Position numbers and translations under genes: made by a program
Virus record (IMG/VR): IMGVR_UViG_3300009553_000801
Location: 1 to 38,290 of that record
DNA: 38,290 nt
Source: a virus
Reading direction: 5' to 3' (one strand)
Shown here: one piece after another, positions 1 to 38,290 of the stretch
How the letters are laid out: every line of letters starts with the position of its first letter
How positions within the stretch are numbered: the stretch's first letter is position 1
Notes under the pieces: model-generated
Database searches by the model: none
What the model was told of the DNA's origin: nothing
Seen by the model: only the letters and a program-made list of their open reading frames with translations

Positions 1-309
1 TCAGGGGTTGGAAATCAGAGTCTTCTCATAAGCCGCGAGCAGCTCCTCCGCCGCGTTCCGGAGCGCGACGATCAGGTCCATGTCGCAATCGCTTTGCTCG
101 ACCACGCCGGCGTCGGTCTCGCCCTCGTCTTCGAGCAGGTCCAACTCATAGGGGCCGTCCACCACCATCTTGCCGACATGCGGATCGGGATTGCCGGCGA
201 GGATCGAGCCCGAAACGCCCCAGTCCCGCCAAGGATGCCCGACCGTATACCAGGGGCCCTTGGTCGCCCGGTCGAGCAGCACCCGGATCGCAGCCACATC
301 CACCGCCAT
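1..309 (-). CDS. small phage protein with ATxGPW motif, function unknown
   Basis: A 102-residue protein whose stop lies exactly at the window edge. The start ATG at 309 is preferred because the upstream tail-fibre gene ends at 311; an in-frame ATG at 333 would overlap that gene. The N-terminus has the pattern LLxxATxGPWY followed by a Trp-rich stretch, and the C-terminus has the helical pattern ALRNAAEELLAAYE. Many small phage proteins share this architecture, but none with an assigned biochemical role that I can name. No signal peptide or membrane segment is visible. It follows the tail-fibre gene in the late tail transcript, so a fibre accessory role is possible but is only a positional inference. 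Confidence 0.7.
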   Translation of the reverse strand: MAVDVAAIRVLLDRATKGPWYTVGHPWRDWGVSGSILAGNPDPHVGKMVVDGPYELDLLEDEGETDAGVVEQSDCDMDLIVALRNAAEELLAAYEKTLISNP

Positions 310-310
310 G

Positions 311-796
311 TCAGTATCCTTTCGCCCAGACATTCACGGTCACGGCCGAATCGATCGCGTTGTAGACCGTAACCGTCGTCGTCGACCAAGCCGACGCGTA
401 CGGCCCGTTGTCCTGCTGTCCGCCCGATGCGTTGCCGCCGTTCGCGAAAGCGAAGAAGCATGCGTTCGGGAAGGCGTACGGCAGGTTGATCACCGTCGAT
501 GCGTTCGCGCCGCACGAGGCTGATGCCCACATATCGATCGTTCCGTCCGCGTTGAAACTGCGCCCCGGCATCGCCAAGGTCGGCGCCGCCGGGATCGCGA
601 TCTTGCGGATCGCGGTCAGCAGCTGGCCGTTGTTCGCCTTGACCAGCGCGGTGTTGCCGCCCGTCGGGTCCTCGATCACCTTGGCGATCTCTTCCTGGAC
701 TCCGTTCAGCCAGGCGACGGAAACAACCGTCGCCGGCGCCGGCGACGATTTGAAGAAACCACCGGCCGCATAGCCGCTCGCGTCGATCCGATGCAT
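311..796 (-). CDS. tail fibre protein (gp53-like C-terminal domain)
   Basis: A 161-residue protein starting at the ATG at 796 (MHRIDASGYA), immediately after the stop of the gp48 gene. The N-terminal third resembles the short attachment region of phage tail fibres (WLNGVQEEIAKVIE, residues about 28-45). The C-terminal half has a beta-rich fold ending in NVWAKGY, the hallmark of the gp53-like C-terminal receptor-binding domain. It is short for a fibre, so it may be a distal tip subunit or pair with a second fibre beyond the window. Its place right after the baseplate genes matches the Mu S gene region. No invertible segment is seen here. Confidence 0.75.
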   Translation of the reverse strand: MHRIDASGYAAGGFFKSSPAPATVVSVAWLNGVQEEIAKVIEDPTGGNTALVKANNGQLLTAIRKIAIPAAPTLAMPGRSFNADGTIDMWASASCGANASTVINLPYAFPNACFFAFANGGNASGGQQDNGPYASAWSTTTVTVYNAIDSAVTVNVWAKGY

Positions 797-797
797 G

Positions 798-1391
798 TTA
801 CCCGCCCTCGTAAGTAAAAATGACATAGCTGTGCGCTGGCCGGCACGCCGTGATGATGCACTCCAGATCGAGCGTCCCGCCCTCTTCCAGCCGGTCGCCG
901 GCGCGGCCGATGCCGGCGCGGAATGTCCAGTAGTCCGACGCCGTCAGCACATGGACGCGCCAGACGTGGCGGTATTTCCCGCCGGCGATCAAAGCCGTCA
1001 GGCTCGAATCATAGGTGTCCACCGCCGGATCGAACTCATGGATCTCGATGACCGCCCCGATCGCCGCCGCCAGCGCGATGTAGAAGGCCGGCGTCTGCCC
1101 GGCCTGCAGCGCCAGGTCCTGCCACGCCGCCAGCTGGCGGCCGGCCACCGACGTCGCCGCGACCGTGCACGGATTCGGCAGGCCGAGCAGCCGCTCCCAG
1201 TCGCCGAGCAACTCGGCCGAGGTCCGCACGTCGGCCTCCTCTACGAGCAGCTCCGCGCGCGCATCGACCCGCGCGAACTCCTCCGCCCATCCGCCGAGCA
1301 GATCGGTCAGCACCGCATCGGCATCGCGCGGCCAGGCGCGGCCCTGCGGCAAGAGCGACTGGAGCTGCAGAAGGTGACCAGCAGCGTCCAT
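798..1391 (-). CDS. baseplate protein gp48-like (YmfQ/DUF2313 family)
   Basis: A 197-residue homologue of Mu gp48. The N-terminus (LLQLQSLLPQGRAWP) is the family signature for this late baseplate component, which links baseplate wedge and tail fibre. The start ATG at 1391 lies 3 nt after the stop of the gp47 gene, and the gene is followed directly by the tail fibre, the same order as in Mu. A conserved block WERLLGLPNPC lies near residues 65-75. Length is normal for the family. The protein is expected in the assembled baseplate wedge. Confidence 0.88.
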   Translation of the reverse strand: MDAAGHLLQLQSLLPQGRAWPRDADAVLTDLLGGWAEEFARVDARAELLVEEADVRTSAELLGDWERLLGLPNPCTVAATSVAGRQLAAWQDLALQAGQTPAFYIALAAAIGAVIEIHEFDPAVDTYDSSLTALIAGGKYRHVWRVHVLTASDYWTFRAGIGRAGDRLEEGGTLDLECIITACRPAHSYVIFTYEGG

Positions 1392-1394
1392 CGC

Positions 1395-2447
1395 TCAGGC
1401 CCAGGTGATGACGCCGAGCGTCGTGATGTCGCCCGCCGCCGCCGTCACATTGGCGGACGGGACGGTGAGCACATGGTCGGTCTCGCCGGCCGCGATCGAG
1501 ATCGCCTCGCGGATATGGCTGATCAGCAAGGTGCCGCCCGGCTCGGCCTCGCGCGCGATCAGGTCGCGCAGCTCGGCCTCCACCGCCGCCCGGATCGCGA
1601 CGGTGTCGGTGATCAGCTCGATCGTGAACGCCAGCGGGTCGGCCACCGGCGCGAACACGGTCACGTCGGCGGTCACCGGCCGCAGCGCGTCGATATGGTC
1701 CTGGACGTCGGCCACGTCGCCGGCGTCGGGAATGATGTCGACGCGACCGTCCATCACGAACGCGACGCCGACCGTGCCGAGGCCCGACATCGCGGGATAG
1801 ACCCACGCCCGCGTCACCTCGGGCACCTGCAGCGCCCAATAAACATAGTCGCTGGCGGCCCCGCCGCGCACCGGCTCGCGAATCCGCAGCAGCAGCCGGT
1901 CGCGCAGCAGCGCATCGCTTTCCTCCTCGGCGCCGCCGCCGATGCCGCCCACCGCCACCGTCGCGGTCGCCGACACGCCGCCGATCGGCGACACGAACGT
2001 CAGAAGCTGCCCAGCAGTCATCGCGCCGCCGGCGCCATAGGTCTCCGCAGTCACCGCCAAGGTCGCGGTGCCGGCAGCGATCGTCACCAGCGCGGCCGTC
2101 AGATAGCGCGCGCCATCCGCCCGCACGAGCGCGGTGCCGGCCGGAATGTCGATGCCATTGGTCCCGGTCGCGGTGACATCGCCCGCCGCCGCCGTCGCCG
2201 ACTTGCGGGTCAGGCCGAACACGCTCGCCCACCGCGCCAGATATTCGGCGTCGGCGGTATCGGGCAGGATCTGCCGCGCGAGATAATCGACATAGCCATA
2301 GGTGCCGTGGATCGCGCCGGCATGGACGGTCGCCAAGGTGCCGAGCACCGACCGCCGCAGCCGCGAATCGGCGCCCGGCAGCCGCGCATCGATGTCGGCC
2401 TGCGCCCGCGCGATCAGCTCGCTGAGGGTCGGACGTGCAAAGGTCAA
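1395..2447 (-). CDS. baseplate protein J-like (Mu gp47)
   Basis: A 350-residue baseplate J family protein, equivalent to T4 gp6 and Mu gp47, which forms the wedge core of the contractile baseplate. The N-terminus (TLSELIARAQADIDARL) and the segment around YLARWASVFGLTRK are family hallmarks. The best start is TTG at 2447. It overlaps the TGA of gp46 (TTTGA), a GGGAGG ribosome-binding site lies 6-7 nt upstream, and no ATG or GTG lies in a suitable place. The longer open frame upstream is low-complexity shadow sequence inside gp46. The C-terminus is beta-rich, as in the family. Confidence 0.9.
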   Translation of the reverse strand: MTFARPTLSELIARAQADIDARLPGADSRLRRSVLGTLATVHAGAIHGTYGYVDYLARQILPDTADAEYLARWASVFGLTRKSATAAAGDVTATGTNGIDIPAGTALVRADGARYLTAALVTIAAGTATLAVTAETYGAGGAMTAGQLLTFVSPIGGVSATATVAVGGIGGGAEEESDALLRDRLLLRIREPVRGGAASDYVYWALQVPEVTRAWVYPAMSGLGTVGVAFVMDGRVDIIPDAGDVADVQDHIDALRPVTADVTVFAPVADPLAFTIELITDTVAIRAAVEAELRDLIAREAEPGGTLLISHIREAISIAAGETDHVLTVPSANVTAAAGDITTLGVITWA

Positions 2448-2896
2448 AGGGTCGCCTCCCAGACGAAGTCGAAGCGTCGGCCGGCGGCGCCACCCGGCCG
2501 GTTGATGGTTACGCCCAGCGCCAGCGCGTCCCGGCGCGGCGTCTCGGCGACGATGTCGATCGACGCGGCCACGCCATCCTCGATCAGCCAGGCCAGAGCC
2601 TCGCGCACATAATCGCGCACGTTCGCCAGCACCGCCGGCAGGTTCTTTGATCGCGCCAGCAACCACAGCCGCGATCCGGTCCGGTCGTCGGCCGGCGAAG
2701 CGGCCACGTCGCCCCACCATCCGCGCCGGTCGCTGCCGGCATCGGGCAGCGCATCGTCGTCGCGCGCCCGCGCATCCGAAAAGAGCGAGAGGATCACCGC
2801 CGTGCGCAGCCCGTCATCGGTGACCAGGTCACCGCCGGCCACGGCGATATCGGCGCCGAACAAGGCGGCATCCCAGGAAAGCGCGATGTCCGTCAC
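2444..2896 (-). CDS. baseplate protein gp46-like
   Basis: A 150-residue member of the Mu gp46 / T4 gp25-type family, the small wedge protein that nucleates sheath assembly. The motif LRTAVILSLFSDARARDDD with the following GWWGD is typical of the Mu gp46 group. The GTG start at 2896 overlaps the stop of the preceding small gene (GTGA), implying translational coupling. The stop overlaps the TTG start of gp47. Length is close to that of Mu gp46. Confidence 0.88.
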   Translation of the reverse strand: MTDIALSWDAALFGADIAVAGGDLVTDDGLRTAVILSLFSDARARDDDALPDAGSDRRGWWGDVAASPADDRTGSRLWLLARSKNLPAVLANVRDYVREALAWLIEDGVAASIDIVAETPRRDALALGVTINRPGGAAGRRFDFVWEATL

Positions 2897-3138
2897 GACT
2901 CGTCACCCTCCGGCGGCACGAGCGCCTCGGCCTGTCGCAGGAAGTTGGCAGCCGCCGTCGCAAGCCAGTCAGCCGCCACGCGCAACTTCTGATGCGGTTC
3001 GCCGGGCAGTTCGCGAATGACGTTGACCGGCATCTTTTCCAGCTGCGGCCGCACGGTCCCGTCCGGCTGCCGCCAGAAACTGACGCTGCACAGATAGGAG
3101 CCGACCGGCGCCGGCAGCTTGGCAAGATCGGCACTCAT
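2893..3138 (-). CDS. small hypothetical protein between gp45 and gp46
   Basis: An 81-residue protein, ATG at 3138 overlapping the stop of gp45 (ATGA) and itself overlapping gp46. Residues 35-75 form a likely helical region (LPGEPHQKLRVAADWLATAAANFLRQAEAL). Residues 8-30 contain short beta-like segments (GSYLCSVSFWRQPDG). I do not recognise a named family. Mu has no gene between gp45 and gp46, so this is an extra cistron in an otherwise conserved block. The tight overlaps on both sides argue that it is translated. A baseplate or assembly role is inferred only from position. Confidence 0.75.
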   Translation of the reverse strand: MSADLAKLPAPVGSYLCSVSFWRQPDGTVRPQLEKMPVNVIRELPGEPHQKLRVAADWLATAAANFLRQAEALVPPEGDES

Positions 3139-3626
3139 ACCGCGAACACCGTTGTGCTGCCGCCGGTGATCACGCCGCCGCTGACTGCATCGCCGATCCG
3201 CGCCACGCCGGCGCCGCCTTCGTCGCCCAGATGCACCGTGTCGGCCGAGACGATCACGGCCGGCGCCGTCACCTTGACCCGCGTCGGGCTGGTGATCTCG
3301 ATCCCGTCGCGCTTGATATGGATGACCTGGTCCTGGTCATCATGCAGCGCGACCTCACCGGACTCGAGCCCCTTCAACCGGTACCGCCGATCGGCGACAC
3401 AGATCACGATCGCCCGGCTCCGCAGCCCACCCGGCGACAATGTCACCGCCTCGGCATCGGCCAGCGGTACCGAGGTGAAACCGTATTCGGTGAAGCGCTC
3501 CACGCTGTCCTGGACTTCATCCGCGAGCAGCTCGACCTGTAGCGACTGCAACCCCTTGCTGTCGTCGACCTGCGTCGCGATAGCCCGCGCCGCCATCATC
3601 TGGATGCGGTTGAACAGCGCCCTCAT
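3135..3626 (-). CDS. baseplate assembly/spike protein (Mu gp45, V-like)
   Basis: A 163-residue homologue of Mu gp45, the central spike that pierces the outer membrane. The N-terminus (MRALFNRIQMMAARAI) starts an OB-like domain carrying EYGFTSVPLADAEAV, a typical baseplate V segment. The C-terminus (residues about 105-163) is a beta-helix-like run of short strands ending in Gly/Thr-rich repeats (ISGGVITGGSTTVF pattern, approximately). The ATG at 3626 overlaps the gp44 stop (ATGA), which settles the start over a longer open frame reaching 3899. I do not see the HxH metal-binding tip motif reported for some phage spikes. Confidence 0.88.
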   Translation of the reverse strand: MRALFNRIQMMAARAIATQVDDSKGLQSLQVELLADEVQDSVERFTEYGFTSVPLADAEAVTLSPGGLRSRAIVICVADRRYRLKGLESGEVALHDDQDQVIHIKRDGIEITSPTRVKVTAPAVIVSADTVHLGDEGGAGVARIGDAVSGGVITGGSTTVFAV

Positions 3627-4681
3627 TTTGCCTTCCCCACTCGCGACGCTTCCGCGTCCTCGCTTACCGGCAGCTGGCTGTATGCCGCGGGCGGAGACAG
3701 CTTCAGCTCGGTCGACTTGCTCTCGCCTGAGATCGACAAGGTGACCTCGACGATCAGCATCTTCGCGTCGATCAGCAGCCACGGCGACACGAGGTCGACC
3801 ATCGTCCCGCGCGTCCAGAGCTTGCCGTCCGGCCCGCGCCACCCCGGTATCGTCACCGGCGCACTCTGCGACTTGCCGGCGCGAACGCTCGCCTCCCACT
3901 TCGCGCGCGTTTCGAGCCCACCGATCGTCGATTGCTCCTCGCCGACGAACAGCAGCGGACGGTAGCGCTTGACCGCGGGATCGCGCGCCTCGGCCTTGAC
4001 CCCCGAAACCGCCCGGCCGTTGGCATCGTCATCGCCGCTCGCCTGGCCCTTGACGATGTAGTGCGAGAACCGCTCGCTGACATTGTGCTCGGCCGAGCCG
4101 GACTTCATGTTCACGCCCTGCGCGATCCGCGCGATCGCGGGCAGGCTCGGGTCGATCGCGATCAGCTCGACATTACCGTCCGGCATCGAGATCGGCAGCA
4201 GGCCGCGATAACGACATAGCCGCTCGATCGCTTCGAACACCGTCTCGCCTTGCTGCAGCGCAAAGCGCTTGATCCGCGGCGCGGTGTCGGCCCGCGCGGT
4301 GACGGTGATCCCGAACGGCGCGCACAACTCGCCCGCGATCGTCTCCAGCGCGATGTTGATCCAGCTGCCCGGCGTGTGGATCGCCGAGCAGTCGACCAGG
4401 TCGCCGGCGCGATCGCGCCCGCTGATCACGATCCCGTGCGCCTCCGGGTCGACGCTCGGGTTGATCGCGTCGATCCAGCCGTCGATCAGCGGCTCGCCGC
4501 CCACCTTGACCTTGCAAGCCGCGCTGGCCTCGAAAACAAACGGCCGATCTTTGCCCGGCTCGCGTTCCGCCAGGGTGAAGTCGAACGATCCGCAGATCGT
4601 GTCGATCGCCGTCGACACCGACGCATCGGTCCACCCGCCATAATCGACGCCGCCGATCGACAGCACGATGTCGTCAGCCAT
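3623..4681 (-). CDS. P: baseplate hub protein gp44 (Mu P-like)
   Basis: A 352-residue homologue of Mu gpP/gp44, the trimeric hub related to T4 gp27. Recognisable blocks are FTLAEREPGKDRPF near residue 37, INPSVDPEAHGIVISGRDRAGDL (an SGRDRxxDLVDCS hub signature) and the C-terminal PAAYSQLPVS. Two ATGs are possible, at 4690 and 4681. The one at 4681 is chosen because a GAGG lies about 9 nt upstream, whereas for 4690 it abuts the start. The gene overlaps gp43 by a few bases. The hub attaches to the tube on one side and the gp45 spike on the other. Confidence 0.88.
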   Translation of the reverse strand: MADDIVLSIGGVDYGGWTDASVSTAIDTICGSFDFTLAEREPGKDRPFVFEASAACKVKVGGEPLIDGWIDAINPSVDPEAHGIVISGRDRAGDLVDCSAIHTPGSWINIALETIAGELCAPFGITVTARADTAPRIKRFALQQGETVFEAIERLCRYRGLLPISMPDGNVELIAIDPSLPAIARIAQGVNMKSGSAEHNVSERFSHYIVKGQASGDDDANGRAVSGVKAEARDPAVKRYRPLLFVGEEQSTIGGLETRAKWEASVRAGKSQSAPVTIPGWRGPDGKLWTRGTMVDLVSPWLLIDAKMLIVEVTLSISGESKSTELKLSPPAAYSQLPVSEDAEASRVGKAK

Positions 4682-5906
4682 TCGCGCCATCCTCGCTGAT
4701 CACCTGCAGCACGATCCCGCCCGGCACCGCGCCCGGATGCCGAACCGCGTTGCGCGCGACCAGCTCGGCCGCGCGCGCCTCGACCGTCGCCGGCGCGCCG
4801 TAAATCCGCTGCGCGATCACCAGCGCCGGCTCGGCCGTGATTGTCGCCAGGTCGCGCAGCCGCGCCAGCGATCCGCCGCGCGCCGTCACGTCGCGCACCA
4901 TCGCGTGGCGCAGCCGGTCGAAGCTGGCGGTCGCCTCATCATCGCCGGCGTCGGCCGAGGCCAGGGCGAAGCCGTCGATCAGCTCGGCCGCCGCGTCGCG
5001 CGTCGCCACGGCATCCTCGTAGCTGGCGAAATTGCTCGCCGCGATCGCGCGCACCATCTCGGCGCTGGCCACGGTCTGCACGAGCGTTACCAAAGCCGCC
5101 TGATTGTCGCGCTGCCGCGTCCGCGCCGGCGTGTCGCCGACGACAGGCGCCAGCGCGTCGCCGAATCGCGCGATCGATGCGAAGGCCGCGATGCGCGACA
5201 GCGGATTGCCGAGTGCCGACACCGTCTGCACCATGCCGACGATCGACTGCCCCAGCGCGAGCGGATCGCGCACCAGCGCCTCGACGCCCGGCAGGAATCG
5301 CAACCCGCTTTCGAACGCCCGCAAAGCCGCGCCGATGCCGCCGCCCTGGATCGCCGCCTGCACCTGGACGGCCAGCGCCGCCGCCCGCGTCACGTCGGCC
5401 GCCGCGCGCTCGACGAACGCCGCCAGCTTCGCCACATTCAGTTTCTTGGCGAGCTTGGCCGGCGCCGCCGCCGCCTCGGCATCGGCCACGCTGCGCGCCT
5501 GGTCGCCGGTCGCCGGCTTCGCCGCCTCGATCGACACCGAACCGCTCTCGACGAACGAGATCGAGAAGTCCGCGATCCCGCCACCGCCATCGGCCGCATC
5601 TTCGTTGCAGGTCCACTCGATCACCGAGACGGTCATCTCGCCCCGAAACGGATGCACCAACGTCCCCGGCCCCGCCGCGTCGAGCGCGGCGATCAGCTTG
5701 GCGCGAGCCGCATAATAATCCAGGCCACCCACCCAGCACGAGAAATTGAACGCGCCCGCCCGCCGCCCGAGATCCTCGCGCCACGGAATGTCGCGCCCCG
5801 GAAACTCATGCGTCTCGCCGCGCCGCCCGCCCGACTGTTCGCTGGTCGACGTCCGGAAGCTGGCGCCGCGGAAGCTGCCCTGCCGATATTCGGTGCGCCA
5901 GCTCAT
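4674..5906 (-). CDS. N: DNA circularisation protein N-terminal family (Mu gpN/gp43)
   Basis: A 410-residue protein. The N-terminal approximately 110 residues (GSFRGASFRTSTSEQSGGRR, then DLGRRAGAFNFSCWVGG) match the DNA-circularisation N family of Mu gp43. Despite the family name, gp43 in Mu-like phages is a tail/baseplate component lying between the tape measure and hub genes. The remainder is Ala-rich and helical. It starts with ATG at 5906 overlapping the tape-measure stop (ATGA). The length is somewhat below that of Mu gpN. Confidence 0.85.
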   Translation of the reverse strand: MSWRTEYRQGSFRGASFRTSTSEQSGGRRGETHEFPGRDIPWREDLGRRAGAFNFSCWVGGLDYYAARAKLIAALDAAGPGTLVHPFRGEMTVSVIEWTCNEDAADGGGGIADFSISFVESGSVSIEAAKPATGDQARSVADAEAAAAPAKLAKKLNVAKLAAFVERAAADVTRAAALAVQVQAAIQGGGIGAALRAFESGLRFLPGVEALVRDPLALGQSIVGMVQTVSALGNPLSRIAAFASIARFGDALAPVVGDTPARTRQRDNQAALVTLVQTVASAEMVRAIAASNFASYEDAVATRDAAAELIDGFALASADAGDDEATASFDRLRHAMVRDVTARGGSLARLRDLATITAEPALVIAQRIYGAPATVEARAAELVARNAVRHPGAVPGGIVLQVISEDGANG

Positions 5907-7429
5907 GCGAAGCCCGCCATCGACTGACCGCGGCTGGCCTTCAGCTTCACCGGACCATCGGATTTCGCCGACGTGTTGACCAGCAGGCCCGACGCGGTGC
6001 GAATATTGATGTCGACCGTGCCGCTCATCTTCTGAAGCTTGGCGGCACCCGGCAAGATCCGGGGCAATGCTGCGCCCGTTGCCGCGCCAGCCCTGCCTCC
6101 GCTAATTACGCCCGGTGCCGGAGCGCCGGCCCCCGGCGCGGGTGCCATGCCCAATTTGCCGCGAAACCACGCGTTGACGTCCCCGCCAAAGTTGGAAATG
6201 CTGTTCAGCTTGTCGGCGAGACCGCTTCCCCAGCGATACGCGTCTGCGAGGGTGCTCGCGATATCGGCAATCGCCTGGCCGACCGTCTTCAGATCCTCCC
6301 CGAATTGCTTCCAGTTGATATTGACGATGAATTCTTCGGCGGCCTTTCCCATCTCCAAGAGCTTGTCGGCGATGGTTTTTGCCCAGGCCTTCAGCTCTCC
6401 GCTCTTCGCCATCTTCGTGAGCACGGCGAGCACGGAGCCAACCTTTTCCTTGACCCAGTCGAACAACCCGTTGTCCGCGACCGTGTTGAGGAACTCGTTC
6501 CAACCGCTCTGGAGCGATCCCCACATGCCGGCCAGTGACGACCGGTAGCGATCAGTCGCGCCCGCAAACTTGTCGCTGAGTGCCTTCTCAAGCGCTTCGC
6601 GGATATCCTTCGCGTTCTTGCGCGCGCCTTTGACCATCTTCTTGCCGGCCTTGTCGTAGGTGATGACGATCCCTCGACCACCTTCCTCCACCGCGATCCC
6701 GAATGACTCGCCAAGCGCATCGTAGCTGCCGTTCATCGCGCCGACGAACGCCTCCGCCGCCTCCGTGACTTCCTTGCCCTTTGCCAAGGCGGCATCCTGC
6801 AACGAGCCGAACAGCGGCCTCGTGACGTCGATCTTCTTCTGACGCAACAGCGTGTAAGCGGCGATCAGCTGATCGCCATCGACCGGCGAATCCGCCATGA
6901 ATGCCCGCAGCCTCTTTACCGATACGGCCGCCTTCGCCGCCGACCCCGTGATCCCCTCCAGCGTGAACTGGAGCTGCTCGAAGTCGCTCGCGTTCTTGAT
7001 CGCTTTGCCCACACTGAACCCGAACAGGCCCGAGGCCGCAGCCGACGCCAGCCCGACCAGCGTGCCGACCAGGCCGACCAGCTTGCCCGCCAGGAACCCT
7101 ACGCCCCGCGCCGCCGCCAGTGCACCGGTGCGAAGCGCGCCGAGCCCCCGTCGTCCGGCAGCAGCAGCAGCCCGCCGCGCGGTCTCCGCCAGCCGCCGGT
7201 TGAGCCGCCCCGCCGCCGCGCCGAGCCGGCCGAGGCTGCTCGCGCTTGCCCCGGCGCGGCGCACGCTGGCGCCGGCGCGGGTGGCGGCGGTGGCGACCCC
7301 GCCCAAAGCCTTGCCGCCGGTCTTGCCCGCGCGCTTCAGATTGGTGCCCGCCTTCGTCGCCGCGCCGGCGACCCCGGCCAGCGCCTTCTTCGCGCGTTCC
7401 TTGGCCGTGATCGTCAGGTTAAGCTTCAT
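5903..7429 (-). CDS. tail tape measure protein (Mu gp42-like)
   Basis: A 508-residue tape measure. The N-terminal 110 residues are extremely Ala/Lys/Arg-rich and helical. A hydrophobic stretch follows at about 105-145 (GFLAGKLVGLVGTLVGLASAAASGLFGFSVG). The typical tape-measure segment FEQLQFTLEGITGSAAKAAVSVKRLR and the Trp-containing AGMWGSLQSGWNEFLNTVADNG come next. Its start ATG at 7429 overlaps the end of the frameshifted chaperone product. It sets tail length; with about 0.15 nm per residue the tail would be roughly 75 nm, an inference. Short for the class but complete. Confidence 0.88.
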   Translation of the reverse strand: MKLNLTITAKERAKKALAGVAGAATKAGTNLKRAGKTGGKALGGVATAATRAGASVRRAGASASSLGRLGAAAGRLNRRLAETARRAAAAAGRRGLGALRTGALAAARGVGFLAGKLVGLVGTLVGLASAAASGLFGFSVGKAIKNASDFEQLQFTLEGITGSAAKAAVSVKRLRAFMADSPVDGDQLIAAYTLLRQKKIDVTRPLFGSLQDAALAKGKEVTEAAEAFVGAMNGSYDALGESFGIAVEEGGRGIVITYDKAGKKMVKGARKNAKDIREALEKALSDKFAGATDRYRSSLAGMWGSLQSGWNEFLNTVADNGLFDWVKEKVGSVLAVLTKMAKSGELKAWAKTIADKLLEMGKAAEEFIVNINWKQFGEDLKTVGQAIADIASTLADAYRWGSGLADKLNSISNFGGDVNAWFRGKLGMAPAPGAGAPAPGVISGGRAGAATGAALPRILPGAAKLQKMSGTVDINIRTASGLLVNTSAKSDGPVKLKASRGQSMAGFA

Positions 7430-7834
7430 GGTCTCTGCCCACCCGTTCCGCCTGGTCGATCCAATATCGGAGGTCGCGATCGTCGAACCGCATCACCTCG
7501 CTCGGCGCGATCCCGCACCGAAGCGTCAGATCTCCGAGGAGGTCTGCCCAGTTGGTCGGCCAGGCGGCGAAAAACCCTCGACGATCTTCTCCAGCGTATC
7601 GAGATCTTCGCCGTCCAGCTCGCCGATCTCGATCATGCTGAGACCCGTCAGCCGCGAGAGCAGCAGGAAACCCAGCGTCGGCTTCTCGCTATTCTCGGCG
7701 GCGAAGATCTGATCCTTGCCCTTCATCCGGCGGATGCGGACTTCGGTGATCAGGATGCGCGTCTCTTTGCCATTGGCATCGAGAATGGTTTCATCCACCG
7801 GGTGCTTGAGCGGATGGTTGATCCAGCTGGCCAT
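7419..7834 (-). CDS. tail assembly chaperone, -1 frameshift fusion form
   Basis: A canonical slippery heptamer GGGTTTT lies in the gp41 reading frame as G-GGT-TTT. A -1 shift there opens a frame continuing FFAAWPTNWADLLGDL and ending DQAERVGRDHEA at a TAA inside the first codons of the tape-measure gene. The fused product is about 138 residues. The extension carries the W-x-L-L-x-D-L and SEVMRFDDRDL features typical of chaperone extensions in long-tailed phages. This is the conserved G/GT-type arrangement known from lambda, P2 and Mu; the shift efficiency cannot be read from sequence. Confidence 0.82.
7526..7834 (-). CDS. tail assembly chaperone, short form (Mu gp41-like)
   Basis: A 102-residue protein in the gp41 position between tail tube and tape measure. 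The ATG at 7834 overlaps the tail tube stop (TGATG). The sequence (HPVDETILDANGKETRILITEVRIRRMKGKD) matches the gp41/E-type chaperone family: an N-terminal beta-rich substrate-binding part and a helical C-terminus ending in EGFSPPGRP. This form is made when ribosomes do not shift frame; a longer form shares residues 1-87. It is expected to bind the tape measure during tail assembly and to be absent from the finished virion. Confidence 0.88.
   Translation of the reverse strand: MASWINHPLKHPVDETILDANGKETRILITEVRIRRMKGKDQIFAAENSEKPTLGFLLLSRLTGLSMIEIGELDGEDLDTLEKIVEGFSPPGRPTGQTSSEI
7571..7577 (-). promoter_or_regulatory. -1 ribosomal frameshift slippery site
   Basis: The minus strand reads GGGTTTT. 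It is read in frame as G GGT TTT, so a -1 slip re-pairs GGG and TTT perfectly. It fits X-XXY-YYZ exactly. The -1 frame stays open for about 50 codons downstream and the zero frame for 17 codons. I did not identify a definite stimulatory pseudoknot downstream. Confidence 0.82.
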
Positions 7835-8202
7835 CACGCCACCTCCTCGGCCGGCGGGCCGCCCCAGACGACGGTCGCCTTGCCGTCGCTGGTTGAGAAC
7901 GAAATCACCTCGGCGACATAGGCATTCCGCACCACGAACGTCCGCCCGATATCGAGCTTGTTCGTCAGCGTCGCATTGTCGATCGCGCGCAGCGCCGTCA
8001 GCGAAAGCCCGCCCTTGAAAAGCAGCTTCGTCGTCGTTTTAGAAGCTTCTGTGCTCTCACGGAACGCACCCGCTTGATTATCGCCCTTCACGACCTCGCG
8101 CATCGCGCCGCCGATATCCATCTCGGTTTCGCCGTCAGTATCGAGCAGCTGCCCGTCGATCGTCACCTTGCACTGGCCCACGACCCTGTTCGGATTAGCC
8201 AT
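7834..8202 (-). CDS. M: tail tube protein (Mu gpM/gp40)
   Basis: A 122-residue homologue of the Mu tail tube protein. The N-terminus MANPNRVVGQCKVTIDGQLL and the segment GGAMREVVKGDNQAGAF are family hallmarks. The start ATG at 8202 is preceded on the minus strand by GAAGGGAGTGAGGC, giving a strong ribosome-binding site, as expected for an abundant structural protein. It stacks as hexameric rings inside the sheath. Its stop overlaps the start of the chaperone gene. Confidence 0.92.
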   Translation of the reverse strand: MANPNRVVGQCKVTIDGQLLDTDGETEMDIGGAMREVVKGDNQAGAFRESTEASKTTTKLLFKGGLSLTALRAIDNATLTNKLDIGRTFVVRNAYVAEVISFSTSDGKATVVWGGPPAEEVA

Positions 8203-8232
8203 GCCTCACTCCCTTCTAACAGGCCCCTCAGA

Positions 8233-8260
8233 GCCGATTTAACTGCCGTCTAAATCCGGC
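8233..8260 (-). terminator. inverted repeat between sheath and tube genes (attenuator or processing hairpin)
   Basis: An inverted repeat GCCGATTTA / TAAATCCGGC with a 9-nt loop and a one-base bulge lies in the 80-nt gap between the sheath stop (8283) and tube start (8202). No T-run follows on the minus strand, so it is not a classical intrinsic terminator. It may attenuate or act as an RNA-processing or stability element that separates sheath and tube expression. Confidence 0.4.
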
Positions 8261-8282
8261 CCCCGATCGCCGATCGCCGACA

Positions 8283-9749
8283 TCAGAGCCTGAATTCGAT
8301 CCGCGCCGCGAACACGAGGAAGCCGTTGGCGATGTCCGGTGCGGTCAGCACGTTGACCTGGCTGCGGTTCGTCCCGTCGCGCTCGACGATCAGCCGTGAG
8401 GTGAAGCCCGCCAGATCCTCGACCAGCCCGGCCAGCGCCCATTCATAGGCCAGCGCGATCAGCTCGGCGCGGATGATGCCCGGCGTCACGATCGCCTGGC
8501 CCGCGCCATACGGCGTGTCGTCATCGACCAGCTTGTGCCGCGGATATTTCTGCGCGATCCGCGCCCGCATCGAATAGCGCAAGTAACTGAGCGTCGCCGG
8601 CGTCGTGATGTCGAGCCAGGCGAGATCGTCATAGCCATAGGGATCGGTCTGATACATCGTGATCAGCCGCTCGATCCGCACCACGCCGCCCTGATCGACC
8701 GTGAAGGTCGAGATGCCGTCGCGCAAAGCCAGCTCTCGCTCCGTCCTGGTGAAGCGGCTCGGCTCCAGCGGCGGCAACAGCCCGCGCAGCTCCAGCGTCG
8801 TCAACGGCCGCGCAGGATCGATGCTCGCCTGCAGCGCAGCGACACCGCCGATCGCCGCTGCCCAGCGCCACGGCGGCGTCGGTGACAAATTCGCGCCGAT
8901 CATGCAGCAGAACTGCGAATTGCGCGCCGCGCCGAACGAGGTGACCGTGCCGAGCGAACCGCGAATGCCGGCGAACGCCATCCCGTCGATCTGCCGCAGC
9001 GGCCCCGCCCGGCTGCTCAACTCGGTATCGACCGCGCCGATGATCGTCGCGTCGGCCGTGCCGAGGATCATCGTCGAGAATTGCTCGTCGCCGATCGCCG
9101 CCCACACCGTTGAATAGTCGGGATTGCCGGCACCGCTCGCCATCACCACGATCGTCGCCGTGATACCGGCTGGCATCCGCTCGCCCTGGTAATAATTGGT
9201 GCGGACGCTGATGTCGTTGCCCATCGTCCCCTTGTGACGGCTGGTCAAAGTCACGACGGCCCCGGCCACCGAAGCGGTCACGTGCAGATCGAGATTGGCA
9301 TTGATCGCCGCACCCACCGCCGTCGCCACCGTCGCCGCCGCCGCCGCATTCGCCACCGCAACCGGCACCTTTGCGTCACCGATCATCAGCGGCAGCGTTC
9401 CGGCCGCCGTCGCTGTGCCGGCGATCGTGATCGTGCCCGTCGCCGCGGTGCCGCCGCCGAGATCGTCGAGCGCGCACGCCCAGGTCTCGGTCACCGCATT
9501 GACGACAGCCAGCTGCGCGATCATCGCCGCCAGCTGGCTGCCGCGACCGAACGCCTGGATCGCCTGCGAATTCGACGTGATCCGCACCGGCGTCAGCGCC
9601 GCGGTCAGCCCGGCCGCCAGCTTCTGGCCGATCACGAGGATCTTCGTCGGCGCAGCCGGCAGCCCGGAGATCGCCTTCGACGAATCATATTCGACATATT
9701 GCCCAGGGACCCGGATGTCGGACGGGATGCCGTTGAACGAGATCGTCAC
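8283..9749 (-). CDS. L: tail sheath protein (Mu gpL/gp39)
   Basis: A 488-residue contractile sheath subunit of the Mu gpL family. The N-terminus (ISFNGIPSDIRVPGQYVEYD) is diagnostic, and AAPTKILVIGQ follows. The C-terminal third (ITMYQTDPYGYDDLAWLDITTPATLSYLRY) is the conserved sheath core that contacts the tube. Length agrees with Mu gpL (about 495). The GTG start at 9749 overlaps the gp38 stop (GTGA). It polymerises around the tube and contracts on injection. Confidence 0.93.
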   Translation of the reverse strand: MTISFNGIPSDIRVPGQYVEYDSSKAISGLPAAPTKILVIGQKLAAGLTAALTPVRITSNSQAIQAFGRGSQLAAMIAQLAVVNAVTETWACALDDLGGGTAATGTITIAGTATAAGTLPLMIGDAKVPVAVANAAAAATVATAVGAAINANLDLHVTASVAGAVVTLTSRHKGTMGNDISVRTNYYQGERMPAGITATIVVMASGAGNPDYSTVWAAIGDEQFSTMILGTADATIIGAVDTELSSRAGPLRQIDGMAFAGIRGSLGTVTSFGAARNSQFCCMIGANLSPTPPWRWAAAIGGVAALQASIDPARPLTTLELRGLLPPLEPSRFTRTERELALRDGISTFTVDQGGVVRIERLITMYQTDPYGYDDLAWLDITTPATLSYLRYSMRARIAQKYPRHKLVDDDTPYGAGQAIVTPGIIRAELIALAYEWALAGLVEDLAGFTSRLIVERDGTNRSQVNVLTAPDIANGFLVFAARIEFRL

Positions 9750-9964
9750 TTCGCTTTCTCCTCAGCCGGTGCAGCCGCCTTCGCCGCTGCCGCCGCGGCC
9801 TTCGCGATCTCGCCGGCCGTGGTTTCCACCACATCCTCGTCAACCAGGCGCCGCAGCCAGAAGCTCTCGCGCGGCACCCCCTCGCCATGCGCCGCCAACA
9901 GCGCGCCATCGGGCTTGCGCACTCGCCGCCTCTCGGCCGGCTTCAGATAAAGTTCATCGGTCAT
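9746..9964 (-). CDS. gp38-like protein (DUF2635)
   Basis: A 72-residue member of the DUF2635 family, as Mu gp38. The pattern YLKPAxxRRVRKPDGALLAxxGExVPRxxFWLRRL is the full family signature. The C-terminus is an Ala/Lys-rich helix. It always lies just upstream of the sheath gene in Mu-like phages, as here, and starts 1 nt from the gp37 stop. Its role is not established; a sheath-associated or tail-assembly function is inferred from linkage. Confidence 0.88.
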   Translation of the reverse strand: MTDELYLKPAERRRVRKPDGALLAAHGEGVPRESFWLRRLVDEDVVETTAGEIAKAAAAAAKAAAPAEEKAK

Positions 9965-10603
9965 CTACTGCTCCAGTTCGACATGGTCGGTTGCGTCCGC
10001 GTCCGGATCGTCGGGCAGCTGCACCCCCGGCGTGACCGGGTCGGCATCGATGCCGCCGAACGCCGGCACGTCCCAATTCGCGTGGAAGGCGGTGAACGGC
10101 ACCGGCGCTTCGTGATCGAACGACAGCGGCTCGATCCAGAACCGCGTCTCCATCTCGACCGCGATCGCGCTGATCCCGCGCTTGCGCTGCGGGTCGGCCA
10201 TCTCGACTTGCTGAAAGCTGCGGCCCGGCTTCATCCGCGTGATGTCGAGCCCGAAATCCTGCCCCGTCAGCAGCATCAGCGCATCGATCGCGAGCTGATA
10301 CGATCCCGGCGACCCGTCGCGATCGCCATGCCGGCTCGACACTTCGTTCCGGCTGCTCTGCGCCGCGACGATCATGAAGAAGGTTCCGTCGGCGGAGACC
10401 GTGCCGCTATCCTCCTCGCGGATATTCTGCGCGCCGGCGAAGGTCGCCCACGCGGCCGGACAACGGATCTCGGGATGCGCCTGCAAATAGCTCGCCCAGT
10501 CATCCGGAAATGACTCTAGCGTCTTGAAGACATAGCCCAGCTTGCCCGGCCCCTCGGCCGCGCGCAGCCGCGCCAGCATCGCATTTTCGATCGTCGCGAT
10601 CAT
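9965..10603 (-). CDS. gp37-like tail protein (DUF1834)
   Basis: A 212-residue homologue of Mu gp37 (DUF1834). The start ATG at 10603 overlaps the stop of the preceding membrane protein gene (ATGA); the longer open frame to 10678 is not needed. The N-terminus (IATIENAMLARLRAAEG) is typical for the family, as is the mid-region YQLAIDALMLLTGQDFGLDI. A Pro/Asp-rich C-terminus ends the protein. In Mu this gene product (K) is needed for tail completion; the role here is assigned by family and position. Confidence 0.85.
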   Translation of the reverse strand: MIATIENAMLARLRAAEGPGKLGYVFKTLESFPDDWASYLQAHPEIRCPAAWATFAGAQNIREEDSGTVSADGTFFMIVAAQSSRNEVSSRHGDRDGSPGSYQLAIDALMLLTGQDFGLDITRMKPGRSFQQVEMADPQRKRGISAIAVEMETRFWIEPLSFDHEAPVPFTAFHANWDVPAFGGIDADPVTPGVQLPDDPDADATDHVELEQ

Positions 10604-10818
10604 CGCAGCCACCGCCAATGCCGCAGCGCGATAATCACCAGTTCGAAGCCCCAGCAGCTGACAAAGCTGATCGGCCAAGCGATCAGCACTGCGACCATCC
10701 AGACGACTTCCCAGCCGCTCATGTCGCGCACCATCCGGCTTTCGGTGAACAGCCAGAGCAGCGCCGAAGCGCCGACCAGCCAGACCGCCGCGCCGACCGC
10801 GAGGAGCAAATCGATCAT
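10600..10818 (-). CDS. small two-helix membrane protein in the tail cluster
   Basis: A 72-residue protein with two hydrophobic segments, residues 3-24 (DLLLAVGAAVWLVGASALLWLF) and about 38-62 (VVWMVAVLIAWPISFVSCWGFELVII). A basic C-terminus (RHWRWLR) suggests a cytoplasmic tail. It is coupled by ATGA overlaps to gpG upstream and gp37 downstream. Mu has no membrane protein here. It could be a second holin/antiholin or a superinfection protein expressed late; no family is recognised. Confidence 0.75.
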   Translation of the reverse strand: MIDLLLAVGAAVWLVGASALLWLFTESRMVRDMSGWEVVWMVAVLIAWPISFVSCWGFELVIIALRHWRWLR

Positions 10819-11324
10819 GCCGCCGCGCTCCCGGTCGCGTCGGGCACCGCCGTCTTCACATGGTCCATGGCCAGCGCCAGCACCTCGGCGCCATCCTCGG
10901 GCGCCAGGCCGATGAACTCACGCTTGGGCAGCGTCACCTTCTTGGCGAACACCCACGCCCCGCCCGGGATCTGAAACCGCAGCGCCTTCGCCGTCTTCGG
11001 CCGGATCGTCAGGCCCAGTTGATGCGCGATCATATAGCCGAGGTTGGTGCCGACCCGCGACTGGGTGGCATTGAAATCGCTCGTGATCGACTTTTTGCCG
11101 ATGCCAGATGCACTCAGCGTCTTGCCGCTAGTCTTGAGGCCCTTCTTCCACTTCTTGCCCTTGGGATCGGTCTCGAATTCGAACCGCTCCATGGTCGACG
11201 ATTCGTGATACCCGGCGATGTTCGCCATCAACGGTGTCAGGTCGCCGAGCTGCTGCTGCAGCTCGAACAGCTTGTGCTGAATGTCGCTGTCGCCGCCCAG
11301 GCGAATGCCGAAGTCGTCAGCCAT
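10815..11324 (-). CDS. G: virion morphogenesis protein (Mu gpG-like)
   Basis: A 169-residue phage virion morphogenesis family protein (Mu gpG/gp31). The mid-region DPKGKKWKKGLKTSGKTLSASG followed by ITSDFNATQSRVGTNLGYMIAHQLG is the family signature, as is LPKREFIGLAPED near the C-terminus. The family acts in tail completion and head-tail joining. In Mu, G lies directly after F in the head block. Here it lies between gp36 and gp37, a rearranged order. The ATG start at 11324 overlaps the gp36 stop. Confidence 0.9.
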   Translation of the reverse strand: MADDFGIRLGGDSDIQHKLFELQQQLGDLTPLMANIAGYHESSTMERFEFETDPKGKKWKKGLKTSGKTLSASGIGKKSITSDFNATQSRVGTNLGYMIAHQLGLTIRPKTAKALRFQIPGGAWVFAKKVTLPKREFIGLAPEDGAEVLALAMDHVKTAVPDATGSAAA

Positions 11325-11740
11325 CAGAAGCCGCCCAACTTTTCGCGCGAGAACACGCGACCGGGATCGTTGATCACCACGGCGCCGTCGCGCGCCTCCA
11401 GCGCCGCCGGATCGCCCTCATCGAGCTTGATCAGCCCGGCCGCGATCTTTCCCAGCGTCGCTTCGGCCGCTTTCTTGTCGTCGCGCGCCTTGTCAGTCGG
11501 CTCTTCGTAGAGATGATAAAACGCAATTTGGCAGACCAGGTCGATCAGCAGCGGCGGCACCGTCGTGCTCGCGCCCTTCGCGAAATATTTGGCGACATGG
11601 CCGTCCGCGAACGTGCTCGCCGTCTCCAGCGCCCAGCTCAGCCGCGGTTCGGCGCCGACCCAGTCATCGGCGTCCGCCAGCTGGATCAGCGTCGCTTCGC
11701 GATACCGCGCGCGCAAATCTGATGGGGCTGCATAGGCCAT
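11324..11740 (-). CDS. gp36-like head-tail connector (DUF1320)
   Basis: A 138-residue DUF1320 protein, as Mu gp36 (J). The N-terminus (YAAPSDLRARYREATLIQLAD) and the middle segment (VPPLLIDLVCQIAFYHLYEE) are diagnostic. It is likely an adaptor between portal and tail, by analogy with other small helical connectors. A 65-nt gap (11741-11805) precedes it, containing an AGAGGAAC stretch but no promoter I can support. Confidence 0.9.
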   Translation of the reverse strand: MAYAAPSDLRARYREATLIQLADADDWVGAEPRLSWALETASTFADGHVAKYFAKGASTTVPPLLIDLVCQIAFYHLYEEPTDKARDDKKAAEATLGKIAAGLIKLDEGDPAALEARDGAVVINDPGRVFSREKLGGF

Positions 11741-11805
11741 CGCAGGCTTTCAGTTCCTCTAAGTCGGGGTGCGGGGCGGCGCACAGGACAACGCCGCCCC
11801 GCAGG

Positions 11806-12327
11806 TCAGCCCTCGGCCGCGCTATGGGGTGCGGTCTCGGGCTTTGCTGTGGCGGTCGCCTTTTTGCCGGCGACCGCCTTCGCCACCTTCAGCGCGGCGA
11901 TTTCGGATGTCGCGGCATCGAGCGCGGCAGATAGTCGATCGCGATCCTCACAGGCCGCGCGACTCAGATCGCGCGTAGTCGCATGATCGCCGCGCTCCGC
12001 ATCCAGCTCGGCGCGCAGACCGGCGATAACCGCTTCCGGCGTCGGCGGCTCCACCGGAACCTCCGGTGCGCCATGCTCGGCGATCATGCCGTCGATCATC
12101 AGCTGCAGATGCTCAGCCGACAGATCGACCATGCCCTCCGGCAGCGCCACCAGCGAACCGTCTTCCAGCTCGACCCGGATCGTCAGCACCGGATCGAGCA
12201 GCAGTTCGCGCAGCCGCTCGCCATCCAGCGTCCGCACATCGACGGGCAGCGGCACGCGCTCGCCCCAGCTGAGGCCGGCACGCATATATGGCGTGCGGGC
12301 GCTGGTGATCATCAGCAGCCCGCGCAT
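11806..12327 (-). CDS. gp35-like protein (FluMu N-terminal domain)
   Basis: A 173-residue protein following the major capsid gene, in the Mu gp35 position. The N-terminus has ITSARTPYMRAGLSWGERVPLPV, close to the Mu-like FluMu N-terminal domain, then LDGERLRELLLDPVLTIRVEL. A long coiled-coil-like region (about residues 95-150) and an Ala/Lys-rich tail follow. ATG 12327 overlaps the capsid stop (TGATG). An in-frame ATG at 12312 would begin closer to the domain and is an alternative start. Role in the virion unknown. Confidence 0.8.
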   Translation of the reverse strand: MRGLLMITSARTPYMRAGLSWGERVPLPVDVRTLDGERLRELLLDPVLTIRVELEDGSLVALPEGMVDLSAEHLQLMIDGMIAEHGAPEVPVEPPTPEAVIAGLRAELDAERGDHATTRDLSRAACEDRDRLSAALDAATSEIAALKVAKAVAGKKATATAKPETAPHSAAEG

Positions 12328-13226
12328 CAGGGCAGCCGATCCGCTTCGATGATCACCAGCTCGTTGAAGTAGACGTTCGATTCACCGCCGACCAGATTCT
12401 GTTTGAGGAACAGGTCGCGCGCCGCCGCGCGGTTCGAAACGCCCGTGACGATATGCGTCGGGCGAATGCCCATCGGGTCGCCGGCCTCGTCTTTCCAGCT
12501 CGCCATCAAATCGCGCGCGATGACATAATTTGCGGCGTTGAGTGTCGCGGTCGAACGATAAGCGAGGTTCCACATCGTATAGCCCATCGCGCCGCGCGCT
12601 TCGCCATAGCAGCCGAACTCGCCGGTATCGGCGACCTTGCTGTCCTCCGGATTGGTGATCATCCAGAAATGCGGCTTCTCGCGGTCCTGGAACAGCAGCG
12701 GCTTCAGCGGCTTGCCAAGGTCGAGCAAATACCAGGGCTGGACGGTGCCGACCGTATTGATGTTCGAATACGTCGTGCCATCGTCCTGAAACGACGGGTG
12801 GCTGGCGTCGAAGAAGTTCTGGTTGTCGAAGCACGGCCGCACATTGCCATTGGCCAGCGCGTCCCAGCGCATCCGGTCGGGCCAAAGCTCGGCTTCCATG
12901 CCCCAGCCCTCGAACATCGGACCGTAGATACCGAGATTGTCGTCGGCGATCTGATGCTTGTGGATGCCCGTCGTCGCCTCATACGGGTCGTTCATCAGCT
13001 GGTAGGCGCGCTCTTCGAGCGACTTCACCCGCTTGGCCCCAACCCATTTGCGAAACGTCGGCATGGCGCCCAACCAGCCATAGGTCTCGATCTTGGTCGA
13101 CGACGGCACCGTCATCGACATTTCGCTGCCGACCGGCTTGGCCTTCAGCTGGCCCTTCTTGAAGGCGTCGTTGAACCCGGTGCGCAGCGCTTCCAGGAGC
13201 GCGACGGTGACAATTCTCTGCGGCAA
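12327..13226 (-). CDS. T: major capsid protein (Mu gpT)
   Basis: A 299-residue Mu gpT-type major head subunit (HK97 fold family). Family motifs include FNDAFKKGQ at the N-terminus, YGWLGAMPTFRKWVG near residue 50 and FFDASHPSFQDDG in the middle. The start is a TTG at 13226, supported by an AAGGAG ribosome-binding site 8 nt upstream; there is no ATG or GTG near it. A TTG start for the most abundant virion protein is unusual. It forms the icosahedral shell after assembly on the scaffold. Confidence 0.92.
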   Translation of the reverse strand: MPQRIVTVALLEALRTGFNDAFKKGQLKAKPVGSEMSMTVPSSTKIETYGWLGAMPTFRKWVGAKRVKSLEERAYQLMNDPYEATTGIHKHQIADDNLGIYGPMFEGWGMEAELWPDRMRWDALANGNVRPCFDNQNFFDASHPSFQDDGTTYSNINTVGTVQPWYLLDLGKPLKPLLFQDREKPHFWMITNPEDSKVADTGEFGCYGEARGAMGYTMWNLAYRSTATLNAANYVIARDLMASWKDEAGDPMGIRPTHIVTGVSNRAAARDLFLKQNLVGGESNVYFNELVIIEADRLP

Positions 13227-13238
13227 GGTCTTGGCTCC

Positions 13239-14048
13239 TTAGTAGGCGATTTCGAGGATGCCGTTGACGGCACCCGCGGTGGCGAACGGCGCGCCTGGCG
13301 CGATCTGCAGACGCTGGCCTGCGGTCACGATGGCGGTGGCGTCGCCGGCGGTCGGCTGCGCGGTCACGATCACGCCGGCTGCGGCGCCATCGGCGATCGT
13401 GTTGGTCAGGCCGACGACGGTTGTCGCGGCGCCGCTGATCACGGTGATGTCGCCACCCGTGGTCACCGCCGCCTGGACGATCACCGTATTGCGGATGATC
13501 CGTCCGCTGACCGGCGACACCAGCTGCTGGTTGGTCGGCGCCAGCAGGTCGGTCTGGTTGATGGAATAGGGGATCGCGACGATCCTCTGCCCCAGCGCCG
13601 TCGTCTCGGCGGCCACATAGACCCAGACGCCCTCGGTGCCGACTTCCAGGACGATGCCCGCCATCGCGCGGGTCCCGCCGGCCGAATGCAGCGCCACCGT
13701 TTCGTCATCGACGATGTAGCAGCGGCCGAGGCGGTTCACCGTCGCGATCGCATCGACGCCGGCCGAATTCTTGAAGAGAAAGACGCCCTCCTCGACATCG
13801 ACGGTCGCGCCGCCGTCGACGCCGGTCCCGGTCACCGACGCGCTGAACACGCCGACGGCACGATAGGTCGCCGCATCGGTCTGCTTGGCCGGGTCGTTGC
13901 CGCCCTGGCCGAGCCGGCCCGGCCGCACATAGCCCGATTGCAGCACCGCCAGTCCGCCCTGGTAACAGACCGCGTTCGCGGCGATGCCGCAATTGAGCAG
14001 ACCCTTGCGCGCGAAGCGCTGGACCTTGCGTCCCTTAGCGAGCGCCAT
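13239..14048 (-). CDS. putative capsid decoration/cement protein (gp33 position)
   Basis: A 269-residue protein between the protease/scaffold and capsid genes, the place of Mu gp33. Residues 1-165 contain GGLAVLQSGYVRPGRLGQGG and later YIVDDETVALHSAGGTRAMAGIVLEV, a beta-rich layout seen in small head decoration proteins. Residues 165-269 are Thr/Ala/Val-rich short strands (VSGRIIRNTVIVQAAVTTGG and on), which look like a second beta domain and make it longer than Mu gp33. The start ATG at 14048 overlaps the end of the protease gene by 14 nt. Function inferred from position and fold pattern. Confidence 0.65.
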   Translation of the reverse strand: MALAKGRKVQRFARKGLLNCGIAANAVCYQGGLAVLQSGYVRPGRLGQGGNDPAKQTDAATYRAVGVFSASVTGTGVDGGATVDVEEGVFLFKNSAGVDAIATVNRLGRCYIVDDETVALHSAGGTRAMAGIVLEVGTEGVWVYVAAETTALGQRIVAIPYSINQTDLLAPTNQQLVSPVSGRIIRNTVIVQAAVTTGGDITVISGAATTVVGLTNTIADGAAAGVIVTAQPTAGDATAIVTAGQRLQIAPGAPFATAGAVNGILEIAY

Positions 14049-14580
14049 TCGTCAGTTCCTCGTTCTTGGCCTTCAGGAAATCAGCCTGGTTGAGGCCGAT
14101 CATCTCGCACGCGGCGATTTCGTCGGCGGTCAGCGTCGTGACCGGTTCGATCCGGCGATCGCCGGTCTGCGACTGCGCCGATGCGATTACCGGCGCGCCG
14201 GCCGACCAGCGGTCCCACGCCGAACGATCGACCTTGGCGAAGTCCAGCCCCCATTGCCGATCGGCCGGCGCCAGCTTGCCGCCGGCGATCGCCGCGTCGA
14301 CCGACGCCGCGATCCGATCGCCTTCGAGCGCGTCGAGCCGTCCGCGCAGCTGCTCGAATGTGCCGACCGGCACGAACTTGGTTGGATCGACGGACGTGCC
14401 CGCCGCGCCGATCGCCGCGACGATCTGCGCGGCGGTCGCGTCGGCCGGCAGCTTCAGCGCCGCCGCGATTTCGGGTGCCGGCGTCGATGTGGCCCCGGCC
14501 AGTTTCATGATGGCTTCGAGGATCGCCGCCTCATCGGCATCCTCGGCGAGGCCGAGGGCCATCGCGATATTTTTGAGCAT
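14035..14580 (-). CDS. Z: scaffold protein (Mu gpZ) from an internal start
   Basis: Within the protease gene, residue Met165 (ATG at 14580) is preceded by GGAGAACCC, a good ribosome-binding site. It begins a 181-residue helical protein (MLKNIAMALGLAEDADEAAI) that forms the scaffold, as Z does inside I in Mu. The internal product is expected to exceed the full-length protease in amount. The assignment rests on the site, the domain boundary and the Mu precedent. Confidence 0.7.
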   Translation of the reverse strand: MLKNIAMALGLAEDADEAAILEAIMKLAGATSTPAPEIAAALKLPADATAAQIVAAIGAAGTSVDPTKFVPVGTFEQLRGRLDALEGDRIAASVDAAIAGGKLAPADRQWGLDFAKVDRSAWDRWSAGAPVIASAQSQTGDRRIEPVTTLTADEIAACEMIGLNQADFLKAKNEELTNGAR

Positions 14581-15072
14581 GGGTTCTCCAGCAGCTTCGG
14601 ATGCGACGACAGCGGCCATGTCGATCGCGGGATTGTTGGTCAGGGCCGCATTGCAAAGGAAGGTGACGCGGTTCGCCGCATCGACGTGAAAGACGGGACT
14701 GGTGTAGCGATACTCGCGCGCGGCGATCGCGGCGGCGGCGGCCGGCGTCCATTCCACCGTCCCCCAGATGCCGTCGTCGCGCGCGACCAGGGTCGCCGGG
14801 TCGATCCAGCCCGATGCCGGCGCCGTCGCCCCGGCGATCTTCGCCGCCGCGATCGCCTGGTGATCGAAATCGAAATTGAAGTGCCGCCCGCCCAGGCGCT
14901 GGCGCGTCGCCGCGATCACCCGCGCCGCATGCGCCACATCGTCCAGCCGATACGGCCCACGCCCATCCGACATCCGGATCGTGCCCATAGGCAGCAGCTG
15001 CACCAGCGTCGGCGCCCGCCCATCGGCAAGCGCAATGACGATGCCCGCCGCAATGACGATGTTGGATGCCAC
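14035..15072 (-). CDS. I: prohead protease (Mu gpI) with scaffold domain
   Basis: A 345-residue Mu gpI-type prohead protease with the scaffold at its C-terminus. Likely catalytic region: FDFDH at 67-71 (His71) and YTSPVF at 123-128 (Ser125), typical of the family. Residues 165-345 are the helical scaffold. The start is a GTG at 15072, the first codon after a likely late promoter (dyad at 15156-15171). The protease matures the prohead by degrading the scaffold. No upstream ATG fits. Confidence 0.88.
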   Translation of the reverse strand: MASNIVIAAGIVIALADGRAPTLVQLLPMGTIRMSDGRGPYRLDDVAHAARVIAATRQRLGGRHFNFDFDHQAIAAAKIAGATAPASGWIDPATLVARDDGIWGTVEWTPAAAAAIAAREYRYTSPVFHVDAANRVTFLCNAALTNNPAIDMAAVVASEAAGEPMLKNIAMALGLAEDADEAAILEAIMKLAGATSTPAPEIAAALKLPADATAAQIVAAIGAAGTSVDPTKFVPVGTFEQLRGRLDALEGDRIAASVDAAIAGGKLAPADRQWGLDFAKVDRSAWDRWSAGAPVIASAQSQTGDRRIEPVTTLTADEIAACEMIGLNQADFLKAKNEELTNGAR

Positions 15073-15387
15073 CCGCCCGAATCCCCGATCGTCGGCCGGG
15101 CAAATTGCCCCGCATCGACAAGCCGGTTATGGGCGGGGGCGACAGGCCTCTCTTACCTGAAATATTTCAGGGTCGGCCTTCTTCTCCTCCCCCCCTCGGG
15201 GGGTGCGGTCGCAGGCTCATCCCCCGGATGGGCCAAAGGGCGGTCGCGCCGCCGGGTGAGGGTCTGTTCACCATCGCGCCAATATTGAAAATCAACCGCT
15301 CGCCTGCTATATCCAAACCGAGCCTGCTCCCGTTTCGGACGTTTGGCCCGCGCACATGGTGACATGTCGGCAGCGGTCAGGGCAGGC
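15073..15387. other. 315-nt intergenic region between gpF and protease genes
   Basis: No convincing gene is seen; short frames on the minus strand (about 62 and 70 codons) have no family resemblance and include repeat-derived Pro/Arg/Gly runs. The region holds a very strong hairpin CCCCCCTCGGGGGG (15190-15203), a GCCGGGTGAGGGTC element (about 15251-15264) shared with the early-region repeats, and the activator dyad (15156-15171). The hairpin follows the gpF transcript and precedes the new promoter, so it may terminate the upstream late transcript, although no T-run follows it. Confidence 0.6.
15126..15171 (-). promoter_or_regulatory. late promoter with Mor-type activator dyad (PI equivalent)
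   Basis: The perfect 16-bp palindrome CCTGAAATATTTCAGG occupies 15156-15171. On the minus strand exactly 24 nt separate it from the -10-like hexamer CATAAC (15131-15126), which would give a start near 15119, upstream of the protease/scaffold gene. No good -35 is seen, as expected for an activator-dependent promoter. The same palindrome and spacing recur upstream of the amidase gene at 26 kb. In Mu, activator C drives PI from the same place; here the only recognisable activator gene is mor. Confidence 0.7.
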
Positions 15388-16971
15388 TCAATCTTCCCAA
15401 TACATGGTCTTGATCCACACTTGCTTGCGCGACCGGCTGATCCGCTCGATCACGGTCACGCGCTTGCCGTTGATCGTCCCGCGATAGCGCAGCCGCCGGC
15501 CGGCGCCATCCGCCGCATTGCCCTGCGCGACGATGTCCGTCGTCGATCGCAAGATCTGCGGGATCAATCCAAAATGCTCGGGCTTCAGAACCCGCCGGCC
15601 TTTGCGGGCGGCCGGGGACCCGATGCCATGGCTTTTCAAACTATGCCGGATTTCCTGCGCATTGATCGCGCGGGTGAAGCCGGTCACGGTCTCGCCGGTC
15701 CGCCGCAGGATCTCGGCGGCATTGTCGACCGGCCCGATCACGTGGAGCGTCTGACTGTCGCGCGAAACTGCCGCAGCCATGGCGAACCCGCGCAGCCCGC
15801 GCGCCCAGCGTCCACGTTCGTCGCGCCTTTGCGCTGGATCATAAGCCGCCGCGACGGCGCCACCGATCCGGAACCGCCACCCGATGCCGCCGACATCGAC
15901 CTCCACCGCCCCGCGCCGATACCGGCGCATCAGACAAGCACGGCGCGTCTTGTCGAGCACCCATGCCCAGGCGATCGAGTCCGGCTCGGCGATCGCGCCG
16001 CCCACGAGCGCCGGCACCTCACGCGTCGGACGCCCGAGCGGCAGCCGCAGCACGCCATCCGCCCCGCGAAACCAGCCGGCCGAGATCGCCAGCGGCCACC
16101 CGTCGCGATCGAGGAAGATTTTCTCGCCGCCGGATTCGAGACCGAATGCCGCGAGGAAGCCGCCGATCGCCGCCTCCACCGTCGCGCCGGCCGACGCCGA
16201 AACCTCGCCATCACTTCCGAAACTCTCCGGCAGCGGTGCCGGCGTCAGCGTGTCGAGATAGGCTTCGCCGACATTGAAGGAGAAGCCGGGATCGATTCCG
16301 CGCTCGACGTGCGTCACCTCGCCAGTGCGCTTGTTGAGATAAGGCTCATGCGGGAACGCGATCGGCGCTTCCGTCACGGTCCACCCGCGGCGGGCCATCA
16401 TTCGCGCATTCAACGGCTGCGCGCCGCATCGGCAGCCCCACCCGCAAGGTCCGTAATGCGTCTTCCACCAGACGTGGCCCACCGGCAGGATCGTGCCGTG
16501 CCAGTCATGATGTTCCGGCCGCTCTTTGCCGTCCATGATCGAGACATACCGCAGGAAAGGAAACGCTGCCTTGGTCTGCTGGATGCGCTGCCACCGCCCG
16601 GCCTGATAGGCCGATCGCATGTTGACCTGGTAGATCGTCTTCAGCCGCCGATCGCTGCCCAGCTGCGCCGACACATGCTGCCCCGTCGCCGGATCGACCA
16701 TGGGCCGGCGACCCCACCAGCCACGCTTCTGCAATTTCGGCCGCAGCTGCTTCGTGAATTCCTCGAGCGATTCGCCCTGCTCGAGCGCATCGTCGATCGC
16801 CGATCGTATCTCCTCGAGCAGCGAGACCGACATGGCTTTGGCGACGGTAAACGCCCTGACATGCTCTTCCTGCCAGACGTCCCGCCAGTCGAACCCGACC
16901 CGAAAACCCTTCTTCCGGAAAAAGGCGATCGCCTCTTTCGCGGCGAGCAACGGGATGTCGACGATGCTCAC
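15388..16971 (-). CDS. F: head morphogenesis protein gpF fused to two PBECR nuclease-type domains
   Basis: A 527-residue protein. Residues about 60-210 are the phage head morphogenesis (SPP1 gp7/Mu gpF) domain with the signature DGKERPEHHDWHGTILP and a Cys/Gly-rich GPCGWGCRC. Residues about 285-380 resemble PBECR2 (GWPLAISAGWFRGADG, then EPDSIAWAW and RRYRR). Residues about 408-527 resemble PBECR3 (HVIGPVDNAAEILRRTG, then IRHSLKSHG and LKPEHFGLIPQI). These barnase/EndoU/colicin/RelE-like modules are known from phage polyvalent proteins. The protein may be injected with the genome and act in the host. The GTG start at 16971 lies 4 nt after the portal stop. Domain names are from memory and need a profile check. 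Confidence 0.85.
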   Translation of the reverse strand: MSIVDIPLLAAKEAIAFFRKKGFRVGFDWRDVWQEEHVRAFTVAKAMSVSLLEEIRSAIDDALEQGESLEEFTKQLRPKLQKRGWWGRRPMVDPATGQHVSAQLGSDRRLKTIYQVNMRSAYQAGRWQRIQQTKAAFPFLRYVSIMDGKERPEHHDWHGTILPVGHVWWKTHYGPCGWGCRCGAQPLNARMMARRGWTVTEAPIAFPHEPYLNKRTGEVTHVERGIDPGFSFNVGEAYLDTLTPAPLPESFGSDGEVSASAGATVEAAIGGFLAAFGLESGGEKIFLDRDGWPLAISAGWFRGADGVLRLPLGRPTREVPALVGGAIAEPDSIAWAWVLDKTRRACLMRRYRRGAVEVDVGGIGWRFRIGGAVAAAYDPAQRRDERGRWARGLRGFAMAAAVSRDSQTLHVIGPVDNAAEILRRTGETVTGFTRAINAQEIRHSLKSHGIGSPAARKGRRVLKPEHFGLIPQILRSTTDIVAQGNAADGAGRRLRYRGTINGKRVTVIERISRSRKQVWIKTMYWED

Positions 16972-16975
16972 CTGG

Positions 16976-18640
16976 TCACGCCTGCGGCGTCTCGACCATG
17001 CCCGCGATCCGCGCCCCGAACCCGGCCCGCGCCATCATCTCGCGCACCGCCGAAACGTCCATCCGGTCGATCGCGTCGGCCAGCCCGGCGCGCACCTCTT
17101 CCAGGCTGCCCGCCGACGCCAGGATGGCGTCGATCGGCGTCAGCATCGTCTCCAGCATCGGTTCCCAATCCCCGATGGCCTCTTCCACCGCTCGATCGAT
17201 TCCGTCCGGCTCGCGCGCCACGCTCCGATCCGCACCCGCGACCGGAGCCGAACTGCCCCCAAGAGACGTTTTAAGAGGGTCTAAGAGGGCAGGCGCCGGA
17301 AGTTTCGGGGGGACAGGGCCGGGAGCCGCTCCCTGGCCGCCCTGCGCCGGATTTTGGGGTGCCGCGTCGAGTACCTCTTCACCCGGCTTCGGCTCGGCCA
17401 GGCCGGTCGCCTTGCGAAAGCTCGAAACCCCCACCGGCACGTTCAATTTCACCGCCGCCTCGACCACCGCCAGATAGGTCGTGATGTCCTCGGCCTCGGG
17501 CCGGCCAATCACGATCCGCGGATAGCGCGCGCGCCGGCCGCGGTTGAACGTCACCATCGGAATCACGAGGTCGCGATTCAGCGTCGCGGCCAGCATCACG
17601 GCGTCGGCGCGCTGGATGTCGCCGCGAACGTCGTTGTGGACATTGGCCTGGCCGGAACCGAGCCCGCCCGACTGCGCATCGGTGGTGTTGGTCTGCCCCA
17701 GCACCGCCTTCGAAATCTGTCCGTCGAAATAGTCGCACAGCTGCTTGAACATGTCGGCGCTGGTCGCGCCGCCGCCGCTGGTGATGAACTCGATCAACAT
17801 GCTTTTTGGAATGACGGCGCCGGCGTCCGATCCGATCTGCGCGACCGCATCCGCCAGCTTGTTGATGTCCTTTTCGGACGTGCCGTTGTCATATTTGCCG
17901 ACGCGCAGCGGGAGGCCGTAAACCTCCAAAAACGAGACCCAATCCTTGATCGCGTAATTGGTGAACAGATACGCCCAGGCCACCGCCCGCGCGATCCCGC
18001 CGCGGATCGCGATGCCCGACTTCGCCGGCGCCAGGTGGACGATGAACTTGTTGTCGAGCAACGGCTCCGGCATTCCCGAATCGCCGCGCAGCCGCAGCGT
18101 CTCGCCATCGACCTGGTCGAACTGAAAAAAGCGCGGATCCTGCCGCTTGAGCTTCGCCGGCAGCCACGGCCCCGATGCCGTGTCCCACATGATCTCGGTC
18201 GCGCTATAGCCCTTGCCGATCGCGTCGAGCATATCGAACAATTCGGCCTGCAGCGTGTCGCGCTCCAGCCAGTCGCGCACCAGCTGCGCGTCGGCCTCAT
18301 CCTCGGGATCGTCGCTCGCAGCCTCCACCGTCACCGGCAGCTGCGCGACCGCGCGCTTCCGCACGCCGAGCACCGCCTGATAGTGGAGATGCTTCTCCTC
18401 CATCTCCTCGGCCAGCTCCAGATAGGCGGTCGCATTGCCCTGCTCGGCCGACCGCAGCAGCGATCCCAGCCGTTCCGGCGTCAATCCCTGCGCCGGATGT
18501 CCGGTCATGATCGTTCGCACGCCGGCCAGCGACGGCCCCGCGGTCTCGCGCTTCAGCTCCTCGCGCTTCAGCGGCCGGCCGTTCTTGTCGACCAGCGCCG
18601 GCGGCGTCGGCCCCTGAAACGGTACGATGTCAGTGCCCAT
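16976..18640 (-). CDS. H: portal protein (Mu gp29, DUF935)
   Basis: A 554-residue portal of the Mu gp29 (DUF935) family. The N-terminal region (GHPAQGLTPERLGSLLRSAE) and the block YLFTNYAIKDWVSFLEVYGLPLRVGKYD are diagnostic. GQTNTTDAQSGGLGSGQANVHNDVR lies in the wing/crown. The Pro/Ala-rich tail (about 455-495) is a linker to a helical C-terminus. Twelve copies form the DNA gate at the head vertex. Length is slightly above Mu gp29. It follows terminase with an 11-nt gap. Confidence 0.93.
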   Translation of the reverse strand: MGTDIVPFQGPTPPALVDKNGRPLKREELKRETAGPSLAGVRTIMTGHPAQGLTPERLGSLLRSAEQGNATAYLELAEEMEEKHLHYQAVLGVRKRAVAQLPVTVEAASDDPEDEADAQLVRDWLERDTLQAELFDMLDAIGKGYSATEIMWDTASGPWLPAKLKRQDPRFFQFDQVDGETLRLRGDSGMPEPLLDNKFIVHLAPAKSGIAIRGGIARAVAWAYLFTNYAIKDWVSFLEVYGLPLRVGKYDNGTSEKDINKLADAVAQIGSDAGAVIPKSMLIEFITSGGGATSADMFKQLCDYFDGQISKAVLGQTNTTDAQSGGLGSGQANVHNDVRGDIQRADAVMLAATLNRDLVIPMVTFNRGRRARYPRIVIGRPEAEDITTYLAVVEAAVKLNVPVGVSSFRKATGLAEPKPGEEVLDAAPQNPAQGGQGAAPGPVPPKLPAPALLDPLKTSLGGSSAPVAGADRSVAREPDGIDRAVEEAIGDWEPMLETMLTPIDAILASAGSLEEVRAGLADAIDRMDVSAVREMMARAGFGARIAGMVETPQA

Positions 18641-18651
18641 AAATTCCCGTC

Positions 18652-20310
18652 CTACCAGGCGCCCGGCACGCGCCGCCCATGATCGCGCCGCCGCCCATGC
18701 CGCCGATCGAAATCATCTTCATCATTCGAACCGTCGCGCGTCTTCGGCACGGACCGATAATCGAAGAGCTGCGCCTCGGTGAACGAGGCCGCATTCGCCA
18801 GCGCCAGCGCCGGCGCGAAGTCGCCATGCCGCGCCAGGCCATCGGTGCCCTCGTTCTTCACCCCCTGCGGCACGCGCGGGATGCCCCGGATCATTCGAAT
18901 TTGCTGAAGGTCCGAAACCAGATTGTCGTTGGCCGGATAGAGGAGTTTCCGGCCTTCCAGGCCATCCTTCATCCTCGGCATCCATTTGGCATACCAGGCC
19001 TCGGTCAGCTTGACCGCCTCGATCAGGCTCGGCCCGAACCGCTGCACCGCCACCTCGCCCAGATAACCGCCATTGCCGGTCGCATCGATCTTGCCGCCCA
19101 CGAACCGCGGCAGCCTTTCGGTGACCCAGATCAGCAGCTGCTTCTGCTGCTCATAGGGGACGTTCCGCATCTCGATGACGAACGGCGCACGCCGCGTCAG
19201 GTCCGCCTCGATCGCGAGCGGCACATAGACCGAGGCGTCGCCGTCGCGGGCGAAGTCCTGGCCAAATGCATGCTGCAGCTTGTCATCCAGCGCGGCCAGC
19301 TCGGGCGCGATATTCGCTTCGAGCCACTCCTGGACGAACGCCTCGCGAACCGCCTGGTCGAGCAGCTCGAAGCCCGCCGGACAGCGCAGGGTGAACAGCT
19401 TGTCGGGCGGCACCGTGCACGCTTCGAGCAGCAGCCGGCTCAGATAGACGCCGCTGCCCTGGCCCGGAATGCAGTCCAACTCCTCGGCCGCATTGGCACG
19501 ATAGAGCTTGCGGATGTTCGAGCGCCATTGCGCCTCGCCCTCGGGCGTCCATTCGATCCCGCGCTTGAGACAGACGCGTTGATAGAGCCCGTTCTCGATC
19601 GCGTCGTCGAAGGTGCAGCGAACGACGTTGGCATCCTCGCCATAATCGCCCTTGCGGATATCTTCGAGCAACAGGTTGAACGCATTGTCCGCCCCGTTGT
19701 GCGTCGAGATGACCAGCACCTTGCCGCCCCAGATGATGAAGGCCATCGCCGCCTTCAGCAATTCCTCGGCATCGTCGTGGAACGCGAATTCATCCAGGAT
19801 CACATAGCCCTGCCGCCCCCGCAGCGATCGCGGCCGGCTCGACAGCGCCACGATCTCGAAGCCGGATGCGAAGCGAATGCGGAACGCCTGGATGAACTGG
19901 TCGGGATTTTTGTTGTCGCCTTCGACGTGGAACAGGAAATCGCCCACCTCGCTGCACGCCGGCATGAAGGCCCGCGCCCACATCCCGCACGCGTCGATGA
20001 ACTCGCGCGCCATGTCGAGATTATAGCCGATGTACAGCACGTCCATCCCGCCGGCCGCCATCTGCGCGCCCGCCGTCAGGACCGCGTCGGCGCCGACGCC
20101 CCAGGTCGCACCGATCCGCCGGCTCTTGTCGGTCGCCGTCAGCGAATAGCGCGACGTCGAGGCGAGGATGTCCTTCTGATGCTTCAGCAAGATGTCCGGC
20201 AGCGACTGGCCTTCCAGCGCCGGCGGCAGGCTCTGCATCGCGGCACGCCGGTGCGCGATCCATTCCTCGTCAGTGACGGGGCCGGCATCCGGCTGCGCGA
20301 GCGGTGGCAT
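18652..20310 (-). CDS. E: terminase large subunit (Mu gp28)
   Basis: A 552-residue packaging ATPase/nuclease. The ATPase site is ATDKSRRIGAT at 59-69, an atypical Walker A as in Mu gp28, with Walker B YVILDE at 169-174 and the coupling STHNGADNAF near 202-211. The nuclease half starts with GQDFARDGDAS at 350-360, a first acidic residue D352, and contains KIDATGNGG and HGDFAPALALA as later acidic motifs. ATG at 20310 overlaps the gp27 stop. The last 25 residues are Asp/Arg-rich. Family assignment is firm. Confidence 0.93.
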   Translation of the reverse strand: MPPLAQPDAGPVTDEEWIAHRRAAMQSLPPALEGQSLPDILLKHQKDILASTSRYSLTATDKSRRIGATWGVGADAVLTAGAQMAAGGMDVLYIGYNLDMAREFIDACGMWARAFMPACSEVGDFLFHVEGDNKNPDQFIQAFRIRFASGFEIVALSSRPRSLRGRQGYVILDEFAFHDDAEELLKAAMAFIIWGGKVLVISTHNGADNAFNLLLEDIRKGDYGEDANVVRCTFDDAIENGLYQRVCLKRGIEWTPEGEAQWRSNIRKLYRANAAEELDCIPGQGSGVYLSRLLLEACTVPPDKLFTLRCPAGFELLDQAVREAFVQEWLEANIAPELAALDDKLQHAFGQDFARDGDASVYVPLAIEADLTRRAPFVIEMRNVPYEQQKQLLIWVTERLPRFVGGKIDATGNGGYLGEVAVQRFGPSLIEAVKLTEAWYAKWMPRMKDGLEGRKLLYPANDNLVSDLQQIRMIRGIPRVPQGVKNEGTDGLARHGDFAPALALANAASFTEAQLFDYRSVPKTRDGSNDEDDFDRRHGRRRDHGRRVPGAW

Positions 20311-20873
20311 CAGCCGACGCCCAGGATTTCGCGCTTGATGGCATCGACCGTGTCGCGCGTCAGGCCGCCCTGCACCTTCTTCGCCACCTTCTCCACGGCT
20401 GCGGCAGCCTCGGCCTTGGCGGCATCTCTGGCCTTTCTCACCGCCTCCTGAATCGTCTTCCGCGCACTCGCCAGGTCGCGCAGCGCGGTCGCCAGCGCCT
20501 TCACCTCACCCGCGTTTTCCTTATCGTCCTCATCATCGCGCTGCCGCGTCACCAGGCGAAGAATGGACGTTTGCAAGAGCTCAATATTCAGCTCCGCCGT
20601 CCGATCGTCGCTGTCGGCGCCGGTCGCCGCCCGCAGCGCGAGCGCCATGTCCCGGCTCTCGCGGATCTCCGCGCCGATCTCCTCGATGCTCTTGACGTGC
20701 CGCCCCAGCGCCGATCGCGAGATCGTCTCCGCGCCCTGGCCGATCGAGCGCAGCCGCTTCAGGATTTCGTCGATCGTCCAGCCATGATCGATGCGCAGCT
20801 TCCCGATCAGATCCTTGATCTCTGGATCGAGACGATCGACGCTCGACGGCTGGCGCCGCTGCGGCCGACGCAT
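20310..20873 (-). CDS. gp27-like protein, probable terminase small subunit (DUF3486)
   Basis: A 187-residue DUF3486 protein, as Mu gp27. N-terminal RRPQRRQPSSVDRL with LIGKLRIDHGWTIDEILKRL, then SRSALGRHVKS, looks like a DNA-binding HTH module. The rest is a long helix rich in Lys/Ala. The ATG at 20873 overlaps the gp26 stop (ATGA). The small-subunit role is inferred from position just upstream of the large terminase and from the DNA-binding pattern. Confidence 0.88.
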   Translation of the reverse strand: MRRPQRRQPSSVDRLDPEIKDLIGKLRIDHGWTIDEILKRLRSIGQGAETISRSALGRHVKSIEEIGAEIRESRDMALALRAATGADSDDRTAELNIELLQTSILRLVTRQRDDEDDKENAGEVKALATALRDLASARKTIQEAVRKARDAAKAEAAAAVEKVAKKVQGGLTRDTVDAIKREILGVG

Positions 20874-21169
20874 CAGAGGCCCAGATGCGGCGAGTGGACG
20901 CCGCCGATCTCGATGTCGCCGGCCGCCGCCATCCGCCCGCGCTCGGTGATCCGCGCGACCATCACCGTGTCGCGCACCATCTCGGTCACCACACAATCGC
21001 GCTTGGCCAACTCGCGCAGCATCTCGCGCACGCCGTCCTGGTCGAGCGACTGCCGATGACCGATCTCGCGCATCGCCGTCGTCAGCGTGCCGTCGTTCGA
21101 TCGGCCGCCATCCTCGATCAGCAGCTGCAGAAGCGCGAGCCGCCGCTTCGCCAGGATGTCCTCGCGCAT
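20873..21169 (-). CDS. gp26-like winged-helix protein
   Basis: A 98-residue protein in the Mu gp26 position. The sequence (ILAKRRLALLQLLIEDGG, then SLDQDGVREMLRELAKRDCV and VARITERGRMAAAG) has a winged-helix layout with a beta wing near the C-terminus. The ATG at 21169 is preferred over the upstream GTG at 21178 because GGTGAG sits 6 nt before it. It may help terminase bind DNA or regulate late functions. Conserved in Mu-like phages without known activity. Confidence 0.85.
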   Translation of the reverse strand: MREDILAKRRLALLQLLIEDGGRSNDGTLTTAMREIGHRQSLDQDGVREMLRELAKRDCVVTEMVRDTVMVARITERGRMAAAGDIEIGGVHSPHLGL

Positions 21170-21170
21170 G

Positions 21171-21551
21171 CTACTCACCCCCCAGCGCCTTGCGCACGAG
21201 AATACCCTCGATCCGCTGCACCATCGCCTCCACCCGACGCGTCGCGCCGCCCCAACCCTCGATCTTCTGGTCGAGCACGCCGATCTTGCCTTCCAGTTCG
21301 GCGATCTCCACCGACGATGCCCCCGCCTCCTCGATCCGCTCCACCTCGCCGCGCAGCCGGTCGAGATCGGATTTCGAACACGCGCCTTCCAGCTTGGCGT
21401 CGATCGCCTTCACCTCGGCACCGACGGCCGTCAGCTGCCGCTGCAGCGCGCCCGTCCCCACCGGATTGGCCCGCCCGCCGCGCCAGATCTGCGAAGCCAG
21501 GCCGACCAGGATCACGATCGCGATCAGCCACTGCAATTGCTCACTCATCAT
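21171..21551 (-). CDS. gp25-like membrane-anchored coiled-coil protein (DUF2730)
   Basis: A 126-residue DUF2730 protein (Mu gp25). Residues 7-22 (QWLIAIVILVGLASQIW) are a single membrane helix, followed by a long amphipathic coiled coil (about 38-120). An N-in anchor and a helical rest fit a spanin-like or lysis-linked role, but no spanin signature (lipobox, SAR) is seen. Ribosome-binding AAGGG precedes the ATG at 21551. It overlaps the holin-like gene by 11 nt. Confidence 0.82.
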   Translation of the reverse strand: MMSEQLQWLIAIVILVGLASQIWRGGRANPVGTGALQRQLTAVGAEVKAIDAKLEGACSKSDLDRLRGEVERIEEAGASSVEIAELEGKIGVLDQKIEGWGGATRRVEAMVQRIEGILVRKALGGE

Positions 21552-22011
21552 CGGAACCCTTCTTGATCCATTCGCCTGCGGCCGCCGTGCGCGCCGCGAT
21601 GAAGATCCTGATCAACGATCGCGCCAGCGTCAGCGCGCCGGCCGCCACCAGCTCGATGAACGCCAAACCCGAATATCCGAGCCCGATCGACCACCCGAGC
21701 GCCACCAGCGGCTGCCGCTGGCCGTTGATCACCAGCGCCAGCACGCCCAGCGCCAGCAGCGCCGTCAGCGCTGCATTGCCCGTCCGGCCGAGCCGCGCGC
21801 CCGCGTCCGAGGCTGGCGCCACCCGCCGCGCCATCAACAGGCCGATCAAACCGAACAGAGCCGGCAGCACCGGCACCGCCTCGCCGAAGACGATGATCTC
21901 CGCCGGCCCGAACGCCGGCACCGTCGCCGTCGCCACCGACGCCAGGCTGGCGAGCCCCGCGCCGATCGCGCCGCCCGCCAAGGGACGGAGGATGGTCGAG
22001 AGCTGGATCAT
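21541..22011 (-). CDS. multi-spanning membrane protein, putative holin
   Basis: A 156-residue protein with about four hydrophobic stretches: residues 8-30, 38-60, 83-100 and 108-130. A charged, short C-terminus (EWIKKGSDDE) follows. Its place near the amidase and before gp25 makes a holin role plausible. No named holin family is recognised and the length is larger than simple class II holins. Its ATG lies 74 nt from the divergent plus-strand zinc-ribbon gene. Confidence 0.6.
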   Translation of the reverse strand: MIQLSTILRPLAGGAIGAGLASLASVATATVPAFGPAEIIVFGEAVPVLPALFGLIGLLMARRVAPASDAGARLGRTGNAALTALLALGVLALVINGQRQPLVALGWSIGLGYSGLAFIELVAAGALTLARSLIRIFIAARTAAAGEWIKKGSDDE

Positions 22012-22085
22012 GTCGCGAGACTCCGCGCGGGGAGATTGCTGTTGCAGCGCAGCGTCGTTACGCTTGCGAAAAGGGAGACGAACAT

Positions 22086-22265
22086 ATGGCCAGAGACATC
22101 CTGCTCGACATCCTGCACGGGCCGCTTCACTTCGTGCGTGCCCATATCGCCCAATGGCGCTTGGAACGCGCTCGGGCCGACGCCGGACGCTGCGAGCATT
22201 GCGGGGAGTCGATCGACGGCGCAGGTTTTCTCTGTCCCCCCTGCTCGAAATCTGAAGCTTGGTGA
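22086..22265 (+). CDS. small zinc-ribbon protein on the opposite strand
   Basis: A 59-residue protein on the plus strand inside the minus-strand late region. The ribosome-binding site GGGAGA lies 8 nt before ATG 22086. Four cysteines form CEHCGES-x6-CPPCSK (two CxxC pairs), a clear zinc-ribbon/treble-clef pattern; the N-terminal 35 residues are helical with several Arg. It is divergent from the holin-like gene and convergent with the tail-spike gene. A weak promoter (TTGCTG at 22036, TACGCT at 22059, 17-nt spacing) lies upstream. It could be a moron expressed in the lysogen. In Mu the small zinc protein Com regulates mom, but I do not see direct homology. Confidence 0.75.
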   Translation: MARDILLDILHGPLHFVRAHIAQWRLERARADAGRCEHCGESIDGAGFLCPPCSKSEAW

Positions 22266-22267
22266 CA

Positions 22268-25200
22268 TCAGATCATCACCAGGTCTGACGGCGACGCCAT
22301 GCTGCAAAGGCTGCTATCGATCCACGTCGGCAGATAGACGTCGCCGCCATCCCCCAGATTGCGGCCCGTCGCCCAATCCCCCCAATACCCGAAATTGTAG
22401 AAGAACGGCGTCAGACCGCTTACGACGCCGCTGGCGCCGAGATCCTTGGGTGTGTCGAAGGTTGCAGCCGCACAAAACGCGTCGCGGTTCGCCTGATTGG
22501 TGAAGTCGAAACTGTCGTCGATCATCCACAGCGATTTGATGTCCATGTTCGTCAGCGGCAGCGCGCTCGATCCGAACAGGTTGACGATCGACTGAATGCC
22601 GACGATCGCATCGGCTGTCGGCACCGCCGTGACAGCCGGCTTGTCGTTGACCGCCGCTTGGCAGCGCTGCACGCCCGTCGTCGTGTCCACTGTCATGAAA
22701 TAGAGATTGTAGCGATCCGGATAATCCGCCTGTGGAGCCGTCGCCGAGGCAATCGACGTGCCGGCCGAGGTCCGCGGGATGAACCGGAACGACTTACTCA
22801 AGACATTCGCCCACGCCCCCGACCCGATCAGGCCCCCGGACGCCCCCGTCAGGAAGCGCGCGCAAACCACGATCGTGAATTTCTTGCCGTCCGGTGCATT
22901 GGCGAAGCCAGGCGTGCCGAGCAGCTGCATGCCCGTTCCTTTGAGCCGCATGCCGCCCAGCGCCGGGTTGGTCCCGTCCATGCCACGCACCAGCGTGCGC
23001 CGGCCGATATGATGGCCGAAGTGGTGCCGCGCCTCGATGTAATAATCGCGGCTTTCGAACGTGAGTGCGCCAGCGCCTCGCTTGAGAGCGCCGGTCGCCC
23101 CATCGATCCGGACCGCGTCGTCGGCAACCGACCGGAACAAGGCGCAATGCCTGGGCGTCCCGGCAATCCGCGCCGGCACGACGATGGCGTCCGCCGCATC
23201 GCCAGTCCGGATGACGAACACCTTCCGCTCCGGCTGCACATAGGGCTGGCTGATCTCCATCGCGCGGACGAGACGGGCCTTCTCGCGGGCGCCAGGCTCC
23301 GCGATCGGATCGTCATAATGCGTCGAATCCGCCATGATCGACAGTGGCATCCCGCCGACCATCAACGAGTCGAGATCGCTCTTGCTGCGCGAGCTGACAT
23401 ACGGATGGAACGCCGCGTAATGATCGAAGAAATTGGCGCCGAATGCAGTGCGCATGAGCGCCGCCAGCTTCGAGATCGTCCCGAAATTGCGCGACCCGAC
23501 GATGCCGGTCTGGCCGCCCCAGAACATCTTGCGCGAATGCGTGATCGCATCGAACGCCGCCTGATTGACGGCCATGATCGCGGCCGTCTGATCGCTGGTG
23601 TCGACATTCGGTTGATTCGTTGGATTGAGATTGTTCGTGTCGAGGCCGACGATCGCGCTTTCGAGCTTCTGGGTGGCCGACCAGGCGATGATCCGGTCGC
23701 GGATTTCCTGCGCGGTCTGGCCGCTATGGCCCTTGTTGTTGACGGGAGTCTGCAGCCAGGCCTGCATCAGGTCTGAAGTCCGGTCATAGACAAGGTCGGC
23801 GTCGCCATTGCCGCCATTGAGCGGCCCGATCTGGGTCTCCTGTGTCGTGCTGTCGCCCGTCACATTGATCCGGCCGACAACGATCCAATATGCATCGCCG
23901 AAGACGGGATAGGTCGGCGGTGCATGGCCGGTGCCGGTCGCCCCGCGATAGAGCCACACATAACCCTGATCGGTGCAGCATTGATTGGCAGCCGCGATAC
24001 CATCGGCGCCGGCACTGTATAGCGTCACCGGATTATATGGCAGTGCGGTCGCATAGGCCTCGCCCGGCGCCGTCAACGTCGCCGCGGGCCACGGCGCGAT
24101 GGCAAGCGGATAGAGCTGGCGCGACATCGCCAGGGCAGCGTCGTTGATCCGCTGCACCTCCATCATCGTCATGACCTCGGCGGTCTGTGCCTGGGCCGTC
24201 GTCGTCGCGCCGATCGACGCCGTCACGTCTTCCAGATCGAGCACGTCCGTCGTCCGGATCGTGGCCGCACGGAACACGATCTGTTGGGCGACGGTGGCGG
24301 CCGTCCACGTGCCCGTCACCGTCGAAGCATGATAACGGCCGCGCAACCGCTGATAAAAGGCCGTCACCGTCGTGCTGGCGCGGTTCTGCGACACGCTGAC
24401 TTGATAGGTCCCGACACCGCCCGTTCCGGGGCCGCCAATGATTTGTGTGCCGGCGGAAAAGCCCGCGCCGGTGATCGTCATGCCCACCGCCAGCGCGCCC
24501 GACGTCACGGCCGTCACGTCCAGCGTCGTGCCGGTGATCGACCCGGTGACCACCGCATTGTTGATCGTCGCGCGATAACCATAGTCGATCGTCGTGCGCG
24601 CGCCGCTGCCGCCCGCGCCGTCATTGCCGTCGAGCGTGACCATGTACGTCTTGCCAACGGCGACAACGACGGGCTGCGCCAGCGACAAAAGCGGGATGGT
24701 CGCCTCGGCGATCGCCGCCGCACCGGGTACGATTCCGGCGGCGGCTGGCGTGATGTTGATCGTCCGGATCGACGCCGTGTAAGGCGCGGTGCCTGGCGCG
24801 GCGGTATCGACCGTCGTGCTCGACGTATCGACCTCATAGATTTCCAGCCGCAGGTTCGCACAGCCGACCGGGACCTTGATATCAAACCGGATCGAGTCGA
24901 TCACTGCACCGACCGCGAGATCCACGCCGGCATCCATCGCGACGCCGATCCAGGCGCGCGTCGTCACCGTCGCCTCGCTCGATTTCCCCGCGAAGGTGTC
25001 GAAAGTATCGGCGGTGCCGATCAGCGCGCCCAGCCGCGCCGATATCAGCGGCGCGTTCACCTGGGTGGCGGCGACGATCGTCTGATCACGATAGCCCAGC
25101 GTTTCGGTGCGGAGCGTAGCAGTCTGATCGCGCAGCGCCGTCGTGTCGGCCACTTCGAGATTACCGAGGCGCTTCCAGCCCTGCGCAACCAGCGAATAAA

Positions 25201-25675
25201 CGCCCTCATTGTTGACCATCGCCGCGCTGACCGGGTCGCTATGCTGCGCGGCGTCCGGCCCATAGACCTTGGCGCCCTTGCCCAGCAGCAGCTTGCTTTT
25301 GTCGACCGCGTCGAGCTCGGCCCACGTCGCGACCGCGACGACTTCGCCGAGTCCTTGCGTCAGCGCCTTTTCCAGACCCTGGACGCGAGAGAAATTGACG
25401 TCGTCACCATTGGCGCGCGCCAGAATTTCGTCACCCAGCCGCGCATCGAGCGAATTATAGCCAACCTGGCGCCCCTCGGTCTCCTGCGCAATCGCTTCCA
25501 TGGCCGCGGCATCCCCCGCGATCCGAGCCGCAGCCTCGCCATCGATCCGCACGCCCAGCGCATCATCCGCCGCCACCCGCGCGCCCGCCTCGGTCGGCAA
25601 ATCGGCCTTCAGCGCCGCAACATCGGCTTCGAGCCCAATCAAGCCCGACGGCGTGCTATCCGGAAACGTCGGCAT
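22268..25675 (-). CDS. large tail-spike/fibre protein with SGNH hydrolase and lectin-like domains
   Basis: An 1135-residue protein starting at ATG 25675, overlapping the amidase stop. Residues 1-110 are a helical, Ala/Asp-rich attachment stretch. Residues about 375-440 hold a beta repeat ([16 protein letters not shown]). Residues about 605-790 resemble an SGNH/GDSL esterase: GDS at 607-609, a Gly/Asn block GLDTNN at 677-682 and DSTH at 783-786. Residues about 930-1060 look like a concanavalin/LamG-type lectin domain. It probably deacetylates or cleaves surface polysaccharide during adsorption. It lies between the amidase and holin genes, far from the other tail genes. Confidence 0.8.
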
Positions 25676-26133
25676 CAGCGCAGCCCCAGCGAGGCGATCC
25701 ACTGCCGAACATCGAAACTCGGACACGCCTTCAGCCACTCTTTCGCGCTGACCACCCCGTCGCCATCGCGATCGGGGCTCAGATCGCGGTGCCCCATGAA
25801 TTCCGCTTCTGGATATTGGCGATGGAGATCGCGCGCCAGGACGCGCATCGACGCCAGCTGCGGCTCCGTCCGCGTATCCGCCGGACGGCCGTGCGCGTCG
25901 AGACCGCCAGCGTAGCAGATGTGCAGCGAGTCGGAATTGTGGCCGAACACGCCGGCGCCAACGTCATTGTCCGCCCGGCCGATCTCGATCAGCCCGTTGA
26001 GCCGGATGAAGCGATGATAGCCGACTGTCCGAAAGCCCCTGTCCTTGTGCCAGCGCGTCACGTCGGCGATCGTCACCGGCACGCCGGCGCGCGTGGCAGA
26101 ACAATGAATGACGATTTTGTTGATTTTGCGCAT
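25675..26133 (-). CDS. endolysin, N-acetylmuramoyl-L-alanine amidase with EF-hand-like loop
   Basis: A 152-residue Amidase_2 (T7 lysozyme-type) enzyme that cleaves the bond between muramic acid and the stem peptide. Zinc ligands are probably His10 (IVIHCSAT), His115 (GHRDLSPD) and Cys137 (KACPSFD); Tyr39 is the likely catalytic tyrosine. Residues 121-132 ([12 protein letters not shown]) match an EF-hand calcium loop. The ATG at 26133 is preferred over a GTG at 26163. No signal peptide is seen, so export needs a holin. It is the first gene after a predicted late promoter at 26160-26206. Confidence 0.92.
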
Positions 26134-26159
26134 GTCCCGCCCGCTCTTTTGAGGGGGCG

Positions 26160-26206
26160 ACACTAGGCGCGGGGAGTGGCTTGCCTTTCCCTGAAATATT
26201 TCAGGG
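26160..26206 (-). promoter_or_regulatory. late promoter with Mor-type activator dyad (Plys equivalent)
   Basis: The 18-bp perfect palindrome CCCTGAAATATTTCAGGG lies at 26189-26206, just past the mor stop. On the minus strand, 24 nt separate the 16-bp core from the -10-like hexamer TAGTGT (26165-26160), the same spacing as at 15 kb. It would start transcription near 26153, in front of the amidase ATG at 26133. No T-run follows on the minus strand, so it is not a terminator. The paired occurrence is the main evidence. Confidence 0.72.
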
Positions 26207-26213
26207 TCACCGG

Positions 26214-26597
26214 CTAATCAAACATGCGGATTTGATCCGGGTCTTCATCCGCCGCCGGCTCGGTCGCGAGGATGTTGTAGACCTGCCGCTCGGATAGTCC
26301 AACGGCGAGCGCGATCGCCTGCCGCGTCAACCGGCCCGTCTCCGCCAGCCGCCTGACCAGCGCGTTGCGCGCATCGACCTTGGCCACATAAATCTCTGTG
26401 CCGTGATAGTGATCGACCAGCTTCACGGCATGTTCGATCCCGATCGCCACGCTGATCGGGTGATGGTGGCCGAGCTTGGGGGGGACGTAGAGCTCGATCC
26501 CCCCAAACGCCGCCGCGAGCTTGCCGGCAGCGTCCTCGCCGATCACCGCGACGATCTCGTCCCAGCTCGAGCTGGATGATGCCGGCCTGGACGCCAT
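26214..26597 (-). CDS. mor: Mor family transcription activator
   Basis: A 127-residue Mor/C-type activator. The sequence (WDEIVAVIGEDAAGKLAAAFGGIELYVP) with the later GTEIYVAKVDARNALVRRL and the HTH (TRQAIALAVGLSERQVYNIL, about residues 88-107) is diagnostic. It acts as a dimer on an inverted repeat overlapping the -35 region of phage middle/late promoters. ATG 26597 overlaps the preceding gene stop (ATGA). No separate late C activator is found, so Mor may drive late genes directly through the dyads at 26.2 and 15.2 kb. Confidence 0.92.
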   Translation of the reverse strand: MASRPASSSSSWDEIVAVIGEDAAGKLAAAFGGIELYVPPKLGHHHPISVAIGIEHAVKLVDHYHGTEIYVAKVDARNALVRRLAETGRLTRQAIALAVGLSERQVYNILATEPAADEDPDQIRMFD

Positions 26598-26773
26598 CAG
26601 ATCAGCGCCAGCACCTGGGCGACGATCGACACCAGGCCGACGATCGCCAGCGCGTCGCGGCACAAGGGCAGCCAGAACGGCCGCCGCGCCGTGCTGCCGA
26701 CCAGCGGCAGATCGAACCAGGCGAGGTTTGCCTCGGGCGGCCGATCGATATGGACGATCTTCGGCGCGCTCAT
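26597..26773 (-). CDS. 58-residue protein with C-terminal membrane helix
   Basis: A 58-residue open frame, ATG at 26773 overlapping the gemA stop (ATGA) and its own stop overlapping mor (ATGA). Residues 1-38 are hydrophilic with Pro/Arg and Trp; residues 41-58 (LAIVGLVSIVAQVLALI) form one membrane helix ending at the C-terminus, a tail-anchor layout. Unknown function; perhaps a regulator or lysis-timing component made early. Translated because of the double overlap. Confidence 0.75.
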   Translation of the reverse strand: MSAPKIVHIDRPPEANLAWFDLPLVGSTARRPFWLPLCRDALAIVGLVSIVAQVLALI

Positions 26774-27447
26774 GACGCCGCCCTCAGCTTGGCGCCGAGG
26801 CCGGCCGCGACGATCGTCAGCGTCCCCAAAGGCCAGATCACCGGCAATATGCCCTCCGGCCGCTCGCCGAGCAGGTCGAACGCGGCCCGCTCCAAGTCCC
26901 AGTCCGCCGGCACCAGCTCCTTCGCCTTGAGCTTGTAGAGGATCGCATCACACAACCGCGCCTGCAGCACGCGCGTCGGATCGGCCTGCCCCAGCCCGGC
27001 AATCGACTGCCGCCACCCATGCCGCTCGGCGATCGCCTTGAGCGCCTCGATTAGCTTGTAGCAGTCCGCCTGGCGCATCCACGCCATCTTCTGGACCTTC
27101 AGTTGCCGCGCCGCGAACGCCTCCAGCGCCTGCTCGGCGGCATTCTCGATCGCGCCGAGCTGGTAGAGCGAGATCCACATCGCCCGCGCCTTCTTCGCCG
27201 CCGGATGGTCCGCTTTCCGCGCCGCATTGACGCCGTCCCGCGACCGCATCCCCTTCGACGCGAAATGATTGATCACGTCGCGCAGCTCGGCATCGGTGCA
27301 ATCGGCGGCGCTGCCCTTGCCCGTCACCAGCATCAGCGAGCCACGATACGTGTCGTCGTCGAGCAGAAGCTCTTTCTTCGCGACATGCACCTTGGCGATC
27401 AACTGCCGCCGATAAGGATTGGCCGGATATTTCGGCTGCGCACTCAT
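26770..27447 (-). CDS. gemA: GemA-like regulatory protein (Mu gp16)
   Basis: A 225-residue DUF1018/GemA family protein. Typical blocks: LIAKVHVAKKELLLDDDTYRG at the N-terminus, then AKKARAMWISLYQLGAI and HGWRQSIAGLGQ. GemA in Mu modulates host gene expression and DNA supercoiling early in infection. The ATG at 27447 overlaps the stop of the preceding gene (ATGA). The C-terminal 35 residues are hydrophobic (PVIWPLGTLTIVAAGLGAKL), possibly a membrane-associated tail, longer than in Mu. Confidence 0.9.
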   Translation of the reverse strand: MSAQPKYPANPYRRQLIAKVHVAKKELLLDDDTYRGSLMLVTGKGSAADCTDAELRDVINHFASKGMRSRDGVNAARKADHPAAKKARAMWISLYQLGAIENAAEQALEAFAARQLKVQKMAWMRQADCYKLIEALKAIAERHGWRQSIAGLGQADPTRVLQARLCDAILYKLKAKELVPADWDLERAAFDLLGERPEGILPVIWPLGTLTIVAAGLGAKLRAAS

Positions 27448-27662
27448 GATGTCATCCTCTTGATGATCCGAAAACTCTGCTCGACCGCAGAAAACAACTC
27501 GGCCGCCGCCTCGCGCCGCACCGCGCGATCGTTGGACGTGACGCGATCGAACAGCCCGTCGAGATCGATCGAGCCACACGCCGTCGGCAGCCGCACATCC
27601 TTGAACTGCGGCCAGCCGATGTCGCGATCGCTGTCGATCGACACGAGATACAGCCGCGCCAT
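27444..27662 (-). CDS. small hypothetical early protein
   Basis: A 72-residue protein starting at ATG 27662, which overlaps the TGA of the tiny gene upstream. A short beta-like N-terminus (MARLYLVSIDSDRD) is followed by a helical C-terminus (VRREAAAELFSAVEQSFRIIKR). No family is recognised. Coupled by overlaps to the B-side gene and gemA. Confidence 0.72.
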   Translation of the reverse strand: MARLYLVSIDSDRDIGWPQFKDVRLPTACGSIDLDGLFDRVTSNDRAVRREAAAELFSAVEQSFRIIKRMTS

Positions 27663-27799
27663 CACGAAAACGCCCAGATGATCACCGGCGCGGTCAGCCC
27701 GGCGACAGCGCCGGCCGCGATCGTCCCGCCGATCAGCAGGACGGTGTCGACCAGCCGCGGCCCGCGCAGCACCTGCCAGGCGTGCTGGAGCGCGCTCAC
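27662..27799 (-). CDS. 45-residue membrane protein between B and gemA
   Basis: A very short gene: GTG at 27799 overlaps the stop of the B gene (GTGA), and its TGA overlaps the next ATG (TGATG). The 45 residues include a hydrophobic stretch from about residue 19 to 44 (VLLIGGTIAAGAVAGLTAPV then IIWAF). Such a size and overlap pattern suggest a real translated micro-membrane protein. Function unknown. Confidence 0.65.
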   Translation of the reverse strand: MSALQHAWQVLRGPRLVDTVLLIGGTIAAGAVAGLTAPVIIWAFS

Positions 27800-28764
27800 G
27801 CTGCCCGCCGCAGATGCTGCGTCGTGCGCGTCCGCATCGCCTCCTGGACGTGCTGCAACGTCAGCGCCTGGTCATCGGCGATCGACAGCATGTTCGCCGA
27901 TTCCAGGATCTGCTGGATCTCGCGCAGCCCGCCATGGCCGGGCGACAGCGCGACGTCGGTGAGCTGCCGCCGGATCGCCGGTTCGTCGATGTCCATCGCG
28001 TCGAGATACGCCGCCGCGTCGCCCTCGGTCGGCATGTCCTGGATATGGCATTGCGCGATCCGGCTGTTGAGACGGGCGTAGGCGTGCCGCTTCTGGCCAC
28101 CGCGAATCCGCATCAGCAGTTCCTCGTTCCCGAGCAGCGCGACCCCGACCTTGGTCGCATCATGCCACCCGCGAATCTCTTCCAGCGACTCGAGCGTCAG
28201 GTGGTTGGCTTCGTCGATCACCAGCAATCCGCCGCGATCGCGCACGAATTCCGCGACCTGGTCGGACCGCTGCTGCACCCATCCGCTCGACGACGTCAGC
28301 CGCATCGCCCGCATCACCTGCGCGATCATCGCCGAGCTCGACTTGTGCGTCTGCCGCATCGTCGCGACCCAGACATTGGCGACGCTCGCGGCATAATGCT
28401 GCGCCGTCGTCGTCTTGCTCGTGCCCGGCCCCGTCGCCGCGACCGTGATGCGCCCCATCTGCGCGACTTCCAGCAAGAACTGGATTCGGCGCGACGTCGG
28501 CGTGACGACATAGGCCGGCGCCGACAGCGCGCTCTTCCGCCGTTCCTGCTGGCTTTCCACCTTTTGCCGGTAGCGAAAAATCCGCACCGCCTGGTTGCCC
28601 AGATTGCCGGTATATTTGCCCGTCAGCAGCGTGCTGAGCGTGCCGTGCGGGATGTCGGTTTCCTTGGCCAGCGCCGCCCAACTGAAGCCGCTCGTTTCCT
28701 TGTGCGCCTTCAGCCAGGCGACCAGTTCGTCCGCGTCAAGCGGCATGTCTTCGGGGTTGTTCAT
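27796..28764 (-). CDS. B: transposition target ATPase (MuB-like)
   Basis: A 322-residue MuB-type AAA+ ATPase. N-terminal HTH (residues about 27-62, WAALAKETDIPHGTLSTLLTG). Walker A GPGTSKTT at 112-119, Walker B LLVIDE at 180-185, and LLGNEELL as sensor region. It forms helical filaments on DNA, selects target sites and activates transposase, and provides target immunity. A GGAG ribosome-binding site precedes ATG 28764; 24 nt separate it from the transposase stop. Confidence 0.93.
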   Translation of the reverse strand: MNNPEDMPLDADELVAWLKAHKETSGFSWAALAKETDIPHGTLSTLLTGKYTGNLGNQAVRIFRYRQKVESQQERRKSALSAPAYVVTPTSRRIQFLLEVAQMGRITVAATGPGTSKTTTAQHYAASVANVWVATMRQTHKSSSAMIAQVMRAMRLTSSSGWVQQRSDQVAEFVRDRGGLLVIDEANHLTLESLEEIRGWHDATKVGVALLGNEELLMRIRGGQKRHAYARLNSRIAQCHIQDMPTEGDAAAYLDAMDIDEPAIRRQLTDVALSPGHGGLREIQQILESANMLSIADDQALTLQHVQEAMRTRTTQHLRRAA

Positions 28765-28788
28765 GATGGTCTCCTGTTGACCGTGAAA

Positions 28789-30765
28789 CTATTTGACCGA
28801 GCGAAGCCGGGTCAGGCCCACCGCCATCCGGTCGATCACCGCCGTCTCGACGGCCTCTCGCTCGGCTCTTTGCGCCCGCTGCTGCACCGGCCGCAGCGCC
28901 GCCGCCGTCTGCCCGCGGTGCCGCACCGGCCGCACCACGCTCGCCTCGGGCGCGTCATCCTCGACATAGGCCGGCAACAGCGCCGCGATCTGGTCGGCTT
29001 CGAGCAGCTGCTCCGCCACCTCGACCGCTTTGACCGCCTTGCGCAGCCGTGCTTCCTGTTTTGCCCGCGTCTTCGCCGCCTCGACGTCGAGAAACCCGGT
29101 CGCTTCGAGCACCGGCGCCGAGCACAGATACTCGCCCTCGCGGCTGTAGACGTGGATCGGCGCATGCAGATCGTCGGGATCGAACCGCACCGTCACGCGC
29201 TCGCCGGCGATCAGCGACAGATGCTCCGACCAATAGCGATTGCCATGCAGCGTGATCGAACCGTTGTTGCGATCGGTCGGGCGATCGTCGGCGGTCAACT
29301 TCGACAGCCGCAGCTGCTCGGGCGTCGCCTTGCCGATCGGCGCGCGCGCATAGGATTCCTCGAAAACCTCATCGAGCGACCGCACGCCGCCGCCCATTTC
29401 GGTCCGCCGGCCTGTGCGCGCATTATGCACCGCCAGGCTCGCCTCCATCACGTCCAGGAATTTCGCCAGCGGCACCGCCGTCGCGCCGTAATTCTCGGGC
29501 TTCGCGTCCGGCTTGTTGCCCGTATAGGCGCCCGCGAACGCCGGATGCTTGGCGATGCTGTCGCAGAAATCGCGCCAGCACCGCTCGATCGGCTTCGACG
29601 ATCCGCGATAGGGCAGCGCCCAATGGATCTTCACGCCCATCGACGTCAGCACGCCCAAAGGCTCTTCGTCCCTGATTTTGAACCGGAACCGCGACGTCGC
29701 GCCGCCGGTGATCCATTTCGAGGCGAACGCCCGACCATTGTCCATCAAACAGCCGGCCGGAATGCCATAGCGCTCGAACAGCCGCGCAAACGCGAGCCGC
29801 GTCTCGACCGCGCTCTCCGTCCGGCCGGTCGACTGCGCCAGGAATTTGCGAGAATAGACGTCCTGGATCCCGATCGAGATCGGCCGCGCGATCGTCCCGT
29901 CCGGCCAGCGCACGAAAACATCCCATTTGTGCCCGTCGATATTGACCAGCTCCATCGCGTGGAGATCGGCCACCGTCCGCTGCTGTGGCGGCAAGGTCCG
30001 GCGCAAAGCTTCCTTGCCCTTACGCATGGCGATCACGAGCCGCGGATCGACCTCGCGTTCGAATTTCCGCAGCAACGTCCGGCTGCAGGGCAGCACTTCG
30101 CCGCGCGCCGCCGCCGTCAGCTCCAGGCGCTCGTAACAGCTTGCCCAGGTCGGCTCCTCGGGCCGCATATAATCGGACTTGATCATCTGCCACGCCCAGT
30201 CGGCGACATCCGATTCGGCGCCGCCGCCGCCGCGCCGAGGAGCGAGGAACGGCAGTCGATTCGCCGGGGCGATCCCGTCGACCGCGCGACGCCAGTTCCA
30301 GATCGTCGCCGGCGAAACCTTGGCGCCCTCGGCGGCGAGCGCCACCGCCGCCGTCGCCGAAAGTCCGCCATCTTCGAGCGCCTCGACCTTCGCGATCACC
30401 GCCGCCCGCCGCGCCGCCTCGGCCTTGACCTTGTCCGATTGCGCCTCAAACCAGCCCCACCGCCCATTGTCCGCGAGCGCGTCGGCCGGCCGCAGCTGCG
30501 TCGCGACATCGGCCCCGCCGACCAGCCCGCGCTTGATCAGCTCCGCCCGCGCCGACGCCGGCAGCAAGGTGATGTGATATTCGAGCCCCCCACCGCGACC
30601 GCGCCGCGGCCGAGCCAGCGGCGACCCATCGGCGCCATGCTTCAACGCCCAGCATTCGTCAGACGCGCGCTCGTTCACCTTGCGCTTGACCTTCGACAGC
30701 CCCGGCAGCCCGAGGTCCGCCAGCTCCTGCGCCGTAAACCAGTCCTTTCCGCTCCCCGCGAACAT
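28789..30765 (-). CDS. A: DDE transposase (MuA-like)
   Basis: A 658-residue MuA homologue (Mu: 663). N-terminal winged-helix (WFTAQELADLGLPGLSKVKR), end-binding domain around 115-175, and DDE core with D277 (NIDGHKWDVF), D342 (LMDNGRAF) and E394 (KPIERCWRDF), matching Mu D269, D336, E392. A C-terminal basic helix binds B and ClpX. It cuts and joins phage ends during integration and replicative transposition. ATG 30765 overlaps the preceding stop (ATGA). Confidence 0.95.
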   Translation of the reverse strand: MFAGSGKDWFTAQELADLGLPGLSKVKRKVNERASDECWALKHGADGSPLARPRRGRGGGLEYHITLLPASARAELIKRGLVGGADVATQLRPADALADNGRWGWFEAQSDKVKAEAARRAAVIAKVEALEDGGLSATAAVALAAEGAKVSPATIWNWRRAVDGIAPANRLPFLAPRRGGGGAESDVADWAWQMIKSDYMRPEEPTWASCYERLELTAAARGEVLPCSRTLLRKFEREVDPRLVIAMRKGKEALRRTLPPQQRTVADLHAMELVNIDGHKWDVFVRWPDGTIARPISIGIQDVYSRKFLAQSTGRTESAVETRLAFARLFERYGIPAGCLMDNGRAFASKWITGGATSRFRFKIRDEEPLGVLTSMGVKIHWALPYRGSSKPIERCWRDFCDSIAKHPAFAGAYTGNKPDAKPENYGATAVPLAKFLDVMEASLAVHNARTGRRTEMGGGVRSLDEVFEESYARAPIGKATPEQLRLSKLTADDRPTDRNNGSITLHGNRYWSEHLSLIAGERVTVRFDPDDLHAPIHVYSREGEYLCSAPVLEATGFLDVEAAKTRAKQEARLRKAVKAVEVAEQLLEADQIAALLPAYVEDDAPEASVVRPVRHRGQTAAALRPVQQRAQRAEREAVETAVIDRMAVGLTRLRSVK

Positions 30766-31037
30766 CAGCGCCGGCCTCCCCGCAGGTCGGTGATCCGCAG
30801 CGCCGGCGCCGGCAGCGCGAGCTGCTCGGTCGCCTTCGTCCGGACACTCGATTTTGTCGGCACCGGCTTCCGCGCCTGCTGCGCCTCGTGCAGCTGGCTG
30901 ATGATCCAGGACAGTGCGTCCGCATCGGTCACGTCCAGCTCGATCTTGACCGTCGTCGCCTTGCCGCGGTTCGACGCGCTGAAGCTCTTCACGCGCGCCT
31001 GGCCGTGCTGCCAGCTGATATGGCAATAATCACTCAC
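30765..31037 (-). CDS. small hypothetical early protein
   Basis: A 90-residue protein with a GTG start at 31037, overlapping the preceding stop (GTGA) and ending in the transposase start (ATGA). It begins SDYCHISWQHGQARVKSFSA and includes a helix (DADALSWIISQLHEAQQARK). No known family. Conserved-looking and well coupled, next to A. Confidence 0.7.
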   Translation of the reverse strand: MSDYCHISWQHGQARVKSFSASNRGKATTVKIELDVTDADALSWIISQLHEAQQARKPVPTKSSVRTKATEQLALPAPALRITDLRGGRR

Positions 31038-31498
31038 GCGTGTTTCCTCCCCTGAGTAATCGGCGACACTTCTGGCGCGAGTTGTTTGCGGCGCTGCCGA
31101 AGCCGCGCGATTTCGCTGTCGATATGGCCAAGCTCGGCCGCCTTGATTTCGGAGCCCCACAGGATGTGACCGCCCAACCGGCGCACCGCGTCCTCGATCA
31201 TTGCATGCTGATCGGTGACTGAGACGAACGCTATCGCCCGCGCGAAACTGATGTTGTGCGCGCCCCTCGCCGGCGCCGAATAGGCGTCGAGCATCTGCGG
31301 CGAGACGTCCTCGGCCATCGCGCTCGACAGCGCCGCCGCAATCTCCTCGCGTGAGCGCAGATCGTGCCGCAGCATGTTCGAAATCGCAGCCGAAACCTGC
31401 TGACCATAGCCCGCAAACGACGCCGGCCCGCGCGTCGGCGCAGGCACTGCGAACAAGTCGATCTGCCGCGGATCGGTCAAGGCCCGACGCTTGGTCAC
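31034..31498 (-). CDS. hypothetical early protein, transposable-phage type
   Basis: A 154-residue protein starting with GTG 31498, overlapping the previous gene's stop (GTGA). The sequence SREEIAAALSSAMAEDVSPQML, then YSAPARGAHNISFARAIAFVSVTD, and a basic coiled tail (GHIDSEIARLRQRRKQL) look like proteins found upstream of transposase genes in D3112/B3-type phages. Probably DNA-associated or HTH-like in the N-terminal half; function unknown. Confidence 0.75.
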   Translation of the reverse strand: MTKRRALTDPRQIDLFAVPAPTRGPASFAGYGQQVSAAISNMLRHDLRSREEIAAALSSAMAEDVSPQMLDAYSAPARGAHNISFARAIAFVSVTDQHAMIEDAVRRLGGHILWGSEIKAAELGHIDSEIARLRQRRKQLAPEVSPITQGRKHA

Positions 31499-31824
31499 TT
31501 CTGCCCCTCTCCCCTCGGGGGAGAGGCCGGGTGAGGGTCAGTCGCCGCCCACCGCACACAAGCCGGCCAGCCGAGACGGATATCGGTCGCCGGCCCGCAC
31601 GAGAATCGTGGCGCCAGCCGACACTTCCAGAATGTCTTGCGGCCGCCCGTCACGCCGTAGCGATTGGCGCAGCTCCGGCACGTCTCGCCGTCCGGCCCGG
31701 TGCCAGGCGCGGCCGCATAACCGCGCGCGACAACCTTGCCACGCTTCCGCACCTTCCCGATGCCGCCGACCATCGGGCCGTCGGCCATTGCCTGCAGCTT
31801 CTCGCCGATGGGGGACTTCGTCAC
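31495..31824 (-). CDS. Cys-rich phage protein with repeat-derived C-terminus
   Basis: A 109-residue protein starting with GTG 31824 (GTGA overlap). Cysteines appear as CRSC, WKCRL, FSCG and PACVRW, with TDIRLGWPAC near the end, a pattern seen in small phage proteins that likely bind zinc. The last 13 residues (PHPASPPRGEGQK) are encoded by a palindromic repeat (31503-31547), so the natural C-terminus appears to have been extended. Function unknown. Confidence 0.75.
   Translation of the reverse strand: MTKSPIGEKLQAMADGPMVGGIGKVRKRGKVVARGYAAAPGTGPDGETCRSCANRYGVTGGRKTFWKCRLAPRFSCGPATDIRLGWPACVRWAATDPHPASPPRGEGQK
31503..31547. repeat. imperfect palindromic repeat, copy 1
   Basis: The element reads CCCCTCTCCCCTCGGGG, then GAGAGGCCGGGTGAGGG and TCAGTCGCC. 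The first part is a hairpin (CTCTCCCC/GGGGAGAG). A copy with the same GGGGAGAGGCCGG...GAGGG...AGTCGCC layout lies at 32499-32541, and the GCCGGGTGAGGGTC part also occurs near 15251. It lies in frame within the 3' end of the Cys-rich gene. Confidence 0.72.
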
Positions 31825-32102
31825 GCCCGCCGCCCCCTGATCGAGCGGCGCGCACCCTGAGCCCGCAAATAGCGCGCATTTTCCAGCTGCTGCGCATGCA
31901 GCGCCGCGGCGACCGGCCGACCTTCCTCGGTCAGCTCCGGCAGCAGGTGACGATCGGCGACGGCGGTCCATTGCGGCACGATCTCGATCAGCCCGCGCAG
32001 GATCAGCCCGCGCTCGGTCCGCTTGTCGATATCGACAGGCAGCCCGCAATGCAGCGCGATCAGCGCCTGTTCCGCCGGGAAGGAGAGGCCGAACGCGCTC
32101 AC
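31821..32102 (-). CDS. hypothetical early protein
   Basis: A 93-residue protein, GTG at 32102 overlapping the previous stop (GTGA). It has a helical start (SAFGLSFPAEQALIALHCGLP), an EIVPQWTA beta segment and a basic C-terminus (RRSIRGRRA). The arrangement around LTEEGRPVAAAL is reminiscent of a winged-helix C-terminal part, but this is not firm. Function unknown. Confidence 0.7.
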   Translation of the reverse strand: MSAFGLSFPAEQALIALHCGLPVDIDKRTERGLILRGLIEIVPQWTAVADRHLLPELTEEGRPVAAALHAQQLENARYLRAQGARRSIRGRRA

Positions 32103-32311
32103 AGGTCCATCCACCACTGATGAGCGGCCGGCCGCCGCGGTGACGCCGGCGCCGCCGCGCTGGCCTCGCCGCCGATCGCGCGACCGCACCGCGCGATCTC
32201 CGCGCGCGCCTCGATCGCGATCCGCTTGCGCGCCTCTTCCAGCGTGATGTTGTCGCAGAGCGCCCGCGCCATCTCGATGCGATGCTTCCGCATGCGGTCG
32301 GTCGGCGTCAT
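32099..32311 (-). CDS. small hypothetical early protein
   Basis: A 70-residue protein, ATG 32311 overlapping the preceding stop (ATGA). The first 45 residues are an alternating charged helix (TDRMRKHRIEMARALCDNITL, approximately, then EEARKRIAIEARAEIA). The tail is Ala/Pro/Arg-rich. No family. May be a DNA- or protein-binding accessory. Confidence 0.68.
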   Translation of the reverse strand: MTPTDRMRKHRIEMARALCDNITLEEARKRIAIEARAEIARCGRAIGGEASAAAPASPRRPAAHQWWMDL

Positions 32312-32496
32312 TGGAACTGCTCCGCCGTGAACGCCCGCAAATCGACCAGCAGCACCGCGCCTTGATCGTCCGCGAGCAGCCACACCGCCCGCTCCGGCGG
32401 GCATTCCTCGCCGGCGGCGTCCCACCACTCGGTGATGATATGCACGCTACCGCACGCGCGGATCAGCTTCCGCTCTGCCACCTGCACGACGGTCAC
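32308..32496 (-). CDS. small hypothetical early protein
   Basis: A 62-residue protein, GTG 32496 overlapping the LexA-like gene's stop (GTGA). It contains Trp/Cys-bearing strands (HIITEWWDAAGEECPPERAVW) and LLADDQGAVLLVDLRAF, a compact alpha/beta pattern. No family recognised. Confidence 0.68.
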   Translation of the reverse strand: MTVVQVAERKLIRACGSVHIITEWWDAAGEECPPERAVWLLADDQGAVLLVDLRAFTAEQFQ

Positions 32497-32921
32497 AGCC
32501 CCCTCTCCCCTTGGGGAGAGGCCGGCAGAGGGGGAGTCGCCGAGCGGCCGATGATCTCGTCGCGATCGAGCGCCACAGCCAGCGCGCGATCATGATCGGC
32601 CTGCCATTTCGCGCGCCAATCGACCGGCTCTTCTAGAGGCTGCGCGGCCGAAGCCTCCCGCCGCGCCAGTTCCTCGCGCAACGCAGTCGTCGAGAACATC
32701 GAGATGGTCCGCTCGTGCAGCCCGACCACCTCGATCCCGCGCGCGCGGTTCGGGGTCCGCCGCAACCGCCCCTGCTCGACCAGCGCGTCGAGCAGCACCG
32801 CCACCCGGCTCCGTGTCTTCAGGCCCATCGCCGCCTGGATTTCGCTGTAAGACGGCCCGAAGCCGCGCTCGGCGATGAACGCCGTTACGAAGTCCAAAGC
32901 CTGCTTTTGACGTGGCGTCAC
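32493..32921 (-). CDS. LexA-type DNA-binding domain protein without peptidase
   Basis: A 142-residue protein. Residues 1-66 are a LexA N-terminal winged helix (TPRQKQALDFVTAFIAERG, then PSYSEIQAAMGLKTRS and VEQGRLRRTPNRARGI). No Ser/Lys peptidase domain follows; the rest is a short helical part ending in a repeat-derived tail (PPLPASPQGERGL). It may bind operators without being cleavable, so acting as a stable regulator. GTG start 32921 overlaps the preceding stop. Confidence 0.85.
   Translation of the reverse strand: MTPRQKQALDFVTAFIAERGFGPSYSEIQAAMGLKTRSRVAVLLDALVEQGRLRRTPNRARGIEVVGLHERTISMFSTTALREELARREASAAQPLEEPVDWRAKWQADHDRALAVALDRDEIIGRSATPPLPASPQGERGL
32499..32541. repeat. imperfect palindromic repeat, copy 2
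   Basis: The second copy reads CCCCCTCTCCCCTTGGGG followed by AGAGGCCGGCAGAGGG and GGAGTCGCC. It matches copy 1 at most positions of a 29-nt core and again lies at the 3' end of a coding region in the same frame, adding PASPxGE residues. Confidence 0.72.
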
Positions 32922-33229
32922 AGTCCAAACCTCCCACTATCGATGAGATCAACCGCGGCCGTGACGGCGTCCTGGTAGGACCGCACATGCCCCGCCGCCT
33001 GCGAGCGCAGGATCACCAGGCGCAGCTCCAGCGGCAGCGAAAGCCAATGATCCCTGCACATGAGGTGACCGCGCTGCGCGACCCGCTCGCCGCACGCGCT
33101 CGCCGCGCATTCCGGCGCGAGCATCGGCGCCAGCACCGCCGCCTGGCGCCGATACGCCGACCGGCTGATCGCCGCCTGACGGTCGCGCGCAGCCAGCTGC
33201 CGCGCCGAGGGACGAACGCTCATCCTCAT
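32918..33229 (-). CDS. phage protein with CxxxxC and MCxxHW zinc-type motif
   Basis: A 103-residue protein, ATG 33229 overlapping the preceding stop (ATGA). The middle has CAASACGERV, then HLMCRDHWLSLPLELRLVIL, a pattern common in small phage proteins where Cys and His likely bind zinc. The C-terminus (HVRSYQDAVTAAVDLIDSG) is helical. Function unknown. Confidence 0.75.
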   Translation of the reverse strand: MRMSVRPSARQLAARDRQAAISRSAYRRQAAVLAPMLAPECAASACGERVAQRGHLMCRDHWLSLPLELRLVILRSQAAGHVRSYQDAVTAAVDLIDSGRFGL

Positions 33230-33339
33230 GGCAGCACCCGCAGCGCGACGATCCACGGCGAGACCGCGACCGCCGTCCCGACGATCATCACCGCCCAGAA
33301 AACCAGCGCCTCGCGCAGCGTGCCCGGCCGGCCGTTCAT
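33226..33339 (-). CDS. 37-residue membrane protein
   Basis: A tiny gene; ATG 33339 and stop overlap both neighbours (ATGA). After eight polar residues (MNGRPGTL) a single membrane helix follows (LVFWAVMIVGTAVAVSPWIV). Function unknown, possibly a membrane-localised early modulator. Confidence 0.6.
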   Translation of the reverse strand: MNGRPGTLREALVFWAVMIVGTAVAVSPWIVALRVLP

Positions 33340-33590
33340 GACCGCACCTGATGCGGATGATGTTGCCGGATCGCCGCGAGCAGCGCGGCCGACGCCGACG
33401 CGATATTGTCGCGGTTCGGCCCCTTGGTGTCGGCCGCGCCGCAATATTTCAGCTGCCGCCGCACCTGGTGAAGGGTGAACCCGGTCTCCGCCGCGATCGC
33501 GGAGACGCTGAGGCCCCGATCATAGGCGTCGAGGATCGCGTGCTGCATGGGCGACAGACCGCACACATGACTGGCGGGCCACCGGCTCAT
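33336..33590 (-). CDS. small helix-turn-helix protein
   Basis: An 84-residue protein, ATG 33590 overlapping the ParB-like gene's stop. Residues 12-48 (LSPMQHAILDAYDRGLSVSA, then IAAETGFTLHQVRRQLKYCG) form a clear HTH of the sigma-region-4/recombinase type. A short helical tail follows. Probably a DNA-binding accessory or regulator. Confidence 0.75.
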   Translation of the reverse strand: MSRWPASHVCGLSPMQHAILDAYDRGLSVSAIAAETGFTLHQVRRQLKYCGAADTKGPNRDNIASASAALLAAIRQHHPHQVRS

Positions 33591-34654
33591 GCGACACCTT
33601 GGATGGTGTGGAGCATCTGCTGCAGCTTGCCGGCCGCATCGAGCAGCGCGTCATCGTCGGTCGGATCGCCATCGAGCAGCCCCGTGAGCACCGCGAAACC
33701 GGCATTGAGCGCGGCGAGCATCTCCGCCCGGTGCTGGCCGTGCCAAAACGAGGTTCCGGCCGGCAGCGGCAGCTGCTGCAGCGCCCCATGCCGCTCGCTC
33801 AGCGTCATGCGCTGAAACGTTCCGACAAACGTCGATAGGCGCTTGTCCTCGGGAGAGCTGACCAGCCGCGTCTTGTCGCGCACGAGCGCGACCGCTTCCG
33901 CGACCGATTTGACCGGCCCAACGCCGTTTGTGTGCGTCCGCCACGTCAGATATTCGACCGCCTCGGCCTGCTCGCGCGGATCGAGCTTGGCGAGCGCGCG
34001 CAGCTGGGTCGCGTTGTTGGCAACAGGATGACGATCGGCGCGGAGCTGCTCGATCAGCGACGGCGAAATGCGCCGGTACAGCAGCAGGTCGTTGCGCACC
34101 GTGCGCTCCGAAAGGCCGAGCTGCTCGCCCACCTTGGCGTCCAGGCCATATGCGTCGGCAATCGTTGCCGACGCATCGGCGGCATCGAGCGCCAGCGTCT
34201 TCTGCCAGCGCGCGTTCGCCGCGATCTGCTGCGCCGACGCTTCGGTATCGACGCCGCATTTCGCCTTCAGAAGGCTATGAATTTCGGCGATGAAGGCGGC
34301 GCGATCCATCGGATCGAGCGCCTTGCGCCACAGATTTTCCGAGACTTCGCGCATGCGCCGGTCGGCGCGATCCGAACTGACGATGATCGCCTTCAGATAC
34401 TCGATGCCCTCGGCGCGCGCGCCTTCCAGCCGGTGACCGCCGGTGACCAGCGTCCAGTGCGGCCGGCCGGGCAGCCGGCACACTTCGATCGGCGTCCGCT
34501 GGCCCTCGCGCGCCATGATCGCGCCCAGCGCCGCCGACCAGACCGGATCGACCGGCCGCAGCCGGTCGCCCAGCTCGATATCAGTCACCCGGATCGAGAC
34601 GATGGACTCGACGTCATTCGCTTCGAGCACGTCATTTGCAGGAGCCGTCGCCAT
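33587..34654 (-). CDS. ParB/RepB-like nuclease-domain protein
   Basis: A 355-residue protein with a ParB N-terminal domain: LVTGGHRLEGARAEG (residues 69-83, box replacing GERR) and SENLWRKALDPMDRAAFI (105-122). HTH (YGLDAKVGEQLGLSERTVRN) near 170-190. A C-terminal helical part follows. ParB-like genes are common early genes in some transposable phages, where partition is not needed; a DNA-bridging or gene-regulatory role is inferred. ATG 34654 overlaps the previous stop. Confidence 0.85.
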   Translation of the reverse strand: MATAPANDVLEANDVESIVSIRVTDIELGDRLRPVDPVWSAALGAIMAREGQRTPIEVCRLPGRPHWTLVTGGHRLEGARAEGIEYLKAIIVSSDRADRRMREVSENLWRKALDPMDRAAFIAEIHSLLKAKCGVDTEASAQQIAANARWQKTLALDAADASATIADAYGLDAKVGEQLGLSERTVRNDLLLYRRISPSLIEQLRADRHPVANNATQLRALAKLDPREQAEAVEYLTWRTHTNGVGPVKSVAEAVALVRDKTRLVSSPEDKRLSTFVGTFQRMTLSERHGALQQLPLPAGTSFWHGQHRAEMLAALNAGFAVLTGLLDGDPTDDDALLDAAGKLQQMLHTIQGVA

Positions 34655-34890
34655 CAGCAGGCCTCCCGTGCATGCGTGATGGTTTCGCGCAGACGGTCGG
34701 CCTGCGACTTGACGAGGTCGCGAAAGCCGGGGCGGACCGCTTTGCGCTCGCACATCACGTCGAGCATTGCGCAAAGCTCGATCGCAGCATCCCTGAGATC
34801 GCGGGTCGCGGTCCTATGCCACCGCACTTCGTCGAACAGGTCCGCCGCAATCGGGCTGAGATCGCGGAGCGAGGGCTTCAGCTCGACCAT
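34654..34890 (-). CDS. hypothetical early protein
   Basis: A 78-residue mainly helical protein (LSPIAADLFDEVRWHRTATR, then IELCAMLDVMCERKAVRPGF). It starts at ATG 34890, two nt after the ner stop, and overlaps the ParB-like gene. No family recognised. Confidence 0.7.
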   Translation of the reverse strand: MVELKPSLRDLSPIAADLFDEVRWHRTATRDLRDAAIELCAMLDVMCERKAVRPGFRDLVKSQADRLRETITHAREAC

Positions 34891-34892
34891 GT

Positions 34893-35168
34893 CTAGCGAG
34901 CCCCCGCATTTAGACGGTGCGCGGGTGCATGTGTGTTGTTACCATCCGCAACTGCGGATTCGTAAACACCAGGGAAGAGAGTTTCGACGGTATGGCCCAG
35001 CTCAGCAGCGACGATCTCCGCGGTGGGGCGGGCCGTCTTGCCCATCAGCACATCGGTGACCGATCGCTTGGCCAGTCCGCGCGTGCGTTCGAACGCCGCG
35101 AGCGATCCGAACCTCTTTCGGATCGCCGCCTTGATGTCTTCGGGGTGGATCGCAAACGTCGTTGTCAT
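34893..35168 (-). CDS. ner: Ner-like early regulator
   Basis: A 91-residue protein. Residues 8-65 (HPEDIKAAIRKRFGSLAAFE, then TRGLAKRSVTDVLMGKTARP and VETLFPGVYES) match the Ner/Nlp HTH family, which represses the repressor and early promoters after infection. The ATG at 35168 is chosen because upstream codons in the long frame lie in the operator region. The C-terminal 20 residues (about 72-91) extend beyond Mu Ner, and their DNA contains an operator copy (34944-34959). Confidence 0.88.
   Translation of the reverse strand: MTTTFAIHPEDIKAAIRKRFGSLAAFERTRGLAKRSVTDVLMGKTARPTAEIVAAELGHTVETLFPGVYESAVADGNNTHAPAHRLNAGAR
34944..34959. promoter_or_regulatory. distal operator inside ner
   Basis: The palindrome ATCCGCAACTGCGGAT (7+2+7) matches the operator consensus TCCGCA-NN-TGCGGA of the ner-repressor intergenic region. 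Its centre is about 265 bp from the main operator, a distance compatible with DNA looping. It lies in the 3' end of the ner coding sequence. Confidence 0.65.
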
Positions 35169-35185
35169 GCCGCAGGCCTGTAATT

Positions 35186-35926
35186 GTGTCCGCATCTGCA
35201 TCGGATAAGTCCGCAAGTGCGGACAGTCAAGTCCGCAATGGCGGAATAGCCTTCTCGGATCGCCTTCAGCATGCGGCGGCGCAAAAAGGCTGGAATCAAA
35301 CGCGGTTAGCGGAGGCGAGCGGCATCCCTCGCGCGCGCATCAACGATTACTGGAAGGGACCGAAAGAGCCGGCGTCGAACTATCTGTTCCCGATCGCCGA
35401 GGCTTTGTCCGTTTCTGCGGAATGGCTCGCTCTGGGCGGTCCATTCCCGACGACGCCGGCACCGGAGCCGCCACCCATCGTCCATACCAATTTGTCGGAT
35501 GTCGCCGACCAGCTCGGCTTGATCAAGGTGGAGGAAATCGACCTGGCGCTGGGCATGGGTCTTACATTTCTCGACGAAGGGGCTGTGCAGGCCGTCGATC
35601 GCTGGATCCCCGTGGACTGGGTCAGGGCGCTGACGGACGCGCCGGCGAATTTCCTGACCATCGCCAAGCCGGTCGGCGACTCGATGTATCCGACGATCAA
35701 CGACCGCGACATCGTCCTGATCGACCGCTCGCTCCGCCATATCGACCGCCAGGACGGCATCTGGGCGCTGGCCTATGGCGGTCTCGGCACGATCAAGCGC
35801 GTCCGCGCCATGCCGGACGGCTCGTTCAAACTCATGGGCGACAACCCGCATGTCCGCGAGGAAACGGCTCACGATGGCGAGATGTTCGTGATAGGCCGCG
35901 TGGCCGGCGTCATCCGGCGCACCTGA
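35186..35926 (+). CDS. prophage repressor, HTH plus S24 (LexA-type) peptidase
   Basis: A repressor of about 246 residues, divergent from ner. HTH_3 domain (FSDRLQHAAAQKGWNQTRLA, then SGIPRARINDYWKG) is followed by a Pro-rich linker and an S24 peptidase domain. The catalytic Ser is in GDSMYP and the Lys in GTIKRV, so RecA-assisted self-cleavage is expected in DNA damage. Mu's own repressor lacks this domain. The start is unsettled: GTG 35186 is the best standard codon but places two operators inside the coding region. A TTG at 35162 and an ATA at 35246 are other options. No ATG lies in frame near the HTH. Confidence 0.85.
   Translation: MSASASDKSASADSQVRNGGIAFSDRLQHAAAQKGWNQTRLAEASGIPRARINDYWKGPKEPASNYLFPIAEALSVSAEWLALGGPFPTTPAPEPPPIVHTNLSDVADQLGLIKVEEIDLALGMGLTFLDEGAVQAVDRWIPVDWVRALTDAPANFLTIAKPVGDSMYPTINDRDIVLIDRSLRHIDRQDGIWALAYGGLGTIKRVRAMPDGSFKLMGDNPHVREETAHDGEMFVIGRVAGVIRRT
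35188..35246. promoter_or_regulatory. repressor operator array over the early promoter
   Basis: Three sites with the same left half GTCCGCA lie at 35188, 35209 and 35231, spaced 21 and 22 bp (two helical turns). The middle one is perfect (GTCCGCAAGTGCGGAC, 35209-35224); the outer two have degenerate right halves. On the minus strand the middle site fills the 17-nt spacer between -35 TTGACT (35230-35225) and -10-like TATCCG (35207-35202), so binding blocks the early transcript that starts near 35195 and reads ner. Confidence 0.75.
35202..35230 (-). promoter_or_regulatory. early promoter for ner and transposition genes
   Basis: -35 TTGACT, 17-nt spacer, -10 TATCCG (3 of 6 to consensus). The start point would be near 35195, giving a leader of about 27 nt before the ner ATG at 35168. 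The perfect operator lies inside the spacer. Confidence 0.6.
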
Positions 35927-35940
35927 TGAGGATCCTGCAC

Positions 35941-36312
35941 ATGAAGCTCGGGATATTCGCTGCCACCGTCGCCTTCGCCTTGGCCGCCTGCAGCGACGGA
36001 CCGATTGACCAGGTCGCTGCCGCACCCGTCGCCACCGCGCCGCGTTACGCCGATAACGGCGCCGCCGCCCTGACCGCCCTGCGCGCCGAGAAGGCGATCA
36101 AGGATGTCGCCGTCGATCCAGCGGCGCCGGTCGAATGGACGATCGCCGTCGATGACGATGGCACCCGCCGCTATGGCTATGCCGAATATGTCTGCCTCGT
36201 TCTGAACGAGACGAAGGCGACGGACGCAACGACCGATGTCCGCATCGTCGACAGCACGAATGCCAGGTCCCTCGGCACGGTCCACTGCTCCGATTCGGCA
36301 CGGCTGGACTGA
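35941..36312 (+). CDS. small lipoprotein downstream of the repressor
   Basis: A 123-residue protein. Signal peptide MKLGIFAATVAFALAAC with lipobox LAAC gives a lipid-modified Cys at residue 17; Ser-Asp-Gly follow. The mature part is acidic with two later Cys (EYVCLVL and VHCSD) that could pair. ATG 35941 has GAGG 9 nt upstream; ATG 35926 overlaps the repressor stop (TGATG) and is an alternative. It appears co-transcribed with the repressor, so it is probably made in the lysogen. It may alter the cell surface or exclude other phages (inference). Confidence 0.8.
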   Translation: MKLGIFAATVAFALAACSDGPIDQVAAAPVATAPRYADNGAAALTALRAEKAIKDVAVDPAAPVEWTIAVDDDGTRRYGYAEYVCLVLNETKATDATTDVRIVDSTNARSLGTVHCSDSARLD

Positions 36313-36316
36313 ACCC

Positions 36317-36332
36317 GCAAGACTCCTCTTGC
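36317..36332 (+). terminator. short hairpin after the lipoprotein gene
   Basis: A perfect GCAAGA-CTCC-TCTTGC stem-loop lies 5 nt after the lipoprotein stop. It is followed by an A/T-rich stretch without a T-run, so it is a weak terminator candidate that would separate the lysogeny transcript from the SOS-controlled gene. Confidence 0.45.
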
Positions 36333-36338
36333 CAAATC

Positions 36339-36353
36339 GTTCCTTATTTGTTC
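36339..36353 (+). promoter_or_regulatory. LexA (SOS) box GTTC-N7-GTTC
   Basis: GTTC CTTATTT GTTC matches the alphaproteobacterial LexA operator exactly. It ends 2 nt before the ATG at 36356, so LexA would block transcription or a very short leader of the gene behind it. An AT-rich centre within a GC-rich genome fits a promoter region. A second match was not seen in the window. Confidence 0.72.
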
Positions 36354-36355
36354 CA

Positions 36356-36862
36356 ATGCATGGCATGGAACATCGAGTCGCCTTCGCCCTTCCTCCCGCC
36401 CGCGGCGTGCTGGCTGCCCTGATCAAGCGGCACGGTGAGGATTGTTCGTCGCTGTCGCGCCTGATCGGCCGCAGGCCCGACTATCTCGGCCGCTACATCC
36501 GCACCGGATCGCCCCGCCGCCTCCGCGACGAAGAACGAGAGACGCTGGCCCGCTATTTCCGGGTCGACGAAGCCGCGCTCGACGATCGCCCGAAAGGAGA
36601 AGCCCCCATGGCGCACCCGTCCCCCAACGCCGCCCGCTATCGCCCACCCGCCAAGCCCAGCTTCGCCGATTGGCTGCTCGCCCAGAAAGGCCGCGACGAC
36701 GCCATCGGCCGCCTCGCCAAAGGCGCCGCCCAGGATCGCGCCTGGCCGCGCGGCGGCGACCTCGCAGCCGTCTGGCAAAGACTCAACCAGCTCGGCGCCG
36801 GCGCCGACGCCGAGGTCTGCGACGCCATGTCGGACGCCGAGATGGATTTCCTGTCCTACTGA
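36356..36862 (+). CDS. HTH protein fused to YozE/SAM-like domain, SOS-controlled
   Basis: A 168-residue protein. Residues 1-80 are an HTH module (GVLAALIKRHGEDCSSLSRL, then GRRPDYLGRYIRTGSPRRL) like the DNA-binding part of sphingomonad S24 regulators. Residues 98-150 (SFADWLLAQKGRDDAIGRLA, then QDRAWPRGGD) match the YozE SAM-like fold. A strong ribosome-binding site AAAGGAGA lies before an in-frame ATG at 36608, so the C-terminal half (84 residues) may also be made alone. The start at ATG 36356 is chosen from the LexA box position; ATG 36365 is close too. Confidence 0.78.
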   Translation: MHGMEHRVAFALPPARGVLAALIKRHGEDCSSLSRLIGRRPDYLGRYIRTGSPRRLRDEERETLARYFRVDEAALDDRPKGEAPMAHPSPNAARYRPPAKPSFADWLLAQKGRDDAIGRLAKGAAQDRAWPRGGDLAAVWQRLNQLGAGADAEVCDAMSDAEMDFLSY

Positions 36863-36863
36863 C

Positions 36864-37058
36864 ATGGCCTTCTCAGGCTTCTGCCGCGGCGGCCCGTTCG
36901 ATGGCCAGCATTTGACCGGCCACGATCAGACCGCCCGGATCGGCGAGCAGCCGGAGCACGAATACATCTTCGTCCGCACCGGCGCCGATGGACATTGGCG
37001 GTACGTCCCACCCCGCAAAGGGGTCCCACTTCCCCGCCGCCGCCGAGGTCGGGCATGA
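36864..37058 (+). CDS. small phage protein with GGPFDG motif
   Basis: A 64-residue protein starting 1 nt after the stop of the SOS-controlled gene, so in the same operon. The pattern FCRGGPFDGQ and later HEYIFVRTGADGHWRYVPP are shared by many small phage hypothetical proteins. The basic Pro/Arg-rich C-terminus overlaps a repeat element (37022-37031). Function unknown. Confidence 0.65.
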   Translation: MAFSGFCRGGPFDGQHLTGHDQTARIGEQPEHEYIFVRTGADGHWRYVPPRKGVPLPRRRRGRA

Positions 37059-37148
37059 TACCCACTCTCCCCCGCAGACCCGCAGAAATCCGCCACTTTC
37101 CGGAACTGGGACCCCACCGCCCGAACTGGGACCACCCGAGTCCCACTT
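37022..37148. repeat. cluster of four GGTCCCASTT elements, possible transposase-binding sites
   Basis: GGTCCCACTT (37022-37031) and AGTCCCACTT (37139-37148) run in one direction. AACTGGGACC (37104-37113) and AACTGGGACC (37124-37133) are the inverse orientation, spaced exactly 20 bp. A further palindrome CCACTTTCCGGAACTGG overlaps at 37093-37109. A short repeat array beside the repressor genes is where a Mu-type left end with L1-L3 sites should be. The other end is outside the window. Confidence 0.5.
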
Positions 37149-37498
37149 CCCGCAGGCGCCCGCGGCCATCGCCGCCCGATCATCAGCCCCTCAAACGGCG
37201 GTAATCCGCCACTAAGCGCCCTCTAAGAGGGTCACGCCCCAATCGCCCCGATTCTAATTCAACCTGTCCGAGCACTGTCTAAATCGCCCCCGACTCTAGA
37301 CAACGCCCCGATCCGCCGATTTTTGGAGAGCACCCCCGAGACCCGCGCAAAACCGCCATTCCGTCCCACACTGTCCCGCCCAATGCCGCCCTATCCCGCC
37401 CTCACGCCGACTCTAAAGTCACGTGTCCCCTCACAGTCGGCGCGGCGCGGCGGCGGGATTGGACGCGACGGACGCCAGATATCCATTGCCGCATCGCT
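37059..37498. other. non-coding C-rich region, possible prophage left end
   Basis: No convincing gene. Besides the GGTCCCASTT cluster it holds CCGAYTCTAR three times (37248, 37290, 37407), two copies of AATCCGCCACT (about 37088 and 37203) and a CCCTC-TAA-GAGGG hairpin (37219-37231). The C-rich plus strand and loss of gene order mark the change from prophage to flanking DNA. I cannot place the exact terminal CA because the other end and target duplication are not in the window. Confidence 0.45.
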
Positions 37499-37644
37499 TT
37501 GCCGAAGTCCGGTTCCTGCGCCTCGGCACGACGCTCTAAGCCGACGATCATGCGTTTGGCATATTCCCGATCATTGCCGGACCGGCGTCGCGCGCCGCGC
37601 GGCGCGTTGCTGCTGGCGCCGATGGTGCATGGCCCGGTGGTCAT
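37402..37644 (-). CDS. possible flanking small gene, uncertain
   Basis: An 80-codon frame on the minus strand with a plausible helical section (NDREYAKRMIVGLERRAEAQ, then EPDFGKAMRQW). Codon use does not clearly favour it over the opposite strand, which is also open. If real it would be a flanking host gene or a fragment of one. No family recognised. Confidence 0.22.
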   Translation of the reverse strand: MTTGPCTIGASSNAPRGARRRSGNDREYAKRMIVGLERRAEAQEPDFGKAMRQWISGVRRVQSRRRAAPTVRGHVTLESA

Positions 37645-37847
37645 CGGGCTATTAACGTTGGCGACGACGCTGACGCGTAAGCTGGGACCCGAGCTGAAAT
37701 CGTTCCGGCTGGTGCCGATCCCCCAGCGCAGGTCCCGGCGAAGCGAACTCCGCAAATCCGCGTCGAGCGCGAGAAGAAGGCGGCGGGCGGTGACGCCCCG
37801 CGACTACCTGGAGTCGCAGACTCCGCCTCCCGCGCCCGCATCGCCGC

Positions 37848-37917
<70 letters not shown>

Positions 37918-37977
37918 AATCGTGAGTAAGGACGTGTTTGCGGCGGCGGACATCGGCAAGCTGCCCGCGCCGCCACG

Positions 37978-38133
37978 GTGCCACCGCGGGCAAAAGACAG
38001 CGTCGCCGCCTATGGACCCGGCGAGCGGCCGGGAGGCGAGCGGCTCTATTATGCCGAATGGCATGTCGGGCCGACACGCGCGGAGCTGGCCCAATATCTG
38101 CAGGCCGCCCGCGCGAAACCGGGCTGGGGATGA
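37978..38133 (+). CDS. possible small gene or gene remnant
   Basis: A 51-codon frame with GTG start 37978 and stop TGA 38131-38133. The C-terminal part (ERLYYAEWHVGPTRAELAQY) has a natural composition. The ATG of a further 20-codon frame overlaps its stop (ATGA). No ribosome-binding site is clear and an N-terminal partner lies in another frame, so it may be the tail of a broken gene. Confidence 0.22.
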   Translation: MPPRAKDSVAAYGPGERPGGERLYYAEWHVGPTRAELAQYLQAARAKPGWG

Positions 38134-38290
38134 TCGCGTGCCGGACGGTGGAGAGTTATCACGTCAACGGGTGCGTCCAGCTCGGCGAATAGCCGCCGGG
38201 TTCGGCCTGTCGCGGGAGCTGCGTCAGGTGTCGTGGCAATTTAGGGGGCGGCCACCGCAGATCGGGGGCAAACTGCTGATTGGGGCGTGA

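Follow-up and report, generated by a model that had tools for sequence, protein, structure and literature searches.

A palindrome common to two late promoters of a Mu-like phage, the probable site of a single Mor/C-type activator

The stretch of DNA analysed here (the window) is a virus record of 38,290 bases with the gene order of phage Mu, and it raises the question of why one 16-bp palindrome, CCTGAAATATTTCAGG, stands in front of both the lysis genes and the head protease gene. The order is transposase, B protein, GemA, activator, dyad, amidase, Gp27, terminase, portal, MuF, dyad and protease I, and the genes around both dyads lie on the minus strand (Table 1). We compared the order gemA, activator, lys with that of Mu and found that the two agree. 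Our analysis indicates that the two palindromes are very likely activator sites that fire both late operons, through the whole of the one-step mechanism proposed below.

Table 1. Positions of the two dyads, the promoter elements and the neighbouring genes in the window
Feature	Position	Strand	Remark
GemA-like gene, directly upstream of the activator, end of the early operon	26770..27579	-	Pfam GemA 4.5e-29
Mor/C-type late transcription activator (phrog_836), single copy	26214..26597	-	phrog_836 E=6e-24
Putative activator dyad CCTGAAATATTTCAGG, lys late promoter	26190..26205	.	Exact copy; same in close relative L037/G001
-10-like hexamer TAGTGT, lys promoter; start predicted near 26153	26160..26165	-	24 nt after dyad; offset kept in relatives
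Endolysin (N-acetylmuramoyl-L-alanine amidase), first gene of lys late transcript	25675..26133	-	Amidase_2, phrog_822
Putative activator dyad CCTGAAATATTTCAGG, I late promoter	15156..15171	.	Exact copy; one-mismatch form in close relative
-10-like hexamer CATAAC, I promoter; start predicted near 15119	15126..15131	-	24 nt after dyad; offset kept in relatives
Mu I-type head maturation protease/scaffold, first gene of I late transcript	14035..15072	-	Mu-like_Pro, phrog_328

The amidase was assigned by its matches to Pfam Amidase_2 (4.6e-10) and phrog_822 (3e-55), and the protease/scaffold by Pfam Mu-like_Pro (6.9e-68) and phrog_328 (1.9e-70). For the amidase, the ATG at 26133 is the most likely start, and is preferred because the GTG at 26163 would fall within the -10. 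Between the amidase and the terminase region lies an ORF of 1156 aa (22268-25738, minus strand), which would belong to the lys late transcript; it matches nothing in Pfam or PADLOC, and its one match, to phrog_21413 (1.2e-12), is short. The MuF protein (15388-16971, minus strand) carries a C-terminal PBECR3 nuclease-like domain at residues 418-524 (E=5.5e-7, just under the Pfam cut-off), and the early region encodes a ParB-like partition protein (33587-34774, minus strand; phrog_3264, 5e-33).

The palindrome occurs exactly twice in the whole window, where 0.02 matches are expected by chance. A third copy was not found at up to three mismatches on either strand of the entire 38-kb sequence, consistent with the claim of an earlier note that the dyad is confined to the gaps before the amidase and the protease/scaffold gene. 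A scan of the window for the half-sites CCTGA-N6-TCAGG with up to two mismatches gave 22 matches against 13.7 expected, which is near chance, and only the two dyad sites matched perfectly. The lys-site dyad begins 8 nt past the stop codon of the activator gene.

The same note had described a distance of exactly 24 nt between each dyad and its -10-like hexamer, and this distance was found at both sites. Both hexamers are weak, with TAGTGT matching TATAAT at 3/6 positions and CATAAC at 4/6. The absence of a -35 was upheld for the I site, where a consensus scanner found no sigma-70 -35/-10 pair in the region 14900-15400. When the hexamer is taken as -12 to -7, the dyad centre falls at -44.5. Mu Mor binds a 16-bp dyad that spans -51 to -36 (centre -43.5), and its promoter has a -10 but lacks a -35 (PMC4390567, PMC4287176). 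The window shows this arrangement of a 16-bp dyad near -43.5 (here about -44.5, also at the lys site) and a -10 without a -35.

The gene directly upstream of the lys-site dyad matches phrog_836, annotated as 'late transcriptional activator'. Its start is most likely the ATG at 26597, which gives a protein of 127 aa; residue numbers below follow P0001, the 149-aa ORF 26214-26663. Its match to Pfam Mor is at E=3.7e-4 and 20.9 bits, under the gathering cut-off of 24.9. Both Mor and C of Mu are members of a sister family, phrog_532, and have phrog_836 as their second match (1e-10 and 2e-11). The sequence profile of the activator reached the Mu Mor structure 1rr7 at E=0.0035 and Mu C at 0.017, and hhalign of A3 gave 90.7% for Mu Mor and 73.8% for Mu C, a link that concerns mainly the helix-turn-helix (HTH) half. 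The AF2 model (pLDDT 88) has a C-terminal HTH, with the recognition helix S-E-R126-Q-V-Y129-N130-I-L. Foldseek returned no significant match for this model, and 1rr7 was absent among the 50 best matches listed. Since Mu Mor is absent from these best matches, homology to Mor/C rests on the profile matches, mainly in the HTH half, and these place the protein in the Mor/C family.

The window yielded a single Mor/C-type gene, in agreement with the earlier statement that a Mor-type protein is the only recognisable activator. We scanned the window ORFs of at least 60 codons with the activator profile, compared ten early-region ORFs with PHROGs, and found no second activator in either set. Thus, no division between a middle activator such as Mor and a late one such as C, as in the three-phase cascade of Mu, was found in the window.

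The earlier note had also suggested a search of related prophages for dyads before lys and I. Single-protein searches with the activator or the portal each returned only one close relative (L037/G001), which has about 90% DNA identity with the window over the core. This relative carries the exact lys dyad, and its I dyad has one mismatch, CCTGAAATACTTCAGG. An exact-dyad search of viral contigs gave 34 matches, most of them unrelated AT-rich or enterobacterial-looking sequences; the close relative and a fragment, L020, were the only relevant ones. Only 41 bases of L020 can be aligned to the window, and it is otherwise unrelated. In this fragment, the exact palindrome (652-667) precedes the ATG of a Mu I-type protease by 38 nt, and CAACGT follows the dyad at a distance of 24 nt.

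The activator alignment was too variable to serve as a search query. We fetched about 160 portal-containing loci, and used profiles made from these same sequences to locate the activator and I genes. The activator lay upstream of the I gene in 108 loci, 100 of which remained after duplicate removal. In 31/100 phages, the best 16-mer common to the post-activator gap and the pre-I gap was identical at 16/16 positions, while none of 800 mispaired genome combinations reached 16/16. The dyad words differ among phages (CCTGACATTTGTCAGG, CCGCAAGCGCTTGCGG, GGGCGCAACGTTGCGCCC, CCCCGGAACTTGTTCCGGGG and many more), and are mostly palindromic.

In all, 98 related Mu-like phages were found to carry a phage-specific dyad common to the post-activator gap (before lys) and the pre-I gap. 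We used 65 of them for finding rules, and held out the other 33, whose activators share less than 90% identity with the first set and among themselves. From the first set, the low-plausibility pairs L049, L116, L138 and L141 and the near-duplicates L144 and L178 were removed by hand, and L041 was dropped in later steps as a copy of the close relative of the window; no removal by hand was made in the held-out set. About a third of the loci with both genes gave no accepted, convincing dyad pair by this method. The acceptance score of at least 27 for a dyad pair corresponds to only the 90th percentile of the mispaired controls. Because related phages share dyads, this sharing-plus-symmetry score is weakened against such controls, which in part explains that percentile, and we therefore put weight on exact 16-mers, on the position of the -10 and on covariation with the helix.

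The dyads in relatives had been picked by sharing and symmetry only; the -10 offset and the helix covariation had no part in the choice. When the relatives were aligned on the dyad centre, A was found at +34 in 79% and 68% of the phages at the two promoters, and T at +38 in 56% and 58%. The pattern NANNNT occurred at +33..+38 in 34/66 and 35/66 of the first set, compared with means of 1.8 and 1.6 and maxima of 6 and 7 at other offsets. Among the held-out phages, the corresponding counts were 24/33 at each promoter against other-offset means of 0.8 and 0.6. Since the enriched -10-like hexamer of the relatives has this same offset at both promoters, the 24-nt spacing in the window is not a chance reading of a hexamer. 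The comparison shows the shared dyad with its fixed -10 offset as a predicted general late-promoter architecture among related Mu-like phages.

Palindromes after one gene and before another might also be intrinsic transcription terminators, here of the activator gene and ahead of I. The RNA hairpins of the dyads fold, the lys-site dyad lies a median of 15 nt past the activator stop codon in relatives, and at least five T within 10 nt after the dyad were found in 17/65 sites at each promoter. However, a terminator needs no identity between the two sites, no fixed 24-nt distance to a -10 and no helix covariation. The distance from the I site to the upstream stop is very variable (10-90% range, 16-318 nt), and the I-site region of the window has no terminator-like site. 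We thus regard terminators as a very unlikely reading of the palindromes, although in some relatives the dyads could double as terminators. L106, L110 and other Rhodobacterales loci have T-rich DNA such as GTGTTTT after the dyad, and there the site may also terminate the activator gene.

Promoter sites of the activator, the reading we prefer, gain further weight from the protein itself. Across the activators, covariation was strongest between residue 126 and base -5 of the dyad and between residue 129 and base -6, and both residues are located in the recognition helix. Both pairs stayed at the top among phages less than 60% or less than 50% identical outside the HTH. After clustering at 40% (23 phages), residues 126 and 129 still led, but 126 paired with base -4. 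As a control for shared ancestry, columns of the I protein gave a comparable z in one low-information column only (MI 0.25 versus 0.87 and 1.06 bits).

Pooled over the 98 phages, the pairs read as simple rules. A Y, F, W or H at residue 129 goes with T at -6 (21/21), R129 with G at -6 (38/50) and D129 with C (8/9). For residue 126, R goes with G at -5 (28/28) and V with C or A (33/33). Phylogenetically independent pairs, taken on the I-protein tree, agreed in 8/8 cases for residue 129 and in 6/7 for residue 126. The window obeys both rules, having R126 and Y129 in the helix and T-6 and G-5 in the half-site. Compared with gene order alone, the covariation makes a stronger case that the activator is the binder. 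It is very probable, judging from these comparisons, that the phrog_836 activator binds both sites and turns on the late genes directly, with the geometry of Mu Mor/C.

The covariation also bears on whether the dyads are operators of a phage or host repressor that silences the late genes in the lysogen. A perfect palindrome is the typical shape of an operator, and a putative repressor-like protein is encoded in the early region. But the dyads are placed near -44.5, without overlap of the -10 or +1, and no copy is present in the early control region, where an operator of a repressor would also be expected. Since every phage lineage has its own dyad, whose sequence covaries with the helix of the activator, we find a repressor operator exceedingly unlikely, and return to activator sites as the favoured reading.

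Among known systems, Mu C with its promoters Plys, PI, PP and Pmom offers one of the closest layouts that we compared. In both phages a Mor/C-type activator is encoded just upstream of lys, and the promoters before lys and I depend (in the window, by prediction) on a dyad, with no good -35 and a weak -10. Mu differs in that two activators act in turn, Mor and then C, and in that C serves four promoters, whereas one activator and two sites were found in the window. Furthermore, the window dyads are perfect and identical in sequence, and its activator belongs to phrog_836, in contrast to phrog_532 for Mu. When Mu was used as a positive control, the shared-dyad scan of Plys against PI gave no comparably strong dyad by this score. 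Mu Mor at Pm resembles the window in that a 16-bp dyad (centre -43.5 for Mor) replaces the -35 directly after the activator gene (PMC4390567, PMC4287176). Pm drives the middle operon that contains C, while the equivalent position in the window would drive the lysis and head genes directly.

Pseudomonas phage D3112 (L352/L353) likewise has, in the stretch viewed, one annotated 'late transcriptional activator' after GemA. Its post-activator gap and pre-protease gap have 18/20 bases in common. This shared element is a poorer palindrome than that of the window, and the I region of D3112 also holds accessory genes including an anti-CRISPR; AcrF2 is encoded just upstream in the same late region. Thiobacimonas phage ThpS-P1 was stated to lack Mor (PMC5488378). 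We found a phrog_836 activator gene in this phage (L042, 4292-4681; 1.4e-19) and a dyad common to its lys and I gaps. Two loci, L283 and L262, each hold two activator-type ORFs, and are possible Mu-like two-activator phages.

The earlier note had proposed that a Mor-type protein carries out both middle and late activation, serving a middle promoter as well as the two late ones. In support of this version, any middle phase would need the one Mor/C-type gene of the window. In addition to the lack of a third dyad in the window, 63/65 relatives had no further match to their own dyad (up to two mismatches) in the fetched locus, a part of the prophage of about 21 kb, and the two extra matches seen among the 65 phages are at chance level. 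With no further site in the window or in these relatives, no middle promoter is visible, and we consider the double role quite unlikely. The shortened cascade with one activator fits our results, and only this middle-and-late role falls away. The other part of the proposal, that the dyads are late-promoter activator sites placed like those of Mu Plys and PI, was retained, with a Mor/C-type protein as the very probable binder on the evidence of the helix covariation, the 98 phages, the held-out data and the independent pairs. The activator is thus, as far as its sites indicate, the predicted counterpart of Mu C and not of Mor, in a one-step cascade.

Based on the sites, their spacing, its conservation, the covariation and the lack of further sites, all established from sequence, we propose how both late operons may be fired. 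We infer that a dimer of the activator would occupy the 16-bp dyad of each promoter, with the centre at about -44.5 relative to the predicted start, and stand in for the missing -35 contact. Host sigma-70 RNA polymerase, recruited or isomerised by the bound dimer, would then use the weak -10 at 24 nt, so that the lysis/head operon (Plys) and the protease/capsid/tail operon (PI) would fire together. The activator itself would be supplied by early transcription through gemA, giving a cascade of one step, from early to late. In each half-site, residue 126 would read base -5 and residue 129 base -6, and every lineage would keep its own dyad sequence, in step with the recognition helix of the activator that it encodes. 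We consider it possible, rather than probable, that each lineage holds a private activator/site pair under this residue-to-base code, so that co-resident prophages would not trigger each other. If so, the private pairs would amount to a natural library of activators and promoters that are orthogonal to one another.

Already known are Mor/C activators, lys and I promoters that depend on C, and Mu-like phages with a single 'late activator'. In the literature that we searched, mostly outside subscription journals, we found no earlier report of a private palindrome at exactly two promoters, of its group-wide fixed spacing or of the residue-to-base code. With our findings, a 'late activator' gene known by annotation only becomes part of a predicted activator/promoter pair, whose sites and spacing are defined, whose DNA-recognition code can be read, and which can be tested with reporters. 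The findings also provide a simple route to the late promoters of unannotated Mu-like prophages and, as genetic tools, many activator/promoter pairs that differ from one another. Taken together, the data present a clean case of a transcription factor and its sites changing together, in which the factor would have only two targets.

Follow-up and report, generated by a model that had tools for sequence, protein, structure and literature searches.

What does a gene that joins an HTH to a YozE-like domain, and that starts directly behind a LexA box close to a prophage repressor, do for the phage that carries it? We addressed this question in a window of 38,290 nucleotides, the whole of IMG/VR virus record IMGVR_UViG_3300009553_000801 (positions 1 to 38,290). 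Our analysis indicated that the locus, which lies at the left end of a Mu-like phage of sphingomonads, is most likely a LexA-gated cassette with two domains and probably two products.

The Mu-like nature of the record was evident from Pfam matches to the MuA DDE transposase (PF02914), MuB (PF09077) and the Mu portal (PF06074). The MuA gene, with Pfam and PHROG matches, lies at 28789-31026 on the minus strand. The host group is sphingomonad bacteria, and MuA relatives were found in 12 of 397 Sphingomonadaceae genomes. Toward the left end, the order is a Ner-like early regulator known from family matches (34893-35216, minus strand, divergent from the repressor), the S24-type phage repressor (35162-35926, plus strand), a small lipoprotein-like gene (phrog_7191; 35941-36312, plus strand) also present in the phages L002 and L135, the LexA box, the fusion gene (36356-36862, plus strand), a 64-aa ORF (36864-37058, plus strand) and the terminus. 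The preliminary description had placed the repressor next door to the fusion gene; it is indeed close by, but the lipoprotein-like gene lies between the two. The 64-aa ORF matched no family and is identical in L002 (IMGVR_UViG_3300005844_000050). L002 stops at exactly 37435 with ..CTCACA, the terminal hexamer at 37430-37435 on the plus strand of the window, so 37436-38290 is probably host DNA. This likely host flank is absent from L002 and contains a (GA)n(GT)n microsatellite at about 37850-37918. From the gene order and the position of the terminus, the fusion is a phage gene at the left end, one gene from the repressor.

The perfect GTTC-N7-GTTC box (GTTCCTTATTTGTTC) was confirmed at 36339-36353 on the plus strand. 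It abuts the coding frame as described earlier, with the in-frame ATG at 36356 beginning 2 nt later and a further in-frame ATG at 36365 as an alternative start. A TTGCCA hexamer 4 nt ahead of the box (36329-36334, plus strand) may serve as the -35 element, and TTGCCA, TTGCCT or TTGCAA was seen in L002, L135 and L040. GTTC-N7-GTTC is a real LexA operator type in sphingomonad hosts by comparison of their genes, being found ahead of lexA in six of six and of recA in five of six genomes tested. The available portions of two papers give GTTCN7GTTC as the Caulobacter SOS box (PMC9578287, PMC12700426). With this operator at its promoter, the fusion gene resembles members of the alphaproteobacterial LexA regulon. 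However, between 0.96 and 1.08 perfect boxes are expected by chance in the window, where two are present (the second at 19336). A single box is thus at chance level, and only comparison lends weight to it. A missing box in relatives had been named beforehand as an argument against SOS control; all eight half-site bases proved invariant in five phages (the window, L002, L135, L040 and L043). Between the window and L002, compared over 36300-36372, the box differs at two positions, both inside the spacer.

The gene behind the box encodes 168 aa in two parts, in line with the preliminary description. The HTH half (36356-36607, plus strand) is kin to HTH-only genes and to the N-termini of sphingomonad S24 regulators, with 48.6% identity in the best plasmid match and 46-54% to 13 S24 N-termini. 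In the HTH tree it fell in an open part, alongside three HTH-only rows and the rows from S24 regulators; an alignment that combined HTH with YozE rows was misaligned and was left out of the analysis. The C-terminal half scored 20.6 bits against PF06855 (YozE_SAM_like), under the curated cut-off of 25 bits, while the stand-alone relative in L135, 51-56% identical to it, exceeds the cut-off at 28.9 bits. The AlphaFold model of the fusion consists of two separate helical domains connected by a loose linker at about residues 79-97. Foldseek matched the YozE part, modelled with a pLDDT of 88, to YozE structures with a probability of 0.99 and an E value of only 0.2, and this weak E value prompted a second structural comparison. 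The closest solved folds were those of the YozE family, namely S. aureus 2o6k (Z 8.7) and B. subtilis YozE 2fj6 (Z 7.8). A PDB sequence search with the YozE part returned only a weak match (2fj6, E 0.39), and one with the HTH half returned no match. The predicted four-helix fold is therefore shared with PF06855/UPF0346, although the window protein differs in its fusion to an HTH, its LexA box and its profile score. It also differs from the S24 peptidase regulators (HTH plus Peptidase_S24), several of which have a box at their start: no S24 domain with the Ser/Lys dyad was found by Pfam in its C-terminus, and its putative recognition helix reads RPDYLGR, where the S24 group mostly has NPAYIQQ. 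PADLOC gave no match for the fusion, YozE or HTH, and the idea of a defence system was dropped.

Inside the fusion frame, AAAGGAGA and an ATG at 36608 form an internal ribosome site and start (36594-36862, plus strand) that could yield the YozE half alone, a product already suggested in the preliminary description. The relatives in the same slot explain how this start may have arisen. In L135, the closest of the genomes with a related MuA (about 61% identical), the same lipoprotein gene is followed by the box and then by YozE alone (56% identical). The same order of box, ribosome site and stand-alone YozE occurs in L040, which has a Ner-like gene and a ParB-like gene (49% identical), and in L043, whose transposase-like ORF and S24 repressor were named by eye. 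The window and L002 instead have the HTH frame after the box and ahead of the ribosome site of YozE. The sequence comparison shows that, in this lineage, an HTH was inserted between the box and a stand-alone YozE gene. Because the same-slot relatives carry YozE alone behind its own ribosome site, the simplest view of the ATG at 36608 is that it was formerly the start of YozE, and it can probably still be used.

We also considered that the halves might be made only as separate proteins, with the HTH frame merely running into YozE, or that the fusion is decaying. The ribosome site just ahead of 36608 is strong and none is clear before 36356, and HTH and YozE are separate elsewhere, as this alternative would have it. 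However, no stop codon lies between the halves in the window or in L002, and the third codon position is G+C-rich relative to the second in both halves, more weakly in the HTH half. We regard separate or decaying halves as unlikely. The fused form itself is not widespread. Among the matches listed for 397 Sphingomonadaceae genomes, none spanned both halves, where a fusion should rank first, and L002 was the only match in a viral-contig scan with the fusion protein, leaving the window and L002 as the only carriers seen. The two genes are 99% identical, with two substitutions, one of them silent, and are too alike to reveal selection on the fused frame or on the internal start. Identity between the window and L002 climbs sharply just ahead of the LexA box and stays at about 99% through to the terminus. 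By this alignment, 36319-37435 is an end module recently exchanged between phages. As the repressors of the two phages share only about 33% identity, the near-identical cassette has passed in one piece between phages that differ in immunity.

To weigh the box by comparison, we turned to the YozE family. Scanning genome contigs with an alignment of YozE sequences gave 68 loci, every one of them titled as a sphingomonad, and 53 of these had a perfect box within 200 bp upstream of YozE. Random 200-bp windows from the same loci gave a mean of 0.63 boxes, with a maximum of 4 in 500 draws; another density estimate gave 0.74. The 53 boxes had constant half-sites and 32 distinct spacers, and among the 15 loci lacking a perfect box, one had a one-mismatch candidate and 14 had none. 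Relative to YozE, every one of the 53 boxes has the GAAC orientation, and at loci with a divergent umuD or HIRAN gene it may therefore control that neighbour as well. A second draw was only partly independent, as it shares genomes with the first set (G001, G003, G004). It ran a profile against 199 Sphingomonadaceae genomes, 15 of which yielded 30 matches; 8 of these 30 had a box within 200 bp and 15 had one within 300 bp (1.2 expected). The viral loci were kept as a separate set, several of them being duplicates of one another or of genomic loci. In 29 of 36 the box lay within about 155 bp, and in L044, the fusion itself, at -311; the misses were L038, L039, L041 and L042, as well as L023 and L035, whose sequence starts only at the gene. 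In the prophage L015, the genes listed ahead of YozE (terminase, portal) run in the direction of YozE. When YozE was sought in 385 genomes of the class, with a limited number of candidates scored per genome, only one matched, the centre genome, and the family looks confined to sphingomonads on these searches. The comparison strongly supports the YozE half as a member of a gene family repeatedly linked to LexA in sphingomonads and their phages.

The phages themselves showed a second pattern. We defined the slot as the stretch from the repressor stop to the left end, up to 2 kb, and found 8 boxes in 24.3 kb of slot and 0 in 124 kb elsewhere. This count covers 13 of 17 regions; L137, L142, L146 and L148 were left out, with no repressor located by S24 queries. 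Two boxes occur in L148 (Sinorhizobium phage Aussie), at positions 1811 and 3156 when its 8-kb region is flipped. Judging from the annotated c repressor, they fall outside the slot, and counting L148 would bring the boxes elsewhere to 2 rather than 0. Among the slot boxes, the one in L138 (1857 bp away) and the second in L140 are not near a plausible start, and the starts in L144 and L145 are uncertain. In L140, another Mu-like prophage, a 125-aa gene of no known family (8019-8413, flipped coordinates) directly follows the repressor, with a perfect box 2 nt before its ATG. The window and L002 share this 2-nt spacing with L140, whose gene is unrelated to theirs. The enrichment and this shared spacing suggest that the slot is where these phages may place SOS outputs.

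These comparisons bear directly on whether the box is functional. About one perfect box per window is expected, and the box could on that count be a chance match in front of a constitutive gene. However, it is kept in the sister phage, in the three same-slot stand-alone relatives and in 53 of 68 genomic relatives, and the slot is enriched. We therefore rejected the chance match, which is highly improbable, and regard SOS control of the fusion gene through LexA as strongly supported by the conservation of its operator.

The repressor may respond differently from what had been proposed. The preliminary description expected DNA damage to trigger both the repressor and the fusion gene. The S24 repressor of the window keeps the Ser/Lys dyad, but it carries Leu-Gly in place of the Ala-Gly of cleavable S24 proteins, the bond cleaved in the lambda and P22 repressors according to the accessible part of one study (PMC3121763). 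Judged from the residues, this replacement makes cleavage of the window repressor through RecA doubtful, and with it the joint triggering. In an alignment of 13 phage repressors, ten had Tyr-, Phe- or Leu-Gly, two had Ala-Gly (L134, L147), and L135 had neither site nor dyad; Ala-Gly was present in two host S24 regulators. By eye, the L040 repressor lacks the dyad and the L043 repressor has a canonical Ala-Gly site. The S24-like repressors of L135 (5782-6516) and L040 (2792-3637) thus lack both catalytic residues, and both of these phages have a YozE gene behind a LexA box.

We propose that DNA damage, through cleavage of LexA, would switch on the cassette. Two products could then appear, the full-length HTH-YozE protein and YozE alone, comparable to the nested Tum starts of phage 186. 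The HTH would dock on DNA, and the YozE/SAM-like helical domain would bind a protein partner. The most likely use is that the cassette passes the damage signal to the prophage's own switch, as an anti-repressor or induction modulator, since most repressors in this group of phages are without the usual RecA-cleavage bond. The concentration of LexA boxes in the slot also speaks for it. Several observations point the other way. The fusion is 99% identical beside repressors that are only about 33% alike, and it does not track the repressor as a dedicated anti-repressor might. In Gifsy phages a single anti-repressor is known to act on two repressors, so the unchanged fusion is compatible with a switch role, though it is not the expected result of co-evolution. 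In addition, L043 pairs a canonical-looking cleavable repressor with a boxed YozE gene, repressors with odd cleavage sites also occur in prophages having no slot box (L136, L139, L141 and L143), and host YozE genes adjoin repair genes rather than phage repressors. On balance, we give the switch role somewhat less than an even chance.

The genomic neighbours raise a different possibility. UmuC/UmuD, SRAP or HIRAN genes lie within about 3 kb of YozE in 35 of the 68 genomic loci (16 UmuC, 15 UmuD on the divergent strand, 16 SRAP and 13 HIRAN). The Pfam names were confirmed on examples; the UmuD example scores as Peptidase_S24 and was named from its place beside UmuC. YozE might accordingly be an ordinary SOS effector, a small protein-protein adaptor in translesion synthesis or damaged-DNA handling, carried by the phage as a passenger, with the HTH only adding DNA targeting. 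The exchange of the cassette between phages with different repressors fits such a damage-tolerance helper. However, judging by the locus titles, many umuDC neighbours belong to Sphingomonas species that are close relatives of each other, and the helper explains neither the joining to an HTH nor why the slot of L140 holds an unrelated boxed gene. It is a tentative alternative, possible but short of probable. A third candidate is a regulator of host takeover or superinfection, whose HTH would bind host or phage operators while YozE recruits or blocks a partner, so that host genes are switched during SOS without action on the phage repressor. The fusion query matched 367 of 397 Sphingomonadaceae genomes, mostly through its HTH part among the matches listed, reflecting kinship with the chromosomal S24 regulators. 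This HTH-S24 family (L113-L132) is near-universal in sphingomonads, and about half of the 20 loci examined have a GTTC-N7-GTTC box at the start region (9 by scripted window, 10 counting L132). However, with the putative recognition helices differing as they do, operators shared with the S24 group are not expected, and this role seems unlikely.

The HTH partner is also seen apart from the fusion. In 9 of the 68 genomic loci, a separate HTH gene of the same type as the fusion N-terminus stands at the YozE stop, and among the loci listed the probable HTH start codon adjoins or runs into the stop (as in ATGA or TGATG), implying that YozE and HTH are probably translated together. The separate genes thus occur in the order YozE-HTH, opposite to that of the fusion. 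A broader and rather doubtful reading is that YozE-like proteins form an unrecognised SOS-output family in sphingomonads, as SAM-like adaptors working with a partner HTH protein at damage-switched promoters. The pair would have been taken up by transposable phages, and fused in one lineage, as a portable, repressor-independent link of prophage induction to the host SOS response.

LexA-controlled prophage genes are a known kind. As in the window, the tum gene of coliphage 186 has a LexA site at the promoter (p95) directly before it, and nested in-frame starts giving C-terminal products (Tum, Tum95.2, 95.4, 95.5) are annotated there, comparable to the internal ATG at 36608. The consulted part of PMC7708051 describes 186 induction as running through Tum from LexA-regulated p95, against its repressor. 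Phage 186 is of another type, and action of the window protein on the window repressor is our proposal only. Gifsy GfoA and GfhA are small LexA-controlled prophage anti-repressors paired with repressors that are not cleaved, and one of them can serve heteroimmune phages, as far as the accessible part of PMC3121763 goes; such reach would fit the unchanged fusion beside two repressors. The Gifsy phages are lambdoid, no HTH-YozE architecture was seen for GfoA/GfhA in that same part, and repressor binding by the window protein is hypothetical. Like Tum and Gfo/Gfh, the window gene is a prophage gene behind a LexA-type box, which appears conserved in five phages. It had no Pfam or PHROG match to an anti-repressor family; these families are diverse and were compared by profile only.

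In the literature searched, we found no paper tying YozE to SOS and no function assigned to the YozE/SAM-like family. As far as that search shows, the sphingomonad YozE family as a putative SOS-linked group, its pairing with an HTH and the fused form are new. Its presence behind LexA boxes, beside umuDC, SRAP and HIRAN, and paired or fused with one HTH type, provides a concrete handle on the role of the family. It also bears on whether transposable phages with apparently non-cleavable S24 repressors sense DNA damage via YozE.

Several minor observations concern the loci around these genes. In L065 (1291-3186, minus strand), a UmuC-like ORF (IMS, DUF4113) runs on in one frame into an Ion_trans_2 ion-channel domain. 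Two HIRAN proteins match PADLOC PDC-M03B models. Near the phage terminus, RAASTGGGAC occurs in four copies on both strands at 37023-37149 and nowhere else in the window (0.05 expected). These copies are candidate end-binding repeats for the transposase, and GAACTGGG motifs near the left end of L135 resemble them.
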